DNA of 64,000 nt. Source: Corynespora cassiicola (lineage: Eukaryota; Ascomycota; Dothideomycetes; Pleosporales; Corynesporascaceae). Of the stretch, positions 1 through 64,000 are shown piece after piece. The number at the start of each line of letters is the position of its first letter. Within the stretch, counting starts at the first letter, position 1. The translations under genes and the position numbers were made by a program. The stretch spans positions 4,340,001-4,404,000 of the forward strand of contig JAEUWY010000002.1 of NCBI GenBank assembly GCA_022059125.1. The letters are read 5' to 3'. Under the pieces are notes generated by a model. That model saw only the letters and a list, made by a program, of their open reading frames with translations. It was not told the DNA's origin and did no database searches.

Positions 1-2
1 TC

Positions 3-797
3 GTAACCTCGACAAACACCCTCCTCGACAAGAATCCCTCCCTCCTCCGCACCCTCCCCACGGGCGCCACCCTGACCGCAACCCACCAACTCACCGCCCG
101 CGGCCGCGGCTCAAACGTTTGGCTCGCGCCCCCCGGAGCCCTAATGTACAGCACGGTCCTCCACCACCCCTTCACGCTCACGCAGTCCGCACCCGTAGTC
201 TTCATCCAGTACGTCGCCGCCCTCGCCATCGTGCGCGGGATCCGCAACTACGCCCCCGGCTACGACGCCCTGCCCGTGCGCCTCAAATGGCCAAACGACA
301 TCTACGCCCGCCTCCCCGGCTCCCCCGCCAACCCCCTCGTCAAGATTGGCGGCATCCTCGTCAATACGAGCTACGCCGGCGGCGCCTACGACCTCGTCTG
401 CGGCATCGGGCTCAACCTCGCAAACCCCCTCCCCACCACGAGCCTCAATCTGTTGGCCGCGTCCGCGTCCCCCGCCCTCAAGCCCCTCACGTACGAAAAG
501 CTGCTCGCCTCCATCTTGGCAGAGTTCGAGGCGCTGTATGCGAGTTTCTGTCGCACCGGGTGGAGCAGGGAGCTCGAGGAGGAGTACTATGACGCGTGGC
601 TGCATTCGGGGCAGGTTGTTACGCTGGAGACGCATGATGGGATGAAGGCGCGGGTGAAGGGGATTACGAGGGATTGGGGGTTGTTGTTGGCCGAGGAGTT
701 GGGGTGGGAGGACCGGCCTACGGGGCGGATGGTGAGTTTGCAGAGTGATAGCAATAGCTTTGATTTTTTCAAGGGGTTGGTTAAGAGGAAGGTTTAG
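3..797 (+). CDS. BPL1: Biotin-protein ligase, C-terminal part (gene cut by window start)
   Basis: This enzyme makes biotinyl-AMP and attaches biotin to the lysine of carboxylase biotin domains. The frame is already open at base 3, so the 5' part of the gene lies outside the window; about 264 codons are visible. Seen: the biotin/ATP loop GRGRGSNVWLAPPG near the start, then KWPNDI, KIGGILVNT and a GIGLNL segment. This is the order found in the BirA/LplA catalytic domain. The small C-terminal domain follows and ends at TAG 795-797. Fungal holoenzymes are about 650-700 residues with a long N-terminal region, which would be upstream. Its substrates would include the biotin carboxylase encoded at 55507-57961. 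Identification is firm; the gene's 5' limit is unknown. Confidence 0.9.
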   Translation, partial: VTSTNTLLDKNPSLLRTLPTGATLTATHQLTARGRGSNVWLAPPGALMYSTVLHHPFTLTQSAPVVFIQYVAALAIVRGIRNYAPGYDALPVRLKWPNDIYARLPGSPANPLVKIGGILVNTSYAGGAYDLVCGIGLNLANPLPTTSLNLLAASASPALKPLTYEKLLASILAEFEALYASFCRTGWSRELEEEYYDAWLHSGQVVTLETHDGMKARVKGITRDWGLLLAEELGWEDRPTGRMVSLQSDSNSFDFFKGLVKRKV

Positions 798-1273
798 GGC
801 TAAGAGACTGGGAGGTAGACGGCTCTCTTTCTCTTTTTCTCTCTGTCTCAACAAAAGGAAAAGGAAAAGGGGTAGAATGTACTATTTGCGCTCGTATCGC
901 TAGTATCGCATCATCGAAGACATGTATTCATGGTTTTCTTCTATAGCCATGGCGTATGCAAAACTGCTGCGACATCCAGTACATGACAAGACGCATTGCA
1001 CGTCCCACAAACCGAAGAGGTACATTAAAGGTGCTATTAGGAGCCAGGCTGACGACCTACGCATCCCTCGAGACAAGTATCCAAGCGTGTGTTCCATGCC
1101 TACAATTCAAATGGATGCCAAGAACCCCTTTCCCTTCATTACAATCCGCCTGAACGTGAGGCGTCTCTTGGGGTATCCCATGCCCTTGACCTAGATATTA
1201 AAATCAGTACTCAAATCACCAAACCCATGTTGACGAAGGCGGAAGGGGAGTTATGTGCTTGTCCCTTGCCCGC
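798..1273. other. Intergenic gap between convergent genes
   Basis: This stretch is 3' flanking sequence of the biotin-protein ligase (+) and the Kes1-like gene (-), which converge. I see short open frames only, none with a recognisable domain, and no RNA gene. Confidence 0.6.
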
Positions 1274-2771
1274 TCATGGTTTGACCTCCTCCTTGACGGG
1301 AGACTGGATGTCCCCGTGGAAGGGAGGCTTAGCCTGACTCGCCTTGTCTTGGTCAAAGATCCAGACGCCGTTGGTCAAGCTATCGTTGACCTGCTCGCCA
1401 ATCTTCTCGGCCAGCCTCTCGAAGAGCGGGAATTTGTCTGTGCGCGTGAAGAAGCGGCGCTCCCACTCGCGGCCCTCCTCCTTCTCCTGCTTGCGCATTT
1501 CGCGCTGGCGGTTCTCGATGATGGACTTTTCATACGACGTCGTGTCCATGTCGCCCTTGAGGATGGCATCGGCCACCTTCTTCCAGGCCTTGCGTGTCTC
1601 CATGTCATCCTGGTCCTCGAGCTCGGGAATGGTGAGAGGCGTGACCTTGGTCACCTTGGGGTCGTACGTGTCCACCACCTTCTTAGTCTTGGCGTCCTTG
1701 ACCGTGAACGAGTCGGTCCACTGTCCATCGACCGTGTATACGGGCTCTTTCTCCTTGCCCTCTGGGTACAGAATGGCGGAAAATGTGTTCTTCTTGCCCG
1801 ACAGCCAGCCCTTGCCACTGTAGTCAATCTTTGCAGTGTAGCCTGAGCTGGACTGGATGTAGGAGCAGCGGTTCAGCTCAACGTAGGGCGAGCCTGTGAT
1901 CAGGCCCTCAATGTGGAGAGAGGGTAGGGTGATGAGATAGTCCTCGTCGAACTCATCAATGTGCAAAATCGCGTGACCGATTTGCTGCGCGAGTCAGTCG
2001 CCGAGTACAAGGAGCGATGCGCCGAACCAACCTTAACATTGATGGTGCGGGAAAAGGACGCCTTTTGCGCGTTATATCCCTGCAGGCGAATGCCCGCCTT
2101 CGCATTCCAAATGCAATATGCCGTGACGGGAGGGTGGTGGCTGGCGGGTGTCAGTCCGCCACTAGGACGTGGGGCAACGGGGCTGTCCTACCTGACTTGC
2201 TCGCTCACCAGCTGCGTGGTGCCAGCCTCGTCTTCCCACCTGCCCAGGAACAGCTCACCCAGGAAGGGGTTCAGGGGCTTCTTCTCGCTGCCCAGCTTTT
2301 CGCTGCGACTGGCATACTGCTGCTTGAGGGTGCTCAAAAACCACTTCAACACCAGCACAGCGCGCTTAGCGGGGTCTTTCTCGGCGGCGGGAGCGACGAA
2401 AACGGAGGGGTGCTCTGCCCAGTAGGACGAGAACTCGACGAGGGAGGTCGTGGAGAGAATAAAGGGCGGCGCCGTCATGGACGACAGGTCGCCATTGAAG
2501 GAGGCGATTGACTGGTGTCGAGGTCAGCCCAAGCTCGTGTTGACGGTATTTTCCCCCTCTTGTTTCGTAGATGGTTCCCTGCTGTGGTGTTTGCTCCCCT
2601 TCGTGCCCTGAAATATTCTCTGGGGCCACATTTCTGCTGTCGTGCTCGGTGGCATTTGCGACGGTCCGCGATCGGAGCTGGAGGGCAGCAAAGACGTACC
2701 TTGAGAAAGCTGGACCACGACCCCCGTGCCTGGGGTGGCACTTCGGCGCCCTCTTTACCGCTCGCGCTCAT
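1274..2771 (-). CDS. KES1: Oxysterol-binding protein, Kes1/Osh4-like
   Basis: Lipid-transfer protein that binds ergosterol or PI4P in its barrel and exchanges them between ER, Golgi and plasma membrane. Four exons on the minus strand: 2771-2700, 2511-2192, 2140-2032 and 1984-1274, giving 403 residues. The junctions are in phase and restore the family fingerprint EQVSHHPP across intron 2 (serine codon split AG/C). Other family stretches are [16 protein letters not shown] at the N-terminus, [10 protein letters not shown], and [12 protein letters not shown]. The length matches the short OSBP class (yeast Kes1 434 residues) with no PH domain. The C-terminal third is a charged helical stretch rich in Arg and Glu. 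The start at 2771 is the only ATG giving the conserved N-terminus. Confidence 0.92.
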
Positions 2772-3510
2772 GTCTGCGTGTAGGAATGGGAAGGGCTAGG
2801 GGTGGGTTAGGGCTAAGGGGAGGGCAGGAGTGCAGAGAACAAGACGGTATGTGTAGAGGGATGGTCGAGGGCGGGGAGAACAAGAAATTGTGGGTCATTC
2901 TGTTATTGCGACGGTTGAACGCGCGTGTGGCTGTGTCGCTTCTCAGCGTAGAGACGTCATTGCTCCAAAGGCATAGCATGGCGCCCTAGCGGCCTGGCGG
3001 GTCTCGTTGCCTTGTCGATGCAGTCATGACGCCCGTCGCGCGCTGCCAGAGTCGCTTCGGTGGGCGTATCAGATGCGCCGTCTGTCTCGGTCCCGGGTGC
3101 TTGATGTTGGCGGCGTTGGGTCATGCGGTTCCGACAGCCGTCAAGGGCTTCCGTGTGGTCAATGTCGAGATTCCGTGCCTGGATCACATTTGTGGCGCAT
3201 GTGGCGTTCTGGTCCATGCGCTCTCTACCATGATACAACAGGCACACCTGAATCATTCAATGTCTTGTTATTCCCACATCGTCCATGGCAGCATGACTGT
3301 AGCGTCAGTAGAACACTCGCACCGAATAGCATCATCGTGGGGGGGGCAACACAGTCTCAACACGGGAAGTGAATGAAGTCTATTAAATTTAATTTTCCAC
3401 ATCTCCTACTACGCTTCGATAATCCTTCCATGCGGGGTCGTAACTCATGATACTATATGCACACCACTCTGGTAGCAGCCATCCACAACTACAGGGAAAA
3501 CGTGGTCCGC
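2772..3510. other. Intergenic gap: Kes1 promoter and phosphoglucomutase 3' flank
   Basis: Both neighbours are on the minus strand. The part next to 2771 should hold the Kes1 promoter, and the part next to 3511 the phosphoglucomutase 3' UTR. The overlapping frames between about 2957 and 3376 show no domain and no family resemblance. I see no RNA gene. Confidence 0.6.
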
Positions 3511-5490
<1,980 letters not shown>

Positions 5491-6100
5491 GATGAATGCA
5501 GTATGAGGCTTCGGTGGAAAGAGAGGGGAATTGGGTGAGGAGGGATAGCTGGCGAGCACCGCAGCGACTTTTTGAGCTCCTGGCGAGGGGCAACAGGCTC
5601 CCCACCTCAAGCGGGATGACGCTGTCAATGCGCTGCGCTCGAGCCACTAGTGTGCCGCTTGGGGTAGGGGCTCGCCACGATCTGCGCACTACCCTTCACC
5701 TCGCGCTCAATATCGTCTGGTCCCCCGAAAAACAAATACTGCGACCCTCAACAACATCGGCATCTCCACGACAACGTGCCATGGCCGCCCTACTGCGCTG
5801 GTCTAGACAAGCCTATGCAATCGCCCCCCGATGACCGGCGCAGGAAGGTCGAGCGACTATCCGCTCCTACACGGTCCAGGGTCCCCCCGGCCCGGCCTGC
5901 ACATCACAAGGACCACGACGGTCAACTCTTGAGGCTGCCAATTTGCATATATTCTCCGCTCGTCCAACAAGCCCACTAACCGTCTTATCCGCCGAGCATC
6001 CTCGCCCTTTTCCCTGCTCTTCTGTTCTCCACCCCGGCCACGCTTTCTTTTCCGCCCGCGGTTCCACCCCCATCGTTGTTGTCTAGCACCTACACCGCCC
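5491..6100. promoter_or_regulatory. Divergent promoter region, phosphoglucomutase / Asteroid-like gene
   Basis: The two flanking genes start in opposite directions from this 610-base interval, so both promoters must lie here. The side next to 6101 is pyrimidine-rich with many CTCTTC/TTTTCC runs, as is common upstream of fungal start codons. No gene is supported inside. Confidence 0.6.
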
Positions 6101-8105
6101 ATGGGCATCCCAACATTGGCCAGGCGCCTTGAGCCGTACGCCACAAAGTACTCTCCCCAGGACCTCAACGGGTACACCGCCATTATCGATGGCCCCTCGC
6201 TCGCCTACCACGCCCACAAACTCGCCCTCGCTGCTGGGGCCAGCACAGGGCGCATCCCGTCCTATGCTGACATCAACCATGAGGCCATTCGCTGGCTGAA
6301 GTCGCTCGAGGACCTCAATATCAGAGTGTGAGTGATGGGTTGGTCTCTTTTTTGCTTCTTCACCGTGCGCCGTATCAACTCCTCGCTTGGCATGCAGGGC
6401 CGTTGCCAATGTGGATCTGGGTCCCTCGGCAGCCAGTGACGCGTCTACACTTGGTTCCTGTGATGGACCCCTTCCTTAGTCGGTCCTACTATTCTTAGTT
6501 TTGCAATATCTGGTCGATTGCACCTTTTTTTGTTGGCGAAGCGATCCGACCATGTTCGCCTCGGCTGGTCTGCGCCGAGTATGCGGAACGCATGCATGGC
6601 ACATTTATCAAGAAGATCCTCGCTGATCGATTGCTTGCAGGTCTGCCATATTGTTCGATGGGGCTCTCCCGGACTCCAAAAAGAGCGAGAGAAGCGCAAG
6701 GCTTGATCGATATGTCAGGCAGATGACGACCTTCAAGTCGTTTCATCCCGCCGGCTCCTGTCCGATTCCTCGAGAACTTGGGACTGCCATTTATGCATTC
6801 CTGGCGCCATCTCTGAGAGAGGCGCTCTCCGAGACCAACTACGCGCAGATCACACGCGTGGTGCCAGGCGAAGCTGATGATTGGTGCCCCCTGTACGCGA
6901 ACGACAATCCTCGCTCCGTAGTCTTTAGCAGCGACACGGACTTGCTTCTATATGAATACCCGCCAGAGTTTCTGGTCGTCTTCTTCAGAGATCTGGATCT
7001 GGCTACCGAGTTCAAGGGATATTGCCCCAAGGATATTTGCAATAGATTGGCTGTACGCAGCTTGGTCCCGCTGGCCTTTGCCATAACCCAGGAGCCTTAT
7101 AATTCGCTGACGGAGAATGTCCTTGAGGCTGCAAATATTGATGTCGAGTCAGATCAATATTTGGACTTTAGCAAGCGCTATATGGGCATCAGGCCCTCGA
7201 CTCCGTCCCATATCGCCCGGAACTTCACGCTGCGAGCAGCACTGCAGCAGCTCGATGTTAGAGTCTCCGAGTTTGTCCACCAGTCCTTAAACTATGCATC
7301 GACGCCTACCGTCTATCTGCCTCTGCTCTTGGAAGATCCGAATCAGGCATCGGCCTGGAACATGGGCCAGGATATTCGGGTTCTGGCATATTCGATCCTT
7401 CCAGCAGACAGTGTAGTCGTGCAAGAACACAAACGCAAAGCGCAATCCATTGCCATCCAAGACATCAAAATCTACACCCCCGACGAAACAGTTTCAGGTG
7501 TGGTAGAGCTCGCACACGATGTCCGGACCTGGAAGCAATGGACTGCCAAAAAGCAAGTGGCCAAAAGCCACGTCTGGGCACTCTTTGCCGCGAGCATGGT
7601 CTTGGTCGATCTGAAGCGACCACCCCTCATGTCACTAATAACGCGCGTACTGAACAGCGACTACGACAACAGCTGGGATTTCATCCACCTCTCTGCACGC
7701 GTCCAGTCCATTCTCTACTCACTACGCTTCTTCGACCAATGCGCAAGCATCTGGCTCGCTCACAATGACCACGATACCACCGACTTGCGTGACGTGATAT
7801 TCGAGCTCCACCGTGATCTCGAGAGTCTCCCCTCGCTGAGCAAGATTGCCGCGGTGCCGGGCCAAAAGAAGCAGGCCCAGGGTGACGATGAGACGCTCAA
7901 GGCGATTGTGGGCGAGGCGTACAAGGCCGCGGGCATCGCGCCGCCCGAGGAGCAGAGGCCGCCGAAGCCAAAGAAGCAGACTCTCAAGGCTGCTAAACCA
8001 CTGACCAAGGAGGAGAAGGAGCAGCAGCGAAAGGAGCGCAGGAGACAGGAAAACATTTCCCGTCAGCACGTCAGCAACATGTTTGCTGTGCTCGGCCAGG
8101 GCTAG
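6101..8105 (+). CDS. Asteroid-domain (XPG/FEN1-like) protein
   Basis: Member of the Asteroid branch of the XPG/FEN1 nuclease superfamily; its cellular role is poorly defined. Two exons, 6101-6327 and 6641-8105, give 563 residues. The N-terminus MGIPTLARRLEPYA and the following TAIIDGPSLAYHAH match the XPG N-domain. The XPG-I region appears as VVPGEADDWC and VVFSSDTDLLLY, where nucleases usually have EAEA and SDD(M/S)D; several acidic metal ligands therefore look altered and catalysis is doubtful. The C-terminal part is Asteroid-specific, with a lysine/glutamate-rich stretch and a terminal MFAVLGQG. The exon 1 donor is GTGAGT and the acceptor TTGCAG, and the phase is preserved. The 313-base intron is long for this region. 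Confidence 0.8.
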
Positions 8106-8746
8106 CCCATTCGTTGACACTTGACTTGTAACTAACGTGTAGTCTTGCGTGTACATTCTGCGTTGATTTTCTGGGGGGGTGGGGTGGGCAAAACAAAAAG
8201 GGTCAATCGTTTTTTGGTCTGGACTTGTGCAATTGGAACTTGATATCATGACAGGAAAAATCGAAAAGAAGATATTTGAACCGTAAACACATATTCGACA
8301 TTACAATAAGGCCTATATCCTACAGCGTATCGCGAGGGGTGCGGCCAGACAAGACAGAAGCAGCATGATATCTGAATTTCACTCCTTCCCTCCCTCCCAT
8401 CCCTTCCATCCTTTCCACTCCCTCCCTGGGTATCCCAGAGCCAATCAGCCCGCTCGCCCACCAGAGAAAAAAAAGGAAAAAGAATTCCCTCCTCCCAAAA
8501 AACGAGAAAAAGAAGATGATGAATATTCCAGAGGAAGAGTCAACCGTGAAGATTTTTGGGAAAAACTCCACCCTATGGTGCCGGTATTTACGTTTGTCGA
8601 AGATGGTGAAGAAGAAGAAGAAGAAGAAGAAGAAAGAAGGAAGGGGAAGCTTCGTAGGTAGTCGTCATGGTCGTGTGAGTGGAGGTACAAACAGCTGTCC
8701 AGCTAGGGAGCTAAAACAGCTAGATAGCAATCCAAACCCTCCCGCC
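8106..8746. other. Convergent intergenic gap with GAA microsatellite
   Basis: This holds the 3' flanks of two convergent genes. It contains a purine-rich run including about ten GAA units near 8604-8640 and A-rich tracts near 8465-8515. Long open frames through the repeat are low-complexity and not credible as genes. Confidence 0.6.
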
Positions 8747-9499
8747 TCACATGTTCTCCTTGAAGATACTCCTCCTACTCTCCGTAGGGCTATTCTCCAC
8801 GCTATTCACGCTACCCGGCTTCTTATGCGCCCTGGGCGCCGACGCCGAAGCCGCACCGCCGTAGCTCGTATCCTGCCCGTGGTCGAGGGGCCTAGGACTC
8901 ACGCCGCGCAAACTCGTGGCCGCATGCTCATCGCCGAACGGATTGTCCCTAGCAGCAGCCGAAGGCGCAAGCCCATCATTATGCTCGTCGTACTCGCGCG
9001 TGCGACTCCGCCCACGCTCCGGCTCGTGGTGAGCTCCCGCGAACCCGGGACTGGGCGCGCCATACGACGTCGACGCAGCGTAGGGATTCGCGCCCTGGGA
9101 CTGCGGAGCGTGGAGCCCGAGCTCCTGCTCCTCGTAGTAGGCCTCGTTCCCGACGCGCGCATCCCACGCCTCGTCCGGGTCGAAGCGATTCCCCACGCCG
9201 CCGCGGCCGCGCGCGTACCCGCCGGCGGGGGCATTCGCATTCTCCTCGTAGGCACCCGTGGCGTGGCGATTGTTGCGGTTCTTGAACTTGTGGATCTGGG
9301 CGTCGAACCAGCCCTTGAGGCCGGTGGGCGCGGGGCCGGGGTAGTTTGGCGCGGGCGCGGAGGAGCGGGCGAAGGGGTTGAGGGAGGGGGGTGGGAGGCC
9401 GAGTTTGTTGGCGCGGCGGCGGGACCAGAGGACCCAGCCGCCGTAGCCGCCGCCGACGGCGAGGATGAGGATGATGAGGAAGACCCAGCCGCCGTTCAT
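8747..9499 (-). CDS. Single-pass membrane protein of a conserved fungal family (function unknown)
   Basis: One exon, 250 residues. Residues about 5-26 form a hydrophobic, glycine-rich membrane segment right at the N-terminus, followed by a basic stop (WSRRRANK), so it is probably a type III or signal-anchor protein with a cytosolic tail. The tail has a tryptophan-containing segment GLKGWFDAQIHKFKNR and an acidic motif DPDEAWDARVGNEAYYEEQ, then a low-complexity Ser/Pro/Ala region. Similar fungal proteins are often labelled 'acid phosphatase-like', but I see no phosphatase motif, so no function is claimed. The region is GC-rich. The start is the only ATG that places the membrane segment at the N-terminus. 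Confidence 0.75.
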   Translation of the reverse strand: MNGGWVFLIILILAVGGGYGGWVLWSRRRANKLGLPPPSLNPFARSSAPAPNYPGPAPTGLKGWFDAQIHKFKNRNNRHATGAYEENANAPAGGYARGRGGVGNRFDPDEAWDARVGNEAYYEEQELGLHAPQSQGANPYAASTSYGAPSPGFAGAHHEPERGRSRTREYDEHNDGLAPSAAARDNPFGDEHAATSLRGVSPRPLDHGQDTSYGGAASASAPRAHKKPGSVNSVENSPTESRRSIFKENM

Positions 9500-10360
9500 G
9501 GTGATGGTGGTGATGGTGGTCGAGGCCGAGAGGTGTCACTGTTCCGGGGGGTGTGGGAGGTGTCGCGCATGCGGCGGGCCGTGGGCGGGTGCGGAAGGCT
9601 ACGGTTGCGCGGCGATGCGAGGTGTGAGTGGTGGTGGAGGTGGAGGCGGAGAGGCGAGGCGAGGCGAGGTGAGTAGCAGGTGTAAATGCGGGCGGTGCGG
9701 AGAGGTGATGGCACGACAGTGGGACGTGGAGCGGAAAAATTGGAGGGAGGACAGTCGGGGCGGACGCTGCGGAGGGCTTGCACAGAGTGGCGGCGCAGGG
9801 AAGCGTGTGAATGGGATCCAGGCTGCTTGCTGGAGCTGCGCAGCCGGCTGAGCTGGGTAGCTCGATGGGCCAAGGGACCGTTCGGGATGACGTAAGGCTG
9901 GGGTCGTGTGCTGACGAGCGCTGTCTGCAAACCACAGCTGGCGTCCCCCTCAATCGCACGACGCGCCTCAGGGAGATTGGAGGATCAATTGGGCTCGCGG
10001 CACTCGCAGTGGTTTTTTCCTCTGCGGCGCACAATAGGGACGCCTTTGTTTTCGCGCTCGGGGGGAGCTGTTGCGGCTGTTTCTAAACTTGGCGGCACAT
10101 TGGGTTTAGCGCGCCGATACAGTGGGCCGCAATAATCGCGGCCAATCAGAGCCCGGTCGGGGCATGCATATGCCAGTCGCGGCATGCCATATTTATCGTG
10201 ACCCGTGAGCGTTTGATCGTCCTGGGCGACAACCTGACATCTTCTCTCTCAGGTACCGACCGAGTCGAGTCAAGCCGCCGCAGTCGCCGTCGCCGCACAT
10301 CAACCGCTCCGCCTCTAGTCCCACGGTAGCGCAGCCGTCGACTCGCCTTGCGCTGCTGCC
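9500..10360. promoter_or_regulatory. Divergent promoter region
   Basis: The interval lies between the divergent membrane-protein gene (-) and the DAG-kinase-like gene (+). Near 10140-10200 there is a CCAAT box (GCCAATCAG), paired GGCATGC repeats and an AT-rich CATATTTATC stretch. These are plausible core-promoter elements for the plus-strand gene. The GC-rich frames between 9500 and 10000 have no family resemblance. Confidence 0.5.
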
Positions 10361-11644
10361 ATGGCCGAGTCATCCACGTTTCATTTCAGGAACGACAGGG
10401 AAGAGGACCAGACAATCGATAAAAGAGACCTCGTCGCTGCCCTTCCTAGCCCTGACGGGGCCTCTTCGGTCATTGTGTACGTGGAGCATAGCAAGGAAGA
10501 CCAAGCGGCGCCTCCGAAGATAAAAGTCATCAAGGGACAGTCCGCCTCTACTTCGCCCTGGGTTGGCAGCAGCGACGTGGAAACGCACATCATCATCTCG
10601 ACCAAGTCTGGTACCGAGAAAGCTCCCGACTTCTACGAGGATGCCGTGAAGCCTGCACTAGCTACCCTTTTCCCCAAGGGCCATGAAAACTTCCTGCTCC
10701 ACCACACCACGTCCACCGAGTCCATCCTCGATCTCACCCATGATGTCTTTTTCCCTACTGCGAATGCTGGGCTGAGTCTGCGTATCATCTTGCTGTCTGG
10801 AGATGGCGGCGTCATTGACCTGGTCAACGGCTTGCTGGCCAGCCCGGCCTCGTCCCAGTACAAACCCCCTCAGGTTGTACTTCTGCCGCTCGGCACGGCA
10901 AATGCCCTATACCACTCTGTGACTGCCGGAAACGACAACACATGGGGCCTCAGTGCCCTGGTCGGAGATATGGGCCACTCCTTGCCCATCTTCACAGCAA
11001 GGTTTTCTCCCGGAGCCCGCCTGCTGGTCGATGAGGCACGGAAAGAGGAAGAGCTTCCCGTGGACGACCAGACGCAGTACCCGTCCCTCCACGGCGCCGT
11101 GGTGTGCAGCTGGGGCTTCCATGCGTCCCTCGTTGGCGACAGCGACACCGCCGAGTACCGAAAGTTTGGCATTGAGAGGTTCCAGATGGCCGCGAAGGCG
11201 CTTTTGCACCCAGACGATGGCTCCCCGCCGCACCCTTACAAGGCAAAGGTTTCCGTTCTCAGGGGAGATGACTGGGTCCCCATCGAGGACGAAGAGCACA
11301 TGTACGTCCTGGCAACGACCGTGTCCAACCTCGAAAAGACGTTTAAGATTTCGCCTGCCACAAAGCCGCTAGATGGCAGCCTTCGTCTTGTGCGATTCGG
11401 CCCCACCGACGGCGATGGAGTAATGAAGATCATGACTCTGGCGTACCAAAATGGAAAGCACGTCGAGGATCCAGCAGTTCTCTACGACGAGATTGATGGG
11501 CTGCGGATCGAGTTTCAGGGCAAGGAGAAGGATGCAAAGTGGCGTCGGATCTGCATCGATGGGAAGATCATCAGGGTCGAGGAAGATGGATGGGTCGAGC
11601 TGAGGAAGCAACCTCGACGCGTTTTGGATGTGGTCCTAGGTTGA
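10361..11644 (+). CDS. Diacylglycerol kinase / sphingosine kinase-like protein
   Basis: A single exon encodes 427 residues with a DAGK catalytic domain. Visible motifs are the nucleotide-binding LLSGDGGVIDLVNGLL (about residues 145-160) and VVLLPLGTANALYHS (about 177-191), the GGDG..N and P.GT.N signatures of this kinase superfamily. Here the first reads GDGG instead of GGDGT. The C-terminal half (SLHGAVVCSWGFHASLVGDSD, then LDGSLRLVRFG and DGKIIRVEEDGWVEL) corresponds to the second beta-sandwich domain. The lipid substrate cannot be told from the sequence. There is no membrane segment or signal peptide, so it is probably cytosolic or peripheral. The start ATG lies just after a pyrimidine-rich leader. 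Confidence 0.8.
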   Translation: MAESSTFHFRNDREEDQTIDKRDLVAALPSPDGASSVIVYVEHSKEDQAAPPKIKVIKGQSASTSPWVGSSDVETHIIISTKSGTEKAPDFYEDAVKPALATLFPKGHENFLLHHTTSTESILDLTHDVFFPTANAGLSLRIILLSGDGGVIDLVNGLLASPASSQYKPPQVVLLPLGTANALYHSVTAGNDNTWGLSALVGDMGHSLPIFTARFSPGARLLVDEARKEEELPVDDQTQYPSLHGAVVCSWGFHASLVGDSDTAEYRKFGIERFQMAAKALLHPDDGSPPHPYKAKVSVLRGDDWVPIEDEEHMYVLATTVSNLEKTFKISPATKPLDGSLRLVRFGPTDGDGVMKIMTLAYQNGKHVEDPAVLYDEIDGLRIEFQGKEKDAKWRRICIDGKIIRVEEDGWVELRKQPRRVLDVVLG

Positions 11645-12299
11645 GGATAGGTCGTTCTACTTGGATTGTAAGAAATCTATGGTGTTGGCGGTTATCTAGA
11701 CGAGGTATGGCCATGCAAATACTTGAACATAGAGGGCAGGCCTGCGAGACACAGATGTCGCCTCAATGCCTCGATTGGGTACGAAATAGATAGGCATCTA
11801 GTCACCTTTCCATATTACCACCAAGTTCACTCCATCTACATCCCCAAAATCGCGTGCAGACCTTTTCCCATCCCGTACCCCGCTTTCCCACCCGCCAGCC
11901 TTCTCCCAGCAAAGCGCCACCTGAGCCCTCCTCCACCGGCACCCTGCCATAATAAGACAAATGCCTGCAACCTTCCCCATTTGCATCATTCTATTCCCAC
12001 CCGCGTTAGCCGTCGGGTGTTGTAAGCTCTCAGCCCTCTCTCATCCAATCAGCCCCCTCGCTCCCCTCATCGCGCGCACTCCGCACCCACGCCCACACCA
12101 CTATTTAACCCATCCCCCCTCCACGCCCCCCTTCAATTCCCTTCCACCCATCAGATACTTTTCCTCCCTAATTTTTTCCCCTCGCATCCCAAGTCTTTGC
12201 AGGGCATTCTGACGACTTTGCCTTTTACCCCTTTTTCCTTACCTAAGCAACCCGCCCTCACGCTCACACTCACGCTCGAGCGTACCTTGTGCCCAAGCC
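11645..12299. promoter_or_regulatory. Promoter region of the reductase gene: CCAAT and TATTTAA boxes
   Basis: This 655-base gap lies between two plus-strand genes. A CCAAT box is at 12045-12049, a TATA-like TATTTAA at 12102-12108, and long C/T-rich tracts run to the ATG at 12300. The spacing of about 190 bases from the TATA-like box to the start codon is ordinary for fungi. No gene is seen. Confidence 0.55.
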
Positions 12300-13470
12300 A
12301 TGCCAACCCTCGCCCTCCACCCCGGCGCCACGGTGCTCGTCACAGGCATAAACGGCCTGCTGGGCAGCCACGTCGCCGACCAGCTGCTCGCGCGCGGCTA
12401 CAAGGTGCGCGGCGCGGTGCGAGGCGTGGGCAAGAATGCGTGGGTGCGCGACTACTTCGTGGCCAGGCATCCGGGCGCGGGGATTGAGCTCGTCGACGTT
12501 CCTGATATCACGGCGCCGGGGTGCTACGATGAGGCTGTCAAAGGTGAGCGCTGCCCCGCCGCAGGGTTGGAGTCCTGGCTGACGACGACGTGGTAGGTGT
12601 GCAGGGCGTCGTGCACCTCGCGTCCCCCCTCGGGGGCGAGGATGCGGATGCGCTGATCCGGACCGCGGTGGAGGGGGGGTTGAATGCGCTGAGGGCTGCG
12701 GCGAAGGAAAAAGGCATCAAAAGGTTTGTGTATACGTCTTCGTCGGTGGCGGCGGTGACGCCGAAGCCGGATACCGAAATCACTGTCCGAGTTACGGATT
12801 TCAATGAAGAAGGGATCAGGGCTGGGCGGAGTAAGGACAGGAAGCCGGGGCTCGCGCTGTATTCGGCCATGAAGACGGAGGCGGAGAAGGCGTGTTGGGA
12901 GTGGGTGAGGGAGAATGAGCCGGGGTTTGCGTTTAGCAGTGTGGTGAGTTTTTCTGGCCATTCGATGGAGTGAGAGGTTGTAGCTGATGCGGTGCTAGCT
13001 TCCGAATGTGAATTTCGGGGAGGTTTTGGTTCCGGAGGAGCAGGGGGCACCTTCGACGGTCGAGTGGGCGAAGATGGCGTTCACGGGTCAGGGGTTCGAT
13101 ATGCTCGCTCAGGTTATTATGCCGCGTAAGGCTATTCCCCTATATATCATCGATGTGTGCTAACAGAAGTGAAACAGAATGGTTCATTAATAACGCTGAT
13201 TGCGCTCTTCTTCATGTTGGAGCACTCATCTATGAAGATGTTTCGGGAGAACGTCTCTTTGGATTTGCGGAACCATTCAATTGGAATGATGTTCTTGCTG
13301 GGTTTAGGAAGCTGTATCCTGAAAAGTCCTTCCCTAAAGATAGAGAACTCGGGATGGATATGAGCAACGTGCCAAATAAGAGGGCATTGGAAGTTCTAGA
13401 ATGCATGAAGGAAGGAAAGGGCTGGGCAGGGCTCGAGGAGAGTTTGGCAGAAATGAGCAAAAATTGGTAA
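12300..13470 (+). CDS. NAD(P)-dependent epimerase/reductase, Gre2-like extended SDR
   Basis: Extended short-chain dehydrogenase of the Gre2/dihydroflavonol-reductase type, which reduces aldehydes or ketones with NADPH. Four exons: 12300-12543, 12597-12943, 12999-13125 and 13178-13470, giving 336 residues. Seen: the Rossmann motif VTGINGLLGSHVA (GxxGxxG), the core HLASPL, the catalytic serine in YTSSSVA, and the catalytic YSAMK (YxxxK). The substrate-binding part (LPNVNFGEVLVPEE) is restored across intron 2. Introns are 53-55 bases with GT-AG ends, and all phases close. The substrate is unknown, and no biosynthetic neighbours suggest one. A final C-terminal helix ends in SKNW. Confidence 0.85.
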
Positions 13471-14766
13471 TTTGGTGGCGATTATCATCATCATCATCAC
13501 TACTATTACCATCACCAGAAAACATCTCAAGAGCCCACAATGTTGATACGTCCAAATCCAAAGAAAGAACTCCATAGCAGTGGTGGATCAATATTTTATT
13601 AGTCCAAGCCTCGGAAAAGACATATCGAGGTCGACAAGAGATTTTACAAGCCCAGTTTTAATGTATCCGCGTTTCCGCACCAAAACCACATTGTTGGCAC
13701 AGCGGATGTATTTTAGCGCACCAGAAAGAACATGATGCAAGAAATGCGGGATTTTTAATGCCAAGGACATTACATTCCTTCAACGTGATTTTAGTCCCGA
13801 ACTCCTTCAGACATGTCCATGAAGCGTTGTAGGTTTTCGTCATCCCATACCAAGCCAAACCCCAGACTTCACCACCAAAAAGACATTTTGGTCTTTTCTA
13901 GAAATTTTTAATCCCTCTCCACATCCTTCACATCTTTCCTCTTTTTAGTATTACCATTCCAGGTATTGAGGAGTTTTGGTTGCAGTGTGTGAGGAGAGCA
14001 AGAGGAGGGCGGAAAGGCGGTCTTTTATGCTTCTCTCAAGGCTCGAGTATGCACCATTGCGGCGCGGGTATTACGTCAACACCACCTTCGAAATTGCGGT
14101 CAGTAGGACAACTTTGATTGCTTTGATGAGCATGAAAACGAAATACCATGCCCTGCTGCCTTCTTTTGGCCCAGTTATTCGGCCATTCCAGGGCTCACAG
14201 GCCCTCTTTGGAGATGAGATATCTCGGAATTGGCGGCCTTGAGTTACGAATGCGAACGACAAAGGCTTCACATGGTACGATTGTACGTAAAGAGAGCACA
14301 TTGATGCCTATTTTCTATTGAAAGCCTTACACGTGTCCTCACCTGGACTCGATTATTGGTAGACTCGGGTCCCCGAGGGCGTGGCTCGAGTTATCTACGT
14401 GTGTGAATTGCTCGGAGGCTCCGAAATGAGTCTTTCAGAAGTCTGGTGATGCATACGTGTGGGAGTTGGTGTGTTTGATCTGTGAGAACGATTTCGGAGG
14501 TTCGGCCGATTCGAGGACATGTTCGGCGCCGATGACGGCGATAAGGTTGATTCGAGATTGAGCCGAGTATACCACTCGAACAGGTGCCAAACATCTCAGA
14601 TAAGCCATAGAGACTCAAAGAAGGACTCGAAGCCAGAGGAAACCGAGATTTCAATGCTTCGTATGCACGGGAAACTGGGTCGTTTATTCGGCATACCACC
14701 ATTATTACCCGTGAAACTAATTCTATGCAAATGTAGAGGTACATGATGAGCAAAAGTGCAATGAAC
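13471..14766. other. Intergenic gap, AT-richer, no gene recognised
   Basis: These 1.3 kb lie between convergent genes. The sequence is AT-richer than its left flank. There is a (CAT/ATC) run near 13483-13500, then only short frames without family resemblance. No tRNA fold or repeat array is evident. Confidence 0.55.
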
Positions 14767-16572
14767 TCAATCCTCGTCGCTTATTTGCCCATCGTCAGTG
14801 TCGTCCTCTACCGTGTTATCCTCTTCTGTTTCGTCCGCTTCCGTGCTATCTTCCTCCGTGCTATCTTCCTCCGTGCTATCTTCCTCCGTGCTATCTTCTT
14901 CCGTGCTATCTTCTTCCGTGCTATCTTCTTCCGCGCTACCCTCTTCCGCACTGCTCTCTTCCGTACTACCCTCTTCCATTCCATCCTCTTCTACTTCTTG
15001 GGTACGTTCCAGTAATATTCCAACTACGTCTTCGTGAAGTTCGGGCAGCTTTCTCATCATTTTGGTGAATTTGCCGGAATCATATCTTACATATTGGGAT
15101 AATTTGTCAGCAATGAAAGTCGAAAGCGTAGTTTTCATGTCCTTGTATGCTGGCAATGGCGCGCCTAGCGTTTTGTATATGTGTCGTGAGAGTTGAAGTA
15201 CCTCGTCTTCTGCCAAAGGTGCAGCGAGCGCGATCTTTATAGCCACATGCTCAAGCAGGTCGTCCATACCCAATTGCTCCCCAGCGTCCCAAGCATCTGC
15301 GCATTGCAAAAGGACTGTAGATCGCTGTTCCTCGTTTTCAACCTCTCGCAATCCAAAGTCCCCACCTTCCAGGTATTCGGCTACCAGCTTGAACTGGCCA
15401 GCATTCATATTCTTCAATGCTGGCTTGACAAATTTCCAACCCTTTGTACCTTTCGGCTGGAGAAAATTGAATCCATGAGTGTTAGACAGTCCCGGCCTCC
15501 TTAAATTCGTATTGTTTCCGACGAAGTAAGGACGTCGATCGATCGCTTCTTTCAGAATGTGGAAAACCTTTCCTTCCTTGCCTACTACGAACTCGACAAA
15601 CTCTTTGCTATCACCACTACAGAAAAGGTAAGCAACCGGATATGTGAAAGAGAGAGTATAAAGCTCACATATCTTCCACAAAGTTTCTACTGAGTCGACC
15701 AATGTTCTTGTCGTTTACTGAGATGTTGGGGGTTGGGGATTGATGGTCAGCGGGAGGAAGATGCGTTCGGATGTCTACCAGGCTTCTCTCAGCTCTTTTT
15801 TGTTTCGTCTTACGAGGTTTCTTTGGGCTTTGTGTTGGTGATGTCGTGGGTAACCACATATTTCTCTTGGTACCGGCGTATTGTGTCATTTCAGTCTCTT
15901 TTGTTTGAAAATCGTGGTCTGGATAGTCGATAAATTCGGCCTCCGAAGGCGTTGGCGAGTTCAATTGCTGAGTTCTCTGGCCTTCTGTCTCGATGCGCCA
16001 GTGGTCGAGATCAAGTTGGGCCTCCAAGGCCGAATCGGTCATTGCTAGTGCTTCTGCATACGCAGGGTCGTTCAGGGTCTTTTCCTCGTCGAAAAATGGC
16101 GTGTATTCGATTATCTCCCCCGGTTCTGCATATTCGCTAGCGGTCTTAGCATCTGGCACCTGCGATACTTCCAGCCTATCTCTTACAATCTCAATCTTGC
16201 TCCCATGATCAGTATCAGGGTGTTGAAACGAATCGGGCGGTTTTTACGAAGATCCTGCGGGGCAAAATCATCAGGACATATCACAGCTGGCCATGGCGGG
16301 CCAGTGGAAGGATCTTTTTGATATAAGATAAAGCATCCTGGTGCTGCGTCTATCATGTTCAGTGTGAACGGGTAGGGGTCGAAAACTTGAGGTTCAGTAT
16401 TTTTGATCGAAGGCGAGCTTTATAGATCTTTCCCAGTGAGATAACTGGTATTTGGATGGTCTTCAATCTGTCGGGATATAATAATGATGGGAATGGGTCC
16501 AAAGGTGAAGTGTTCTGGTTCAAGGTAATAATCGTAAAGATAATTGAACGTCGGCCTATCAAAAAGCCCCAT
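14767..16572 (-). CDS. PWWP-like plus BTB/POZ protein with acidic pentapeptide repeats
   Basis: I read three well-supported exons: about 16356-16187, 16136-15669 and 15616-14767. A further upstream exon may start at ATG 16572 and join through a 60-base intron (GTTATC...CTCAAG). With that start the protein is about 547 residues, otherwise 495. The N-terminal part has GPPWPAVICPDD, like the core of a PWWP chromatin-reader fold. The middle has a BTB/POZ-like segment (EFVVGKEGKVFHILKEAI, RRPYF, then FKLVAEYLEGGDF). The C-terminus is a run of DSTEE units with an acidic end. The 50-base intron GTAAGA...GCTAG restores the frame exactly. The combination suggests a nuclear adaptor, but that is inference. 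The first exon and start are the uncertain parts. Confidence 0.6.
14838..14990 (-). repeat. 15-base coding repeat (DSTEE units)
   Basis: Imperfect tandem repeats of the 15-mer TCCGTGCTATCTTCC (plus strand) lie in the last exon of the PWWP/BTB-like gene and encode acidic DSTEE/GSAEE pentapeptides. The near-identity of adjacent copies suggests recent slippage; the copy number is probably variable between strains. Confidence 0.8.
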
Positions 16573-17072
16573 TTTCTACTAATAAAACCTGTGGTAGAGT
16601 ATATATGCTATACTAGGTGAGCTCTACAACAACTGGGATTTATATTTCAAGGTGCAGACAAAGTAAAGCATCCCGCTCGGTAAGAGACGACAAAAGCTTT
16701 CAGAAGGCCCGTAAGTAAAGGCAGCAGTTTCTACTTGGCCTAAACCAAACCCACCTAGAAACTTGACAAAACGGGTAAGCCATCGCAACCTTGCAGCGCA
16801 CGCCTATCCCAGCCAAGCCGAAGCTGCGGACCTCCGAGCTCACGACAGCCCCGCTTAGTCATCTCACCCATCCACCAATCGCCTCACACACGAACATCTG
16901 GCATCAAGCTCCCTCACCCGTCCGCCGCACCACCACTCCCACACCCTCCTCCCTGCGCCCAACCCCCCAGCGCTCGACCTAGACCTCACCCCGGGCTCCC
17001 CCAACACGCTCCGTCCGCAATCCCCCCCCTGAGTGCGCACCACCCCGATTGACAACCTCCCGTCTCGCAACC
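16573..17072. promoter_or_regulatory. Divergent promoter region, PWWP/BTB gene and SEC11
   Basis: The 500-base interval is AT-rich on the side of the minus-strand gene. It changes sharply to C-rich sequence near 16790 toward SEC11. No gene is recognised. Confidence 0.5.
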
Positions 17073-17707
17073 ATGCTCGGCCTCACCGACATGAAGCCGC
17101 GCCAACTGGCCGCGCAGGTCCTAAACTTCGCCCTCGTCCTGTCGACGGCCTTTATGCTGTGGAAGGGCCTGTCCGTGGCCACGGACTCGCCGTCGCCCAT
17201 CGTGGTGGTGCTGTCGGGATCCATGGAGCCCGCGTTCCAGCGCGGGGACCTGCTGTTCCTGTGGAATCGGGGCATTGACACGCAGGTTGGGGAGATTGTC
17301 GTGTATAATGTCAAGGGCAAGGATATCCCGATTGTGCATCGGGTGGTGAGGAGGTATGGGGGAGGGTGAGTGAAATTGTCTCTTTTCTCAGAAGGGTTGC
17401 TGGACTGGGGGATGGGAGGGTTTCTTTTCAGGGTGCAGTTATTGAGAGGATGATTTGCTGACTGGAGGTTTGTGGTAGGAAAACGCCCCTTAGGCTTCTC
17501 ACCAAGGGTGATAACAACGCCGCCGATGATACCGAGCTCTATGCGCGCGGACAGTCGTTTTTGAACCGCAAGGAGGATGTTATTGGGAGTGTTGTTGGAT
17601 TTATCCCGTTTGTGGGTTATGTCACCATCTTGCTGAGCGAGTATCCATGGCTCAAGCAAGCCATGCTGGGCATTATGGGGTTGATGGTGGTGCTCCAGCG
17701 GGAATGA
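17073..17707 (+). CDS. SEC11: Signal peptidase complex catalytic subunit Sec11
   Basis: Catalytic subunit of the ER signal peptidase complex, which removes signal peptides from secretory proteins. Two exons, 17073-17365 and 17479-17707, give 173 residues, close to the usual 167-180. Seen: an N-terminal membrane segment (about residues 12-35), catalytic Ser in [15 protein letters not shown], catalytic His in IVHRVV, and the catalytic Asp region LLTKGDNN just after the intron. ER signal peptidases use Ser-His-Asp rather than the bacterial Ser-Lys dyad, which fits. A C-terminal hydrophobic stretch ([11 protein letters not shown]) ends the protein. The start at 17073 is the first ATG giving the conserved N-terminus; upstream in-frame codons have no ATG. 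Confidence 0.93.
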
Positions 17708-19426
17708 GGCGGTCCGTCCAAACGCGTTTGCGGACGAAGTCGCTTTGGCTCACCGTCTAGAAGGATCCTTTTATCTTCTGGCAATTTACTTTATTGCTTG
17801 CTTGCTTCGGGGACGTGGAAATGGGTTGCTGCTTGGCATGGGCAGATATACCTCGTCCGTATGGTAGGACGGGCTAGCATGGCAATGCGCTTGGCAAGAA
17901 GCGCGCGGCGTTCCGGTCTTTTGAGGGCGCGATGGGCAAAAAACCATCGCATACTTGTAGAAGATATCCTGTGCAAGAAAGCAGAAAAAAGTCCAGTTCC
18001 GATTTGGCTAGGTACTCTGATGATCATATCCGTGCCGTGTCGTGCCGTGCCCTGTCTGTCGTGAGAGCAATAGACAGACCAGGCTACAAGCACGCGCCCT
18101 GCCCACCACCAACAAGGAAAAGGAGACCACCTGATGACAGGCCCCCAGCAAACCATATTCCCAAAATGTCAACAAATGGAAAAAAATCAAACTAGCAGAA
18201 AAAAAACAGAAAGAAAAAAAAGAAGAACCGATGCGACTGGTGGGGTCTGCAACCATCTCGTTAGCACTCACTCACTCCCTCCTTTCCAAACCGCAGAACA
18301 ACAGAACAAACAATGGAACCAAGCAAGGAAGCGGAGCACATACTCGAACCCACGACCCCTGCTTCAGACCCACATGCATGCACGGATGGAAAATGGGAGA
18401 GCAGTGCCCTAACCACTGGGCCACAGACGCTGCCACCGTTCCGTTCTGCCGACATTGATGCAGACGAGACGTCCAAACCGAGTTTTATACACCCACCTAC
18501 CCTTTTGTTCACTCCCCTCTTCCGCCTTGCTCCAAACGAAGCGTTAGGTAGATGGACGGACAGGTAACGCCTGCCAGAGAGTGAGATACACATGTACCCC
18601 TCTGCAAAACCACACGCACGCCCATGCCTCACGACGAAGCATGCAAAGCTGCCCGTTTGCCGCAAACACCCCCGAAGAGCAGATGGGGGGGGGGGATACG
18701 AGCTACGGCAGCGTTACTGCCGGACTCTGTGCGTGAGAGACACAGGGGAACGGCCTCCCAACACGCGCCTACAACACTGCAGTGACGCCCCATTCCACAG
18801 CCGCCATGTCGCAGTCCCGCGGGCAGCAGGGCCGATATCAATGCTGCGCGCTAAAGGTGGCGATAGGGCTGTGCTGGGTTGGGGGTGGGATTCGAAATAC
18901 CAAGGGCATGAGCAGCGCTACGCTGGGTGGGAGCGGGACGGCACGACCTCATGTCAACACCACAGGTAATGTGATGATGAAGACACGGGCAAAGAAGGGA
19001 AGAAGAAAAGGAAGAGGAAAAGAAGGGAGAGGGGAAAGCATTGCCCATATCAACGCAAGGTTTTCATACCGCAGATAACTTCTAGTGTACATAGTGGTCA
19101 TGAGCTTCGTGATGCCTGCAATAAAGTCCAGCACCGGCGGACCCGAGGGGTCGCCGAAGCCAAAAAAACATCAGGGGTTGAAGCCATGGCCGCATAGATC
19201 GCCTGAGCTTCCTGCGGTCCTTCGGATCGAGTCCTCCTTCTACGACCTAGGATTAAGGAAATGAGGAGAAACAGAGCACACAAAGGAAACTGATCCCTAA
19301 TATCCCAGCCGTGACACCGGAACCGCCCCCCCTGGGGGGGACAAAAGACCATTACGGATGAAGCTCAAGGGACCTCGATCTGTGCGAGAGATCAACTGTG
19401 GGTGGAGAGCGGGAGCGCCGAGAGAT
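17708..19426. other. Intergenic gap containing a tRNA-like relic
   Basis: This 1.7 kb lies between convergent SEC11 and the Nhp6 gene. Apart from the tRNA-like element at 18330-18431 I see only short frames, an A-rich tract near 18178-18230 and a G10 run near 18683-18695. No protein gene is supported. Confidence 0.5.
18330..18431 (-). pseudogene. tRNA-like element with A and B boxes, probably a tRNA pseudogene
   Basis: On the minus strand the sequence has a good A box (TGGCCCAGTGG) with a perfect D stem (GCCC/GGGC). An anticodon stem CTGCT/AGCAG follows, with about 30 extra bases between the arms that could be an intron, then a B box (GGTTCGAGT). The loop would give a CCC anticodon. However, the T stem does not pair (GTGGG against ATGTG) and the acceptor stem pairs for only four bases (AGCG/CGCT). 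It is therefore probably a decayed tRNA gene or a tRNA-derived mobile fragment rather than a working tRNA. Confidence 0.45.
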
Positions 19427-19923
19427 TTACTCGGACTCCTCTTCCTCCTCCTCTTCCCGCTGCGTCGGGGTTAGCAGGCTGTGCGAGGGTCGGGCGGCCG
19501 GGGGAACGGGCGAGGGATGCAACTTACGTCCTGGTACCTGGCCTTCTCCTCCTCGTACCGCTTCTTGTCGGCGGCAGCCTTGGCCTCATAGGGGGCACGC
19601 TGCTTGTCGGTGAGGCCCTTCCACTTCTCACCGAGCATCTTGCCAACCTCGCCTGGGGCGCGTTAGTCAGGGCACGGCAGGCGGATGAGTGGGGCGCGGC
19701 GACTTACCGAACTTGATGCCGGGGTTCTCCTCGCGGACCTTGTCACGCTGGTCGTTGGCGAAGAACATGTAGGCAGAGAGACCGCGCTTGGGGGCGTTGG
19801 GGTCTGCGAGGTCAGAATCATGGCGGCGGACCGGGGGACTGCACGTGACGACTCACCCTTCTTCTTCTTGCCGCCGGTCTCCTTGACGGCCTTCTTGGCG
19901 CGGGTGCTCTTCTCCTTGGGCAT
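19427..19923 (-). CDS. NHP6: HMG-box chromatin protein Nhp6
   Basis: Small non-sequence-specific DNA-bending protein that works with FACT and other chromatin factors in the nucleus. Four exons: 19923-19857, 19803-19708, 19652-19528 and 19459-19427, giving 106 residues. The lysine-rich N-terminus ([15 protein letters not shown]) leads into the HMG box: [18 protein letters not shown], then [33 protein letters not shown] and [15 protein letters not shown] 33-base last exon encodes a short acidic tail ([10 protein letters not shown]). Three of the four exons are under 100 bases, so gene finders may drop the last. All phases close and all introns are GT-AG. Confidence 0.93.
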
Positions 19924-22900
19924 GATGAAGGTTGCTGATTAAGGTCTGGGGTTGGAGGGTCAGTGGTGGGCTGGCGGGATCAAGAGGGTAGAGAGGGCGT
20001 GGTCGGTCGAGCGAGCGAGACGGGGCAGAAATGAGAAGAGGGCACGGCTGGCGGGAGCAAGCACAAGGCCAGGGGAAGGAGCGGTGAAATTGCAGGCAGG
20101 CGTTGTCGCGGTGGTGGGAGCACATGGGGGGGATGCGGTGCAGCGGTGCAGCGGTGCAGCAGGGCCGCTCGCTTTGGTTTGCGCGCGGGCGCAGGTACTC
20201 GGGCGCAAAACACCACGACGCAATGCGACGATGCGCGATTTTTTACAAAAGGAGAGCACGGCAAACTCACAGGAGGGGCAAAAATGGGAAATCTGGAATC
20301 GCAGTGGGAGAGGGAACTGGATTTGGAGTCAGCAGGGCAGCTTGCTGGGCGGGTGCGGCGGCGATGAACAGGAATTGGAACGCGATTCCGGGAGATTTGA
20401 AGAAGCAGAGGCGGCCTCGAGCCAGCAGGGCGCGTGGGAATGGGGAGAAAAACGCGTAATTTTTGGTGGTGGAGGGCGGGCGTGGCCTGGTGCAGCGCGG
20501 GCAGAGGGCAGACGGAGGAGAAGCGAGGACTTACCGGGCGGCGATGTTGGGCTGGCTGGGTGGATTTCGCAGGAGAGCTGCTATGAGGGAAGTTTGGTGA
20601 GGAGAGCCCGCAGAGCAGAGAGAGAGCGGGCAGCTTAGTACTGGAAAGCCAGCGGCGGGCGCGTCACGTGGCCGGCAGCCCAGTGCAGCGCAGCGCAGGG
20701 CATGGCTGGACTGCCCGGCCTGTGGACTAGCCCTCCAGAAGTGTTTACTCCAGGGCCGCCCGCACCGCACCGCACGCACCGCACGCCCCCCCTCACGCCC
20801 TCGCTCCTAGGAGCCCTCCGTCTCCTGCATGCATGCTTGCTTGCTTGCTGAGGACGGCCACGGCCACGGCGGGCGACGGGCGACGGGCGACGGGCGAGGC
20901 CAGACGGGCGCGACGAGGCAGCTCCACGACGACACGGCTACCACCACGGCCATGACACGAAACCGGCCTGCTGCAGCCCCTCTCCTCGCTGCTCTCCCCC
21001 GTGCCCTTCGCCCTCGCCTGCGCTGCGCGCGCGCGTTGCTTCTCCGGCTGTGGCTCTCGCCCTGGGCTGCGCGAGCCTCGCCGGCCCCCTTCGGGCCTCG
21101 CGCGCCGCTGCTGGCCTGGCCGGGCTGTGGTGCTGGCCACCCTACCCGCGCCCGCTGCCCCAAGCTGCTGGCTGCCCGCTGCTCGCTGCTCGCTGCTCGC
21201 ACCGCTGCATTCCTCAGTTTCATGTGGCCGCGTTAGATTGCAGGCCACACAGGCAGCGCCGTGCCATTCGCCTGCTAAGATTCGACGTTATCTCTGCCGT
21301 CGCCGTAGCCGTGGCCGGCACGGCTGGCTGAAGTCTCTCCCCCCCTCGCCCACCCACACACCCACACCCACTCTCACACCCAACCCAGCCCAGCGCCTGC
21401 GCCCTGCGCATACAAGGAGACTGCCCTCCGCGCCCGCAGCATGCACCAGTCCCCCTCGGCAGATGCGTGGCCTGAGGCGTGCGGCGCGACCCTCCCCTCG
21501 CCGTCGCCCACGCCCAAGCCCAAGCCCTTCTTTGATGAGGGCGCATCCGGCCTGCTTCGCGCCTAGTGGAGTCCGCTTTCGTCGCCCGTCGTCATTATGG
21601 AGAGCGCGGTATGGATTCTGCCCAGCCCCCCATCGGCGCCCTGGCCGCTAGCAAGTGATGAGCACTGCGCTTTGTCACAGCAGTATCCTGGCCGCCTCTG
21701 GTTCCCCGACGCCTGGTCTGCAGCTTGCGTGCCGGCCCAGCCAGCCCGGCCAGGCATGCCAGCTCCGCCAGGCCCCAGCGCTGCCTTGGGCCCAAGGGCC
21801 CTTGGGTGCGTCGTGTGAGGAGCGAGCGGGTGGGCGTTGGTTGCGCGTCGTTTCGAAAAGCCCAAACATGCCGTCTGGTCCCCGACCAGCCTTGACCCCA
21901 TGCATCCGCCCGCACCGTCCAGTCCAGCAGCCCAGCACCGACACGCCTGCTGCACGGCTGCACGGCTGCCAGCCCTCCAGGAGCCCAGGAGCCCAGGAGG
22001 CGTGCTCCTCAGCCCCATCTCATCTCTCGCCGCCGTGCCAATCTTTCTGGAACTTGCATCTCTGCATCGGGCCCCATCTCGCCCCATCCCCATCCCATCT
22101 GACCACTGCCCTGCCCTGCCCTGCCCGGCCCTGCCCTGAGGTCGTTCTTGACTTTGGCCCATCCCTGCCGCGGATTATGTCATGGATCAGGGTCGTCGCT
22201 CCGGGAACCGACCGCGCCCGTCCACCTCGACCTCTCGCCGCCCGCCGAGTCCAGACGTCACTCCGTGCTGACCAAGGTACTGTGCAATGGGGCCTCACAC
22301 GCGCAGCCAGCTTTTCAGCCTTCCAGCCTTCTAGCCGCGCCCTCCGTGTGTCTGCTGCTGCCCTTGCCCCTCTCTCGCTCTCCCCCTGCCCGCTCTGCCC
22401 GCCCCATGCCGCCGCGAGAAGCGGAGGACGGATGCGGCATAGCAACCGTTGCGTGGCCAGGTGCTTCGGTGAGCCCTTCTGTCGCACCACACGCGTGAGC
22501 AAAAGGCTAACCGCCGGCCAACAGCTTCTCCAGGTACAGTCATACAACCGCCTCCCATGTGCCACTGCAAGACCGAGTCCCCTCGCCGCAGACCCCTCCC
22601 CAGGTCCACCGGCTCCTTTGTGACGACTACCAACCCCATCGCGCGTCGATCCTGGGTTGGCCCACAAGCGCCGACACCACGCATCCAACCCGCAACCATC
22701 TTCGGAGCATATCGCACGAGACCGGAGACCCGGCCACCGCGCCTACTATTACTATCCGACGGGGCTGCAGTCACACTAGAGGATCGCCAGCGAGCTTTGT
22801 AATGTGCTACGCTCGGTATTTCCACTTCAGCGGGTGCCTAGACCCACCCTACTAGATCCTCCGGAGATGCATAGGCTGCAGTGCCATGGCACCGCGTCTA

Positions 22901-23355
22901 TATGTGCTCCTCCACCTCCTCCTCTCCCCTGGCAACGTGCCCTTGGAATTCCTTCCCCTCGTCCTCCGAACTAACTCCAGTGACTGTCGCCTGTTGCACG
23001 AGGATAGCTTCGCCATGTTCCGAGTGTAGCCTTTCTTCTTTTGTATCCAAGGAGTAGAGGCCTAAGTTCTGCTCTTTCCTCGAGCATTTCCACAAGCAGT
23101 GACTACCGACAAAAGGTATGGTCGTGGGTTGAATTGACCCCGTTGGATTTGTGTGTAATATTGCCTTCAAGGACACTTCGTCTGATGTAGGATCTAACTT
23201 TCAGTCTCGGATGCAATGGGACGGGTCTCGTCTCGTCCTACGCCCGACCACACGATTTGCTCGGAGAATATCCACCTCATGCGAGGTGCACCTTCTGGCG
23301 ACTGTGGGCTTCCCCTTGGATGTGGATGTGAAAAGGGCCAATGGTTGTACTGCCT
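19924..23355. other. Long GC-rich, low-complexity intergenic region
   Basis: These 3.4 kb lie upstream of the Nhp6 gene and downstream of CENP-H. The sequence from about 19,950 to 22,850 is GC-rich with runs of CTGCC, GGGCGAC, CTCGCTG and pyrimidine tracts. Open frames up to 322 codons exist, but they are rich in Pro, Ala, Arg and Ser on both strands and overlap each other. That is what GC-rich DNA gives by chance, and none shows a domain. It may hold a long promoter, a 5' UTR or an unrecognised non-coding RNA; nothing more can be supported. Confidence 0.5.
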
Positions 23356-24242
23356 TCATCCGTCCTCGTCGTCATCCATGACCAAGTCCCTCAAGACATC
23401 ATCCGCCGCCCAGTTGAGACCACTGCCGACAATCATTGCAGAGAGAATGCCCTTGATCGTCTTGGATCGCCTGCGTGACTCCTTGACTTCCTGCTCCACT
23501 TTGCGCACCTGGCTGCGGAGGTTGGGGTCAGTGATGTCCTCTGCCGACTGCGACTTCATGTCCTCTGCCAGGGCAAGCAGCGTTTGAGACAGCTCGCGGT
23601 TCTTTTGATTGGCAGCAATGTTCTTTTGCTCGGCCGAGGCCAGGGCCTGCGCGGTGGCTGTGAGCTTTGCTGCCAGAGTTCCGTGTACCATAGAAACCGT
23701 GTCGCTCTCAGTGATCAAGGGCAGGATGCGCCTATCATGTGTCAGCGCTCGACTGGAGCTGATATCAGGTGGTGGTGGTGACCTCACTTTTCTGCATAAT
23801 CAGTGTGCTCGCCGCCGTGGACGGCCTTTAGGACGGGGTCCATGACCAGGACATTGTGGGTGATGCGATTGCGAATCTCATACTCGGTCTTGGCCTCCAT
23901 GGCCTCGCGCTGCGCAGTGATCAGGCGGCCTTGCAAGGCATCATCTGATGGCGCCGAGGCATGGGGCACATGAGCTGCGAACATGTTAGCCCTGGACGGC
24001 CCGGCAGGCGCACGGCGGCGGCGCTACATGCCTTGTTCCTGTGCCTCGAGGAGGCTCCGCTGCAGTTCCAGCTCCCGCAGCTGGTCGTAGAGGTCCAGGG
24101 CGCGCTGTTCGAGCTCGGAAAACGCGAACGCGTCGGCGTGGGCTGTCTGCACGAGATCCTCGTAGCCGCTCGCGTTTTGAGTTTTGGGCGGCGCGTCGGC
24201 CATGGACACATCGTCGGCGGCGGAAGAGGCAGCGGCAGCCAT
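23356..24242 (-). CDS. Kinetochore protein CENP-H (Mcm16/Fta3-type)
   Basis: Component of the inner-kinetochore CCAN complex. Three exons: 24242-24032, 23974-23788 and 23731-23356, giving 257 residues. The protein is mostly predicted coiled coil (FSELEQRALDLYDQLREL; then TLAAKLTATAQALAS; then RKVEQEVKESRRRSK). It ends in the family-type tail GILSAMIVGSGLNWAADD...DLVMDDDEDG. Intron 1 appears to use a GC donor: CAAG|GCATGT...CTAAC...TTCGCAG, 57 bases. Only this keeps phase with an adequate length. The alternative GT donor five codon positions later would need an intron of only about 36 bases. Intron 2 is normal with a CTGAC branch site. The gene is divergent from ATG11 with 258 bases between start codons. 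Confidence 0.78.
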
Positions 24243-24500
24243 GGTGTCAGCACGCGCGCTCTCTTTCTCTCTCTCTCGCTCTCTCTCGCTGCGTGATAGC
24301 GATAGCGATGGCGATGGCGGTGTCGAGTGCCGGGGCTCTTGTAATGATGCAGCCCCAGCGGGACCGTGCGGCCGATCCCTGCACGTGCCTAGGCGGTGAT
24401 GGATGGTGCTCTGGGTCTTACCGTACGCCTCGTTCAACAGCCCCGAAACTTCTCCTCCGACGCAGCGCAACTCGCTGGTCTGCAGCTACGGCCCCTCTGG
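24243..24500. promoter_or_regulatory. Short bidirectional promoter, CENP-H / ATG11
   Basis: Only 258 bases separate the two divergent start codons. The interval contains a CT repeat near 24264-24295 and a GCGATAGCGATGGCGATGG run on the plus strand. Both transcripts must start here. Confidence 0.6.
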
Positions 24501-27500
24501 ATGTCGCTGCAGATAGCCGTCGCCCATACGGGCCAGCGCTTCGACGCTGACCCCGTCGACTTCAACTCGGTCGATGCGCTCAAGCACTGGATATCGCGGG
24601 CAACTGAGATACCGCCCGAGTTCCAAATATTGCTCACGCCTCGCGGGAAGCACGTCAAACTTCAGGCCCTCCTGACTGAGGTGAGCATCCGTCCCCCCCT
24701 CCGCTGCCGTTGCTGCACTTCCCCAAGCTAACAGTACCCGTCTCATCAGAAGGAGATATTTGTTTATAGTCGCGAACTTTCCAACGGCGCACCGTCCTCC
24801 CTTGGCCCTCTGCCTCTCCCCGAACCCTTCGTCGCCGATGAGCCACCCGACACGCTGACCAGTCACACCGAGCTTCACGCATGGCAAAACTTGTTTCAGA
24901 GCCGCCGCGACTGGGCCTTTGGCATCCTCGAGAAGTCGCAGGCCATGTCGAGGGTCGCCTCGAAGCACTTTGCAGAGCAGGCGACCATAGAAAAAGGCAC
25001 CCAGATTGCGGTTGGGAACCATGACTCACACATCCGCGGCCTCGAGCAAAAGCACCAGGCAGCCAGGGAATGGTTCGACGGCGTCGAGAAGGAGACTGGC
25101 GACAACCTGCGGCGGCTGGATGCCGATTACGGTCAGCTTGGGTCTATACCTGCGAAGCTCGAGTTTGTGCAGTTTCTATCCAAGGAGGTGCGATCGGTGA
25201 ATGCCATACAGAATGCTCGAAAGGCCTCGAGTAATCGGGCTGCCACGCTGCAGGAGTTCCTAGATGTCGATGCCGTTAAGAAGGCCACCGGCGTGAGCAA
25301 GCGCGTGCGCGAGTCCTTTGGCAAGCGAATAGAGGGCATGGCCCAGCAGCTCGAGAAGGTGCAGGCCGACTACCATGAGCTTTTGGGTGCCGTGGGCCAG
25401 AGCCAGAGCCGGTCGCTCGTGGATGATACCGAGGAGCCTGTGCGCCTGTACAACGAAATCGACGCCGTGGCGAAGAAGGTGGCGTCCGACTACGAACACG
25501 TCATGGGTCTCGATGCAAGCCAAAAGTCCGTTGCTCAGGTCTCGAAAATGGCTCTGCTGCACACTCGGAATTTCCTGCCCGCAATCAAGGAGTATAGCGC
25601 CGAGATGAGCGATCTCGTGCGGAGGTCGGTCGAGCAAAAGAACTTTGCCATCAACAATGCGGTAGAGAGTATGCGCGGTATTGCCAGCATCGAATCCGTC
25701 ATCTCCAATCTCAACTCTGAACTTGAGTCGATCAACATTCCGCAAGAGGGCGTCGCTGCGTTTGAGCTGATCACGCTCGTAAGCCGGTTACCTTATATAT
25801 ACGGTACATTATTGGTAGAGGCCGTCCGTAGACGTGAGTGGATGGAAAAAATGCAAAAGGACACATCTTCTCTGGCTGAGGAAATGGCAACCTTCCAAGA
25901 GGAAGAAGAGCGCAGGAGAAAGCGGTGGCTGAAGCCAATCGCCGACGTCCTCAATCTCGAAGCAGTGCAGGGCAACCTGCTGGCCTTTGAGATGAACGTG
26001 CAGCCCGAGAAGAACGTGTGGCCCTCAGTGACGCGAGAAGACCTCCAGGACTACCACCAGATTTTGCGCGGCCTAGATGGCCAAACCAGTGAAGCCGAAG
26101 CCCTTGCTCAAGCCATCAAAGACCTCGATCGTCCAACAAAACAGCAAATCAAGCGAGCCAAGAACTTCAAAATGGGCAGTGTCCATGAGCCGGCTTTCGG
26201 AAAGGGCTCACAGCTTTTGTTGCGAGGAGACGATGAGGTCCGCGTGTTGAAGGAGGCCAATGGAAAGCTGGAAGAGGAACTCAAGGGCTCCAAGAGCCGT
26301 GTCCGAAGGCTGGAGGACCTCCTCCATCGCCAAAATCATGTCAGCAGACTATCGATCGGAGGAGGCATGCCTTCCTTTGGGCCACAGAGTCCGGCAGATC
26401 CGTCCACGCCAACGATAGAGGCTGCCTCACCTCGTCTTCCAGGCGATCACTCGCGAAGATCTTCCATATCTTCACGGCGCTTTTCCACGACACAAGGTCA
26501 AGACGACAAGGCACGTCGGATAGTCCGGCTCGAACAGGAGCTCGCAGCCGAAAAGGAGGCACGAGCAAACTTGGAGAAGGAAGCACAGTCCAAAAAGGAC
26601 GACGATGCAGAACTCAGACGTCAGGCCGAAGAGGCCGTTTCTACCAAGCAGATGATCATGGAGAACATGAAGGCACAACAGAATGAATTCGCCAACGAGC
26701 GGAGATCACTCGAGCAGGAGATTCAGAACTTTAAGCATCGCATCGAGGAGGCCGAGGATGAGCTAGACCGTGTCCTAGGAAGTCGTGACACGGAGCGCAG
26801 CGGCTTGGAGTCGAGATTCCAGGAGCTGACGTCGGAGCTTGATAGAGCTCGCAAAGACGCCGAGGAGCAACACGAGCAGGCACAGAAGCAGGTTGCTGAC
26901 TTGGAGGCTGAGATAGCCAGGCGCAAGGACGTGGATGCTCAGCGCTACGAATCGTTATCCACCACTTTTGCGCGCCTATCCCCCGAGACTGCCGTACCCG
27001 CAGATGATTCGACTTTGATATCCCAGCTGGAGGATTTGGCTCTGAGATCCTTCAATTATCAAGACGAACTCCAGCAAGCCATTGCCATTGCCAAATCGGA
27101 GAACGAGTCTACGCGCAAGGCGGCAGAGGAAGAGCAGCGTGAGCTCAAGACCCAGATCAGCAAGGCAGAATCAGAACTGTCTTCTCTTCGAGAGCAACTC
27201 GACACGGAGAAGGCCAAGGCAGCCTCCATCACGGCTGAGCTCGAAGAAGAGCGCGGTCATTTGCATGATTTGCGCAACAAATTTGCAGAAGGCGAAACTG
27301 GATCCGAGGCGCTCCGCAAGCGAGTGGAAGAAGAAGAGGCAAAGGTAGGACAGTTGCAAATCGAGCTGGCAGAGTCCAGGTCGCATGCAAATAGTCTCGA
27401 CGTCGAGCTCATGCATGTTCAAAAGAAGCTCTTCAAGTTTGAAGAATTTGACTCTTCTCGGACTCACCAGCGCGCCCTACGTGCCAAGGAGGTCAGCCAG

Positions 27501-29005
27501 CGCCTATACGCCCAGCAAGACCGCCTTTTGCGCCTGCTCGAGACACTTGGATTCGTCGTCACCCACGAAGACGGTGCCATGGTTCTTCAGCGTGCCTCCA
27601 AGGTCGGCAGCAGTACCATCATCAACGATGGCAGCTCACTGGCTAGGAGCGTCATGTCTCCTTCACCCACGCCTCTCAAGCACCATCTCGATGAGAATCT
27701 TGACCTCTCGTTTCTGCAATGGTCCGAGTCGTCGAAGCCAGAGGAAGAAGATCAGCGGTATCAGGAGTTCATCGAGAAGCTGGACTGTTTCGATCTCGAA
27801 AACTTCAGCGAAGCGGTTGCTAAGCGCATGCGCGACATGGAGCATACGGCACGGAAATGGCAGCGAGAAGCTCGGGCGTACCGCGACAAGTCACACAGGT
27901 TCCAGGCCGAGGCGCACGAGAAGATTGCGTTCCGCTCGTTCAAGGAAGGCGACCTCGCGCTTTTCTTGCCTACGCGCAACCAGGCTACTCGACCCTGGGC
28001 AGCGTTCAATGTCGGAGCGCCTCACTATTTCCTCCGCGAGCAAGATTCGCACAAGCTTCACGGTAGGGAGTGGCTCGTGGCACGCATCTCAAAGGTGGAG
28101 GAGCGTGTGGTCGATCTGTCAAAGACCATGGATGGTGCGGCCGGAAGGGCCTCGATGGATGGCCGCTCAATTGCATCAAACAGCGCCGTCTCATTCGAAG
28201 ATGACAATCCGTTTGAGCTGTCAGATGGGCTACGTTGGTATCTCCTCGACGCGGCAGAAGAAAAGTCTGGTGCACCGGGAACGCCGGGCCTAGGCAAGAC
28301 CACAGTAGCGAGTGCGCGTATCATGGGGCAAGGCCTCGTCGAACAAACAAAGAAGAAGGCTTCTAACGATCCAGCAAAGCAGCTCGGCAAGAGCCTTGAC
28401 AGCCGTCGCAGCAGCGGCACGAGCCGAAAGAGCGTGCCAGTCGTCGGCGGCGGTGGACAGACATCGGCCGAGAGTTTCAGACAGGGCGAACACCCGGACT
28501 CGGGGCCGAACTCGAACGCGGCGACACGGGGAGCCAGTCCAGCGGGGGCTGGGACCGGGGGTTCGGGGCCGGGGCCCAGCCACCTGAGGGAGAGCAGCGA
28601 GGCGAATACCACGGAGAGGCTGCTGGAGGGTCAGGATGAGGTTCGGAAAGACCTTATGTGGGGACCTTAGGTTCATGTAATCTAAGCTCCCTCTACGCTT
28701 ACCTGGAGCCTGGGGCTGACTCTGCGCAGGGCCGTGTCTTTCAGCAGCAGCAGCAGCAGCAGCAGCAACTCTCCCCCCGCAAGGGATCGTGGCCCGGCGG
28801 TGTCACGAGCATGAGTGCCAGCGGCATGCTGCGCAGCGCAAATGCATCCCCGGGCAAAGCGTGGGACGAAAACGGCCTGACGCGAAGCGGCAGTCTGAGC
28901 GTCAGTCCTACAAAGAGGGCTCCTCCTAGGGAGCGCAAGGGCAGTATATGGGACTCGCTGTTCCAGGTAGATATTAGCTATCAGAGCTCCAAGGGGAGGA
29001 AGTGA
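24501..29005 (+). CDS. ATG11: Autophagy scaffold protein Atg11
   Basis: Scaffold that links cargo receptors to the Atg1 kinase in selective autophagy; counterpart of FIP200/RB1CC1. Exons: 24501-24680, 24750-28640 and probably 28730-29005, giving about 1448 residues. The N-terminus (MSLQIAVAHTGQRFDADP) is ubiquitin-like. A helical middle includes SRLPYIYGTLLVEAVRRREW, then long coiled coils (about residues 560-950). The C-terminal claw domain reads KIAFRSFKEGDLALFLP, PHYFLRE, EWLVARISKVEERVVDL and NPFELSDGLRWYLLDA. Reading straight on at 28641 ends the protein at TAG 28668-28670 (1366 residues). The alternative intron 28641-28729 has a weak GTTCGG donor but an excellent CTGAC branch and CGCAG acceptor. 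It adds a polyglutamine run and a C-terminus KGSIWDSLFQVDISYQ that looks coding. Confidence 0.88.
28744..28769 (+). repeat. CAG repeat in the probable last ATG11 exon
   Basis: About eight CAG triplets in the frame that encodes glutamine if the last exon is used. Length variation between isolates is likely. Confidence 0.75.
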
Positions 29006-29400
29006 AGGGAAATGCCATGCAGCAAGCAATCATCCATCGTACTTGTTGTTCTCGTCTCGTCCTTTCTTTTCCTTTTTCTCGTTGAGGTCTCGGCATGCAT
29101 GCATAGCGGACGGGCAGGCGTTGATAGAGCCTCCCAATGCGGGAGTTACATGATATACTTTTTTGCGACTGGAGTGGAACGGAAAGAAAAGGTGGGGGGG
29201 GGGTCTAATATGTACATTGGAGGATTCTTGTCTCCCCTTCCCCTCTGCTACGCGTGGGGTCTAAATGTATGTACGTACGACGGATATGGACATGTACATG
29301 TCTATGAACCTTTACCGTTTTCTCGCCATGGCCATTCATCACGTCATCGTCATCGTCATTGTCGTCGTCGTTGTCGTCGTCGTCAAACTCACCTATCTCC
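29006..29400. other. Convergent intergenic gap with GTC/CATCGT repeat
   Basis: The gap holds the 3' flanks of ATG11 and the pectinesterase gene. It contains a (GTC)n/(CATCGT) run at about 29340-29390. No gene is seen. Confidence 0.6.
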
Positions 29401-30615
29401 CTACACCTCCCAGTCAATCCACCCCGTATTCCCCTCCCTCTCACTCTTAAAGTATCGAAATACCTTCCCCGGCGCACTATACGGCTCCCACTCCCTCTCG
29501 CCCAGCACCTTCGTCACGCCCCCCTCCCTCCTCCCCGTCTCATTCCACCCCGGCCCAAACGTCCCATACTCGGCCATGAACGTGCCATTATTGACGCGGG
29601 GATCCGTCGCGCCCCAGGGAATGTACCCGCTGGGCCGAATACTCGCATCGAGGTACGACTCGGCAAAGACGGACCTGTGCAGCGCATTCCACGGCCGCCC
29701 CAGCGCACACTTTGCCTCGATGGCGAGCGAGGCGTTTGCGCGCACGACGTCGGACCGCACGACGTAGACGCCGAACTTGTTTGGGTAGGTTGTGTTTGTG
29801 CCCTTCCAGGCGGTGATGCCGCCGCCGCAGGAGCGCATGAGCAGGGCGGAGCGCTCGATCCAGAGGGTGCCGAAGCCGTAGAGGAAGTCGGTCTGGCCGG
29901 CGATGGCGCTGGAGGCCATGTAGCTGTTTGCGTGCTTGCCGACGTAGACGGTGTCCTGGTACGAGGAGAGGGCGCAGGTGTAGAAGCCCGTGTTGGCGTA
30001 GGACGTGGACAGCGCGAGCGAGGGGCCCGCGGAGTAGGGGAGGTAGTCATTCGTCACGTTCAGGTTGTAGGCGCGGAAGTCTGCGTTGCCGAACGGCGTG
30101 TCCTCAGGCACGGGGTTGCCCGTGGGCCCCGAGCCCGTCAGCGAGGCATTGAGCGTGGGGGCGATGGTGAGGGTCGACGTGTATGCGTTGTCGAGGGAGC
30201 CCGTGGTGTTCGTTCCGGTGGCTTGGTGCCAGATGAGGTGGACCGTGTTTGCGGAGAGGGAGGCCGGGTGGGCGGTTTGGCCGAGCAGGGTCAGGGGGCC
30301 TGGGCGCGTGATGTTGACTTGCTCGGTGTAGAGGCCGGGGAGGATGAGGATCGTGTGTGGGGAGGTGTCGTGCGGGAGGGAGAGGACGGCGGATTGGATG
30401 GTGGAGAATGTGTTGGTTGGGGATGAGCCATTGGCATTGGGATCGACCAGCAGCGTGCCCTTGGGACAGCCCTTGAGCGGGTTCGGCGTCGGCGATTGGC
30501 AGGCTATTCGTTGTTTTTTGGTGAGCGGGGAGGCGCCGTGGGCTGGGTCCAGGAGGGCGAGCAGCAGGAGTAGGACGGCGGGGGCGAGTCGCCGCCACAG
30601 GGTAGAGATGGCCAT
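29401..30615 (-). CDS. Secreted pectin methylesterase (CE8 family)
   Basis: De-esterifies pectin outside the cell, opening plant cell-wall pectin to polygalacturonases and lyases. One exon, 404 residues. The N-terminus is a clear signal peptide (basic start, run of leucines, probable cleavage after AHGA near residue 28). Family motifs: PGLYTEQVNI, SYQDTVYVG (the conserved QDT), GQTDFLYG (catalytic Asp) and ALGRPW (active-site Arg and Trp). Several NxS/T sites suggest N-glycosylation. The length is somewhat above the roughly 320-residue core, because of an N-terminal extension (about 30-60) with two Cys residues. The ATG at 30615 gives the signal peptide directly. Its presence suggests a plant-associated or saprotrophic lifestyle. 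Confidence 0.92.
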   Translation of the reverse strand: MAISTLWRRLAPAVLLLLLALLDPAHGASPLTKKQRIACQSPTPNPLKGCPKGTLLVDPNANGSSPTNTFSTIQSAVLSLPHDTSPHTILILPGLYTEQVNITRPGPLTLLGQTAHPASLSANTVHLIWHQATGTNTTGSLDNAYTSTLTIAPTLNASLTGSGPTGNPVPEDTPFGNADFRAYNLNVTNDYLPYSAGPSLALSTSYANTGFYTCALSSYQDTVYVGKHANSYMASSAIAGQTDFLYGFGTLWIERSALLMRSCGGGITAWKGTNTTYPNKFGVYVVRSDVVRANASLAIEAKCALGRPWNALHRSVFAESYLDASIRPSGYIPWGATDPRVNNGTFMAEYGTFGPGWNETGRREGGVTKVLGEREWEPYSAPGKVFRYFKSEREGNTGWIDWEV

Positions 30616-33524
30616 GGATGGTTTCCGGTCCGCGAGGATCTGTATGGCGGGAGTCGGGTGCTACAGGCGGCGGCGGCGGCGGCTGCAGCTGCTACAGCTA
30701 CTGCACCGACTATTAGAACAATAAGCAAAAAAATGATAATAAGAATCGATAGACAAGACGTCAAGCCGGAACCCAATCGACGGCCACAAAAGCTTAGCAA
30801 GCTTGTTTTTCTCGGGCTCCCCTATCGAACCAATGTCCCTCCAAAACCTACCCGTCCACCCCGTCTAATATACCAGAAAGAAGACGAAAAAGAAGAAGAA
30901 TTCCTGTCCGTTCGTTCGTCGTCGTCGCCCTGCCCCCTCCATCCCACATATTTCCACAAATTACATGCAGAATCCCATCAACCGGGATTTCTCTCGCTCT
31001 GCAAATTACCGCGGCGGCGGACGGAAATGTGGCCGCTGGAGAGGGCGACGGCGAATCGATGGCGGGGAGCTCTGCGTCTGCAATTCCGTGTTGCCGGCAG
31101 CTAGCCTGGAAGCAGTACAGTGGCAGATGATGGCCCATGGGGAAGTGGCCATGTGCTGCGGGGAGAGGCCTGGTACCTGGCGATCTGGAGGTCAAGTATC
31201 TCCGCCAATGAGGGCGCGGCAGCAGACGGAGAGGCGATTCTGGGGTAAAAAGGTGGGAGTGGTGCTGCCGCGTGAAGATCTCTTTCTTTCGTCCTCATCT
31301 CGTCTCGTCTCGTCTCGTCTCGTCTCGTCGCCACTGACCGTCCATGGCCGTGGGGCGGTGCATGCCGGGCCGTGATTAGAAATTCTCGGGCTTGCTTGCT
31401 GAGCGAGCGACCAGGTAGGCAGTGCTGGAGCCTAGAGGGGAGGGTGTGGTCGTCCCATCGTCGATGCACGTTCCACGAGCCCCGATAGGCCCCCAACAGC
31501 CGTGTAGGGGTAGACTAGCACCAGTCGGGAATGTATGCGCGCTGTTCGCAGAGCCTGTGTGTAAGAAATTGGATGCGATGCGTGAGCGAGCCCCGGACGT
31601 CATGTCATGTCGCAACATGCCGTCCGTCTGTCATTGCTTTGCGAAGCATCTTGCTAAGCTTTTCCAAGGTTCGTCAGCTCGAATCAAGCAATCCAACGAT
31701 GGCCCTCTTACTCGTGTCAATTAAACTTTGATGGCCAACATTGCGCTGTCGGTCGGTCGGTGCGTCGCGACGGGACGATGCAGGGCACGCAAGAGGGCCG
31801 CCTGGTGTGCGCGGCGGCGTGTGCAGAGTGCAGAGTGCAGAATGCAGAATGCAGAATGCATGCTACGCACCGCATCTTGATTGCACACCTTGATCGTCCT
31901 TGTCCTATCTTTCCTCGTTTGCCCTCTTCTCGCCTCTGGGCCGTCAGGTGCAAGTACGGCATCTTCCCGATCGTCGGTGAACACAATCAAGCTTTATGAC
32001 AAGCACAACTCGGGCCAAAGAACCGGTGGTGCAAAGGCGGACACTGAGCGGCTTCTTGCGGATACGGATGCAGGGGAGTCGAATGCTGGTGTTGAAGTCT
32101 CCACCCGCAATGCGAATGTGTACCCAACTGTGGGTATGCCATCTGTGCGCTTGTAAGAGAAATAAGACCTTTTTTTTCCCTGCCCTTGCCCCTCATCTTC
32201 CGTGCGTCCACGCGCTGGCCCCCCCTCCGATTAAAAATAAAAAAAAGAGATGAGCGGCGATACTTTGGGAGAAGAGGGAGCGAGGGGTTCCGCAGGGCAG
32301 CAGCGGAGTGGAGAGCGATTGGGTCGGAGTTGCAGCCGAGGTTGGTGTTTGTCATGAGATGGGCAGCCCATCTTGTAGCCAAAACCGCGTGATTCCGTGA
32401 TGTGAGACTCGTTGGTGCGAAAAGGCTCTTGTGACATTTGACTGTTCAGTCATGAAACGTCCTCAAGGTTCGCGCGCAGTGTCAACGACAAACTCAGTTC
32501 TGCTCCCTCCCTCCCTCACACACACACACACACACACAGGGACAGAACCATGGCACCAGGACACATTGTTGAGGGCATGGTAGTGATGATGGTAATAGGC
32601 GTCATGTCGGGGACATTGGGAACATGGACTGCATTGCAACAAAAAGGAAGCTAAAAACCCGAACTATCGAAAGTTTGCAATACCTGTAACATGTGTTCGT
32701 GGATCTCGTAGCGACAGAAGCAGCAGACTTCGTCCAAGCGCCCGCAAATAACAACGAGTGCCCCAAGACCGGGCCAAGGCGAAACGCGACGGCCGTGCTG
32801 CTGATTTGAAGCGAGCGCAGCGACATGGCTCGCCAAAAAACGCAGGGCCGGATTCGCGTCGCGGCCCAACGACGCCAAAACAATGCCAGAGAGTATTGCA
32901 GTCCGTGCGAACATGCCAGAACACCGGAAAAGTAATCCATCACTAGCTTGCGACGGTTGAAATTCGCACGCCGTATGTAGTAGAAACCAGGGAAGAGAAA
33001 CAGTCGCCCATGCTCTTTTGGTCCGTGCCAAGTTTTGTTCCCAGTCTTTCGAAAACGCCGAGTCCAAGCCCCGAGGATGAGGAAGGAGATGATAAGCCCA
33101 TAGCACCAGTCGTGCTCATCAGGCCGTGTCAGTATGTATGCATGAGAAGGGTAAATAAAGTGGGGTATCTGAAATGTCTGAACCGAGGTAGTCGTAATAA
33201 AAAAAAAGGATACGTGTGTTAAGGACAAGAAAGAAGTGAAGGTTTGCTCAGATGGCGGAGATGCCGAAAGTGGAGGTACTGGTGCTGCTGCTGGTGCTGC
33301 TGCTGCTAGATGCTGCCGGTGGATGGGACCGTTGACAGCTTGGTGACATCGGACCGACTGAGTGGTATCAAGTGGGTCGCGGATGGGGTTCCGAAGGATG
33401 CCGTGGATGGTGTGAATCGGAGGGGAGATGAGTGGAGTGCTCAGCTTACGCGCGAACGTTATTTGGACCGCAGTAGACTCGAGGGCTGTGCAGCGGCAAA
33501 TACGGCGTGATGGCGGTGACCAGG
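30616..33524. other. 2.9-kb gap with several short tandem repeats, no gene recognised
   Basis: Seen: a poly-GCC/GCT tract near 30665-30690, a TCGTC pentamer run at about 31298-31331, a seven-base unit GCAGAGT/GCAGAAT repeated near 31823-31861, a CA dinucleotide run at 32516-32539, and a CTG/CTGGTG run near 33280-33305. The longest open frame (32602-33528, minus) lacks an ATG start and has no recognisable domain. The first few hundred bases should include the pectinesterase promoter. Confidence 0.5.
31298..31331. repeat. TCGTC pentanucleotide repeat
   Basis: Six to seven near-perfect CTCGT/TCGTC units in tandem in non-coding sequence. Confidence 0.8.
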
Positions 33525-34100
33525 TCACTTGAAGAGGCTCAGCGAGAGCCGCTTGGACTTTCGGCGCATCTTCATGAGTATGCCCGTCTTGTCGGTCTGG
33601 GACGACGTAGATGACTGGCGCACGCTCTCTTGGCCTTCGCTCGAAGTGTCGCTGGGGCTTGACGCAATATTGGTACTGTCCTCGTCCTCAACCTCGGGTA
33701 GCGGGGCAGGGGCCTCGGTAGGCACACGGAAGTAGGCATCTACCCGAGCGTTCATGGCGCGATTCTTCTCTTGGGCGATCATGGTGATGCTCGAGCTGCT
33801 GTCGGACCTGGACAGGCTGCCTCGACGCGTCTCGCGGCGGGCTGTCGTCAGGGTCAGGGATGGGGTGCGGGAGAGTCCACCTATGGCGGGGGCGCGGTCG
33901 TTGCCTACTAGGCGGTACTCGGAGTTGGAGAGGTTCCAGCCCGAGCAAAACGGACAAAACTCGCACTTGATCTCCCATCCAGAAAGGCCCAGCTTCTTCC
34001 CGCAGTTGGACAGGTTGCTCGATGGCGAGCAGGAGCGCACAAGGTGGTACCAGCGGTGCCGGCAAGGCAGCAGGGAGACGTTGAGCTCGGCGATACACAT
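33525..34100 (-). CDS. Conserved Cys-rich fungal protein, function unknown
   Basis: One exon, 191 residues. The first 55 residues carry closely spaced Cys/His (MCIAELNVSLLPCRHRWYH, SCSPSSNLSNC, then KCEFCPFC), a likely small zinc-binding module. The rest is Ser/Thr- and Arg-rich and disordered, with basic ends (MKMRRKSKRLSLSLFK). Proteins with a similar N-terminus are common in filamentous ascomycetes, but I know no assigned function. It has no signal peptide, so the Cys are not those of a secreted effector. It stands alone between two long gene-free stretches. Confidence 0.65.
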   Translation of the reverse strand: MCIAELNVSLLPCRHRWYHLVRSCSPSSNLSNCGKKLGLSGWEIKCEFCPFCSGWNLSNSEYRLVGNDRAPAIGGLSRTPSLTLTTARRETRRGSLSRSDSSSSITMIAQEKNRAMNARVDAYFRVPTEAPAPLPEVEDEDSTNIASSPSDTSSEGQESVRQSSTSSQTDKTGILMKMRRKSKRLSLSLFK

Positions 34101-37100
34101 GGCTGGCCGAGGATGGCGGTCAAATCAGGTCAGGTCGAGATAGGTTCGCGTGGGAGCGATACTGCCGTCTGGCAGGATGCTGAGGAGTTGCGACGACGTG
34201 TTGGCGAGGGTGGCGCTGAGGGTGGTTTTGGGCACGTTGTCACGGGTCCTAGGCGGTTGGTGGTGGTGTGGGTGGTGACTATGACGACAAGAGACGGCCA
34301 CTATGTCGTAGTGCTGGTAGTTGGGCCGGGCGATCGGCGCAGGGCGTGGTAACGGAGGTTGGAGATGGGAGAGCAAAAAGTGTCACCTGTGGGCGGCAGG
34401 TGGGTTATATAGCGATGTGGCGTGTGGGTGGTTTGATATGGCGATGGAGGCTGTGAAACGGCGTCGTGTGCCAAGGCGTGGTCGCTGATAGGCCGACGAG
34501 TAGCCACTCCCTTGCAGGGCCTGTGAGCGGGGAGGAAGAAGATGGTGCGGCGGATGACGGAGCGGACACGTCTGATCGGAGGGCCAGGCGGGTTGCAAGA
34601 CGGATGTTGCGGATGACGAGGGGGGATGGGGTGTGATATAGGGCTTGGAAGGCTTGGTGAGCTGGGCTAGCTTACCCAGGCTCCAAGACGGCCTGAGACG
34701 GGACAGGAGCAAAAGGAAAGGCGGCGGCTGCGGCGACGTGGACTCTTTTTTTTGGGGGGGTTGCCGGGCTGCCAGTGGGAGTACGAGTGGCTGCAGGCGG
34801 GAGGTGAGGTCAGCCTTACGGTTGCAAGAGGGCGGGCCGGTATATAGGTAGAGTCGATGTGCTGAGGCAATCCTGAGCTGAGCGGGCTGGGGGCACGACA
34901 GGCGGCTTTATTTAATGCACCCATGGCGGTGGGCGCGCGGTGGAGCTGGGGCCTTGACGACGATGGAGGTTCCAAGAGCCAGGAGGCCACGGGTGTTTCC
35001 ACATGCGGCATGGACATTCACGGCGGGCGGACGAGGGCACGCGGAAGGTTGGCTGCTAGCGACGCGCGAGGGAGTTGGCGGCCCCTGAGTTCAGATCATC
35101 CGAGCCAGAGCCCCGGGACGAAGGCGCCAGATGCACGCCTACCACCGCCCGCCGCTCACCGCACTGCACAGTACACACAGACACCTACCCACCATGCCCA
35201 TGCCCACCATGCCCACCATGCCCACCATGCCCACCGTGTCCACCGAGTCCACCACGCTGCAGAGGCCCGCCCGGCGCGCCCTCCGCTGAGGCCCGCACCA
35301 GCCCACAACCGCCCACGGCCGCCCACCGCCCATTGCGGCCCAGAGTCTCGCCCGCCAGCAGTCCTCCACCACCCGGCCATGCCTCTCACACGCCCCCTCC
35401 CATTGGCGTCCGCCCCATGCCCTCTTGCGCCCTCCCCATGCCCAGCAATCAAACACGTCCTAACACGTTCTGACACGCCCAACCGCCGTCCAAGCTGCTC
35501 GCTCTGACTCTGACGCTCTGACGCTTCTCGAAGCCCGCCGCCGCTGGACCGGGATCAGTCCAATTCTGCCAGAATAGTGCCGCCATGGGGGGCTGGCACA
35601 CCGGGGATCGTCAAAGGCACCCGACAGTCAAGAAAAGAGTCAAGACGCTGGTGTCTCGCGCGCCGTCTTGGGCTCGACGAGGGGAAACGCCCAGCACGCC
35701 CGCACGCCCGCACGCCCACACGTCCGCACGTCCTGGACACACGCCCGGCCTGCCCACCAGCATCGGCCCTACTTGCCGCCTGTGCGTCACCCACGGCCAG
35801 ACGCCGCTGCTGTATTGACATGGACACCTCGCCCTTCTGCGCTGCAGTGCATGCGGTGCAGCGCGCAAACGTGGGCAATAAACGTTGCAGCCGGCGCCCT
35901 CGGTAGCGAGCAAAAGCAACCCTCGATTCCCGGGAGTCAAGGCCCGCAGAAGGGCAGAATCCTGCTGATCCCCCTACCACCTGGGCATAGCCGGCACTAG
36001 ACGCCGTCGTCGAGATGAAGTCATGCCGTGTGTGAGGCCATAGCCTACGCTGGACTACAGAGGCTCCCCGAGGCTGGCGGCCTTGGGAGGGCAGGGCTTC
36101 ACACATGCCCCCCTCGGAATCCTCCCTTTTCTTCCTCAGCCCGCTCCCTTTCCCCATGGCGGCCCAATACCAGCCCGTTGGAAGCAGCAACATTCCCGAA
36201 GCGCGGCTGTTATCAGTCCGTCACCGTTACGCACGTCGACCATCACGGACGCTGCCCTCCCTTCTACTCGTTGCGCTGGCCACTGTGTGCGCGACGCTTG
36301 CCCGTCTGCGGTGCCTGTGCATGGCGCTCCGGTAAGACATCTCGCTCTGTCACAGCGCATGCAGCAGAGGCGTGCACCACTCAAGCCTGCCGATAAGTCG
36401 GTGCTATCGAGATGGCCTCCCGATTTAGCAGGATAGCCGTTACACCCACCCGAGACTGGGCCACCTGTCAACCGTCTTCCCGTTGCCGTATCATTGTGAT
36501 GCTCGCCGTTCCAGGGTGGAAAAACGCTGGGCACAACACCCATCTTATCGCGCCCGCTCGACTTTTCAAATTTCCTGGGACGCCGCATGGCTCGTGAGAC
36601 CCCTCTTTCTCAATCAGCGGTGCGAGTACCAGTATCCTGGCTGTGCACAGCCTCCGCGTTTTTCGACAGGCGACAACGGTGAACCCTGTTTCTACGAGGG
36701 CGGAACCCTCTAACACGGCGGCCAAGGATCTGGGCAAACCTTGGCGCTTGGCGGAATTCGTTTCGTTGCACCATCGTCACGCTCAGAGGAGGCGGGGACG
36801 GCCAAATGGCTTACGCGAGTTGACTCGGCTGCGCGAATGATCAGTTGCTTTTGCCCCGCTCGCAGAGGCGCGGAGGGCCTCTGAACAAGCCATGCGCCAA
36901 GACCCCGTCCCGCGGGAGAGATCCTTCGGCCTATCGTGCTGTGTGCTTGACTGTGAATACCGGCACCAGTGCAAGTCCTAAGCCCAGCGCGACAATAATA
37001 GTTCCGCAGTCTTGGATGCCTCACTATGAATTCTATATATTCCAAAAGGCCCTATCCTGGCACCATGTACTCCCAACACGCAATCCTAGGGCCACTGAGA

Positions 37101-40100
37101 CTCCACTACCCCGCGAACTCCACAACCTGACCGGACGGTAGACAGCTGTAAGACACTAGCAAGTGGAGTCCTGTCTTGGTGAGAAAATGGCTCATGGTTC
37201 TCATCCCGAAACCAGCCATAGGGCACGTGGACAAGTCCGTTTGACACACTTCAAGAGCAGACAAGATTCATGGGGAAGGTCGAATACAGCTTGGCATCTC
37301 CTACGCTAATCATCTAATTATCCTCTTGACTTGCCGCTTCAGTCTATTTGCGATCGTTTTCCATGCAAAGGGACAGTCAGACGAATCGTTCCGAGCCAAC
37401 AACTACCGGCATGCTCTGGCTGAGGTCAGCCCTGTTCACCAAGCCTCGATCAGTGCGACAGGCGCCCATGTATACAGCATTACAAACTCGGGTGGGATCC
37501 AAGTATTCTTATGGCTAATGTTCTTGCAGCCGCTCTGGACAATCCATCTCTGGCTCATACTCGCCCTAGTTTCCACTATGCTCGGGGCTAGCTTAGTTCC
37601 AGACCCTGGTCTGAGGGGCGATTCACGCTACTCCGCACGCCGGTCTCAGCTTCATTGTACACCCAGACCTCACAGTCTGAGGCGTCATGTTCCAGACGTA
37701 TGCCTACTGTGAACTCTCTGGGCACTACGTGTACGCTGTTGCTTTTTGCAAACTGCTTAGTATATCGACAGGCATCTCTGCTTTATCAAAGGCCAGTCTC
37801 CTTCCAGGCAAGAGCCCCGCAACTCTATGTGCTTGAAAGGACTTGGCGTCGACTTGGCAGAGGCTCGGTCCTCGAAAATCGCAACCAACCACGTTGTGTG
37901 CATGTGTACCGATGGCGGCTTCGTTCCCTCCTCGTACCGTGTGTACCGCAAGGCCGGGACTGTCTCTCGTTCCACGAAAAGCACATGGCGGTATGGCCAG
38001 CATTAGCTCTGGATAATCATTACTGTTTTGCCATGCTGCCTGGCCAACCTCGTGTTTGATCACTCACTGAGCGGGGTGAACTTGCTCAGCTAATCCCTCC
38101 TCTCTCCAGAACGGAGGCGTTTTGTTTTTCTCGGGGCTGCTTGGCCTACCACATTACTGTTGCATCGACGTGTCGACGATTCCAGCATAGGCGCGAATCA
38201 AACCAAGGTGGAGTGGTTGCACGGCAGCATCCTTCTCAGCTCTGGACTCATCAACTTCGCTAACGCATATCACAGCACACGCGGGCTGAGCCTTCTATTG
38301 ATAGTGCTCCAACACTCCACGGCCGGGAGAAATCGGACCCCCATCACAACCCACAGCACACCATCACAGATCGGCAGTTCACGCAACAACGCATTACGAG
38401 CTTGCCTATACCCTTTATGCCCATCACCGTCTTACGTAAACATAAAGGATCGAGGATTTCCTACGCACTTCACCAGCGGCTCTTCATCTACTCGGGGCAC
38501 TCACTCACACGAGACTAGGCGTGTGGGTACAGATTTAACTAGAACACGCAAGCACCCGAAAGTTTGCCTCCATGGGGAAGCAGATCACTACGTAGCCTCC
38601 GAGGTGGGATCATCATAGATGGCGAGATATTCTATTTCAAGCTCCAGCATTCTTTCCAGCCAGCCAGTGAGAAGCCTTGTGATGGCTTGGCTGAGCGAAG
38701 ACTCCACTTTGTAAAATTGATCGGCTACGCTAATTCTACCGGACGGCATGGCCTTCATGAGGGGTCTTCTCGCCGTGCTGGACAATGTATGGGTGGGTTC
38801 CGGTATGAAACATACATGCCTTGACCAGTAGGCTTTGGTGACGTCTGAGCGAGTCGATGTAGGGTTGTGCGTTGGCAGGGACTCTTAGGTCATGGCTTTT
38901 CTTGTAGGCCCAAGGAGTTCTGGGAAGGTAGTATCCACTTTTCTTTACTTTGTCTCTACGGTTGCATTTGTAAATGGCAGGAGCGGGTCGCCATTTTGTG
39001 TACTTGGTTTGTGGCGTGCTTCCTCCCTTGAGAGGAGAGTACTAAAATTCGATCGTAGATGACAGGAGTCAGAAAACCGTCTCATCTATTAGCATCGCAT
39101 TAATAAAAAAACAGCCAAATGAATAACTTCAGGGCTATTATTGTGTCGTTAGAGTCGTTACGGAGTAAGAATCGTGTAATACACTTGTAAGCTGAGCAAA
39201 GAAACCGGACACTCCGTCAAAAGATCGACATTTCTCCATATAGTCTGACATCTACTCATCATCTGTCTCTAACGCCCGTTCTCAAATATATCCCTCATCA
39301 TTGTACCATCTTTGCTGATTTGACGTAGATAACGCAGTAATGGAAGATAATCACCAACCAGGTCGTGCATGCCCCTCGCAGTCTTGAACCGTCAGGGGAG
39401 CATTGCCCCCAAGCCTCTTCTAGTAACTTGATGCCTATTTCCATGTCAACTCTTCCACAGGGTAAAAGTCTGTCGCGCATCCGAGCCCGGATTTTTCTCT
39501 CTCTCTCTCTATTATATCCACGATATATTCTTTTCTGACCGATCCTTGTGTGTTTTGACTGAGCTTTTTGGACCTCACAGTCCTGTGTGATAGATGTCAT
39601 AGCCCTCTGGGATATTCTTTTTTTATGTCGCACGATAAAATCGCACTGACCGCGTTCAGACTGTCCTCGTCGTTAAACTATCGTGAAACCACGCCATGCC
39701 GTACGAGCCTTTACGTAATTTACTGTTGACAATCTTGAGGGATATCCTAGAGGTGTTGGGTGGGTCATCCAAGGCGGAAAGGTTGAAGTCGGTTATGCCT
39801 TTCTCGTCTCCACCAAGGTCTATTTGTGTTGGAAGGTATGACCGTTGTCAAATCGTCCGCAATATTGCTCGGCTTTATTCATTTTTAAGGGCTTTAGGAA
39901 TGCTCAGGTTTTAGCTGGTCCTCTCTCCCTCTTCATGGAAGATAGAGCCTATGATGGAGACGTGATACTATGGCATTCTATTAGTAAAAGAACTTTATCG
40001 AACCGTAGGATGGATTTGGTATGCAGATATACCCCACAAAAGTTGAGGCATGGGGGTGTTGCTCACCATAGTATGGTTGGGGTAATTTTGCAGCGAAGTA

Positions 40101-40296
40101 GCGACCCAAGCACCGTAGTTAGGAGCATCCCAGACATAAGGATATGTTTGCAGTCTTCTTCTTTTCTCCTTGCCCTTGCAGTTTAAAAACCACTCCTCTC
40201 AACTCTCGCCACGACAGAAAAATCGAAAATTACGAACCGCTGCAACACCAATCTGTCCGCAAAACCGCCTTCTGAAACGAAAAAAGCGCATCCATA
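34101..40296. other. 6.2-kb gene-free region
   Basis: No convincing coding region on either strand. GC-rich sequence to about 36.0 kb gives way to mixed sequence with many stops. Features seen: the CCCACCATG minisatellite at about 35186-35245, a CGCACGCC-type run near 35696-35735, and a TCTC run near 39497-39512. Frames up to about 190 codons lie on shadows of GC bias. From 36 to 39 kb the sequence could be an eroded repeat, but I find no terminal repeats or transposase motif. Confidence 0.45.
35186..35250. repeat. Nine-base minisatellite CCCACCATG
   Basis: About six tandem copies of CCCACCATG or a one-base variant, followed by CCACCGTGT/CCACCGAGT degenerate copies. It lies in non-coding sequence. 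Confidence 0.8.
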
Positions 40297-41073
40297 ATGG
40301 CAGACCCGGGCCAGCAAGTTTTTCATACAGCCGAACTGCTCGAGATAATCATAATTTACACTGGAATTAAGGACACCTTTCGGCTGCGACAAGTAAACCC
40401 TTTCTTGCGAAACTTCATTGCCAGAACCCCGGCCTTACGACGTCGATGTTTTCTAGAGCTTGTGCTCTCTTCTTCCCGACCGCAAAGTCAACGAGAAAGT
40501 TCCAACGAGCCCGAGGACGAAGAACCCACCGAGAATATTTCCAGTTGTCCAGTCGAACAACTTCTTCACCCAGCTCTGCTATCACTCAAGGAAAAGCTGG
40601 GATGCTTGCTGGTGTCATCCCCCACAGGCAACGTGAAAAGCTTGGAGATATTGGTTTTCGTGGACATATTTCGGGAATCCACCAACGGAAACGAATCAGA
40701 TGCCGTTATCCATTTACCTGATCTCGTGCAGCACCTCATTCCGCTGTTTGGCGAGGGCGGAAAGCTGGACCTGTCAAATGTGGGGACATTCCAGCAGACC
40801 GAAACTGGGAAGAGGTGTGTGCTCAAATGGAAGCGCCGGCCCCTTGCCCACCCTCCATGCAATCAGGTGAAATTGTATGGGGGTTTGAGGAGTATTGAGG
40901 GGAGGGGAGTGGATTTTAACGGAGAGGGATCGCGGCATGGGGTTACTGTGCACGATTTTGTGCGGTACGTGCTGTACTTTGCAATTTTTTTGCTGCATGA
41001 GTATAGACATGATCCCGATAAGATGGAACTGGTCCGTTCTTTGGATAAGCCCATACGGCAATTGTTAAGGTGA
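40297..41073 (+). CDS. F-box-like fungal protein, function unknown
   Basis: One exon, 258 residues. Residues about 8-52 (VFHTAELLEIIIIYTG, FRLRQVNPFLRNFIAR, PALRRRCFLEL) match the fungal F-box-like pattern that recruits SCF ubiquitin ligase. No leucine-rich or WD repeats follow. The rest contains an acidic linker (about 68-80) and an uncharacterised region ending in a helical HDFVRYVLYFAIFLLHEY segment. Such stand-alone F-box-like genes are numerous and variable in filamentous ascomycetes. The start is the first ATG after an in-frame stop. Confidence 0.65.
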   Translation: MADPGQQVFHTAELLEIIIIYTGIKDTFRLRQVNPFLRNFIARTPALRRRCFLELVLSSSRPQSQRESSNEPEDEEPTENISSCPVEQLLHPALLSLKEKLGCLLVSSPTGNVKSLEILVFVDIFRESTNGNESDAVIHLPDLVQHLIPLFGEGGKLDLSNVGTFQQTETGKRCVLKWKRRPLAHPPCNQVKLYGGLRSIEGRGVDFNGEGSRHGVTVHDFVRYVLYFAIFLLHEYRHDPDKMELVRSLDKPIRQLLR

Positions 41074-41408
41074 TGGTGCGTAGATTAAACGTATAATTTC
41101 TGTCCATGTGTTTAGCGTGCGTGGCGCTAGATTTGGCGTGTGAAAACATTCAAATATGGGTCCGGCGCTCAACGATACTGTCCAGCCATGAGTGACATGG
41201 CTTTTGGATTCATATTATGATGTCTTCCAACACGTGTGAAATACTCTTCCAAGCCCTCTCCGTCCTGAAAGACATGTAAACCCGGCTCTTTTAAACCTCA
41301 TAGCGTAATACCACACACCGCCACATCTTGACCAAGGCACAACCACTTGACCTTGCCAACTTTGAAACGAAGCATCGATCACCTGATTGAAATTGCCATA
41401 TGTAGAGC
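41074..41408. other. Short intergenic gap
   Basis: AT-rich interval between two plus-strand genes; it must hold the promoter of the gene at 41409. No distinct element is recognised. Confidence 0.5.
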
Positions 41409-42941
41409 ATGGAGTTATCTGATCAGACCACACCGAAAAAAGGCCCTGAAGAGACTGCAAGTGACAGTCCGTCCATGCCTCCTGCGCCGAATCCATCTCC
41501 GGCGCTAGAAGGTCTGATGGAAGGCTTATCCACTGATCAGCGCACTACTAGCGCAAGCTCTGGGCACGACACTCTTAGTTCCACGCCATCGCAAAAGCCC
41601 AAAGAGCCCAACGTGGATCTTAACGATAATGCATCCCACATCAAGGTAAGAGCGGGCTCGATGGAATTATTGCGAATATCAGAAGAGTGTCTTACAAAAC
41701 CACCAAAGTCACCCACAAACCTCTCAAGCACAAGCATCTGGGATGCCGAAGACGACGAGTTCGATCCGAGTGTGTACGAAGATCTATCTGGAACAAAGAC
41801 TCTCCGGGGTAAACTATTTTCGTCGAAGCGCGGAAGTCTAGCAAAGAGTTACAGGGGCCTTGGCACAGAGTCTACTTGCTCTAACCAAACAAAATCGGGC
41901 GGGGTTTCTACGAATCCATGGGACGCTGAAGAGGATGAATTTGACTCTAGGGTGTATGCAGACCTTCAGACCGCCGTGGAAACATACAGGACTAAACTCG
42001 GCACCTTTGACCACGCGCCCCAGACGCAACGTCGGATATTCGCGTCCAAGGAACCAGAGGCGAGCTCATCAGACGGGCTCAACACGGCTCGCACCGTCCT
42101 GACGGTCAAATCTTGGAGAACAAACGAATCTCAGGATCAGGAGTCGATTGATAGAGAAGCCGACAGTCTTCGATACCAAGAGCAGCTCCGCGACGCAATC
42201 GCCGAACTCCAAGACCCCGACTGCAGCGATCCAACAGGCCCGGATATCCACGACCAAGTGCTGCAAAACTTCTTCATAGACGCGCATAAAGCGCTCCCTG
42301 CCGACCATCCGGTCCAGCATATGCACATCATCAGCGTGCTGGAACATCAGTACTGCGAAAGTGATCTCATCCTCCATGCCATGCCGCGCCTCTGCGACGG
42401 CGTGGCAACCGTCCTCTTCAATTCGGACCCCAAAGCGCTCGAAGAGTTTCTTGACCCTGCAATCCAGATCTTCGACTGGAGCCGAGAAGTCGGACCATCG
42501 AACCGGGCACAGTCGGTCGTCATTCGACGTGTGGGCTCCGAAGTATTGGTCGCTACCTACCGCAACCATGGCTTCCACTACCTCTTCGACTTCTACGTCA
42601 AGTCGCAGATAGATCTTACCGGGTGTTGGAAGGAGGTGTATGCGACGCCGTGTCGTAGCACGGTAACAGTCAACGAGGACGGTGTTGATTGGGATGGGAT
42701 TGAGCTCGTCGATGGTGCGTCGGACGAGTTGGACATTGAGGATCCCAAGTTTACGCTCTACATGGGCAGAAAGGCCGCTCAATATTTGGTCGTGTATAAG
42801 TGCTGGGATTATGATGCTGGGAGCGGGGATAGCTGCAAGTGGTCTGCCGACGGAAAAGTGTCTCGGGGCAAGACGACATTTAGGACGGATCGTGGGTTTG
42901 AGAAGACGGGATTGACAAGACATCTTCGGGTTGTCTCTTGA
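41409..42941 (+). CDS. Uncharacterised protein with two WDAE(D/E)DEFD motifs
   Basis: One exon, 510 residues, family not recognised. The first 100 residues are Ser/Pro/Thr-rich and disordered. Two copies of an acidic motif follow at about residues 111-126 (WDAEDDEFDPSVYEDL) and 171-186 (WDAEEDEFDSRVYADL), each followed by a basic T-x-x-x-K-L segment. The second half looks folded: a helical part (RYQEQLRDAIAELQDP...DIHDQVLQNFFIDAHKAL) and a beta-rich end with several Trp and Cys (CWKEVYATPCRS, VVYKCWDYD). No signal peptide or membrane segment is seen. The acidic copies may be short binding motifs; that is inference only. Confidence 0.65.
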   Translation: MELSDQTTPKKGPEETASDSPSMPPAPNPSPALEGLMEGLSTDQRTTSASSGHDTLSSTPSQKPKEPNVDLNDNASHIKVRAGSMELLRISEECLTKPPKSPTNLSSTSIWDAEDDEFDPSVYEDLSGTKTLRGKLFSSKRGSLAKSYRGLGTESTCSNQTKSGGVSTNPWDAEEDEFDSRVYADLQTAVETYRTKLGTFDHAPQTQRRIFASKEPEASSSDGLNTARTVLTVKSWRTNESQDQESIDREADSLRYQEQLRDAIAELQDPDCSDPTGPDIHDQVLQNFFIDAHKALPADHPVQHMHIISVLEHQYCESDLILHAMPRLCDGVATVLFNSDPKALEEFLDPAIQIFDWSREVGPSNRAQSVVIRRVGSEVLVATYRNHGFHYLFDFYVKSQIDLTGCWKEVYATPCRSTVTVNEDGVDWDGIELVDGASDELDIEDPKFTLYMGRKAAQYLVVYKCWDYDAGSGDSCKWSADGKVSRGKTTFRTDRGFEKTGLTRHLRVVS

Positions 42942-43303
42942 GCCCTTATCATGCAAGATTGTTGTTCTGGCCAAGGATTTGATTGGGTGGTTGGGCGTTT
43001 GCAGGCTGTGGCACATCACGGTTCGTTTATGGACCCGTGGGGAAGATGTTGCATGTTCGACAGACTCGATCTTAGACACTGACCCATATTCATCAATCTA
43101 CACAGTGAAATAACCCAAGAAAAGGGTCTATCAAAAGCTCAGACCAATCTATGGATTAACTCAACTCCGTCCAAGCCTCGAGCCCTCCGGGCCCACGCAC
43201 TTATCTTTCACCTCGCTGCCGGTGCGTCATCTCCACCCACCCACAACACCACCACCACCATACTGACATTCGCTCTAAAACAAAAGTCTCGAAATATTCA
43301 AGC
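42942..43303. other. Intergenic gap
   Basis: 362 bases between two plus-strand genes. A CACCACCACCACC run lies near 43245-43260. No gene is seen. Confidence 0.5.
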
Positions 43304-44474
43304 ATGTCCTTTCGCAAGCGTAATAGATCTCGTCAGACTAACAGGAATGTACCGAACAGGATGGAGCAACAGTTGATCCCCTCGACCTTTTCGGCCATGG
43401 ACGTCCGCACCTACCAGTTGCTCATGACGTCCATCACCGAGCAGCAGCGCAATGCCACACTTCTAGCCCCCTACCAGGTTGGCCTCAACACCACACTCGG
43501 CGCCGGAGGCCATGACGGCACACCGCCCAAGTTCCGCAACCTCCCCGGATTCCCCTCGACGGCCAAGGTCGACTTCCCGCGCATCATCGTCAAGGAGTAT
43601 GTCCCCGATGGCACTCGACGCTACGGCAAGTCGGACGGCCTGCGCCTGTGCGACTTCATTGCCACGCTCTTCCACCGCATCCGCGACTCGCAGCCCGACG
43701 CGCTCAACGACATCTTCGACCGCTCCGTCTACTCGTGCAAGGCCGGCGGTATTCAAGGCGACTACTCCCTCCTCGTGTGGCGCATCGAAGACGAAGTCTG
43801 GGTAAGCCAATTGTGTCCCCATCATTTCACACAAACCTTTCCATGAATACAATGTCTAGCCAATTGGCTCTACATGTGGAGCCTCCAAGCCACCCACCCC
43901 GTTTGTGCATGTGGCAGCAGACAGACACTGACGAGAAGAACGACAGGCTGGCTGGTACCGCCCCCACGACACATACTCCTCCCTCCTCGACTGGACCGAC
44001 ATCTGCAAGTCCACCATCGACGATGCCGGGAAGTGGACCTGCGTCTGGGGTGCCTCCCGCGCGCTGACCAAGAAGGCTCTCGAGTCCCTCTGGGCCGAGA
44101 TGCCCTACGACCTCACGTCGGCAGACTACTCGGCCGCAGACGCCACCGCCGCCGCCGCCGACGAAAAGCTCAAGGGCGACGAGGACGACCTCGATCCTGC
44201 AGCTGCTCGCTGCCTCGATGTGGCAACGCGCTGTGGTGCGGCTATGCTGCCGGCGCAGCACTTTGTGGGTGGCCGGTGCGACTCGATGCGCATTGTGTCG
44301 GAGCGTGCCGAGGATGAGGAGCGCGAGAAGGAGATGGAAAGGAAGATGGGAGAAGGGGGAGGGGAGAAGAAGGCGGAGAGGATGTATGGTGTTGTTGACT
44401 GGCGCCTCGTTAAGAGGGAGGGGCGTAGGAATAAGATGGCGCGCCAGGACGATGACACCTGCTATGTGCAGTAG
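43304..44474 (+). CDS. Uncharacterised two-exon protein
   Basis: Exons 43304-43801 and about 43947-44474, with a GTAAGC donor, a CTGAC branch and an ACAG acceptor; 341 residues. The N-terminus is basic (MSFRKRNRSRQTNRN). The body has YQVGLNTTLGAGGHDG, VDFPRIIVKEYVPDG, DYSLLVWRIEDEVWAGWYRP (joined across the intron) and KWTCVWGASRALTKKALE. The C-terminus is a charged helix rich in Glu, Lys and Arg. Codon usage (C/G third positions) is typical of real genes here. I do not recognise the family. The strong sequence continuity across the splice supports a real gene. Confidence 0.65.
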
Positions 44475-44846
44475 AGGGGAGAGGGGAGGATTTGGGAAGA
44501 GGAGGATGGGGGAAGATTGGGGAGGTTCTTTGGGATAGAAGGCCCGGGGTGAATGGAGTAGCTTAATGATTTGTCTTTGTCATAATGCCATGTCACTGTC
44601 ATGGCTCTTCCTCGTCCTAATGCCATACCTTTGTCATGACATGTCCCCATCGCAATGCCATGTCGCCGTCAAAACGCACTTTGGCTACCCACAAGTCGTT
44701 GGGCAGAGAAGAAACAAGATGTGGACAAACTAAACTTTTGCATTGAAGCCTTCTAGGGTTAATCATGGGCATTTGGACGCCCGGGTATCTCGATACGATA
44801 ATGTCTCCACCAAACCTCATTTCCACCTCCAAAAGCATCCCCCCTC
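44475..44846. other. Convergent intergenic gap
   Basis: 3' flanks of two convergent genes. Imperfect repeats of CATGTCxxxxTCATGxC / TGCCATGTC type occur near 44575-44670. No gene is seen. Confidence 0.5.
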
Positions 44847-45908
44847 CTAATGGGCAAACATCTGCGCACCCAGGGTCTCTAAAAACTTGTCTGCATTTTC
44901 CTGTGATCTTTTCCCCATAATCTGCTTGCTCTGTTCGGCCACGAATCTCTTCCTGGCATCCAGCCTCTGCTGCCGAGCGGCCTTGACCGCCTCAAACTTG
45001 GCCTTCATCTTGACCTGCGTCTCTGCCTTCATCCTCTCCGTCTCCGCTCTCATCTCCATGAGTTCCCTCATCTCCCTGGCCCTCTCCTCTTCATCCTGGG
45101 AGAACTGGTAGTATCCACGGCCGCGCACGCGAGCCTCCTTCCTGCCATCAAAGTGCTCGTCCGGCGGCGGCGTGACCGACTTGTCGCGCTTTGCCGCCAG
45201 CTCTGCCATCTGCCTGGCAATATCCGCGTCTGGGTTGTAGGCCTCTGCCTGGATCACGTCCCCGTAGATGATATTCTCCGGGTCCGGGGCGCCCGTGCCG
45301 AACCGCTCGGCCACATCGGCCTCGTACTTCTTCCTCATGGCCTCCCTCGCGGCCTGGGCCCGCGTCCCTTTGCGCGTCCTGCCAAACTCGTCCGTGTACT
45401 CGACGAGCTCCTCGTCGCTCCCGTCCGAATCAGACGAATCGTGGTCCTGGTCCTCGGCGTCGGGCCCGCCCTTTTCGCGGCCCTCGGCCCACTTGCGGTC
45501 AAAGTCGACGTCGAACTTGTCGTCAAGATCCTCGATTTCGCCGCGCTTTAGGGCGTCGTACTTGAGCGCCTTGCGCTCCATGATACGCTTGGTGCGCTTG
45601 TAGATGGCCTCATCTTCCTCCTTCTCGGTGGCGGTGCGGCCGCGGTGCTTCTGCTGGGTGGCATCCAGGTCCTCGAGGTCCTTGGCTGCACGCTTCTTGA
45701 CATTCCTGTTGTGTGTCTTGAAGATGTCGTCCTTGTCTTTGTCTTTCTTGGAGCGCGCCCGGCTTGCGCCCGGCTGGCTTGAACTGGCCGAGTCGATGAG
45801 GTGCTTGAGGGTCGACGTGAAGGCGACGCTGCTCGAGGCAGAGATTTCCTTTTGCTTGGTGCGGGAGGCCGGCCGGGAGCCGTACAGATGCGCGTCCTTG
45901 GATGACAT
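44847..45908 (-). CDS. CCDC174-like coiled-coil protein
   Basis: One exon, 353 residues, very rich in Lys, Glu, Asp and Arg. Two stretches point to the CCDC174 family: ELVEYTDEFGRTRKGTRA in the middle and RGRGYYQFSQDEEERARE toward the C-terminus, followed by a long charged helix (KMKAKFEAVKAARQQRLDARK). The animal relative is a nuclear protein linked to the spliceosome/exon-junction machinery; a nuclear RNA-related role here is inference. The N-terminal part (residues 25-75) is Ser-rich with a KKDKDKDD stretch. The gene is divergent from HOM6 with about 325 bases between the starts. Confidence 0.75.
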   Translation of the reverse strand: MSSKDAHLYGSRPASRTKQKEISASSSVAFTSTLKHLIDSASSSQPGASRARSKKDKDKDDIFKTHNRNVKKRAAKDLEDLDATQQKHRGRTATEKEEDEAIYKRTKRIMERKALKYDALKRGEIEDLDDKFDVDFDRKWAEGREKGGPDAEDQDHDSSDSDGSDEELVEYTDEFGRTRKGTRAQAAREAMRKKYEADVAERFGTGAPDPENIIYGDVIQAEAYNPDADIARQMAELAAKRDKSVTPPPDEHFDGRKEARVRGRGYYQFSQDEEERAREMRELMEMRAETERMKAETQVKMKAKFEAVKAARQQRLDARKRFVAEQSKQIMGKRSQENADKFLETLGAQMFAH

Positions 45909-46233
45909 GGCTACGTGGGTGACGCGGGATGGAGCGTCGCCAGACGGGTCGCGATGGGCGGAGGTCCAGGGTTGCGATGATGTCGGCGGCAGCGGCAGGG
46001 GTGGGCGGAAGCGCGATGTCGGCGGCGTCGGAGGTTCACAAAGCTTGGCTATTGGCGGGGCCAGGTGAGGGGCGTGAATTTCGCGACCCCACGGATGTGA
46101 AAAGCAATTGACTCCTCATCACTGGCGGTTCCGCATCTGTTGGGTTGATTATCTCGCCGCGGGTCGTGAGAGCTATAAATCGCGTTACGGAGCTCGTCTT
46201 GCATCCCAGAATTGACTGAAATCGACATCCACC
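45909..46233. promoter_or_regulatory. Divergent promoter, CCDC174-like gene / HOM6
   Basis: The starts of two divergent genes are 325 bases apart. An inverted CCAAT box (ATTGG) is near 46050-46055. It lies in the middle and could serve both genes. Confidence 0.45.
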
Positions 46234-47403
46234 ATGCCCCTCCCTCGTCAAGTTTTCATCGCCGTCATCGGTAGCTTTCCCAGAGCTTCAAATCACAATT
46301 GAAAACCATGTTAACGTGTACCAGGCGCTGGCGGCGTTGGAAAATGCTTCCTCAGCCAGCTTCACCACCTCGCCAGCAACCTTTCTCGTTCTCCTGCCGC
46401 TCCCACATATCTCTCCCTCATCTGGCTGAGCACCTCCAAGAAGGCCATCTACTACGCCGACTACAAGTCCCTCAACAACTGGGAAGCCGAGCTCCAGGCC
46501 TCGAGCACACCTCCCCTCCCTCCCCAGCAGCTCGCTGAATACTTGGTTAAGGCCCCCGGCAAGGTCGTGCTGGTGGACAACACCTCCAACCAGGATGTTG
46601 CCGAGTCATACCCCCTCTTCCTCAAGAAGGGAATCTCCATTGTGACGCCTAACAAGAAGGCTTTCTCCTCCTCATACCAGCTCTGGACCGACATCTTCAG
46701 CGCCGCCTCTAACGGCGCTGGCGCCGGCGGCTACGTCTTTCATGAGTCCTCCGTGGGCGCCGGACTGCCCGTCATCTCCACCCTGAAGGAGCTCGTCGAG
46801 ACGGGCGATCAGGTCACCAAGATCGAGGGTGTCTTCAGTGGCACCATGAGCTTCCTATTCAATTCGTTCCAGCCCACGAGCGGCGGCGGCGGCAAGTTCT
46901 CCGCCGAGGTCAAGACGGCAAAGGACAAGGGCTTCACCGAGCCCGACCCCCGCGATGACCTCAACGGCCTTGACGTCGCCAGGAAGCTCACCATCCTGGC
47001 CCGCCTCGCCGGCCTCAAGGTTGAGTCGCCCACTTCCTTCCCCGTGCAGTCGCTCATCCCCAAGGAGCTCGAGTCGTGCTCCTCGGGCGACGAGTTCCTG
47101 GCCCGCCTCCCCGAGTTCGACGGCCAGATGGACGAACTCAAGGCTGCGGCTGAGAAGGAGGGCAAGGTGGTGCGCTTCGTCGGCAGTGTCGATGTCCCCG
47201 CTGGAGCTGTCAAGGTCGGCCTCGAGAAGTTTGACAAGAGCCACCCCATTGCTGCTCTCAAGGGGAGCGACAACATCATTGCCTTTTACACCAAGCGCTA
47301 TGGTGACAACCCGCTGATTATTCAGGGCGCGGGTGCGGGCGGTGATGTTACTGCCATGGGCGTGACGGGAGATTTGATCAAGGTCCTGAGGCTGCTGCAC
47401 TAG
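46234..47403 (+). CDS. HOM6: Homoserine dehydrogenase
   Basis: Reduces aspartate semialdehyde to homoserine with NAD(P)H, a step of threonine and methionine synthesis. Two exons: a tiny first exon 46234-46270 (12 codons plus one base) and 46325-47403, giving 371 residues. The splice creates the nucleotide-binding VFIAVIGAGGVGKCFL (GxGxxG). Family signatures: EGVFSGTMSFLFNSF in the catalytic region, then GFTEPDPRDDLNGLDVARKL with the catalytic Asp/Lys set. Unlike plant and bacterial fusions there is no kinase or ACT domain, as usual in fungi. The 54-base intron has a GTAGCT donor, a TTAAC branch and a CCAG acceptor. Gene finders that miss exon 1 would start the protein too late. Confidence 0.93.
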
Positions 47404-49335
47404 GTTGATGTAGCCATTTTAAAATAGATACCTGGGAATTGTATGACCAGCATTTGAATTGTCAACAACTGTCATGGCACATGTTTGGGATGTTCTCTCC
47501 GGCCTAAGCAATTCGAACCTGCGCTTCTTGCACTCCGGTGAAGCACGCTTGCACCCTGCCTCATGGCATCACCAATGGATCGCTACGTAATTCTGCTCAC
47601 CCCACCGCCCCTAGTAGCCCTATTGCATCATAAGTCCCCGTCATGTTCCGAGCCCTGCCCCACAGTGACCGGACAAAGTCCGAAAAAATTGCGTCGAGGA
47701 GGGTCAGGGAGATCGTCACTCGGCTAGCAGGGATCTGGACTTGGCTTTTATACACTGCAGCCGCCAAGAAGGAAGTCCCACTTCTCTCCGTCGTGGTGGT
47801 GAAGGAGGCATTCAGTTGCTATGAAGTGGTGTGCGGCTTCCTTTGACATGTTTCGTATGGATATTGGCGTAGGGAGGCGGATTTCCATGCTGAATGATGG
47901 GCTATGAATGGTTTGGAGCTAGCTCTCCACTCACTCTCAATATTTTCCAACGGGCCTTGCACTTAAAACATGTATCAGTGCAGAGATTTCTTTAGAATAG
48001 ATATAAATTGACACTTAAGGGCAAAAAGGTCACTCGTGATATCAATCCAGTGCTACCTACCCACACTCAGCGATATGCATAAAAATGGCAAAAGAAAACG
48101 AGCGCTCATTCTTCCCCGCCAGCAAAAAGAGTAGAGCCATCAGATCTAGCCTATTTTCTTGCTCTACTGAGATTTTTTTTGGTTTTATCACGCCTATGTT
48201 TCGAACCTTGCGCCTTTTGTTGGCTATCAAGTTATTCGCTTTAACAAGCCGCCATTAAGCCATTTCATCTTAATGGATTTGATAATTATAGGGTCATTTA
48301 AACTGTATATATATTACAATAGAAAACTCAAAGGCATAAAGAAGGTCGATTAGTTTAATGTGTGTAAATTAGCTGCGCGATCGACGCGTTGTTATAATTG
48401 CGTGCGGCCAGTGTGGCTCTTTCACTTCAACTTCACTACAAATTTTTTGGCTCGCAGTGTCAAAGAAGATAACCAAGCCTTTTAATCCTAATGTGGCTGC
48501 TTAATAAGATGAATGGTTTTTGCTAGCAATTGCTATGCACGAAAAAGACGTGTTGCAGCAATGCATAGGCATATTCTTGTTTTCATTTGATAGTCTCAGG
48601 AAGGAAAGACATGGATGATGGTGTGAACACATTGTATAAAAGATGGCCTTGATGGTGAAGAAAATGTTGTACTTAGAGCTCATCAAAATAATCCAACCCT
48701 CCCATGATCAGGCGTAGACATCTATTCAGGTGGTGTTCCATGCAAAATCCAGCTAAGATGCTTGGCATAAGATGCGAGGATTTTATCAGAACTATCATAT
48801 AGCCCGGGTCCACCGAGTCTCTTCATCACTTCCTCCGTATCAAGCCGCTTAATTTCGTTTATTCAAAACTCTCTGTCATAGCCAGATTCCGTGAGGGTAA
48901 TGTTCAGATTGGGAGAATCGTGGTATAAAAGCTCACGAGGTAAGGCTTCTCCGTCGATCAAGACTTCGAAATCGTCTTCCAGGGGACTTACATGTTCAGG
49001 GTAGAGCAGGAGGATGAAAGAAAGGATCCGAGCGCAGAGAAGTTTCAAGGATAAACTTTGAGCCATCCACGCCCTTTGCGAAATATTTATAAGAAATTAT
49101 CTGTCCATGCTACGATTAAGCCTCGAAAAAAGGCTGGTGAGATCTCGAACGTTGATACGAAGGTCGTACAGGGGGTTCTATCGTCAATGTTGAAGTTAAA
49201 AAACAATTCGAAGGATTTTCTAATGGCGCAATGTCCTAATGCGGTAAGCAGGTTGATGACAGCTTCCATCAACCCCCCCGAATCTTCGAATGAAGTGCGG
49301 GGATGAGTTGTGTGCAACTAGACGGTGAACCTGTT
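47404..49335. other. AT-rich gap with one broken small gene
   Basis: 1.9 kb of AT-rich sequence; stops are frequent in all frames. Apart from the interrupted frame at 48722-49066 I see nothing coding. It marks a sharp composition change after HOM6. Confidence 0.5.
48722..49066 (-). pseudogene. Small gene interrupted by one in-frame TGA
   Basis: A frame of 115 codons starts at ATG 49066 (MAQSLSLKLLCARILS...), reads 67 residues, meets TGA at 48865-48863, and then stays open for 46 more codons to TAG at 48722. The two halves read on smoothly in composition (SGYDREF | INEIKRLDTEEV...GLYDSSDKILASYAKHL). The codon before mutation could have been CGA or TGG. The family is not recognised. It may be a relic in an AT-rich, possibly repeat-mutated region; alternatives are a sequencing error or a chance frame. 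Confidence 0.4.
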
Positions 49336-50340
49336 TTAATCATAGCAAACTTCTCGAGACTGGCGGCAAAATTCTGAACCCACTTCTACGATTCGTAGAT
49401 CCTGTCTCGAGAGATTAGAAGTTGCATTGGCGAGACTCGTGACAGGAGGTTTAGGGTAATTAAGGAGCTCTTTGATGATTATACGGTGCAAATTTTGAAG
49501 GGGTCGCCTCAGTGAACTTAAAATGTTCTCTGTGTAAGGCCAGAAGGTTTTCCCGTCATCTTTGGTTACAAATCTGAGTCTGGTGTTCATATCTGGGTCT
49601 CTACCATGGAGGCCGAGCTCTGCTTCGATGACGTCAACTTTTTCAGGCCAGGAATCCGCGAGCCGTGGAATTTTTCTGCGATTGATGCGCATGAGCCGAA
49701 TGGCAACAAGCTGGGGCCCATACTTCTTTAACTCCAGTCTGTCTCTTTCCAAGATTTCGAGTACTTTGTTCAAGCGTAGCGTTTCAGTAGCTGGAATTTC
49801 CGAAGTTATATCCACATATTTGAAGATTTTCATAGCAGAAAGATCCCATATGGTAAATGTGATACTAGAAAGATTCAAGCTTGTGTGTGTGAACACCATG
49901 GCGGGCTGACTGACTGCTGGTCGATCCGAGAGAACGCGAACGTCTATGTGTACTCGCCTCAACCAATGCCGAGCTGTTCCAAGATTCATGGCCCAATATG
50001 CGGCAATACGTGTCTGATCTAGGCCGTGACGGTGACTCTTTGCCCCAAAGAAAAATTCGCAGTTTGAGTAGAATCGGCTCCCAGCTTCGTGGTATATCTG
50101 TTTGCATGTGTACAGAATGCCGAATCTTTCATTGACCTCCACAGTGGTCTCAAGGTAGATAGTTGCTTTGCCTTCACCATCTTCACATGAATGTGGATGT
50201 AATCCCCAAAGATTCATTGTATCTAGGTCCTTAGAAATTAGGTTGTGAATTTCGTTTCTCATCTCTGCCGGCACATACAGAAGACTAAGACCTTCATGTG
50301 CGGCATGTGAGATGGCCTTTGGAATGTCCAGACATGACAT
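49336..50340 (-). CDS. F-box/2EXR-like fungal protein, function unknown
   Basis: One exon, 334 residues. The N-terminal SLLYVPAEMRNEIHNLI is the LPxExRxxIy motif of the large fungal F-box-like/2EXR families. This is followed by an ILYTCKQIYHEAGSRFYSN segment (the usual 'LLlTCrqIyxEa' partner) and a long alpha/beta part typical of the same proteins. No other domain is visible. These genes are lineage-specific and often lie in AT-rich, fast-evolving regions, as here. The start ATG is the only one ahead of the motif. Confidence 0.68.
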   Translation of the reverse strand: MSCLDIPKAISHAAHEGLSLLYVPAEMRNEIHNLISKDLDTMNLWGLHPHSCEDGEGKATIYLETTVEVNERFGILYTCKQIYHEAGSRFYSNCEFFFGAKSHRHGLDQTRIAAYWAMNLGTARHWLRRVHIDVRVLSDRPAVSQPAMVFTHTSLNLSSITFTIWDLSAMKIFKYVDITSEIPATETLRLNKVLEILERDRLELKKYGPQLVAIRLMRINRRKIPRLADSWPEKVDVIEAELGLHGRDPDMNTRLRFVTKDDGKTFWPYTENILSSLRRPLQNLHRIIIKELLNYPKPPVTSLANATSNLSRQDLRIVEVGSEFCRQSREVCYD

Positions 50341-50769
50341 TGTGTCAGGGAATTTCGAAGATGTTCTGGGTTGTGAGAAGCTTTGGGGCCGGTAAATGTA
50401 TGTTGTTGATTATTTTTGTGCCGGGAGAGCTTTAATTTACATGCGGGGAGGTGTGCTGTTGTAGATGGACTTTGTTTCACCGGTATCACCGTGTGGGTCC
50501 CACATATGCCTTTCCAACGACAACTTTCCAACGAAACTTGAATGTAAAGGAAATGTAGGAATAAAAAATTGTCTCACAGGCCATATAAAGTGGATATAAA
50601 CGATGCATAAGTACACATTCCCTGACTGATTTTTGTTTCTGTAAACAGCTCTTAGATATTGACGAAAAAAGGAGCACTGTGCTAAATAAACAATCTGCTA
50701 TGAGATTTCACCAATATTTCTGGTAAAATTATAGTCATAAATTGAAAATAAGGTAACCAGTGAATGGAT
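50341..50769. other. AT-rich gap at the left edge of the catabolic cluster
   Basis: 429 bases of AT-rich sequence. It holds the promoter of the F-box-like gene and the 3' flank of the acyl-CoA synthetase. No gene is seen. Confidence 0.5.
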
Positions 50770-52846
50770 TTATAGTTTTGCTTTAACTTTGTCCTTGTTG
50801 ACAAGTCGATCACCGATAGCTTTGAGAATATGCTTTTGGTGTTTTCCACTCCCAGTCTTGGGATAGTCATCACCGACTCCAGGTTCACCAATCCAAAAGA
50901 CCCATTTAGGCGACTTCTGTCGACCCAGGCTGGACCTCACCCATTCTCGTAGTTCCTCAGCATTGGGTCTTTCAATTTGTTGGCCTGAAGCTTCTTTCAA
51001 AAAACATCCAACTACTTCTCCATATCGTTCATCAGGGATTCCGACAACGCTAGCCTCAGCAATACTGCTGTGCTGTATCAGGACTTCTTCGATCTCAGAA
51101 GGGAAGATGTTCTCTCCACCTACACTTTGTTAGTACATTTTTCGGGGTGGGTTTCCAGTTCCCAAACAATTGGGGGTATATACCTCGAATGATAATATCC
51201 TTGATTCTCCCTGTGATCTCACAGAAACCCTCTTCATCAATCACACACTCATCACCAGTCTTCATCCATACCCTTCCACTGTCCGCTTCGTCGATGGCGA
51301 AGACATCTTGCGTCCCTTTTACATTTCCATAGTAGCCTTTCATGACACAGTAACCACTGGTCCAAAGCTCACCGCGGACGCCCCTAGGAACAACCTTTCC
51401 ATCCTTGTCGACAATTTTGCCGCTTGTGTGTGGCATCACTTTCCCGAGACCTCGTTGCAATCTGTGGGGAGGGTCATCTAGGCTCATCATGAAGCTGACA
51501 GGGCTCGTCTCGGTCATTCCGTATGCGTTCAATATACCACTGAACCCCATCTCCTCCCTCAACCTCTTTAACAGCGGCGGAGGTACCACTGAACCAGCTG
51601 CTAGCCCGGTTCGGATGTGGAAGTCCTCTTTTCTGTATTTGGAGACGGCCAAGGCATCGAGTTCTGCGAGGAACATGGTGGGTACTCCAAGAATTGCGGT
51701 GCATCGCTCTTGTACCATGGCGTCAAGGGTGGCAACTGGGTCGAAAGTATCCGCAGCAAACACGATGGTGCTACCGTGGAATAGGGAGCAAAGAAATCCC
51801 ATGACGAGACCGAAGCAATGGAAAAGTGGCGGCGGACAGCATACAACGTCTTTCTGACCGAGATGCATGCGGGAGCCAACGAGTGCTCCATTGTTGATGA
51901 TGTTTCTGTAATTTCCAAGTAAGTCTATGACATTTCTACATTTCCTGTTGTGAAAGTGATCAAGAGGAGAAGGGCTGATGCAATCCGACTCTATAGCTCG
52001 CAACGTACCTGTGTGTAAGCATGGCGGCCTTTGGGGAACCAGTTGTTCCTGTAATATATATGTTAGATATTAAACCATGAAGTTATTGTATTATATCTTG
52101 GGTGACCCTCACCAGAAGTAAACTGTAAGTTCACCATGTCATTTGCTGACACTCTTTTTTCGACTGCCGCAACATTGGCATTACTAGTGATATGAACAAA
52201 ATTCTGGTATGTAACGGCCTTGTGACTGGGAGAGAAGTCAAGAGTAACGAGGTGATTGAGAGCTGGTAGGCCATCTGTTTTGCCCATATTATTCTCGACA
52301 ATATCAATGTGCTGCCGCATATCTCTAGCTCCAATTTTGCCGGCCACAAAAAATGCCTTAGATGCTTTGAATAAAAATGTCAATGTATGATTTTTTCACC
52401 CGTGAGACCAAGGACTTACAGATCCTCTGCAATGCGTTCATGAGTTCTGCCGGAGTGTACGTGTTGTTCAACACGGCGACGGCTACGCCAATCCTTGCTG
52501 CTCCTAAGAAAGCTTCGATGTATTCAGAGCGATTGCCAGCCATGATGGCCACCACATCACCCGTAGCTACACCATGGTGTATCAGGGAAGACGCTACTAG
52601 TCTGCTCCTAGCTTCGAGATCTGCGAATGAGAGTCGTGTATTCTGCCACGGAACTACTACCGCTTCCTTTTGTTGGTATTTCTGCGCTTGATCGTGCAAG
52701 AGCTGTGCGATGGTTCCTTCATAGAGCTTCGGGGTGCTCACTCCGTGTATTATGGACATTTTCGGATCGATGTGCGATATTGGCTTTTCAGGTGAGGTCG
52801 CGGTGTTCCAGGTTTCGAGAGTGGAGGTCAGAACTTGGAGTGCCAT
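50770..52846 (-). CDS. Acyl-CoA synthetase (AMP-binding), peroxisome-targeted
   Basis: ATP-dependent ligase that activates a carboxylic acid to its CoA ester; in this cluster probably isovalerate or a related branched/isoprenoid acid. Five exons: 52846-52420, 52364-52113, 52048-52009, 51905-51184 and 51119-50770, giving 596 residues. The 40-base third exon completes the AMP-binding loop TSGTTGSPKAAMLTHRN. Further motifs: AYGMTETSPVS, RVWMKTGDE, GRIKDIIIRGGENIFPSEIEE and the catalytic lysine in PKTGSGKHQK. The protein ends in AKL, a canonical PTS1 peroxisomal signal. It shares a 333-base divergent promoter with the carboxylase beta subunit. The exact acid cannot be read from the sequence. Confidence 0.88.
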
Positions 52847-53179
52847 TGCTTGACAGAAAGAAATTTCGATAATTGAAAGAATTCTTGTGTCTATCTAATG
52901 GCTTCTCCATAGTGCCTACCTAAGTAAGTGAAAGGCCATAAAGATTACAAGGTGGGCGTCTCTGTCAAAGTCACGTGACATTTCTCGATTGGGCAACCTC
53001 GGTGGGGACGGTCTGACCCGGACCGAAGGTTTCCACACGGGTAGCATCCGCCATCTGGGGTTACTAGGGCCCGCGATGCGCCGAAATGGCCCAAGTCATT
53101 GTAATTCCGACTGCCGAGTTGCTCTTGACCCAAATAATATGCTGGTCGAGGGCCTATTGCACCAGTCATAGTGACCAAA
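52847..53179. promoter_or_regulatory. Divergent promoter, acyl-CoA synthetase / carboxylase beta
   Basis: 333 bases between two divergent cluster genes. It carries the GTCACGTGAC palindrome and a CGG-N6-CCG element, described separately. Confidence 0.65.
52970..53020. promoter_or_regulatory. Palindrome GTCACGTGAC and CGG-N6-CCG in the first cluster promoter
   Basis: A perfect 10-base palindrome with an E-box core is at 52970-52979. CGGTCTGACCCG, an inverted CGG pair with six bases between, is at 53009-53020. CGG inverted repeats are the usual targets of Zn2Cys6 dimers, and a Zn2Cys6 gene lies in the cluster. The same pair occurs at 58174-58195. Confidence 0.55.
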
Positions 53180-55230
53180 ATGGCTACTACCGCGTCCCAA
53201 TTCCCTGCGATCAATAGTGCGATTGATCTCCAACAGCCGCAGTTCCAACAGAACTCTGAGAGCTGGAAGGCTGTTCTTGAAAAGTTCGACGAAGCCCTTG
53301 GAGCCACCAGCAATGAGGGGGGTGCTGAGTCATTGTCTCGACACACAGGTAGAGGCCAGTTGCTAGGTACGAGACCTTCTCCCAATGAGATGCCATGCAA
53401 GCTGGATTACTAATGTTATGGGATAGCTCGTGACAGAATCTCTCTTCTACTCGACCAAGATTCACCATTCCTTGAGCTGTGCGCTTTCGCGGGCTATCAG
53501 CTGAAGGATTCCTCACCTTGTGCCAGTATAATTGCTGGCATAGGAAGTGTCTGGTAGGCTGAATAATGTTCCTCGATGAGACCAACAGCCATCTAACAGT
53601 TGAAGTGGCCGTCATTGTTTGATCCTTTCCCATGTTCCGACACAAAAAGGAGGCGCTTGGAATGAGTATACAGGTAAGATTACCATTACCCTTCCCCGCC
53701 CTCCTATGTTTGCATTCATCTCATGAGATTGAACAGTATTGAAACAAAACCGTGTCACTGAGATTGCGACCGAAAATGGACTCCCTATCATCGCCCTTGT
53801 ACAATCGGTAAGGTTTTGTTATAGCTATACGCGACGCAACTGCTCACTTCTCATATAGGCTGGTGTCTTCCTCCCGCAACAATTCCGAGTTTTCCACAAA
53901 GGTGGTCAGATCTTCCGTGATTTGGCTATCCGCAGCCAAAAAGGACAGGGCTCATGCGCCGTCGTATTTGGTTCCTCCACTGCAGGCGGCGCATATCACC
54001 CTGCACTGTCAGATTACACAATCTTCGTCAAGGATCAGGCCCAGGTATTTCTGGGAGGACCACCGCTGGTCAAGATGGCAACGGGCGAGGTGATTGGCGC
54101 TGAAGAACTCGGAGGAGCGAAGATACACTCCAGTGTAACGGGCCTGGCGGATCAAATCGCGACGGACGAGTAAGACACGCGAACCCAAGGGCCCATTCTG
54201 TATCAAATTCTAACACTTCGAGCTAGATTTGATGCCATTAGAAAGGCTAGGGAGTGGGTTATATCTCTGAAAGAGCCTATTTCTATATCGCGCCAGCCTA
54301 TAGTCGGATCGAACGCACCACGCCCACCGCGATACTCTGCCGACGATCTCCTTTCATTAGTAAATACGGACATTCGCAAGCCTTTCGATATGGGAGAGGT
54401 ACTGCTGCGGATCGTGGATGACTCGAGGCTGTCCCTTTTCAAGCCAACCTATGGTCGCAACATGCTCACGGCATGGACGCATATAATGGGTTCGTTTTTG
54501 CTTTGGACAGGCAAGTAATTGAGTCTGACAATCGAAACAGGTAATTTGGTTGGTATAGTAGCCAATCAAACTCCGGTCATCAACCCAGATGAGGCGTTGA
54601 AAGGCGCACAGTTTATCCGCATGTGCAACCAACAGTAAGCCGTTCCTATCGTTCCAACATCCAACATCATTCTTCGAGGCTGTTCCGTCGGACAATCGCT
54701 GACAAAGGCACAGAAATATCCCTATTGTCTTCCTTCATAATGTAACAGGCTTCATGGTGGGCTCCAAAGCGGAGCATGCTTCCATCATCAAAAAGGGCGC
54801 TCAACTAGTGTCGGCTGTTTCCTGCTCCACCGTCCCCCACATCTCCGTTATCCTCGGTGCCTCCTATGGTGCCGGAAACTATGCCATGTGCGGTCGCGCA
54901 TACAAGCCGCGATTTTTGTTTACATGGCCGACGGGCCGATGCAGTGTCATGGGTCCTGATCAGCTCTCCGGTGTCATGGATCAAGTCCAACGAGCCAGCG
55001 CGAAGAGCAGGGGCGAGAACATCGAGGAAGAGGCGATGCAAAGCCAGGTAAAGAAGTTTAGAGATGGCGTGGAGCGAGATAGTGAGAGCTACAGCACTAG
55101 TGCTGTGGTGTTGGATGATGGTATCATTGACCCAAGGGATACCAGGGAGGTTTTGGGAATGTGCTTGGAGGTCGTGAAGTTGCAGGGTGTAGAGGGAACC
55201 GATAGTCATAGTGCGTTGGCGAGGCTATGA
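53180..55230 (+). CDS. Acyl-CoA carboxylase beta subunit, methylcrotonyl/geranyl-CoA type, PTS1
   Basis: Carboxyltransferase half of a biotin-dependent acyl-CoA carboxylase. Eight exons: 53180-53366, 53427-53553, 53606-53673, 53737-53807, 53859-54169, 54227-54489, 54541-54634 and 54714-55230, giving 545 residues, as in MCC beta. The junctions rebuild family motifs: ARDRISLLLD, HVPTQKGGAWNEYT, FGSSTAGGAYHPALSD, FLGGPPLVKMATGE, ALKGAQFIRMC, FLHNVTGFMVG and LGASYGAGNYAMCGRAY. Classical MCC beta has VPAMADE where this has HPALSD, so the acceptor may differ from 3-methylcrotonyl-CoA. The C-terminus is ARL, a PTS1 signal; normal MCC is mitochondrial. The partner alpha subunit lies convergently next door. 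Confidence 0.87.
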
Positions 55231-55506
55231 GGACCTAGACTTTATGTAGATGAATTTTTATATTGTAGATTCTATATCAAACTTGTACGACTTAATAACA
55301 TTTACCTTGTCTTTTTGCGTTCTGGCCAGTGAAGCAGCTTCACAGCATGTAGCAAAGCAATATTTTTATCAGTAGAAAGCACAACATGGCAGGGCACTTG
55401 CTTAGTACTAACACGAAGACACTGTTCATAACAAAAGAACCCCATTACAAAATAATCCAATGCGATACTTGAAAACGATAGCCCACGTACATAAACACCG
55501 TCAACC

Positions 55507-57961
55507 CTACTCAACCTCACACAAGACAGCCCCCTCATCAACCGCATCCCCCTCCTTCCTCCCCGTCTTAAACTTCCCCCCCACCGCCATAGAAATAGCC
55601 ATCTCCATCTTCATACTCTCCACCACCATGACCGTCTCCCCAGCCTTAACCTCCTCCCCGTCCTTCTTCAACACCTTCAAAATCTTGCACGGCATCGGCG
55701 CAGTCGCCGTCTTCGCACCCCCAGCCAACGCGCCATCCTTCGCAATCTCCTCGCGCAAGCTCTCGGCGAAGGATAGGAGGTCGTACACCTTGTACGCCGT
55801 CCACGAGCCGAGGGACGGGAAGTGCGCGATTACGGTGCGCACAGAGCCGTTTTGCGGGGTGCGGCTGTTGTCGTCTGGGCAGACCATGTGGGCGAGGACT
55901 TTGGCGTTGTTGATGGTGGCGGTGAGCGTTAGGGCGGGATTAGAGGCGGCGGATGGGGCGGTTGGTGTGGCGATGGGTGTTGCGCTCATGAGGGCAATGT
56001 TGTAGGTTGATGATGGGGTGGCTTCTTTTTCTCCGTGGTGGCGGTTGCGGATTTGGGTGCTGATGGTGTTGTACCAGGTCGTTACCTTTTTTGCGACGGA
56101 GTCTTCGGGGCCTTCGGAGGGGGTGCTGGTAGGGGGAGCGTTGCTTAGGCGGACGTGGGCGGAGGTTGCTTTGGGGGACTGTGTGCTGGGGGGTTGGGGC
56201 AGCCATTCTACGAGCAACGGCTGTTCGCTCGGAGCGGTGGACTTTGTGGAGCTTTTGCTGACTGCAGCATTTTCGACAATGTTGGTGTGTTGGTTGATTG
56301 GATCGAAACGCTGGTTTCGGAATCCTAGGCGGGTGTTGCGAAAGGCGCCGCGAGAAGCCAGAGAATGTTCTCTTGATGACTGGCGAAGATAAAGAGCGGG
56401 CATGACACCGTATAGCTTCTGGATACCTGAGACATCTTTACAGTATGGATTTTCCAGTAGTTTCTCCAGATTTTTCGGGATAAAGGATGTAGTATAGGCG
56501 GGATCGCGGAAATCTGGGTGTAGAAGGCAGCTTTGCATGAACAGTTGATTCGTTCGGACACCTGCACACACAGAGCTTGCCAAAACTCTAGCCATTTTCT
56601 CAATAGCCAGTTTTCTGCTAGGAGCCCAGACGACAATCTTCGCGATCATCGAGTCAAAGTAAATGGACACTTCTGAACCTGTCTGGACTGCCGTCTCATA
56701 TCGAACGTCGCCGGGGTTGAAGCCAGCAACATTCGCAGAAGCAGGTAGCCACAAGTCAATAGTTCCACGCTCAGGAAGAAAGTCGTTTTGCGGATCTTCG
56801 GCGCAGAGACGGCACTCTATCGCATGTCCGTGTTGTCGAATCTCCTGGAGACTCGGAATGTCTGCAAAGCGGCCACCGCCTGCAACGTAAAGTTGTAACG
56901 AAACAAGGTCCCATCCGGTAACCTCTTCTGTGATGGGATGCTCGACTTGCAGTCTGGCATTGACCTCGAGGAAATAAAACTTTTGTGCGGCCACGTCGAC
57001 AACGAACTCGACGGTGCCAGCGCCCTCGTAACCGATCAGCTCTGCGATGCGCACTGCAGTCGCACCCATCCGTCTGCGGAAGTCTGGCGTAAGCCAGGGG
57101 CATGGTGTCTCTTCGATAATCTTTTGGTGTCGCCTCTGCACGGAACAATCTCTCTCGTGCAGGCAAACGACCTTGCCATATCTATCGCCCACGATCTGGA
57201 TTTCGACATGCTTCCCTGCCTCAATATATTTCTCCAGGATGATGTCCGCGTCGCCAAAGCTGCGCTGCGCTTCAGATTGAGCGCGCTCGAGCTCCGTGCT
57301 TAACTGTGCGGATTCGCGAACAATTCGCATTCCCTTCCCGCCGCCGCCAGAACTGGCCTTTAGCATCACGGGTAAGCCAATGGATTGGGCCGCTTTTTCG
57401 AGATCGCTGGGGTTCTGGCTGGAGCCACTGAAGCCGGGGATCAGAGGGACTTCGGGGGCGTGCTCGCTCAAATAGGCCTTGGAACTTCTCTTGTTGCCCA
57501 GAGTGGACATGGCGACGGGGCTGGGGCCGATGAAGATGATGCCCGCTTTTCGGACTGCGTTGACAAAGTCTGGATTTTCGCTGAGGTATCCATAACCTGG
57601 ATGGATTGCTTGAGCTCCGGTTTGTACGGCTGTCTCGACGATGAGGTCGATGTCTAGAAAAGGGTTGCGGCCTTCTGAGCGGGCGATGCTTCCAATACCA
57701 ATGGCCTCATCTGCTTGCTGGACATGAAGAGAGTCTGCATCTCTAAAATGATATTGAAATTAGCATTGCCTTTTAGATTCCTCTGAGCAGGGTTGCTTAC
57801 TCATCGACGTAGATGGCGATGGTGGTAATGTTCATTTTTCGACATGTTGCGATGATTCGACAGGCAATCTCGCCCCGATTGGCGATCAGAACACGCTGAA
57901 TAGATGGTCGACCATCTTCATCCACGGGAAGAGAGGCCACCCCCAGTTGTCTATTCGACAT
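55507..57961 (-). CDS. Acyl-CoA carboxylase alpha subunit (biotin carboxylase plus biotin carrier), MCC/GCC type
   Basis: ATP-dependent biotin carboxylase with a C-terminal biotin carrier; works with the neighbouring beta subunit. Two exons, 57961-57801 and 57742-55507, give 798 residues. Seen: [15 protein letters not shown] at the N-terminus, [13 protein letters not shown], the ATP-grasp glycine loop [57 protein letters not shown], and the biotin site [10 protein letters not shown] (lysine near residue 765). The classical AMKM is ESMKM here. It is longer than typical MCC alpha (about 725), with a low-complexity Pro/Ser/Thr linker before the carrier domain. No mitochondrial presequence and no PTS1 (ends CEVE) are visible, so it might enter peroxisomes bound to beta. 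The ATG at 57961 directly precedes the biotin carboxylase domain. Confidence 0.9.
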
Positions 57962-58417
57962 TATGAGCTGTGACAAGATACGGAAATGTTGCCGGAATGG
58001 GTAGTAAACAAGAGACACAATTCCACGCAAAACTATTTAGTTGGGGCTGTTACTGCATCGAATTGACCACGATATCATCTCGAGAAGAATTAGACTGTAT
58101 ATTCACCCCATATTCGCCTGCATTTGGTTCCTCACGCATACTGCTCGGCATTCGGTCGATGATCGCCTCACTTGTCACGTGACCGGGTCGAGCCGTGCCA
58201 CTACTCGGCAACCCGGATCAGGGCGGTACAAGGCTGGGGAAGATGTGGGGACGGAATGCACCGCTGAAATTCTCCCTTGGCACTTGTGTAGCTGCGAGAC
58301 GGGCGTATCCGCGCACTGAGGGTCTGCATTGGCAGTCGCCGTTTTATATATCGGCATCAGTAATTGCTGCACGGTATGGTTACGGCTGCTCTGTGCAAGA
58401 GACGAATCTGATTCATC
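57962..58417. promoter_or_regulatory. Divergent promoter, carboxylase alpha / acyl-CoA dehydrogenase
   Basis: 456 bases between two divergent cluster genes. They contain the second palindrome plus CGG-N6-CCG pair, with more CGG/CCG half-sites (CTCGGCAACCCGG) close by. Confidence 0.65.
58174..58195. promoter_or_regulatory. Palindrome GTCACGTGAC abutting CGG-N6-CCG in the second cluster promoter
   Basis: The palindrome is at 58174-58183 and CGGGTCGAGCCG at 58184-58195, directly adjacent. Both elements recur in the other divergent cluster promoter (52970-53020). Both promoters also have a GGCAACC string shortly downstream (52992-52998 and 58207-58213). Confidence 0.55.
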
Positions 58418-59933
58418 ATGGCAGATACATCCTACAATCCCTTTGCGGACCCTCTTTGGCATCATCAATCGAGGCCTTCGCCTTACTACAATGAATCGCA
58501 CTTTCGTCTGCAGCGCGAACTCCGCGCCTACGTCTCGGAACACATCTCACCCAATTGCGCCGAGTGGGAGGCCGCGGGTCACATCCCGACTTCTGTCCTC
58601 GAGCGGCATGCCTCGCTAGGCTACTCGGCCGTGTCCATTTTCCCTCTTGCAGAGGCCCATCACTTGCAACCTACAACATCCCAGCTCGACGCGTCACAAT
58701 TGGGTCAGCAACGACTACCTGCTGGCATCAAGGCGGAAGAATGGGATGCATTCCACGATCTAGTCTTCATAGACGAGATGGCGAGGTGTGGATACTTGGG
58801 AATTGTTTGGGGGCTAAGCTGCGGTAATAGTATAGGCGTGCCTCCCCTGATAAATTTCGGGACCGAGGAGCAGAAGAAGAGGTGGCTACCCGATGTGCTC
58901 CGGGGCCGCGTGAGGTTCTGCTTGGGAGTAACCGAACCAGATGGTATGTGGCCTATGAATGTGATTGAATTTCTGATGTCCATCATTGATCTTGTCGGAG
59001 AATGGCAGAAGCTAATAATTTCGATGTATAGCTGGATCCGACGTAGCCAACATCACCACAACAGCCGTTCTCAACGCAAAAGGCGATGCCTACATTGTCG
59101 ATGGAGCCAAAAAGTGGATCACCAATGCCATTTTTGCAGACTACTGCACCGCTGCTGTACGCACAGGAACTGAAGAATCTGGGCGCAAGGGTGTCTCGGC
59201 CCTCATCATTCCTTTGAAAGCTAAAGGCGTTACCCTAAGGAAGCTTGAAAATTCCGGTGTCAACGCAAGCGGCTCTACCTATATCGAATTTGACAATGTA
59301 GAAGTGCCGGTTGGAAACCTCCTCGGCAGAGAAAATGCTGGGTTTGAGATTATCATGTCAAGTGAGTGTTTTTGGACCCGCTCTTCTTCTCCTCGTCTTA
59401 GCTTTTGAACGATTCTGACTCATTTGCTTTTAGATTTCAACCATGAACGCCTTTGGCTGGCCTGTACCTCCCTGAGAATGGCTCGCGTTTGCGCTGAGGA
59501 TGCCTACACACACGCCATCACTCGAGAAACCTTTGGCAAGAAACTTATTGAGAATCAGGTCATTCGACAAAAGATATCTTTATTTGGTAGGCAGATCGAC
59601 AGTACCCATGCTTTGATGGAGCAGCTTGTTTATATCGCGTCGCAAAAATCGGACATTCGGTCGCTGTCGTACGTGGGCGGGTTGATGGCAAATCTCAAGG
59701 TGCAGGCCGGGCGTACGTTGGAGCAGGTTGTTAGAGAGGCACAACAAGTCCTTGGCGGCCTAGGTTATTCGAAAACAGGTAAAGGCGCCAGGATTGAGCA
59801 GATCAGCAGGGATGTCCGCGTGATGGTAGTGGGAGGTGGTAGTGAAGAGATCCTCGTGGATCTGGCTGCGAGAGAGGAGATAAAGGCGATGACAGACTTG
59901 CGAAAGAGAGCTAGGATGGAAAACAAACTATGA
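58418..59933 (+). CDS. Acyl-CoA dehydrogenase (isovaleryl/citronellyl-CoA type?), probable PTS1
   Basis: FAD enzyme that introduces the alpha-beta double bond into an acyl-CoA, the step before carboxylation in this pathway. Three exons: 58418-58943, 59032-59361 and 59434-59933, giving 451 residues. Motifs: CLGVTEPDAGSDVANI (FAD/substrate loop rebuilt across intron 1), KKWITNAIFADY, RETFGKKLIENQVIRQK, QVLGGLGYSKTG and ISRDVRVMVVGGGSEEIL. The GGGSEEI end resembles the bacterial-type dehydrogenases with GGG(T/S)xEI more than the classical YEGT. The N-terminus has no mitochondrial presequence and the C-terminus is NKL, a non-canonical PTS1 variant. Whether the substrate is isovaleryl-CoA or a longer isoprenoid acyl-CoA is undecided. 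Confidence 0.85.
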
Positions 59934-60047
59934 AGCAACCGGGTTTCCTAAATTTTCGCCCTTCGTTGGCATCAAAAAGTCGTGGGTTGTCATTATGTCT
60001 GGCCTTTGGGTGCTGCACAACCGTGTGCTTTTTGGGCTTGACTTTAG

Positions 60048-62229
60048 CTATTGGACAAGGAATCCTCCAAAGTCATTCCAGTTGTCGAAATCAAAGACTG
60101 GAGTGGGACTATACACTGGAAGCGGTGCGCTATCGTTGGTTTGCATCTCAGTGTCCATGAATGATGTCATATCAACGGGCCTCGCATGGTCAGAGAGCCA
60201 TCCATAATCTAAGAGATGGCTTAACTCTTCCATTTCAGGTATGTTTACCACTTGGATTTGTTTTGTGGGAGAAAGGAGATCCATGGCCATTTCTCGTGAA
60301 GGGCGAAATGCCCTGAGTGCTGTACTCTATGCATTGCAATAGTGTTAGCTCTCCACTGCAAATGGCACGTAGATGCGATTTCTTCTCACCATTCTTTTGA
60401 AATGTTCCCAATGCCCAGGTGTATTGTCGAGAAACTGCAGACACGTATTATAGAGTGCTCCCGCAGATCCTGCATCAGGTGTATGTGGGTTCAGCGAACG
60501 AAGTTTGAGAGTACCAGCGGCGACTGTGGCAGCGTAGCCATAGAAGCTTGCGTTTAGTAAGCAACGGCTTTCTTGTAGATCTTTGAACATGTTTGCTAGG
60601 CACCTAGCATGCTCAACACTCCTTAAAAATGTTTCGCGTAGAAAACTAGGGGGGACCCTTGCAGCGTATTGTCCCAAGCTTTGGCGAACCAGTAAGGGGT
60701 GGTTCAGAAGGCAGTGGTTTAGATGATATAAGATGAGTGAAGCGGTAAACTGGCAGGCGGATCGGTCAAACTCTCCATCAGGCGTGCGGAAATTCTTTTC
60801 TAGTACAGAGATAAATGTTGCAGGGTCGACCGCTTGTGAGTAGGTTTCGAAACTCAAAAGGATTCCATGAATACGTGTAAACTCGCTGCGGGAGTCCCAA
60901 GGAGGATGCCTCGCCTTTGAGCTCTGCATGAAGTAATGTCGGACTATGCTTCCGAGAGCGGATGCCATAAAGGCGAGTAGAGCAAAATGATCGTCTTTGT
61001 TTAAGCAAACAACCTCTGGGACCTCGCAAAGGTCGGTAAGGGTAGGCTTAATGTCCAAAGCTTCGGACGGTTCATGGTTTCCAATCGTAGGTAATCGGAC
61101 AGTCAGGTCCTCATCCAAAAGGGTTGGCGGGCGGTTGCGACCACAAGATACAAGTCGATCGAGCAAGTACACGGACCAAAAGGTCTTTCGCTGCTCTTCT
61201 TGTTCCAACTGGGAGAGGCTCGGATCAGGTTCGTGAGTGAGCCCAAGACTTTGTGCAAATCGCACAGACAGTCCGATTTTAACCCAAGCTAGCCGTGGAC
61301 GACCTCCTAGAAGATGTGAGCGGATCGTTATATTATCATGTACGAGGATATTCGAGACGAGAATAGTTTACTTACGAACAAAATCAATGACGCCCAACAT
61401 ACTGGCCGCTTGAACTGCATATATGCTAAGGGAATGGTTCTCGGAAAATGACTGCTCGCTAATATCATTCCAGGCTTGTCGAGCGTAAAATTCCGTGGCC
61501 TTGAACTGGTGATCATCAAATAGGGGCTCGTTTGAGAACCTGGCGGCGGTGGCTAGAAGTGCAAAAAGAAAATATGATGGGAGGACTCCCTCATCAATCC
61601 GTCTGTGCAAGCTCACATCTTCAAAGTAGTAATACGGCTGCCTCCAGCAATGGCGTAGGTAGATGTCTGCTGCGGCTTTGATGACAGAAGCGTTTGGTAA
61701 AGGGGATATTGTTCTGAAGAGTTGTGAGCATCCAAGGTTGGAGTTTGATGTCAACACACACCTGTCAATATCAGTCTCGGGTGACGCTGATTTCGAATGC
61801 GTCGAAATGCTTTCTCGCCGCTGGCTTATTGCTAAATCGATGGAACTAAGGCGGCATAGATTAGCAACACGCCTACGCTTGGGAGACTAACGCACTTCAG
61901 GCCATATGCATCAAGCATGGCGAGCTTCGACTCCAGCATATGGACTCGGGCGGCCAAGTCGGCCTCGCGCGTCTTGTTTACCGGGGTATCCGAAATCACA
62001 ATGGCCGTGTTCGAGGTTGACCCGAGATAGCCGTCGTCCCAGCGGCACTCTTGGCCTAAGCGCGTGCAAAAGGCACATGTCGGTCTCTCTCCAGAGCAGC
62101 GGGTCTTTTTCCGCCTGTTGCAAACATGTAAGAAGAAGAAGCTAGCCTGATGGGCGTTGCGACCTACCGGCAATTCAGGCAGGCCTGGCGCACTCGCTTG
62201 GCCTCGCGTTCCTCGTCGTTCCGCTCCAT
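60048..62229 (-). CDS. Zn2Cys6 fungal transcription factor of the cluster
   Basis: Binuclear zinc cluster regulator with a fungal-specific middle homology region. Five exons by eye: 62229-62168, 62114-61896, 61845-61376, 61306-60390 and 60326-60048, giving 648 residues. The zinc cluster CLNCRRKKTRC...CAFCTRLGQEC (C-x2-C-x6-C-x6-C-x2-C-x6-C) is split by intron 1. A short coiled coil follows (LAARVHMLESKLAMLDAYG). The middle region has IYLRHCWRQPYYYFED, VQAASMLGVIDFVR, RPRLAWVKIGLSVRFAQSLGLT and RKTFWSVYLLDRLVSCGR. The C-terminal exon is acidic with an FDFDNWNDFGGF end, a plausible activation domain. The intron 2 donor (GTGCGT) is my best in-phase choice. Likely target: the CGG-N6-CCG sites in the two cluster promoters (inference). 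Confidence 0.85.
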
Positions 62230-62632
62230 GTCACTCTAGATTACCTTACTCAAGGTGGTGATAGGCCAGCCAGTCCGACTTTTGTAAGCTAGGGGCCCGC
62301 TCGTTCGTCATGCAGCTGGGGAGAAGGATGCGTTAAGGTTGATGAAGGACGGGCCTGCATCTAAATCGGCGGGGCCCCGGGCTGTGCTAGCGCATGTAGC
62401 CGCTAAAGCGGGGTCAGGCACTCTTGCAGCTATCCCTGGATACATGTCCGCGAGAACATCCACGGATGTTTTCAATGCAGCGAGGAGTTGTTGAAAATAC
62501 AAACATTAGTATAACGGTGCCAATTCATTTGAAAAGTATGATATTCTATTTTGTTCTTTTCGTTATCATGTAGAGCCCTTTGGAGAGGTTCAATTTCCAC
62601 CGCCGACACCGTTTTTTCCCACCCTCAGAGGC
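62230..62632. promoter_or_regulatory. Regulator promoter and 3' flank of the fusion gene
   Basis: 403 bases between two minus-strand genes. No CGG-N6-CCG and no CACGTG is present here, so the regulator's own promoter lacks the shared elements. A short frame (62308-62502, minus) has no recognisable domain. Confidence 0.5.
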
Positions 62633-64000
62633 TTAGAGCTTAGCCGTGGTTTTTCTGTAAACATATGCATCCCAATCTACCTTCTTCCGGCCAGCCTGGA
62701 ACTCTTTGACGCCAACACTCCCTTCTGCATCCGCTCTCATCATCTCTGCAAAGACCTGCCGGATCCCCTCGGCCTGACTGCGGCCTCCTGCATCCTCCCA
62801 CCCCAGCCTCACAATCTTCTTGCACAGTGTGCTAGCCCTCGGCGCACAAGCCTTCAACTCTGTCAAGTACCCATCCAAGCAATGGGACAAATCCTCCCTG
62901 CCATTCACCACGTGCGCAACAACCCCATGCCGCTGCAGTTCTTCGGCTTGGATGGACCGGGCAGACAGCATGGCCTCTCTCGCGAACGCAAAACCCAATT
63001 CCCTCACCACATACTTGGATATGGTCGCCGGACACAGCCCCAGCTTTGCTTCACTGAGCGTCACGGTCGCAGTGGCTGCAGCGAGTCGCACGTCGCAAGC
63101 GAAAGCCAGCCCCACACCGCCTCCAAATGCAGGGCCATTGATGCAGGCGATGGTCACCTGTGGCGCGCTCTCGATTGCCTCGAATAGGTTCGTCAAACGA
63201 TCGAATTGAGCGAGACTGGCCTCGCCGTTGTCGTCCTGGGCGACTGGGGTGGACTTTGAAAGATCCATGCCCGTGCAGAAAAATTTGCCTGAAGCGCAGA
63301 TTGCGATCCGCGTCGTCGTGTTGTCGTGAGCAGCGGACTTGAAGTATGACGTCAATTGGTGGATCATGGCCTCGGTGAGGGCGTTGCCATTCTTTGGACG
63401 GTTCAGTGTCAGTCTGATATTGGGGCCCGAGCGATGGATGAGGAGGCCCTCGCTATCGGACACGGATTTCCAGGAAAGACTCTGCTTTGGCGACTTGTTC
63501 AGACTCGTCTTCGTTGCGATTGCGGCTCCAGCACGACTCTCGTTCTTCTGTGAGATTGTCTGCGATATCCAAGTCCCCGTTTCCACCAGCTTTCCCAGAT
63601 TGACCCCAGTGGAGACACCAGCCTGCTCGAAGAGATAGACAAGGTCTTCGCTCGCGGCATTCCCTTTTGCACCTGGTGCGTACGGACACCCACCCAGACC
63701 GGCAACACTGCTATCGAAGACGCGGAGCCCGCACTTGTATGCTGTCCACACATTGCTCACTGCTTGGCCGTATGTGTCGTGAAAATGCCCTGCAAGCTTC
63801 TCTGGTGGAATTTGATGACTGAAAAGGAAATGGAGGAGTGACTCGACCTGCTCTGCTACGCCTACGCCCAAGGTATCGCCGAGAGAAACCTCGTAACAAC
63901 CCATCTCAAGAAGTTGCTGGACGCACTTGAAGACGGCGGATTGTGGAGTCGGGCCATCATACGGACAAGAAAAGATGCAGGAGACATATCTAGACGTTGA
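62633..64000 (-). CDS. HMG-CoA lyase fused to methylglutaconyl-CoA-hydratase-like enoyl-CoA hydratase (5' end outside window)
   Basis: One continuous frame, open at the window end, about 455 codons visible. The first part is the C-terminal half of an HMG-CoA lyase: YVSCIFSCPYDGP, MGCYEVSLGDTLGVG, metal-binding HFHDTYGQAVSN, and the G-loop SVAGLGGCPYAPGAKGNAA with the catalytic Cys. After a short linker rich in Ser/Lys comes a complete crotonase domain: RLTLNRPKNGNALTEAM, CASGKFFCTGMDLS, INGPAFGGGVGLAFACDV and SEAKLGLCPATISKYVV, closest in style to methylglutaconyl/isohexenylglutaconyl-CoA hydratases. The fused protein would hydrate the carboxylated enoyl-CoA and then cleave it, channelling two consecutive steps. 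It ends in AKL, a PTS1 signal. No stop or splice signal separates the domains. Confidence 0.88.
   Translation of the reverse strand, partial: STSRYVSCIFSCPYDGPTPQSAVFKCVQQLLEMGCYEVSLGDTLGVGVAEQVESLLHFLFSHQIPPEKLAGHFHDTYGQAVSNVWTAYKCGLRVFDSSVAGLGGCPYAPGAKGNAASEDLVYLFEQAGVSTGVNLGKLVETGTWISQTISQKNESRAGAAIATKTSLNKSPKQSLSWKSVSDSEGLLIHRSGPNIRLTLNRPKNGNALTEAMIHQLTSYFKSAAHDNTTTRIAICASGKFFCTGMDLSKSTPVAQDDNGEASLAQFDRLTNLFEAIESAPQVTIACINGPAFGGGVGLAFACDVRLAAATATVTLSEAKLGLCPATISKYVVRELGFAFAREAMLSARSIQAEELQRHGVVAHVVNGREDLSHCLDGYLTELKACAPRASTLCKKIVRLGWEDAGGRSQAEGIRQVFAEMMRADAEGSVGVKEFQAGRKKVDWDAYVYRKTTAKL

What the first reader, a model, noticed from the sequence alone, without database searches (positions are those of the whole stretch)
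50770..64000. Candidate peroxisomal leucine/isoprenoid-type acyl-CoA degradation cluster
Seen: an acyl-CoA synthetase, carboxylase beta and alpha, an acyl-CoA dehydrogenase, a Zn2Cys6 regulator and an HMG-CoA lyase/hydratase fusion lie side by side with only short gaps. C-termini read AKL (synthetase), ARL (carboxylase beta), NKL (dehydrogenase) and AKL (fusion). Known: leucine catabolism through methylcrotonyl-CoA carboxylase and HMG-CoA lyase is normally mitochondrial, and [SAC]-[KRH]-[LM] is the PTS1 consensus. Inference: this is a complete, co-located second pathway placed in peroxisomes, fed by free acid through the synthetase. The regulator suggests inducible use of an outside carbon source.
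Basis: partly seen in the sequence, partly recalled or inferred. Interest (0 to 1): 0.88.

Follow-up and report, generated by a model that had tools for sequence, protein, structure and literature searches.

The report
Fungal peroxisomal terpene-acid breakdown gene cluster
A group of neighbouring fungal genes appears to encode a breakdown route for plant-type terpene acids inside peroxisomes, a route known from bacteria, although databases label its key enzyme as a leucine-breakdown enzyme.

Summary
Gene models give an acyl-CoA synthetase (AKL), carboxylase beta (ARL), carboxylase alpha (no PTS1), acyl-CoA dehydrogenase (NKL), a Zn2Cys6 regulator and an HMG-CoA-lyase/hydratase fusion (AKL). 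The fusion runs past the window end, and the next gene is an aldehyde dehydrogenase ending SRL. C-termini are largely conserved in listed relatives. Mitochondrial-type MCC and HMG-CoA-lyase paralogues lie elsewhere in the genome. The source is Corynespora cassiicola or a very close relative.

The leucine reading is the weak part. Beta has both published hallmarks of geranyl-CoA carboxylase (no pocket Phe, no 3-residue insertion). In 10 of 10 actinobacterial genomes checked, the paralogue with that motif scores higher against it than the MCC-motif paralogue. An AtuA gene (acyclic terpene utilisation) is near 72 of 83 such loci and 0 of 11 MCC-motif loci. CGG-N6-CCG sites recur in the promoters.

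Best explanation: a peroxisomal counterpart of the bacterial Atu pathway for acyclic isoprenoid acids, with its own lyase fused to the hydratase because the mitochondrial one is out of reach. Substrate and localisation are inferred. Against it: the hydratase is slightly closer to a Liu-type enzyme, and no AtuA gene lies in the cluster.

The parts
50770..52846 (-). Acyl-CoA synthetase (AMP-binding), 5 exons, 596 aa, C-terminus AKL; proposed citronellyl/geranyl-CoA synthetase role (AtuH-like)
   Evidence: Gene model; PF00501 and PF13193; PDB relatives feruloyl/oxalyl/4-coumarate-CoA ligases
53180..55230 (+). Acyl-CoA carboxylase beta (carboxyltransferase), 8 exons, 545 aa, C-terminus ARL; geranyl-CoA-carboxylase-type motif (Gly166, no 3-residue insert)
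   Evidence: PDB relatives; gap-free alignment to P. aeruginosa GCC beta 5ikl; 120 listed relatives
55507..57961 (-). Acyl-CoA carboxylase alpha (biotin carboxylase + biotin carrier with MKM motif), 2 exons, 798 aa, no PTS1 and no presequence-like N-terminus
   Evidence: PF00289/PF02786/PF02785/PF00364; N-terminus
58418..59933 (+). Acyl-CoA dehydrogenase, 3 exons, 451 aa, C-terminus NKL (mostly SKL in listed relatives); proposed citronellyl-CoA dehydrogenase role (AtuD-like)
   Evidence: PDB relatives; C-termini; 99% identical to a Corynespora cassiicola protein
60345..62230 (-). Zn2Cys6 transcription factor gene (exons not fully modelled): Zn cluster in 61832-62230, Fungal_trans domain in 60345-61367
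   Evidence: PF00172 24.1 bits (cut-off 21) and PF04082 51.7 bits (cut-off 23)
62633..64000 (-). HMG-CoA-lyase/enoyl-CoA-hydratase fusion, 604 aa, C-terminus AKL; first exon lies beyond the window (gene start C2:4404501)
   Evidence: NF004283 HMG-CoA lyase 367.7 bits (cut-off 246); hydratase half best PDB match 4zu2
52847..53179 (.). Divergent promoter ACS/beta with CGG-N6-CCG at 53009 and GTCACGTGACA
57962..58417 (.). Divergent promoter alpha/ACAD with CGG-N6-CCG at 58184, 58252, 58300 and GTCACGTGACA

Best explanation
The cluster encodes a peroxisomal counterpart of the bacterial acyclic terpene utilisation (Atu) pathway. An aldehyde dehydrogenase (SRL) makes a beta-methyl-branched isoprenoid acid. 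The synthetase (AKL) makes its CoA ester. The dehydrogenase (NKL) introduces the 2,3 double bond when the acid is saturated (citronellyl-CoA to geranyl-CoA). The alpha/beta biotin carboxylase, with a geranyl-CoA-type pocket, carboxylates the 3-methyl branch. The hydratase half of the fusion hydrates the glutaconyl-CoA product, and the lyase half splits the hydroxyglutaryl-CoA, removing the branch so that ordinary peroxisomal beta-oxidation can follow. Alpha has no peroxisomal signal and would enter bound to beta. In Pseudomonas the Atu pathway uses the leucine-pathway lyase (LiuE); a peroxisome cannot borrow the mitochondrial one, which explains a lyase of its own fused to the hydratase. The Zn2Cys6 protein probably acts on the CGG-N6-CCG sites. 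Shown: gene content, C-termini, pocket motif, bacterial relatives and promoter sites. Inferred: substrate, localisation, flux and regulation.
For: Both published GCC/MCC discriminators (PMC4673880, passages: GCC Gly162 versus MCC Phe191, plus a 3-residue MCC insertion) come out GCC-like: window beta aligns without gaps to 5ikl across the motif. In 120 listed relatives the residue is G 107, A 9, T 3, gap 1. The genome's mitochondrial-type MCC beta has insertion and Phe. In 10 of 10 actinobacterial genomes, the GCC-motif paralogue scores 503-516 bits against window beta and the MCC-motif paralogue 419-454 bits. Of 83 bacterial loci, none has the insertion; residue Gly in 82, Ala in 1; an AtuA-family gene is near 72 and HMG-CoA lyase near 0 (70 of 81 for AtuA without the two loci that supplied its reference sequences). 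Of 11 MCC-motif plasmid loci, 0 have AtuA and 7 have HMG-CoA lyase. The fungal family is a 100/100 clade that does not group with mitochondrial-type MCC beta. M. smegmatis without accD2-accA2 grew on isovalerate like wild type, and M. tuberculosis AccD2 diverges in the MCC motif (PMC4347857, passages). A review lists Corynespora cassiicola among fungi that transform monoterpenes (PMC4097962, passages). CGG-N6-CCG: 6 of 18 sites in 82 kb fall in the five cluster promoters, 2.9% of the sequence (binomial 8.6e-6).
Against: Over its whole length beta scores higher with solved MCC betas (up to 435.6 bits) than with GCC beta 5ikl (391.7 bits), so it is not an orthologue of Pseudomonas AtuC. In the plasmid search GCC-motif and MCC-motif loci ranked side by side (47.0, 45.8 and 44.7% against 46.0 and 45.9%). 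The genome-contig scan used two peptides from the fungal alignment (GGPPLVKM, HNVTGFMV) that the genome's own MCC beta lacks, so its 80 loci were preselected towards the GCC type. The hydratase half is closer to the S. meliloti Liu-locus hydratase (38%) than to Atu-locus hydratases (28-33%); its best NCBIfam hit (150.2 bits, cut-off 350) is not the gamma-carboxygeranoyl-CoA hydratase model (104.5 bits, cut-off 426). The ACAD is not clearly nearer to Atu-locus dehydrogenases. No AtuA gene lies in the cluster; PF07287 genes lie elsewhere. GCC can also accept 3-methylcrotonyl-CoA, so leucine or isovalerate use is not excluded. Other CGG pair spacings are enriched too (CCG-N8-CGG, CGG-N7-CGG). NKL is off-consensus. 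No expression, localisation or activity data were available.
Confidence: 0.66

Rival explanations
1. A second, peroxisomal leucine/isovalerate pathway: the carboxylase acts on 3-methylcrotonyl-CoA and the fusion finishes to acetyl-CoA and acetoacetate.
For: The same reaction types as leucine catabolism are present; the lyase half passes the HMG-CoA-lyase cut-off; the hydratase is nearest a Liu-locus hydratase; GCC can also use 3-methylcrotonyl-CoA.
Against: The beta motif is GCC-type in the window protein and in 119 of 119 listed relatives with a residue at that column (G, A or T, none Phe). Nearer bacterial paralogues are GCC-type and AtuA-linked, not HMGL-linked. MCC and HMGL paralogues with mitochondrial-type N-termini are already in the genome. 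Loss of accD2-accA2 in M. smegmatis did not affect isovalerate growth; AccD2 itself was not placed in the tree made here.
Confidence: 0.16
2. A broad degrader of other 3-methyl-branched acids (for example farnesoic or phytenic acid, or prenyl tails of secondary metabolites) in which C10 monoterpenes are not the main natural substrate.
For: An open pocket permits larger acyl chains; named relatives come from Aspergillus and Penicillium, Cercospora and Alternaria, Fusarium and Metarhizium, which suggests a general substrate.
Against: Nothing tested here separates chain lengths. This is a variant of the favoured reading rather than a contradiction of it.
Confidence: 0.13
3. A biosynthetic cluster that makes a branched acyl unit of a secondary metabolite inside peroxisomes.
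For: Some listed ACAD relatives carry names taken from secondary-metabolite clusters (AFT10-1, apdG), and peroxisomal acyl-CoA enzymes do occur in such clusters (recalled).
Against: No polyketide synthase, NRPS or terpene synthase was noticed among the longer ORFs listed for 48-64 kb and the next 18 kb; those lists were read by eye, not screened by profile, and the window left of 48 kb was not examined. Lyase and aldehyde dehydrogenase point to breakdown.
Confidence: 0.05

Closest known systems
Acyclic terpene utilisation (Atu) pathway of Pseudomonas, atuABCDEFGH with liuE (PMC4097962, passages)
   Same: Synthetase, dehydrogenase, geranyl-type alpha/beta biotin carboxylase, hydratase and a 3-hydroxy-3-alkylglutaryl-CoA lyase step; GCC motif in beta
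   Different: Eukaryotic; PTS1-tagged proteins; hydratase and lyase fused in one protein; no AtuA in the cluster; beta is a separate lineage from the Atu-locus betas tested; Zn2Cys6 regulator; aldehyde dehydrogenase included
AtuA-linked carboxylase loci of actinobacteria (e.g. Rhodococcus gordoniae plasmid pDND3A, L028)
   Same: Highest-identity bacterial relatives found for beta (up to about 50%); same motif; alpha, ACAD, hydratase and synthetase often beside it
   Different: AtuA mostly present and HMG-CoA lyase absent nearby; substrates not established in anything read here
Mitochondrial leucine pathway (IVD, MCC, methylglutaconyl-CoA hydratase, HMG-CoA lyase)
   Same: Same reaction types on a smaller 3-methyl enoyl-CoA
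   Different: MCC and HMGL paralogues with presequence-like N-termini lie elsewhere in this genome (C5, C2:5.2M, C6); MCC beta with Phe and insertion; that HMGL frame is a lyase alone
Mycobacterial AccA2-AccD2 acyl-CoA carboxylase (PMC4347857, passages)
   Same: Carboxyltransferase that diverges in the MCC substrate motif; deletion in M. smegmatis left isovalerate growth intact
   Different: Bacterial; function called unknown in the paper; not included in the tree made here

Membership tests
Geranyl-CoA carboxylase beta (GCC beta) | Gly in place of the MCC Phe191 in the N-domain pocket | tested here: met
   Gly166 of window beta opposite the Gly of 5ikl (chain position 161, taken to be the paper's Gly162); 107 of 120 listed relatives Gly, 9 Ala, 3 Thr, 1 gap. 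The exact gap position before it varies between alignments, but no Phe is present in any of them
Geranyl-CoA carboxylase beta (GCC beta) | No 3-residue insertion just before that position | tested here: met
   Gap-free against 5ikl; 3-residue gap against all four MCC-like chains shown
Geranyl-CoA carboxylase beta (GCC beta) | Phylogenetic grouping with Pseudomonas-type AtuC | tested here: not met
   The fungal clade is separate from the Sphingobium and Achromobacter Atu-locus betas used as stand-ins for AtuC; whole-length score with 5ikl is lower than with MCC betas
Geranyl-CoA carboxylase beta (GCC beta) | Carboxylation of geranyl-CoA | not testable with these tools
   Needs an enzyme assay
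3-Methylcrotonyl-CoA carboxylase beta (MCC beta) | Phe in the pocket and the 3-residue insertion | tested here: not met
   the genome's mitochondrial-type MCC beta does meet it
Acyclic terpene utilisation (Atu) pathway | Carboxylase alpha and beta, dehydrogenase, hydratase and synthetase genes together | tested here: met
   Gene models; families
Acyclic terpene utilisation (Atu) pathway | AtuA (PF07287) in the cluster | tested here: not met
   PF07287 matches lie at six places elsewhere in the genome, plus a weak seventh on C23; none in the cluster
Acyclic terpene utilisation (Atu) pathway | Hydratase of the AtuE type | tested here: inconclusive
   Best PDB match is 4zu2 isohexenylglutaconyl-CoA hydratase; closer to a Liu-locus hydratase and below the NCBIfam cut-off
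Peroxisomal matrix proteins (PTS1) | C-terminal [SAC][KRH][LM], conserved in orthologues | tested here: met
   ACS AKL, beta ARL, fusion AKL, ALDH SRL; listed relatives: fusion 97 of 120, ACAD 87 of 120, beta AR[ILMF] 116 of 120 but strict 54 of 120; window ACAD NKL is off-consensus; alpha has none; ACS and ALDH relatives not examined
HMG-CoA lyase | Full-length family match and catalytic motifs (motifs recalled) | tested here: met
   NF004283 367.7 bits against cut-off 246; GPRDGLQN, GHFHDTYGQ and GLGGCPYA present in the alignments

The most novel reading that the evidence does not exclude
Filamentous ascomycetes possess a compartmentalised, self-sufficient isoprenoid-acid degradation pathway in peroxisomes. 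It uses a GCC-type biotin carboxylase of its own lineage, whose unsignalled biotinylated alpha subunit is imported on the PTS1-bearing beta subunit, and a hydratase-lyase fusion that frees the pathway from the mitochondrial leucine lyase. Many fungal 'methylcrotonoyl-CoA carboxylase' annotations are then wrong.
Probability: 0.52. Interest if true: 0.75.

Novelty: new variant of a known kind. Interest (0 to 1): 0.62.

Why it matters
It would give a genetic basis for use of acyclic terpenoids by fungi. The review read here says that for a long time no fungal species was described to grow on monoterpenes alone, and names Grosmannia clavigera as the later case (PMC4097962, passages). It would extend the Atu pathway to eukaryotes and to a new compartment, correct a widespread annotation, and offer a clean test of piggyback import of a biotin enzyme into peroxisomes. 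For plant-associated fungi it suggests a way to feed on, or detoxify, host terpene acids.

Tried and rejected
AtuA as part of the cluster: PF07287 genes exist in the genome but lie elsewhere; their last exons read GRI, GKI, GVL or GKL, too weak for a targeting claim (one search printed the wrong strand for most loci and one search replaced it). The hydratase as evidence for Atu: dropped. PTS2 in alpha: none seen by eye in its N-terminus (recalled consensus). A second sequence signature at the SSTAGGAY motif: dropped, because the pattern failed on 77 of 83 bacterial rows. A first motif pattern matched nothing and was replaced by the alignment. The Histoplasma peroxisomal proteome paper (PMC13343957, passages) did not help: MCC is used there as a biotinylated reference, and the terms leucine and HMG-CoA lyase do not occur in the main text. 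Structure prediction was not used: by its stated rule spliced proteins would not count as the window's own, and coordinates are not returned.

Synteny in other fungi could not be read from genomes. Prefixes shared by two lists but NOT close together: AYO21, AYO20, FSARC, LTR56 and E8E14 (beta/ACAD; the E8E14 pair does lie on contigs of equal length) and FDECE (fusion/ACAD).

Literature searches with no report of such a fungal pathway, judged by titles and abstract starts: 20 of 98 listed; 20 of 60 listed. The library holds only open-licence PMC papers.


Full report
Observation. The window is part of a fungal contig (C2:4340001-4404000 of a 44.35 Mb assembly). The ACAD is 99% identical over its whole length to a Corynespora cassiicola protein, so the source is that species or a very close relative. 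The fusion starts beyond the window end, and the next gene is an aldehyde dehydrogenase ending SRL. The order is synthetase (-), beta (+), alpha (-), ACAD (+), regulator (-), fusion (-), aldehyde dehydrogenase (-). Two promoters are divergent and shared.

Targeting. AKL, ARL, AKL and SRL are strict PTS1 ends; NKL is off-consensus; alpha has none. By composition, four strict ends among six enzymes has p about 8e-10. In the best 120 listed relatives of each protein, strict PTS1 ends occur in 97 of 120 fusions and 87 of 120 ACADs (40 of the top 50). Of the betas, 54 of 120 are strict and 116 of 120 end AR[ILMF]. The named fusion and beta relatives are filamentous ascomycetes as far as the names show (recalled taxonomy); many rows are unnamed, and two low ACAD rows are named as other fungi (Cladochytrium, Savitreella). 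ACS and ALDH relatives were not searched. None of the six N-termini looks like a mitochondrial presequence, by counts of basic and acidic residues in the first 30. The genome also has an MCC beta (C5:4184044), an MCC-alpha-type gene (C2:5225679; its pairing with that beta is assumed) and an HMG-CoA lyase (C6:1495191) with basic, acid-poor N-termini. So the peroxisomal placement is well supported, though not shown by experiment.

Substrate. Jurado et al. (PMC4673880, passages) state that GCC beta has Gly where MCC beta has Phe, and that MCC beta has a 3-residue insertion just before it; mutating the residue can change substrate preference. Window beta has Gly166 and no insertion and aligns without gaps to the P. 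aeruginosa GCC beta chain 5ikl over this stretch. Of 120 listed relatives 107 have Gly, 9 Ala, 3 Thr and 1 a gap. The exact placing of the gap against MCC varies between alignments; absence of the insertion and of Phe does not.

Bacterial relatives. All 83 lack the insertion; 82 have Gly and one has Ala. This scan was not neutral: its two peptide patterns came from the fungal alignment and are missing from the genome's own MCC beta. A neutral check followed. In the whole genomes of ten of these actinobacteria, each has both types, and window beta matches the GCC-motif copy at 503-516 bits and the MCC-motif copy at 419-454 bits, 10 of 10 (ten of the 80 loci, picked by me, and by choice genomes that have the GCC type). 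In the neutral plasmid search the two types rank side by side at 45-47% identity.

Neighbours. An AtuA-like gene is found near 72 of the 83 loci, alpha near 83, ACAD near 71, a hydratase near 54, a synthetase near 43 and HMG-CoA lyase near 0. The AtuA reference sequences came from L028 and L029 themselves; without those two it is 70 of 81. Several of the 11 without AtuA are short or cut-off contigs. Pfam calls the R. gordoniae protein AtuA. As a contrast, 11 plasmid loci with the MCC motif, fetched with 5 or 8 kb flanks, have AtuA in 0 and HMG-CoA lyase in 7; a twelfth contrast locus, L157, holds three betas of mixed motif plus AtuA and was left out of the count. Adding the two proteobacterial Atu loci L123 and L124, AtuA is near 74 of 85 GCC-motif betas and 0 of 11 MCC-motif betas (Fisher p = 8e-9). 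The contrast loci were picked by me from the spread list, L123 and L124; relatedness among loci is not corrected for. In a tree of 34 rows (12 of the 80 loci used) the fungal family is a 100/100 clade on a long stem and does not join the genome's mitochondrial-type MCC beta.

Support from papers. M. smegmatis lacking accD2-accA2 grew like wild type on isovalerate, and 3-methylcrotonyl-CoA accumulated only in the accD1-accA1 deletion; M. tuberculosis AccD2 diverges in the MCC motif (PMC4347857, passages). A review lists C. cassiicola among fungi reported to transform monoterpenes and says that for a long time no fungus was described to grow on them, Grosmannia clavigera being the later case (PMC4097962, passages). 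A Phacidium infestans genome paper notes two AtuA-family proteins and suggests terpene uptake, transport or detoxification (PMC12148953, passages). The searches listed under Tried and rejected returned no fungal or peroxisomal Atu pathway among the rows shown.

Mechanism. In Pseudomonas the lyase step after GCC and AtuE is assigned to LiuE of the leucine pathway. That sharing would fail if the terpene steps were in peroxisomes and the leucine lyase in mitochondria. A lyase fused to the hydratase and carrying a PTS1 end answers this. Alpha would have to enter with beta. Both steps are inference.

Regulation. CGG-N6-CCG, a spacing used by some Zn2Cys6 factors (recalled), occurs 18 times in the 82 kb read. 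Six of these lie in the five cluster promoters, which make up 2.9% of the sequence: ACS/beta 1, alpha/ACAD 3, fusion 1, ALDH 1, regulator 0. First-order Markov simulations of the promoters reached six at this spacing in 1 of 2000. None of 1000 reached the best total over spacings 0-15 in both orders, counting only patterns found in at least four promoters, a threshold set after seeing the data. Other CGG pair patterns are enriched as well (CCG-N8-CGG 6 against 0.53 expected in three promoters; CGG-N7-CGG 11 against 1.64 in four), so the spacing is not settled. The ALDH site ties that gene to the cluster.

Synteny. Among listed relatives, exactly equal contig lengths pair fusion with beta 24 times, fusion with ACAD 19 times and beta with ACAD 24 times. 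Locus tags readable put beta and fusion two apart in 8 of 8 shared prefixes, and fusion and ACAD two to five apart in 8 of 9 (FDECE is the exception). Beta and ACAD are one to three apart in 7 of 12, taking Cosmosporella tags to step by ten; five are far apart. Two longer protein records show further neighbours, either merged gene models or real fusions: HMGL/hydratase plus synthetase domains in A. terreus (P0022) and a Zn cluster plus beta in Macrophomina (P0123).

Results against. Whole-length scores favour MCC chains over the GCC chain; the hydratase half leans to Liu and misses the curated geranyl-type model; the ACAD is uninformative; no AtuA is in the cluster; and GCC can use methylcrotonyl-CoA. 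The claim is therefore 'works like Atu', not 'is an Atu orthologue'.

Noticed in passing
G000:C4:1048000-1056000 (L013): A third acyl-CoA carboxylase pair lies here: the alpha reading frame ends ...EQGSKL (PTS1), the beta ends ...RPSFA, and a frame resembling a major-facilitator (sugar-type) transporter lies beside it (judged by eye; the family search of that frame failed). Possibly another peroxisomal carboxylase.
   Followed up: no
G000 C5:4237593, C15:208891, C12:28419, C6:2358880, C2:796859, C5:6410831: Six separate AtuA-family (PF07287) genes in one fungal genome, a family named for bacterial terpene use; the last exons end GRI (three), GKI, GVL and GKL.
   Followed up: partly
L155 (Agrobacterium vitis plasmid): An MCC-motif locus with aldehyde dehydrogenase, AMP-binding protein, beta, hydratase, alpha and HMG-CoA lyase together, nearly the gene set of the fungal cluster but with Phe and insertion in beta (annotation, motif).
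   Followed up: partly
L157 (Sulfitobacter plasmid): Three different carboxyltransferase genes beside one AtuA gene, with three different pocket motifs.
   Followed up: no
window 52847-53179 and 57962-58417: Both divergent promoters share the 11-mer GTCACGTGACA, a possible E-box-type site in addition to the CGG pairs.
   Followed up: no
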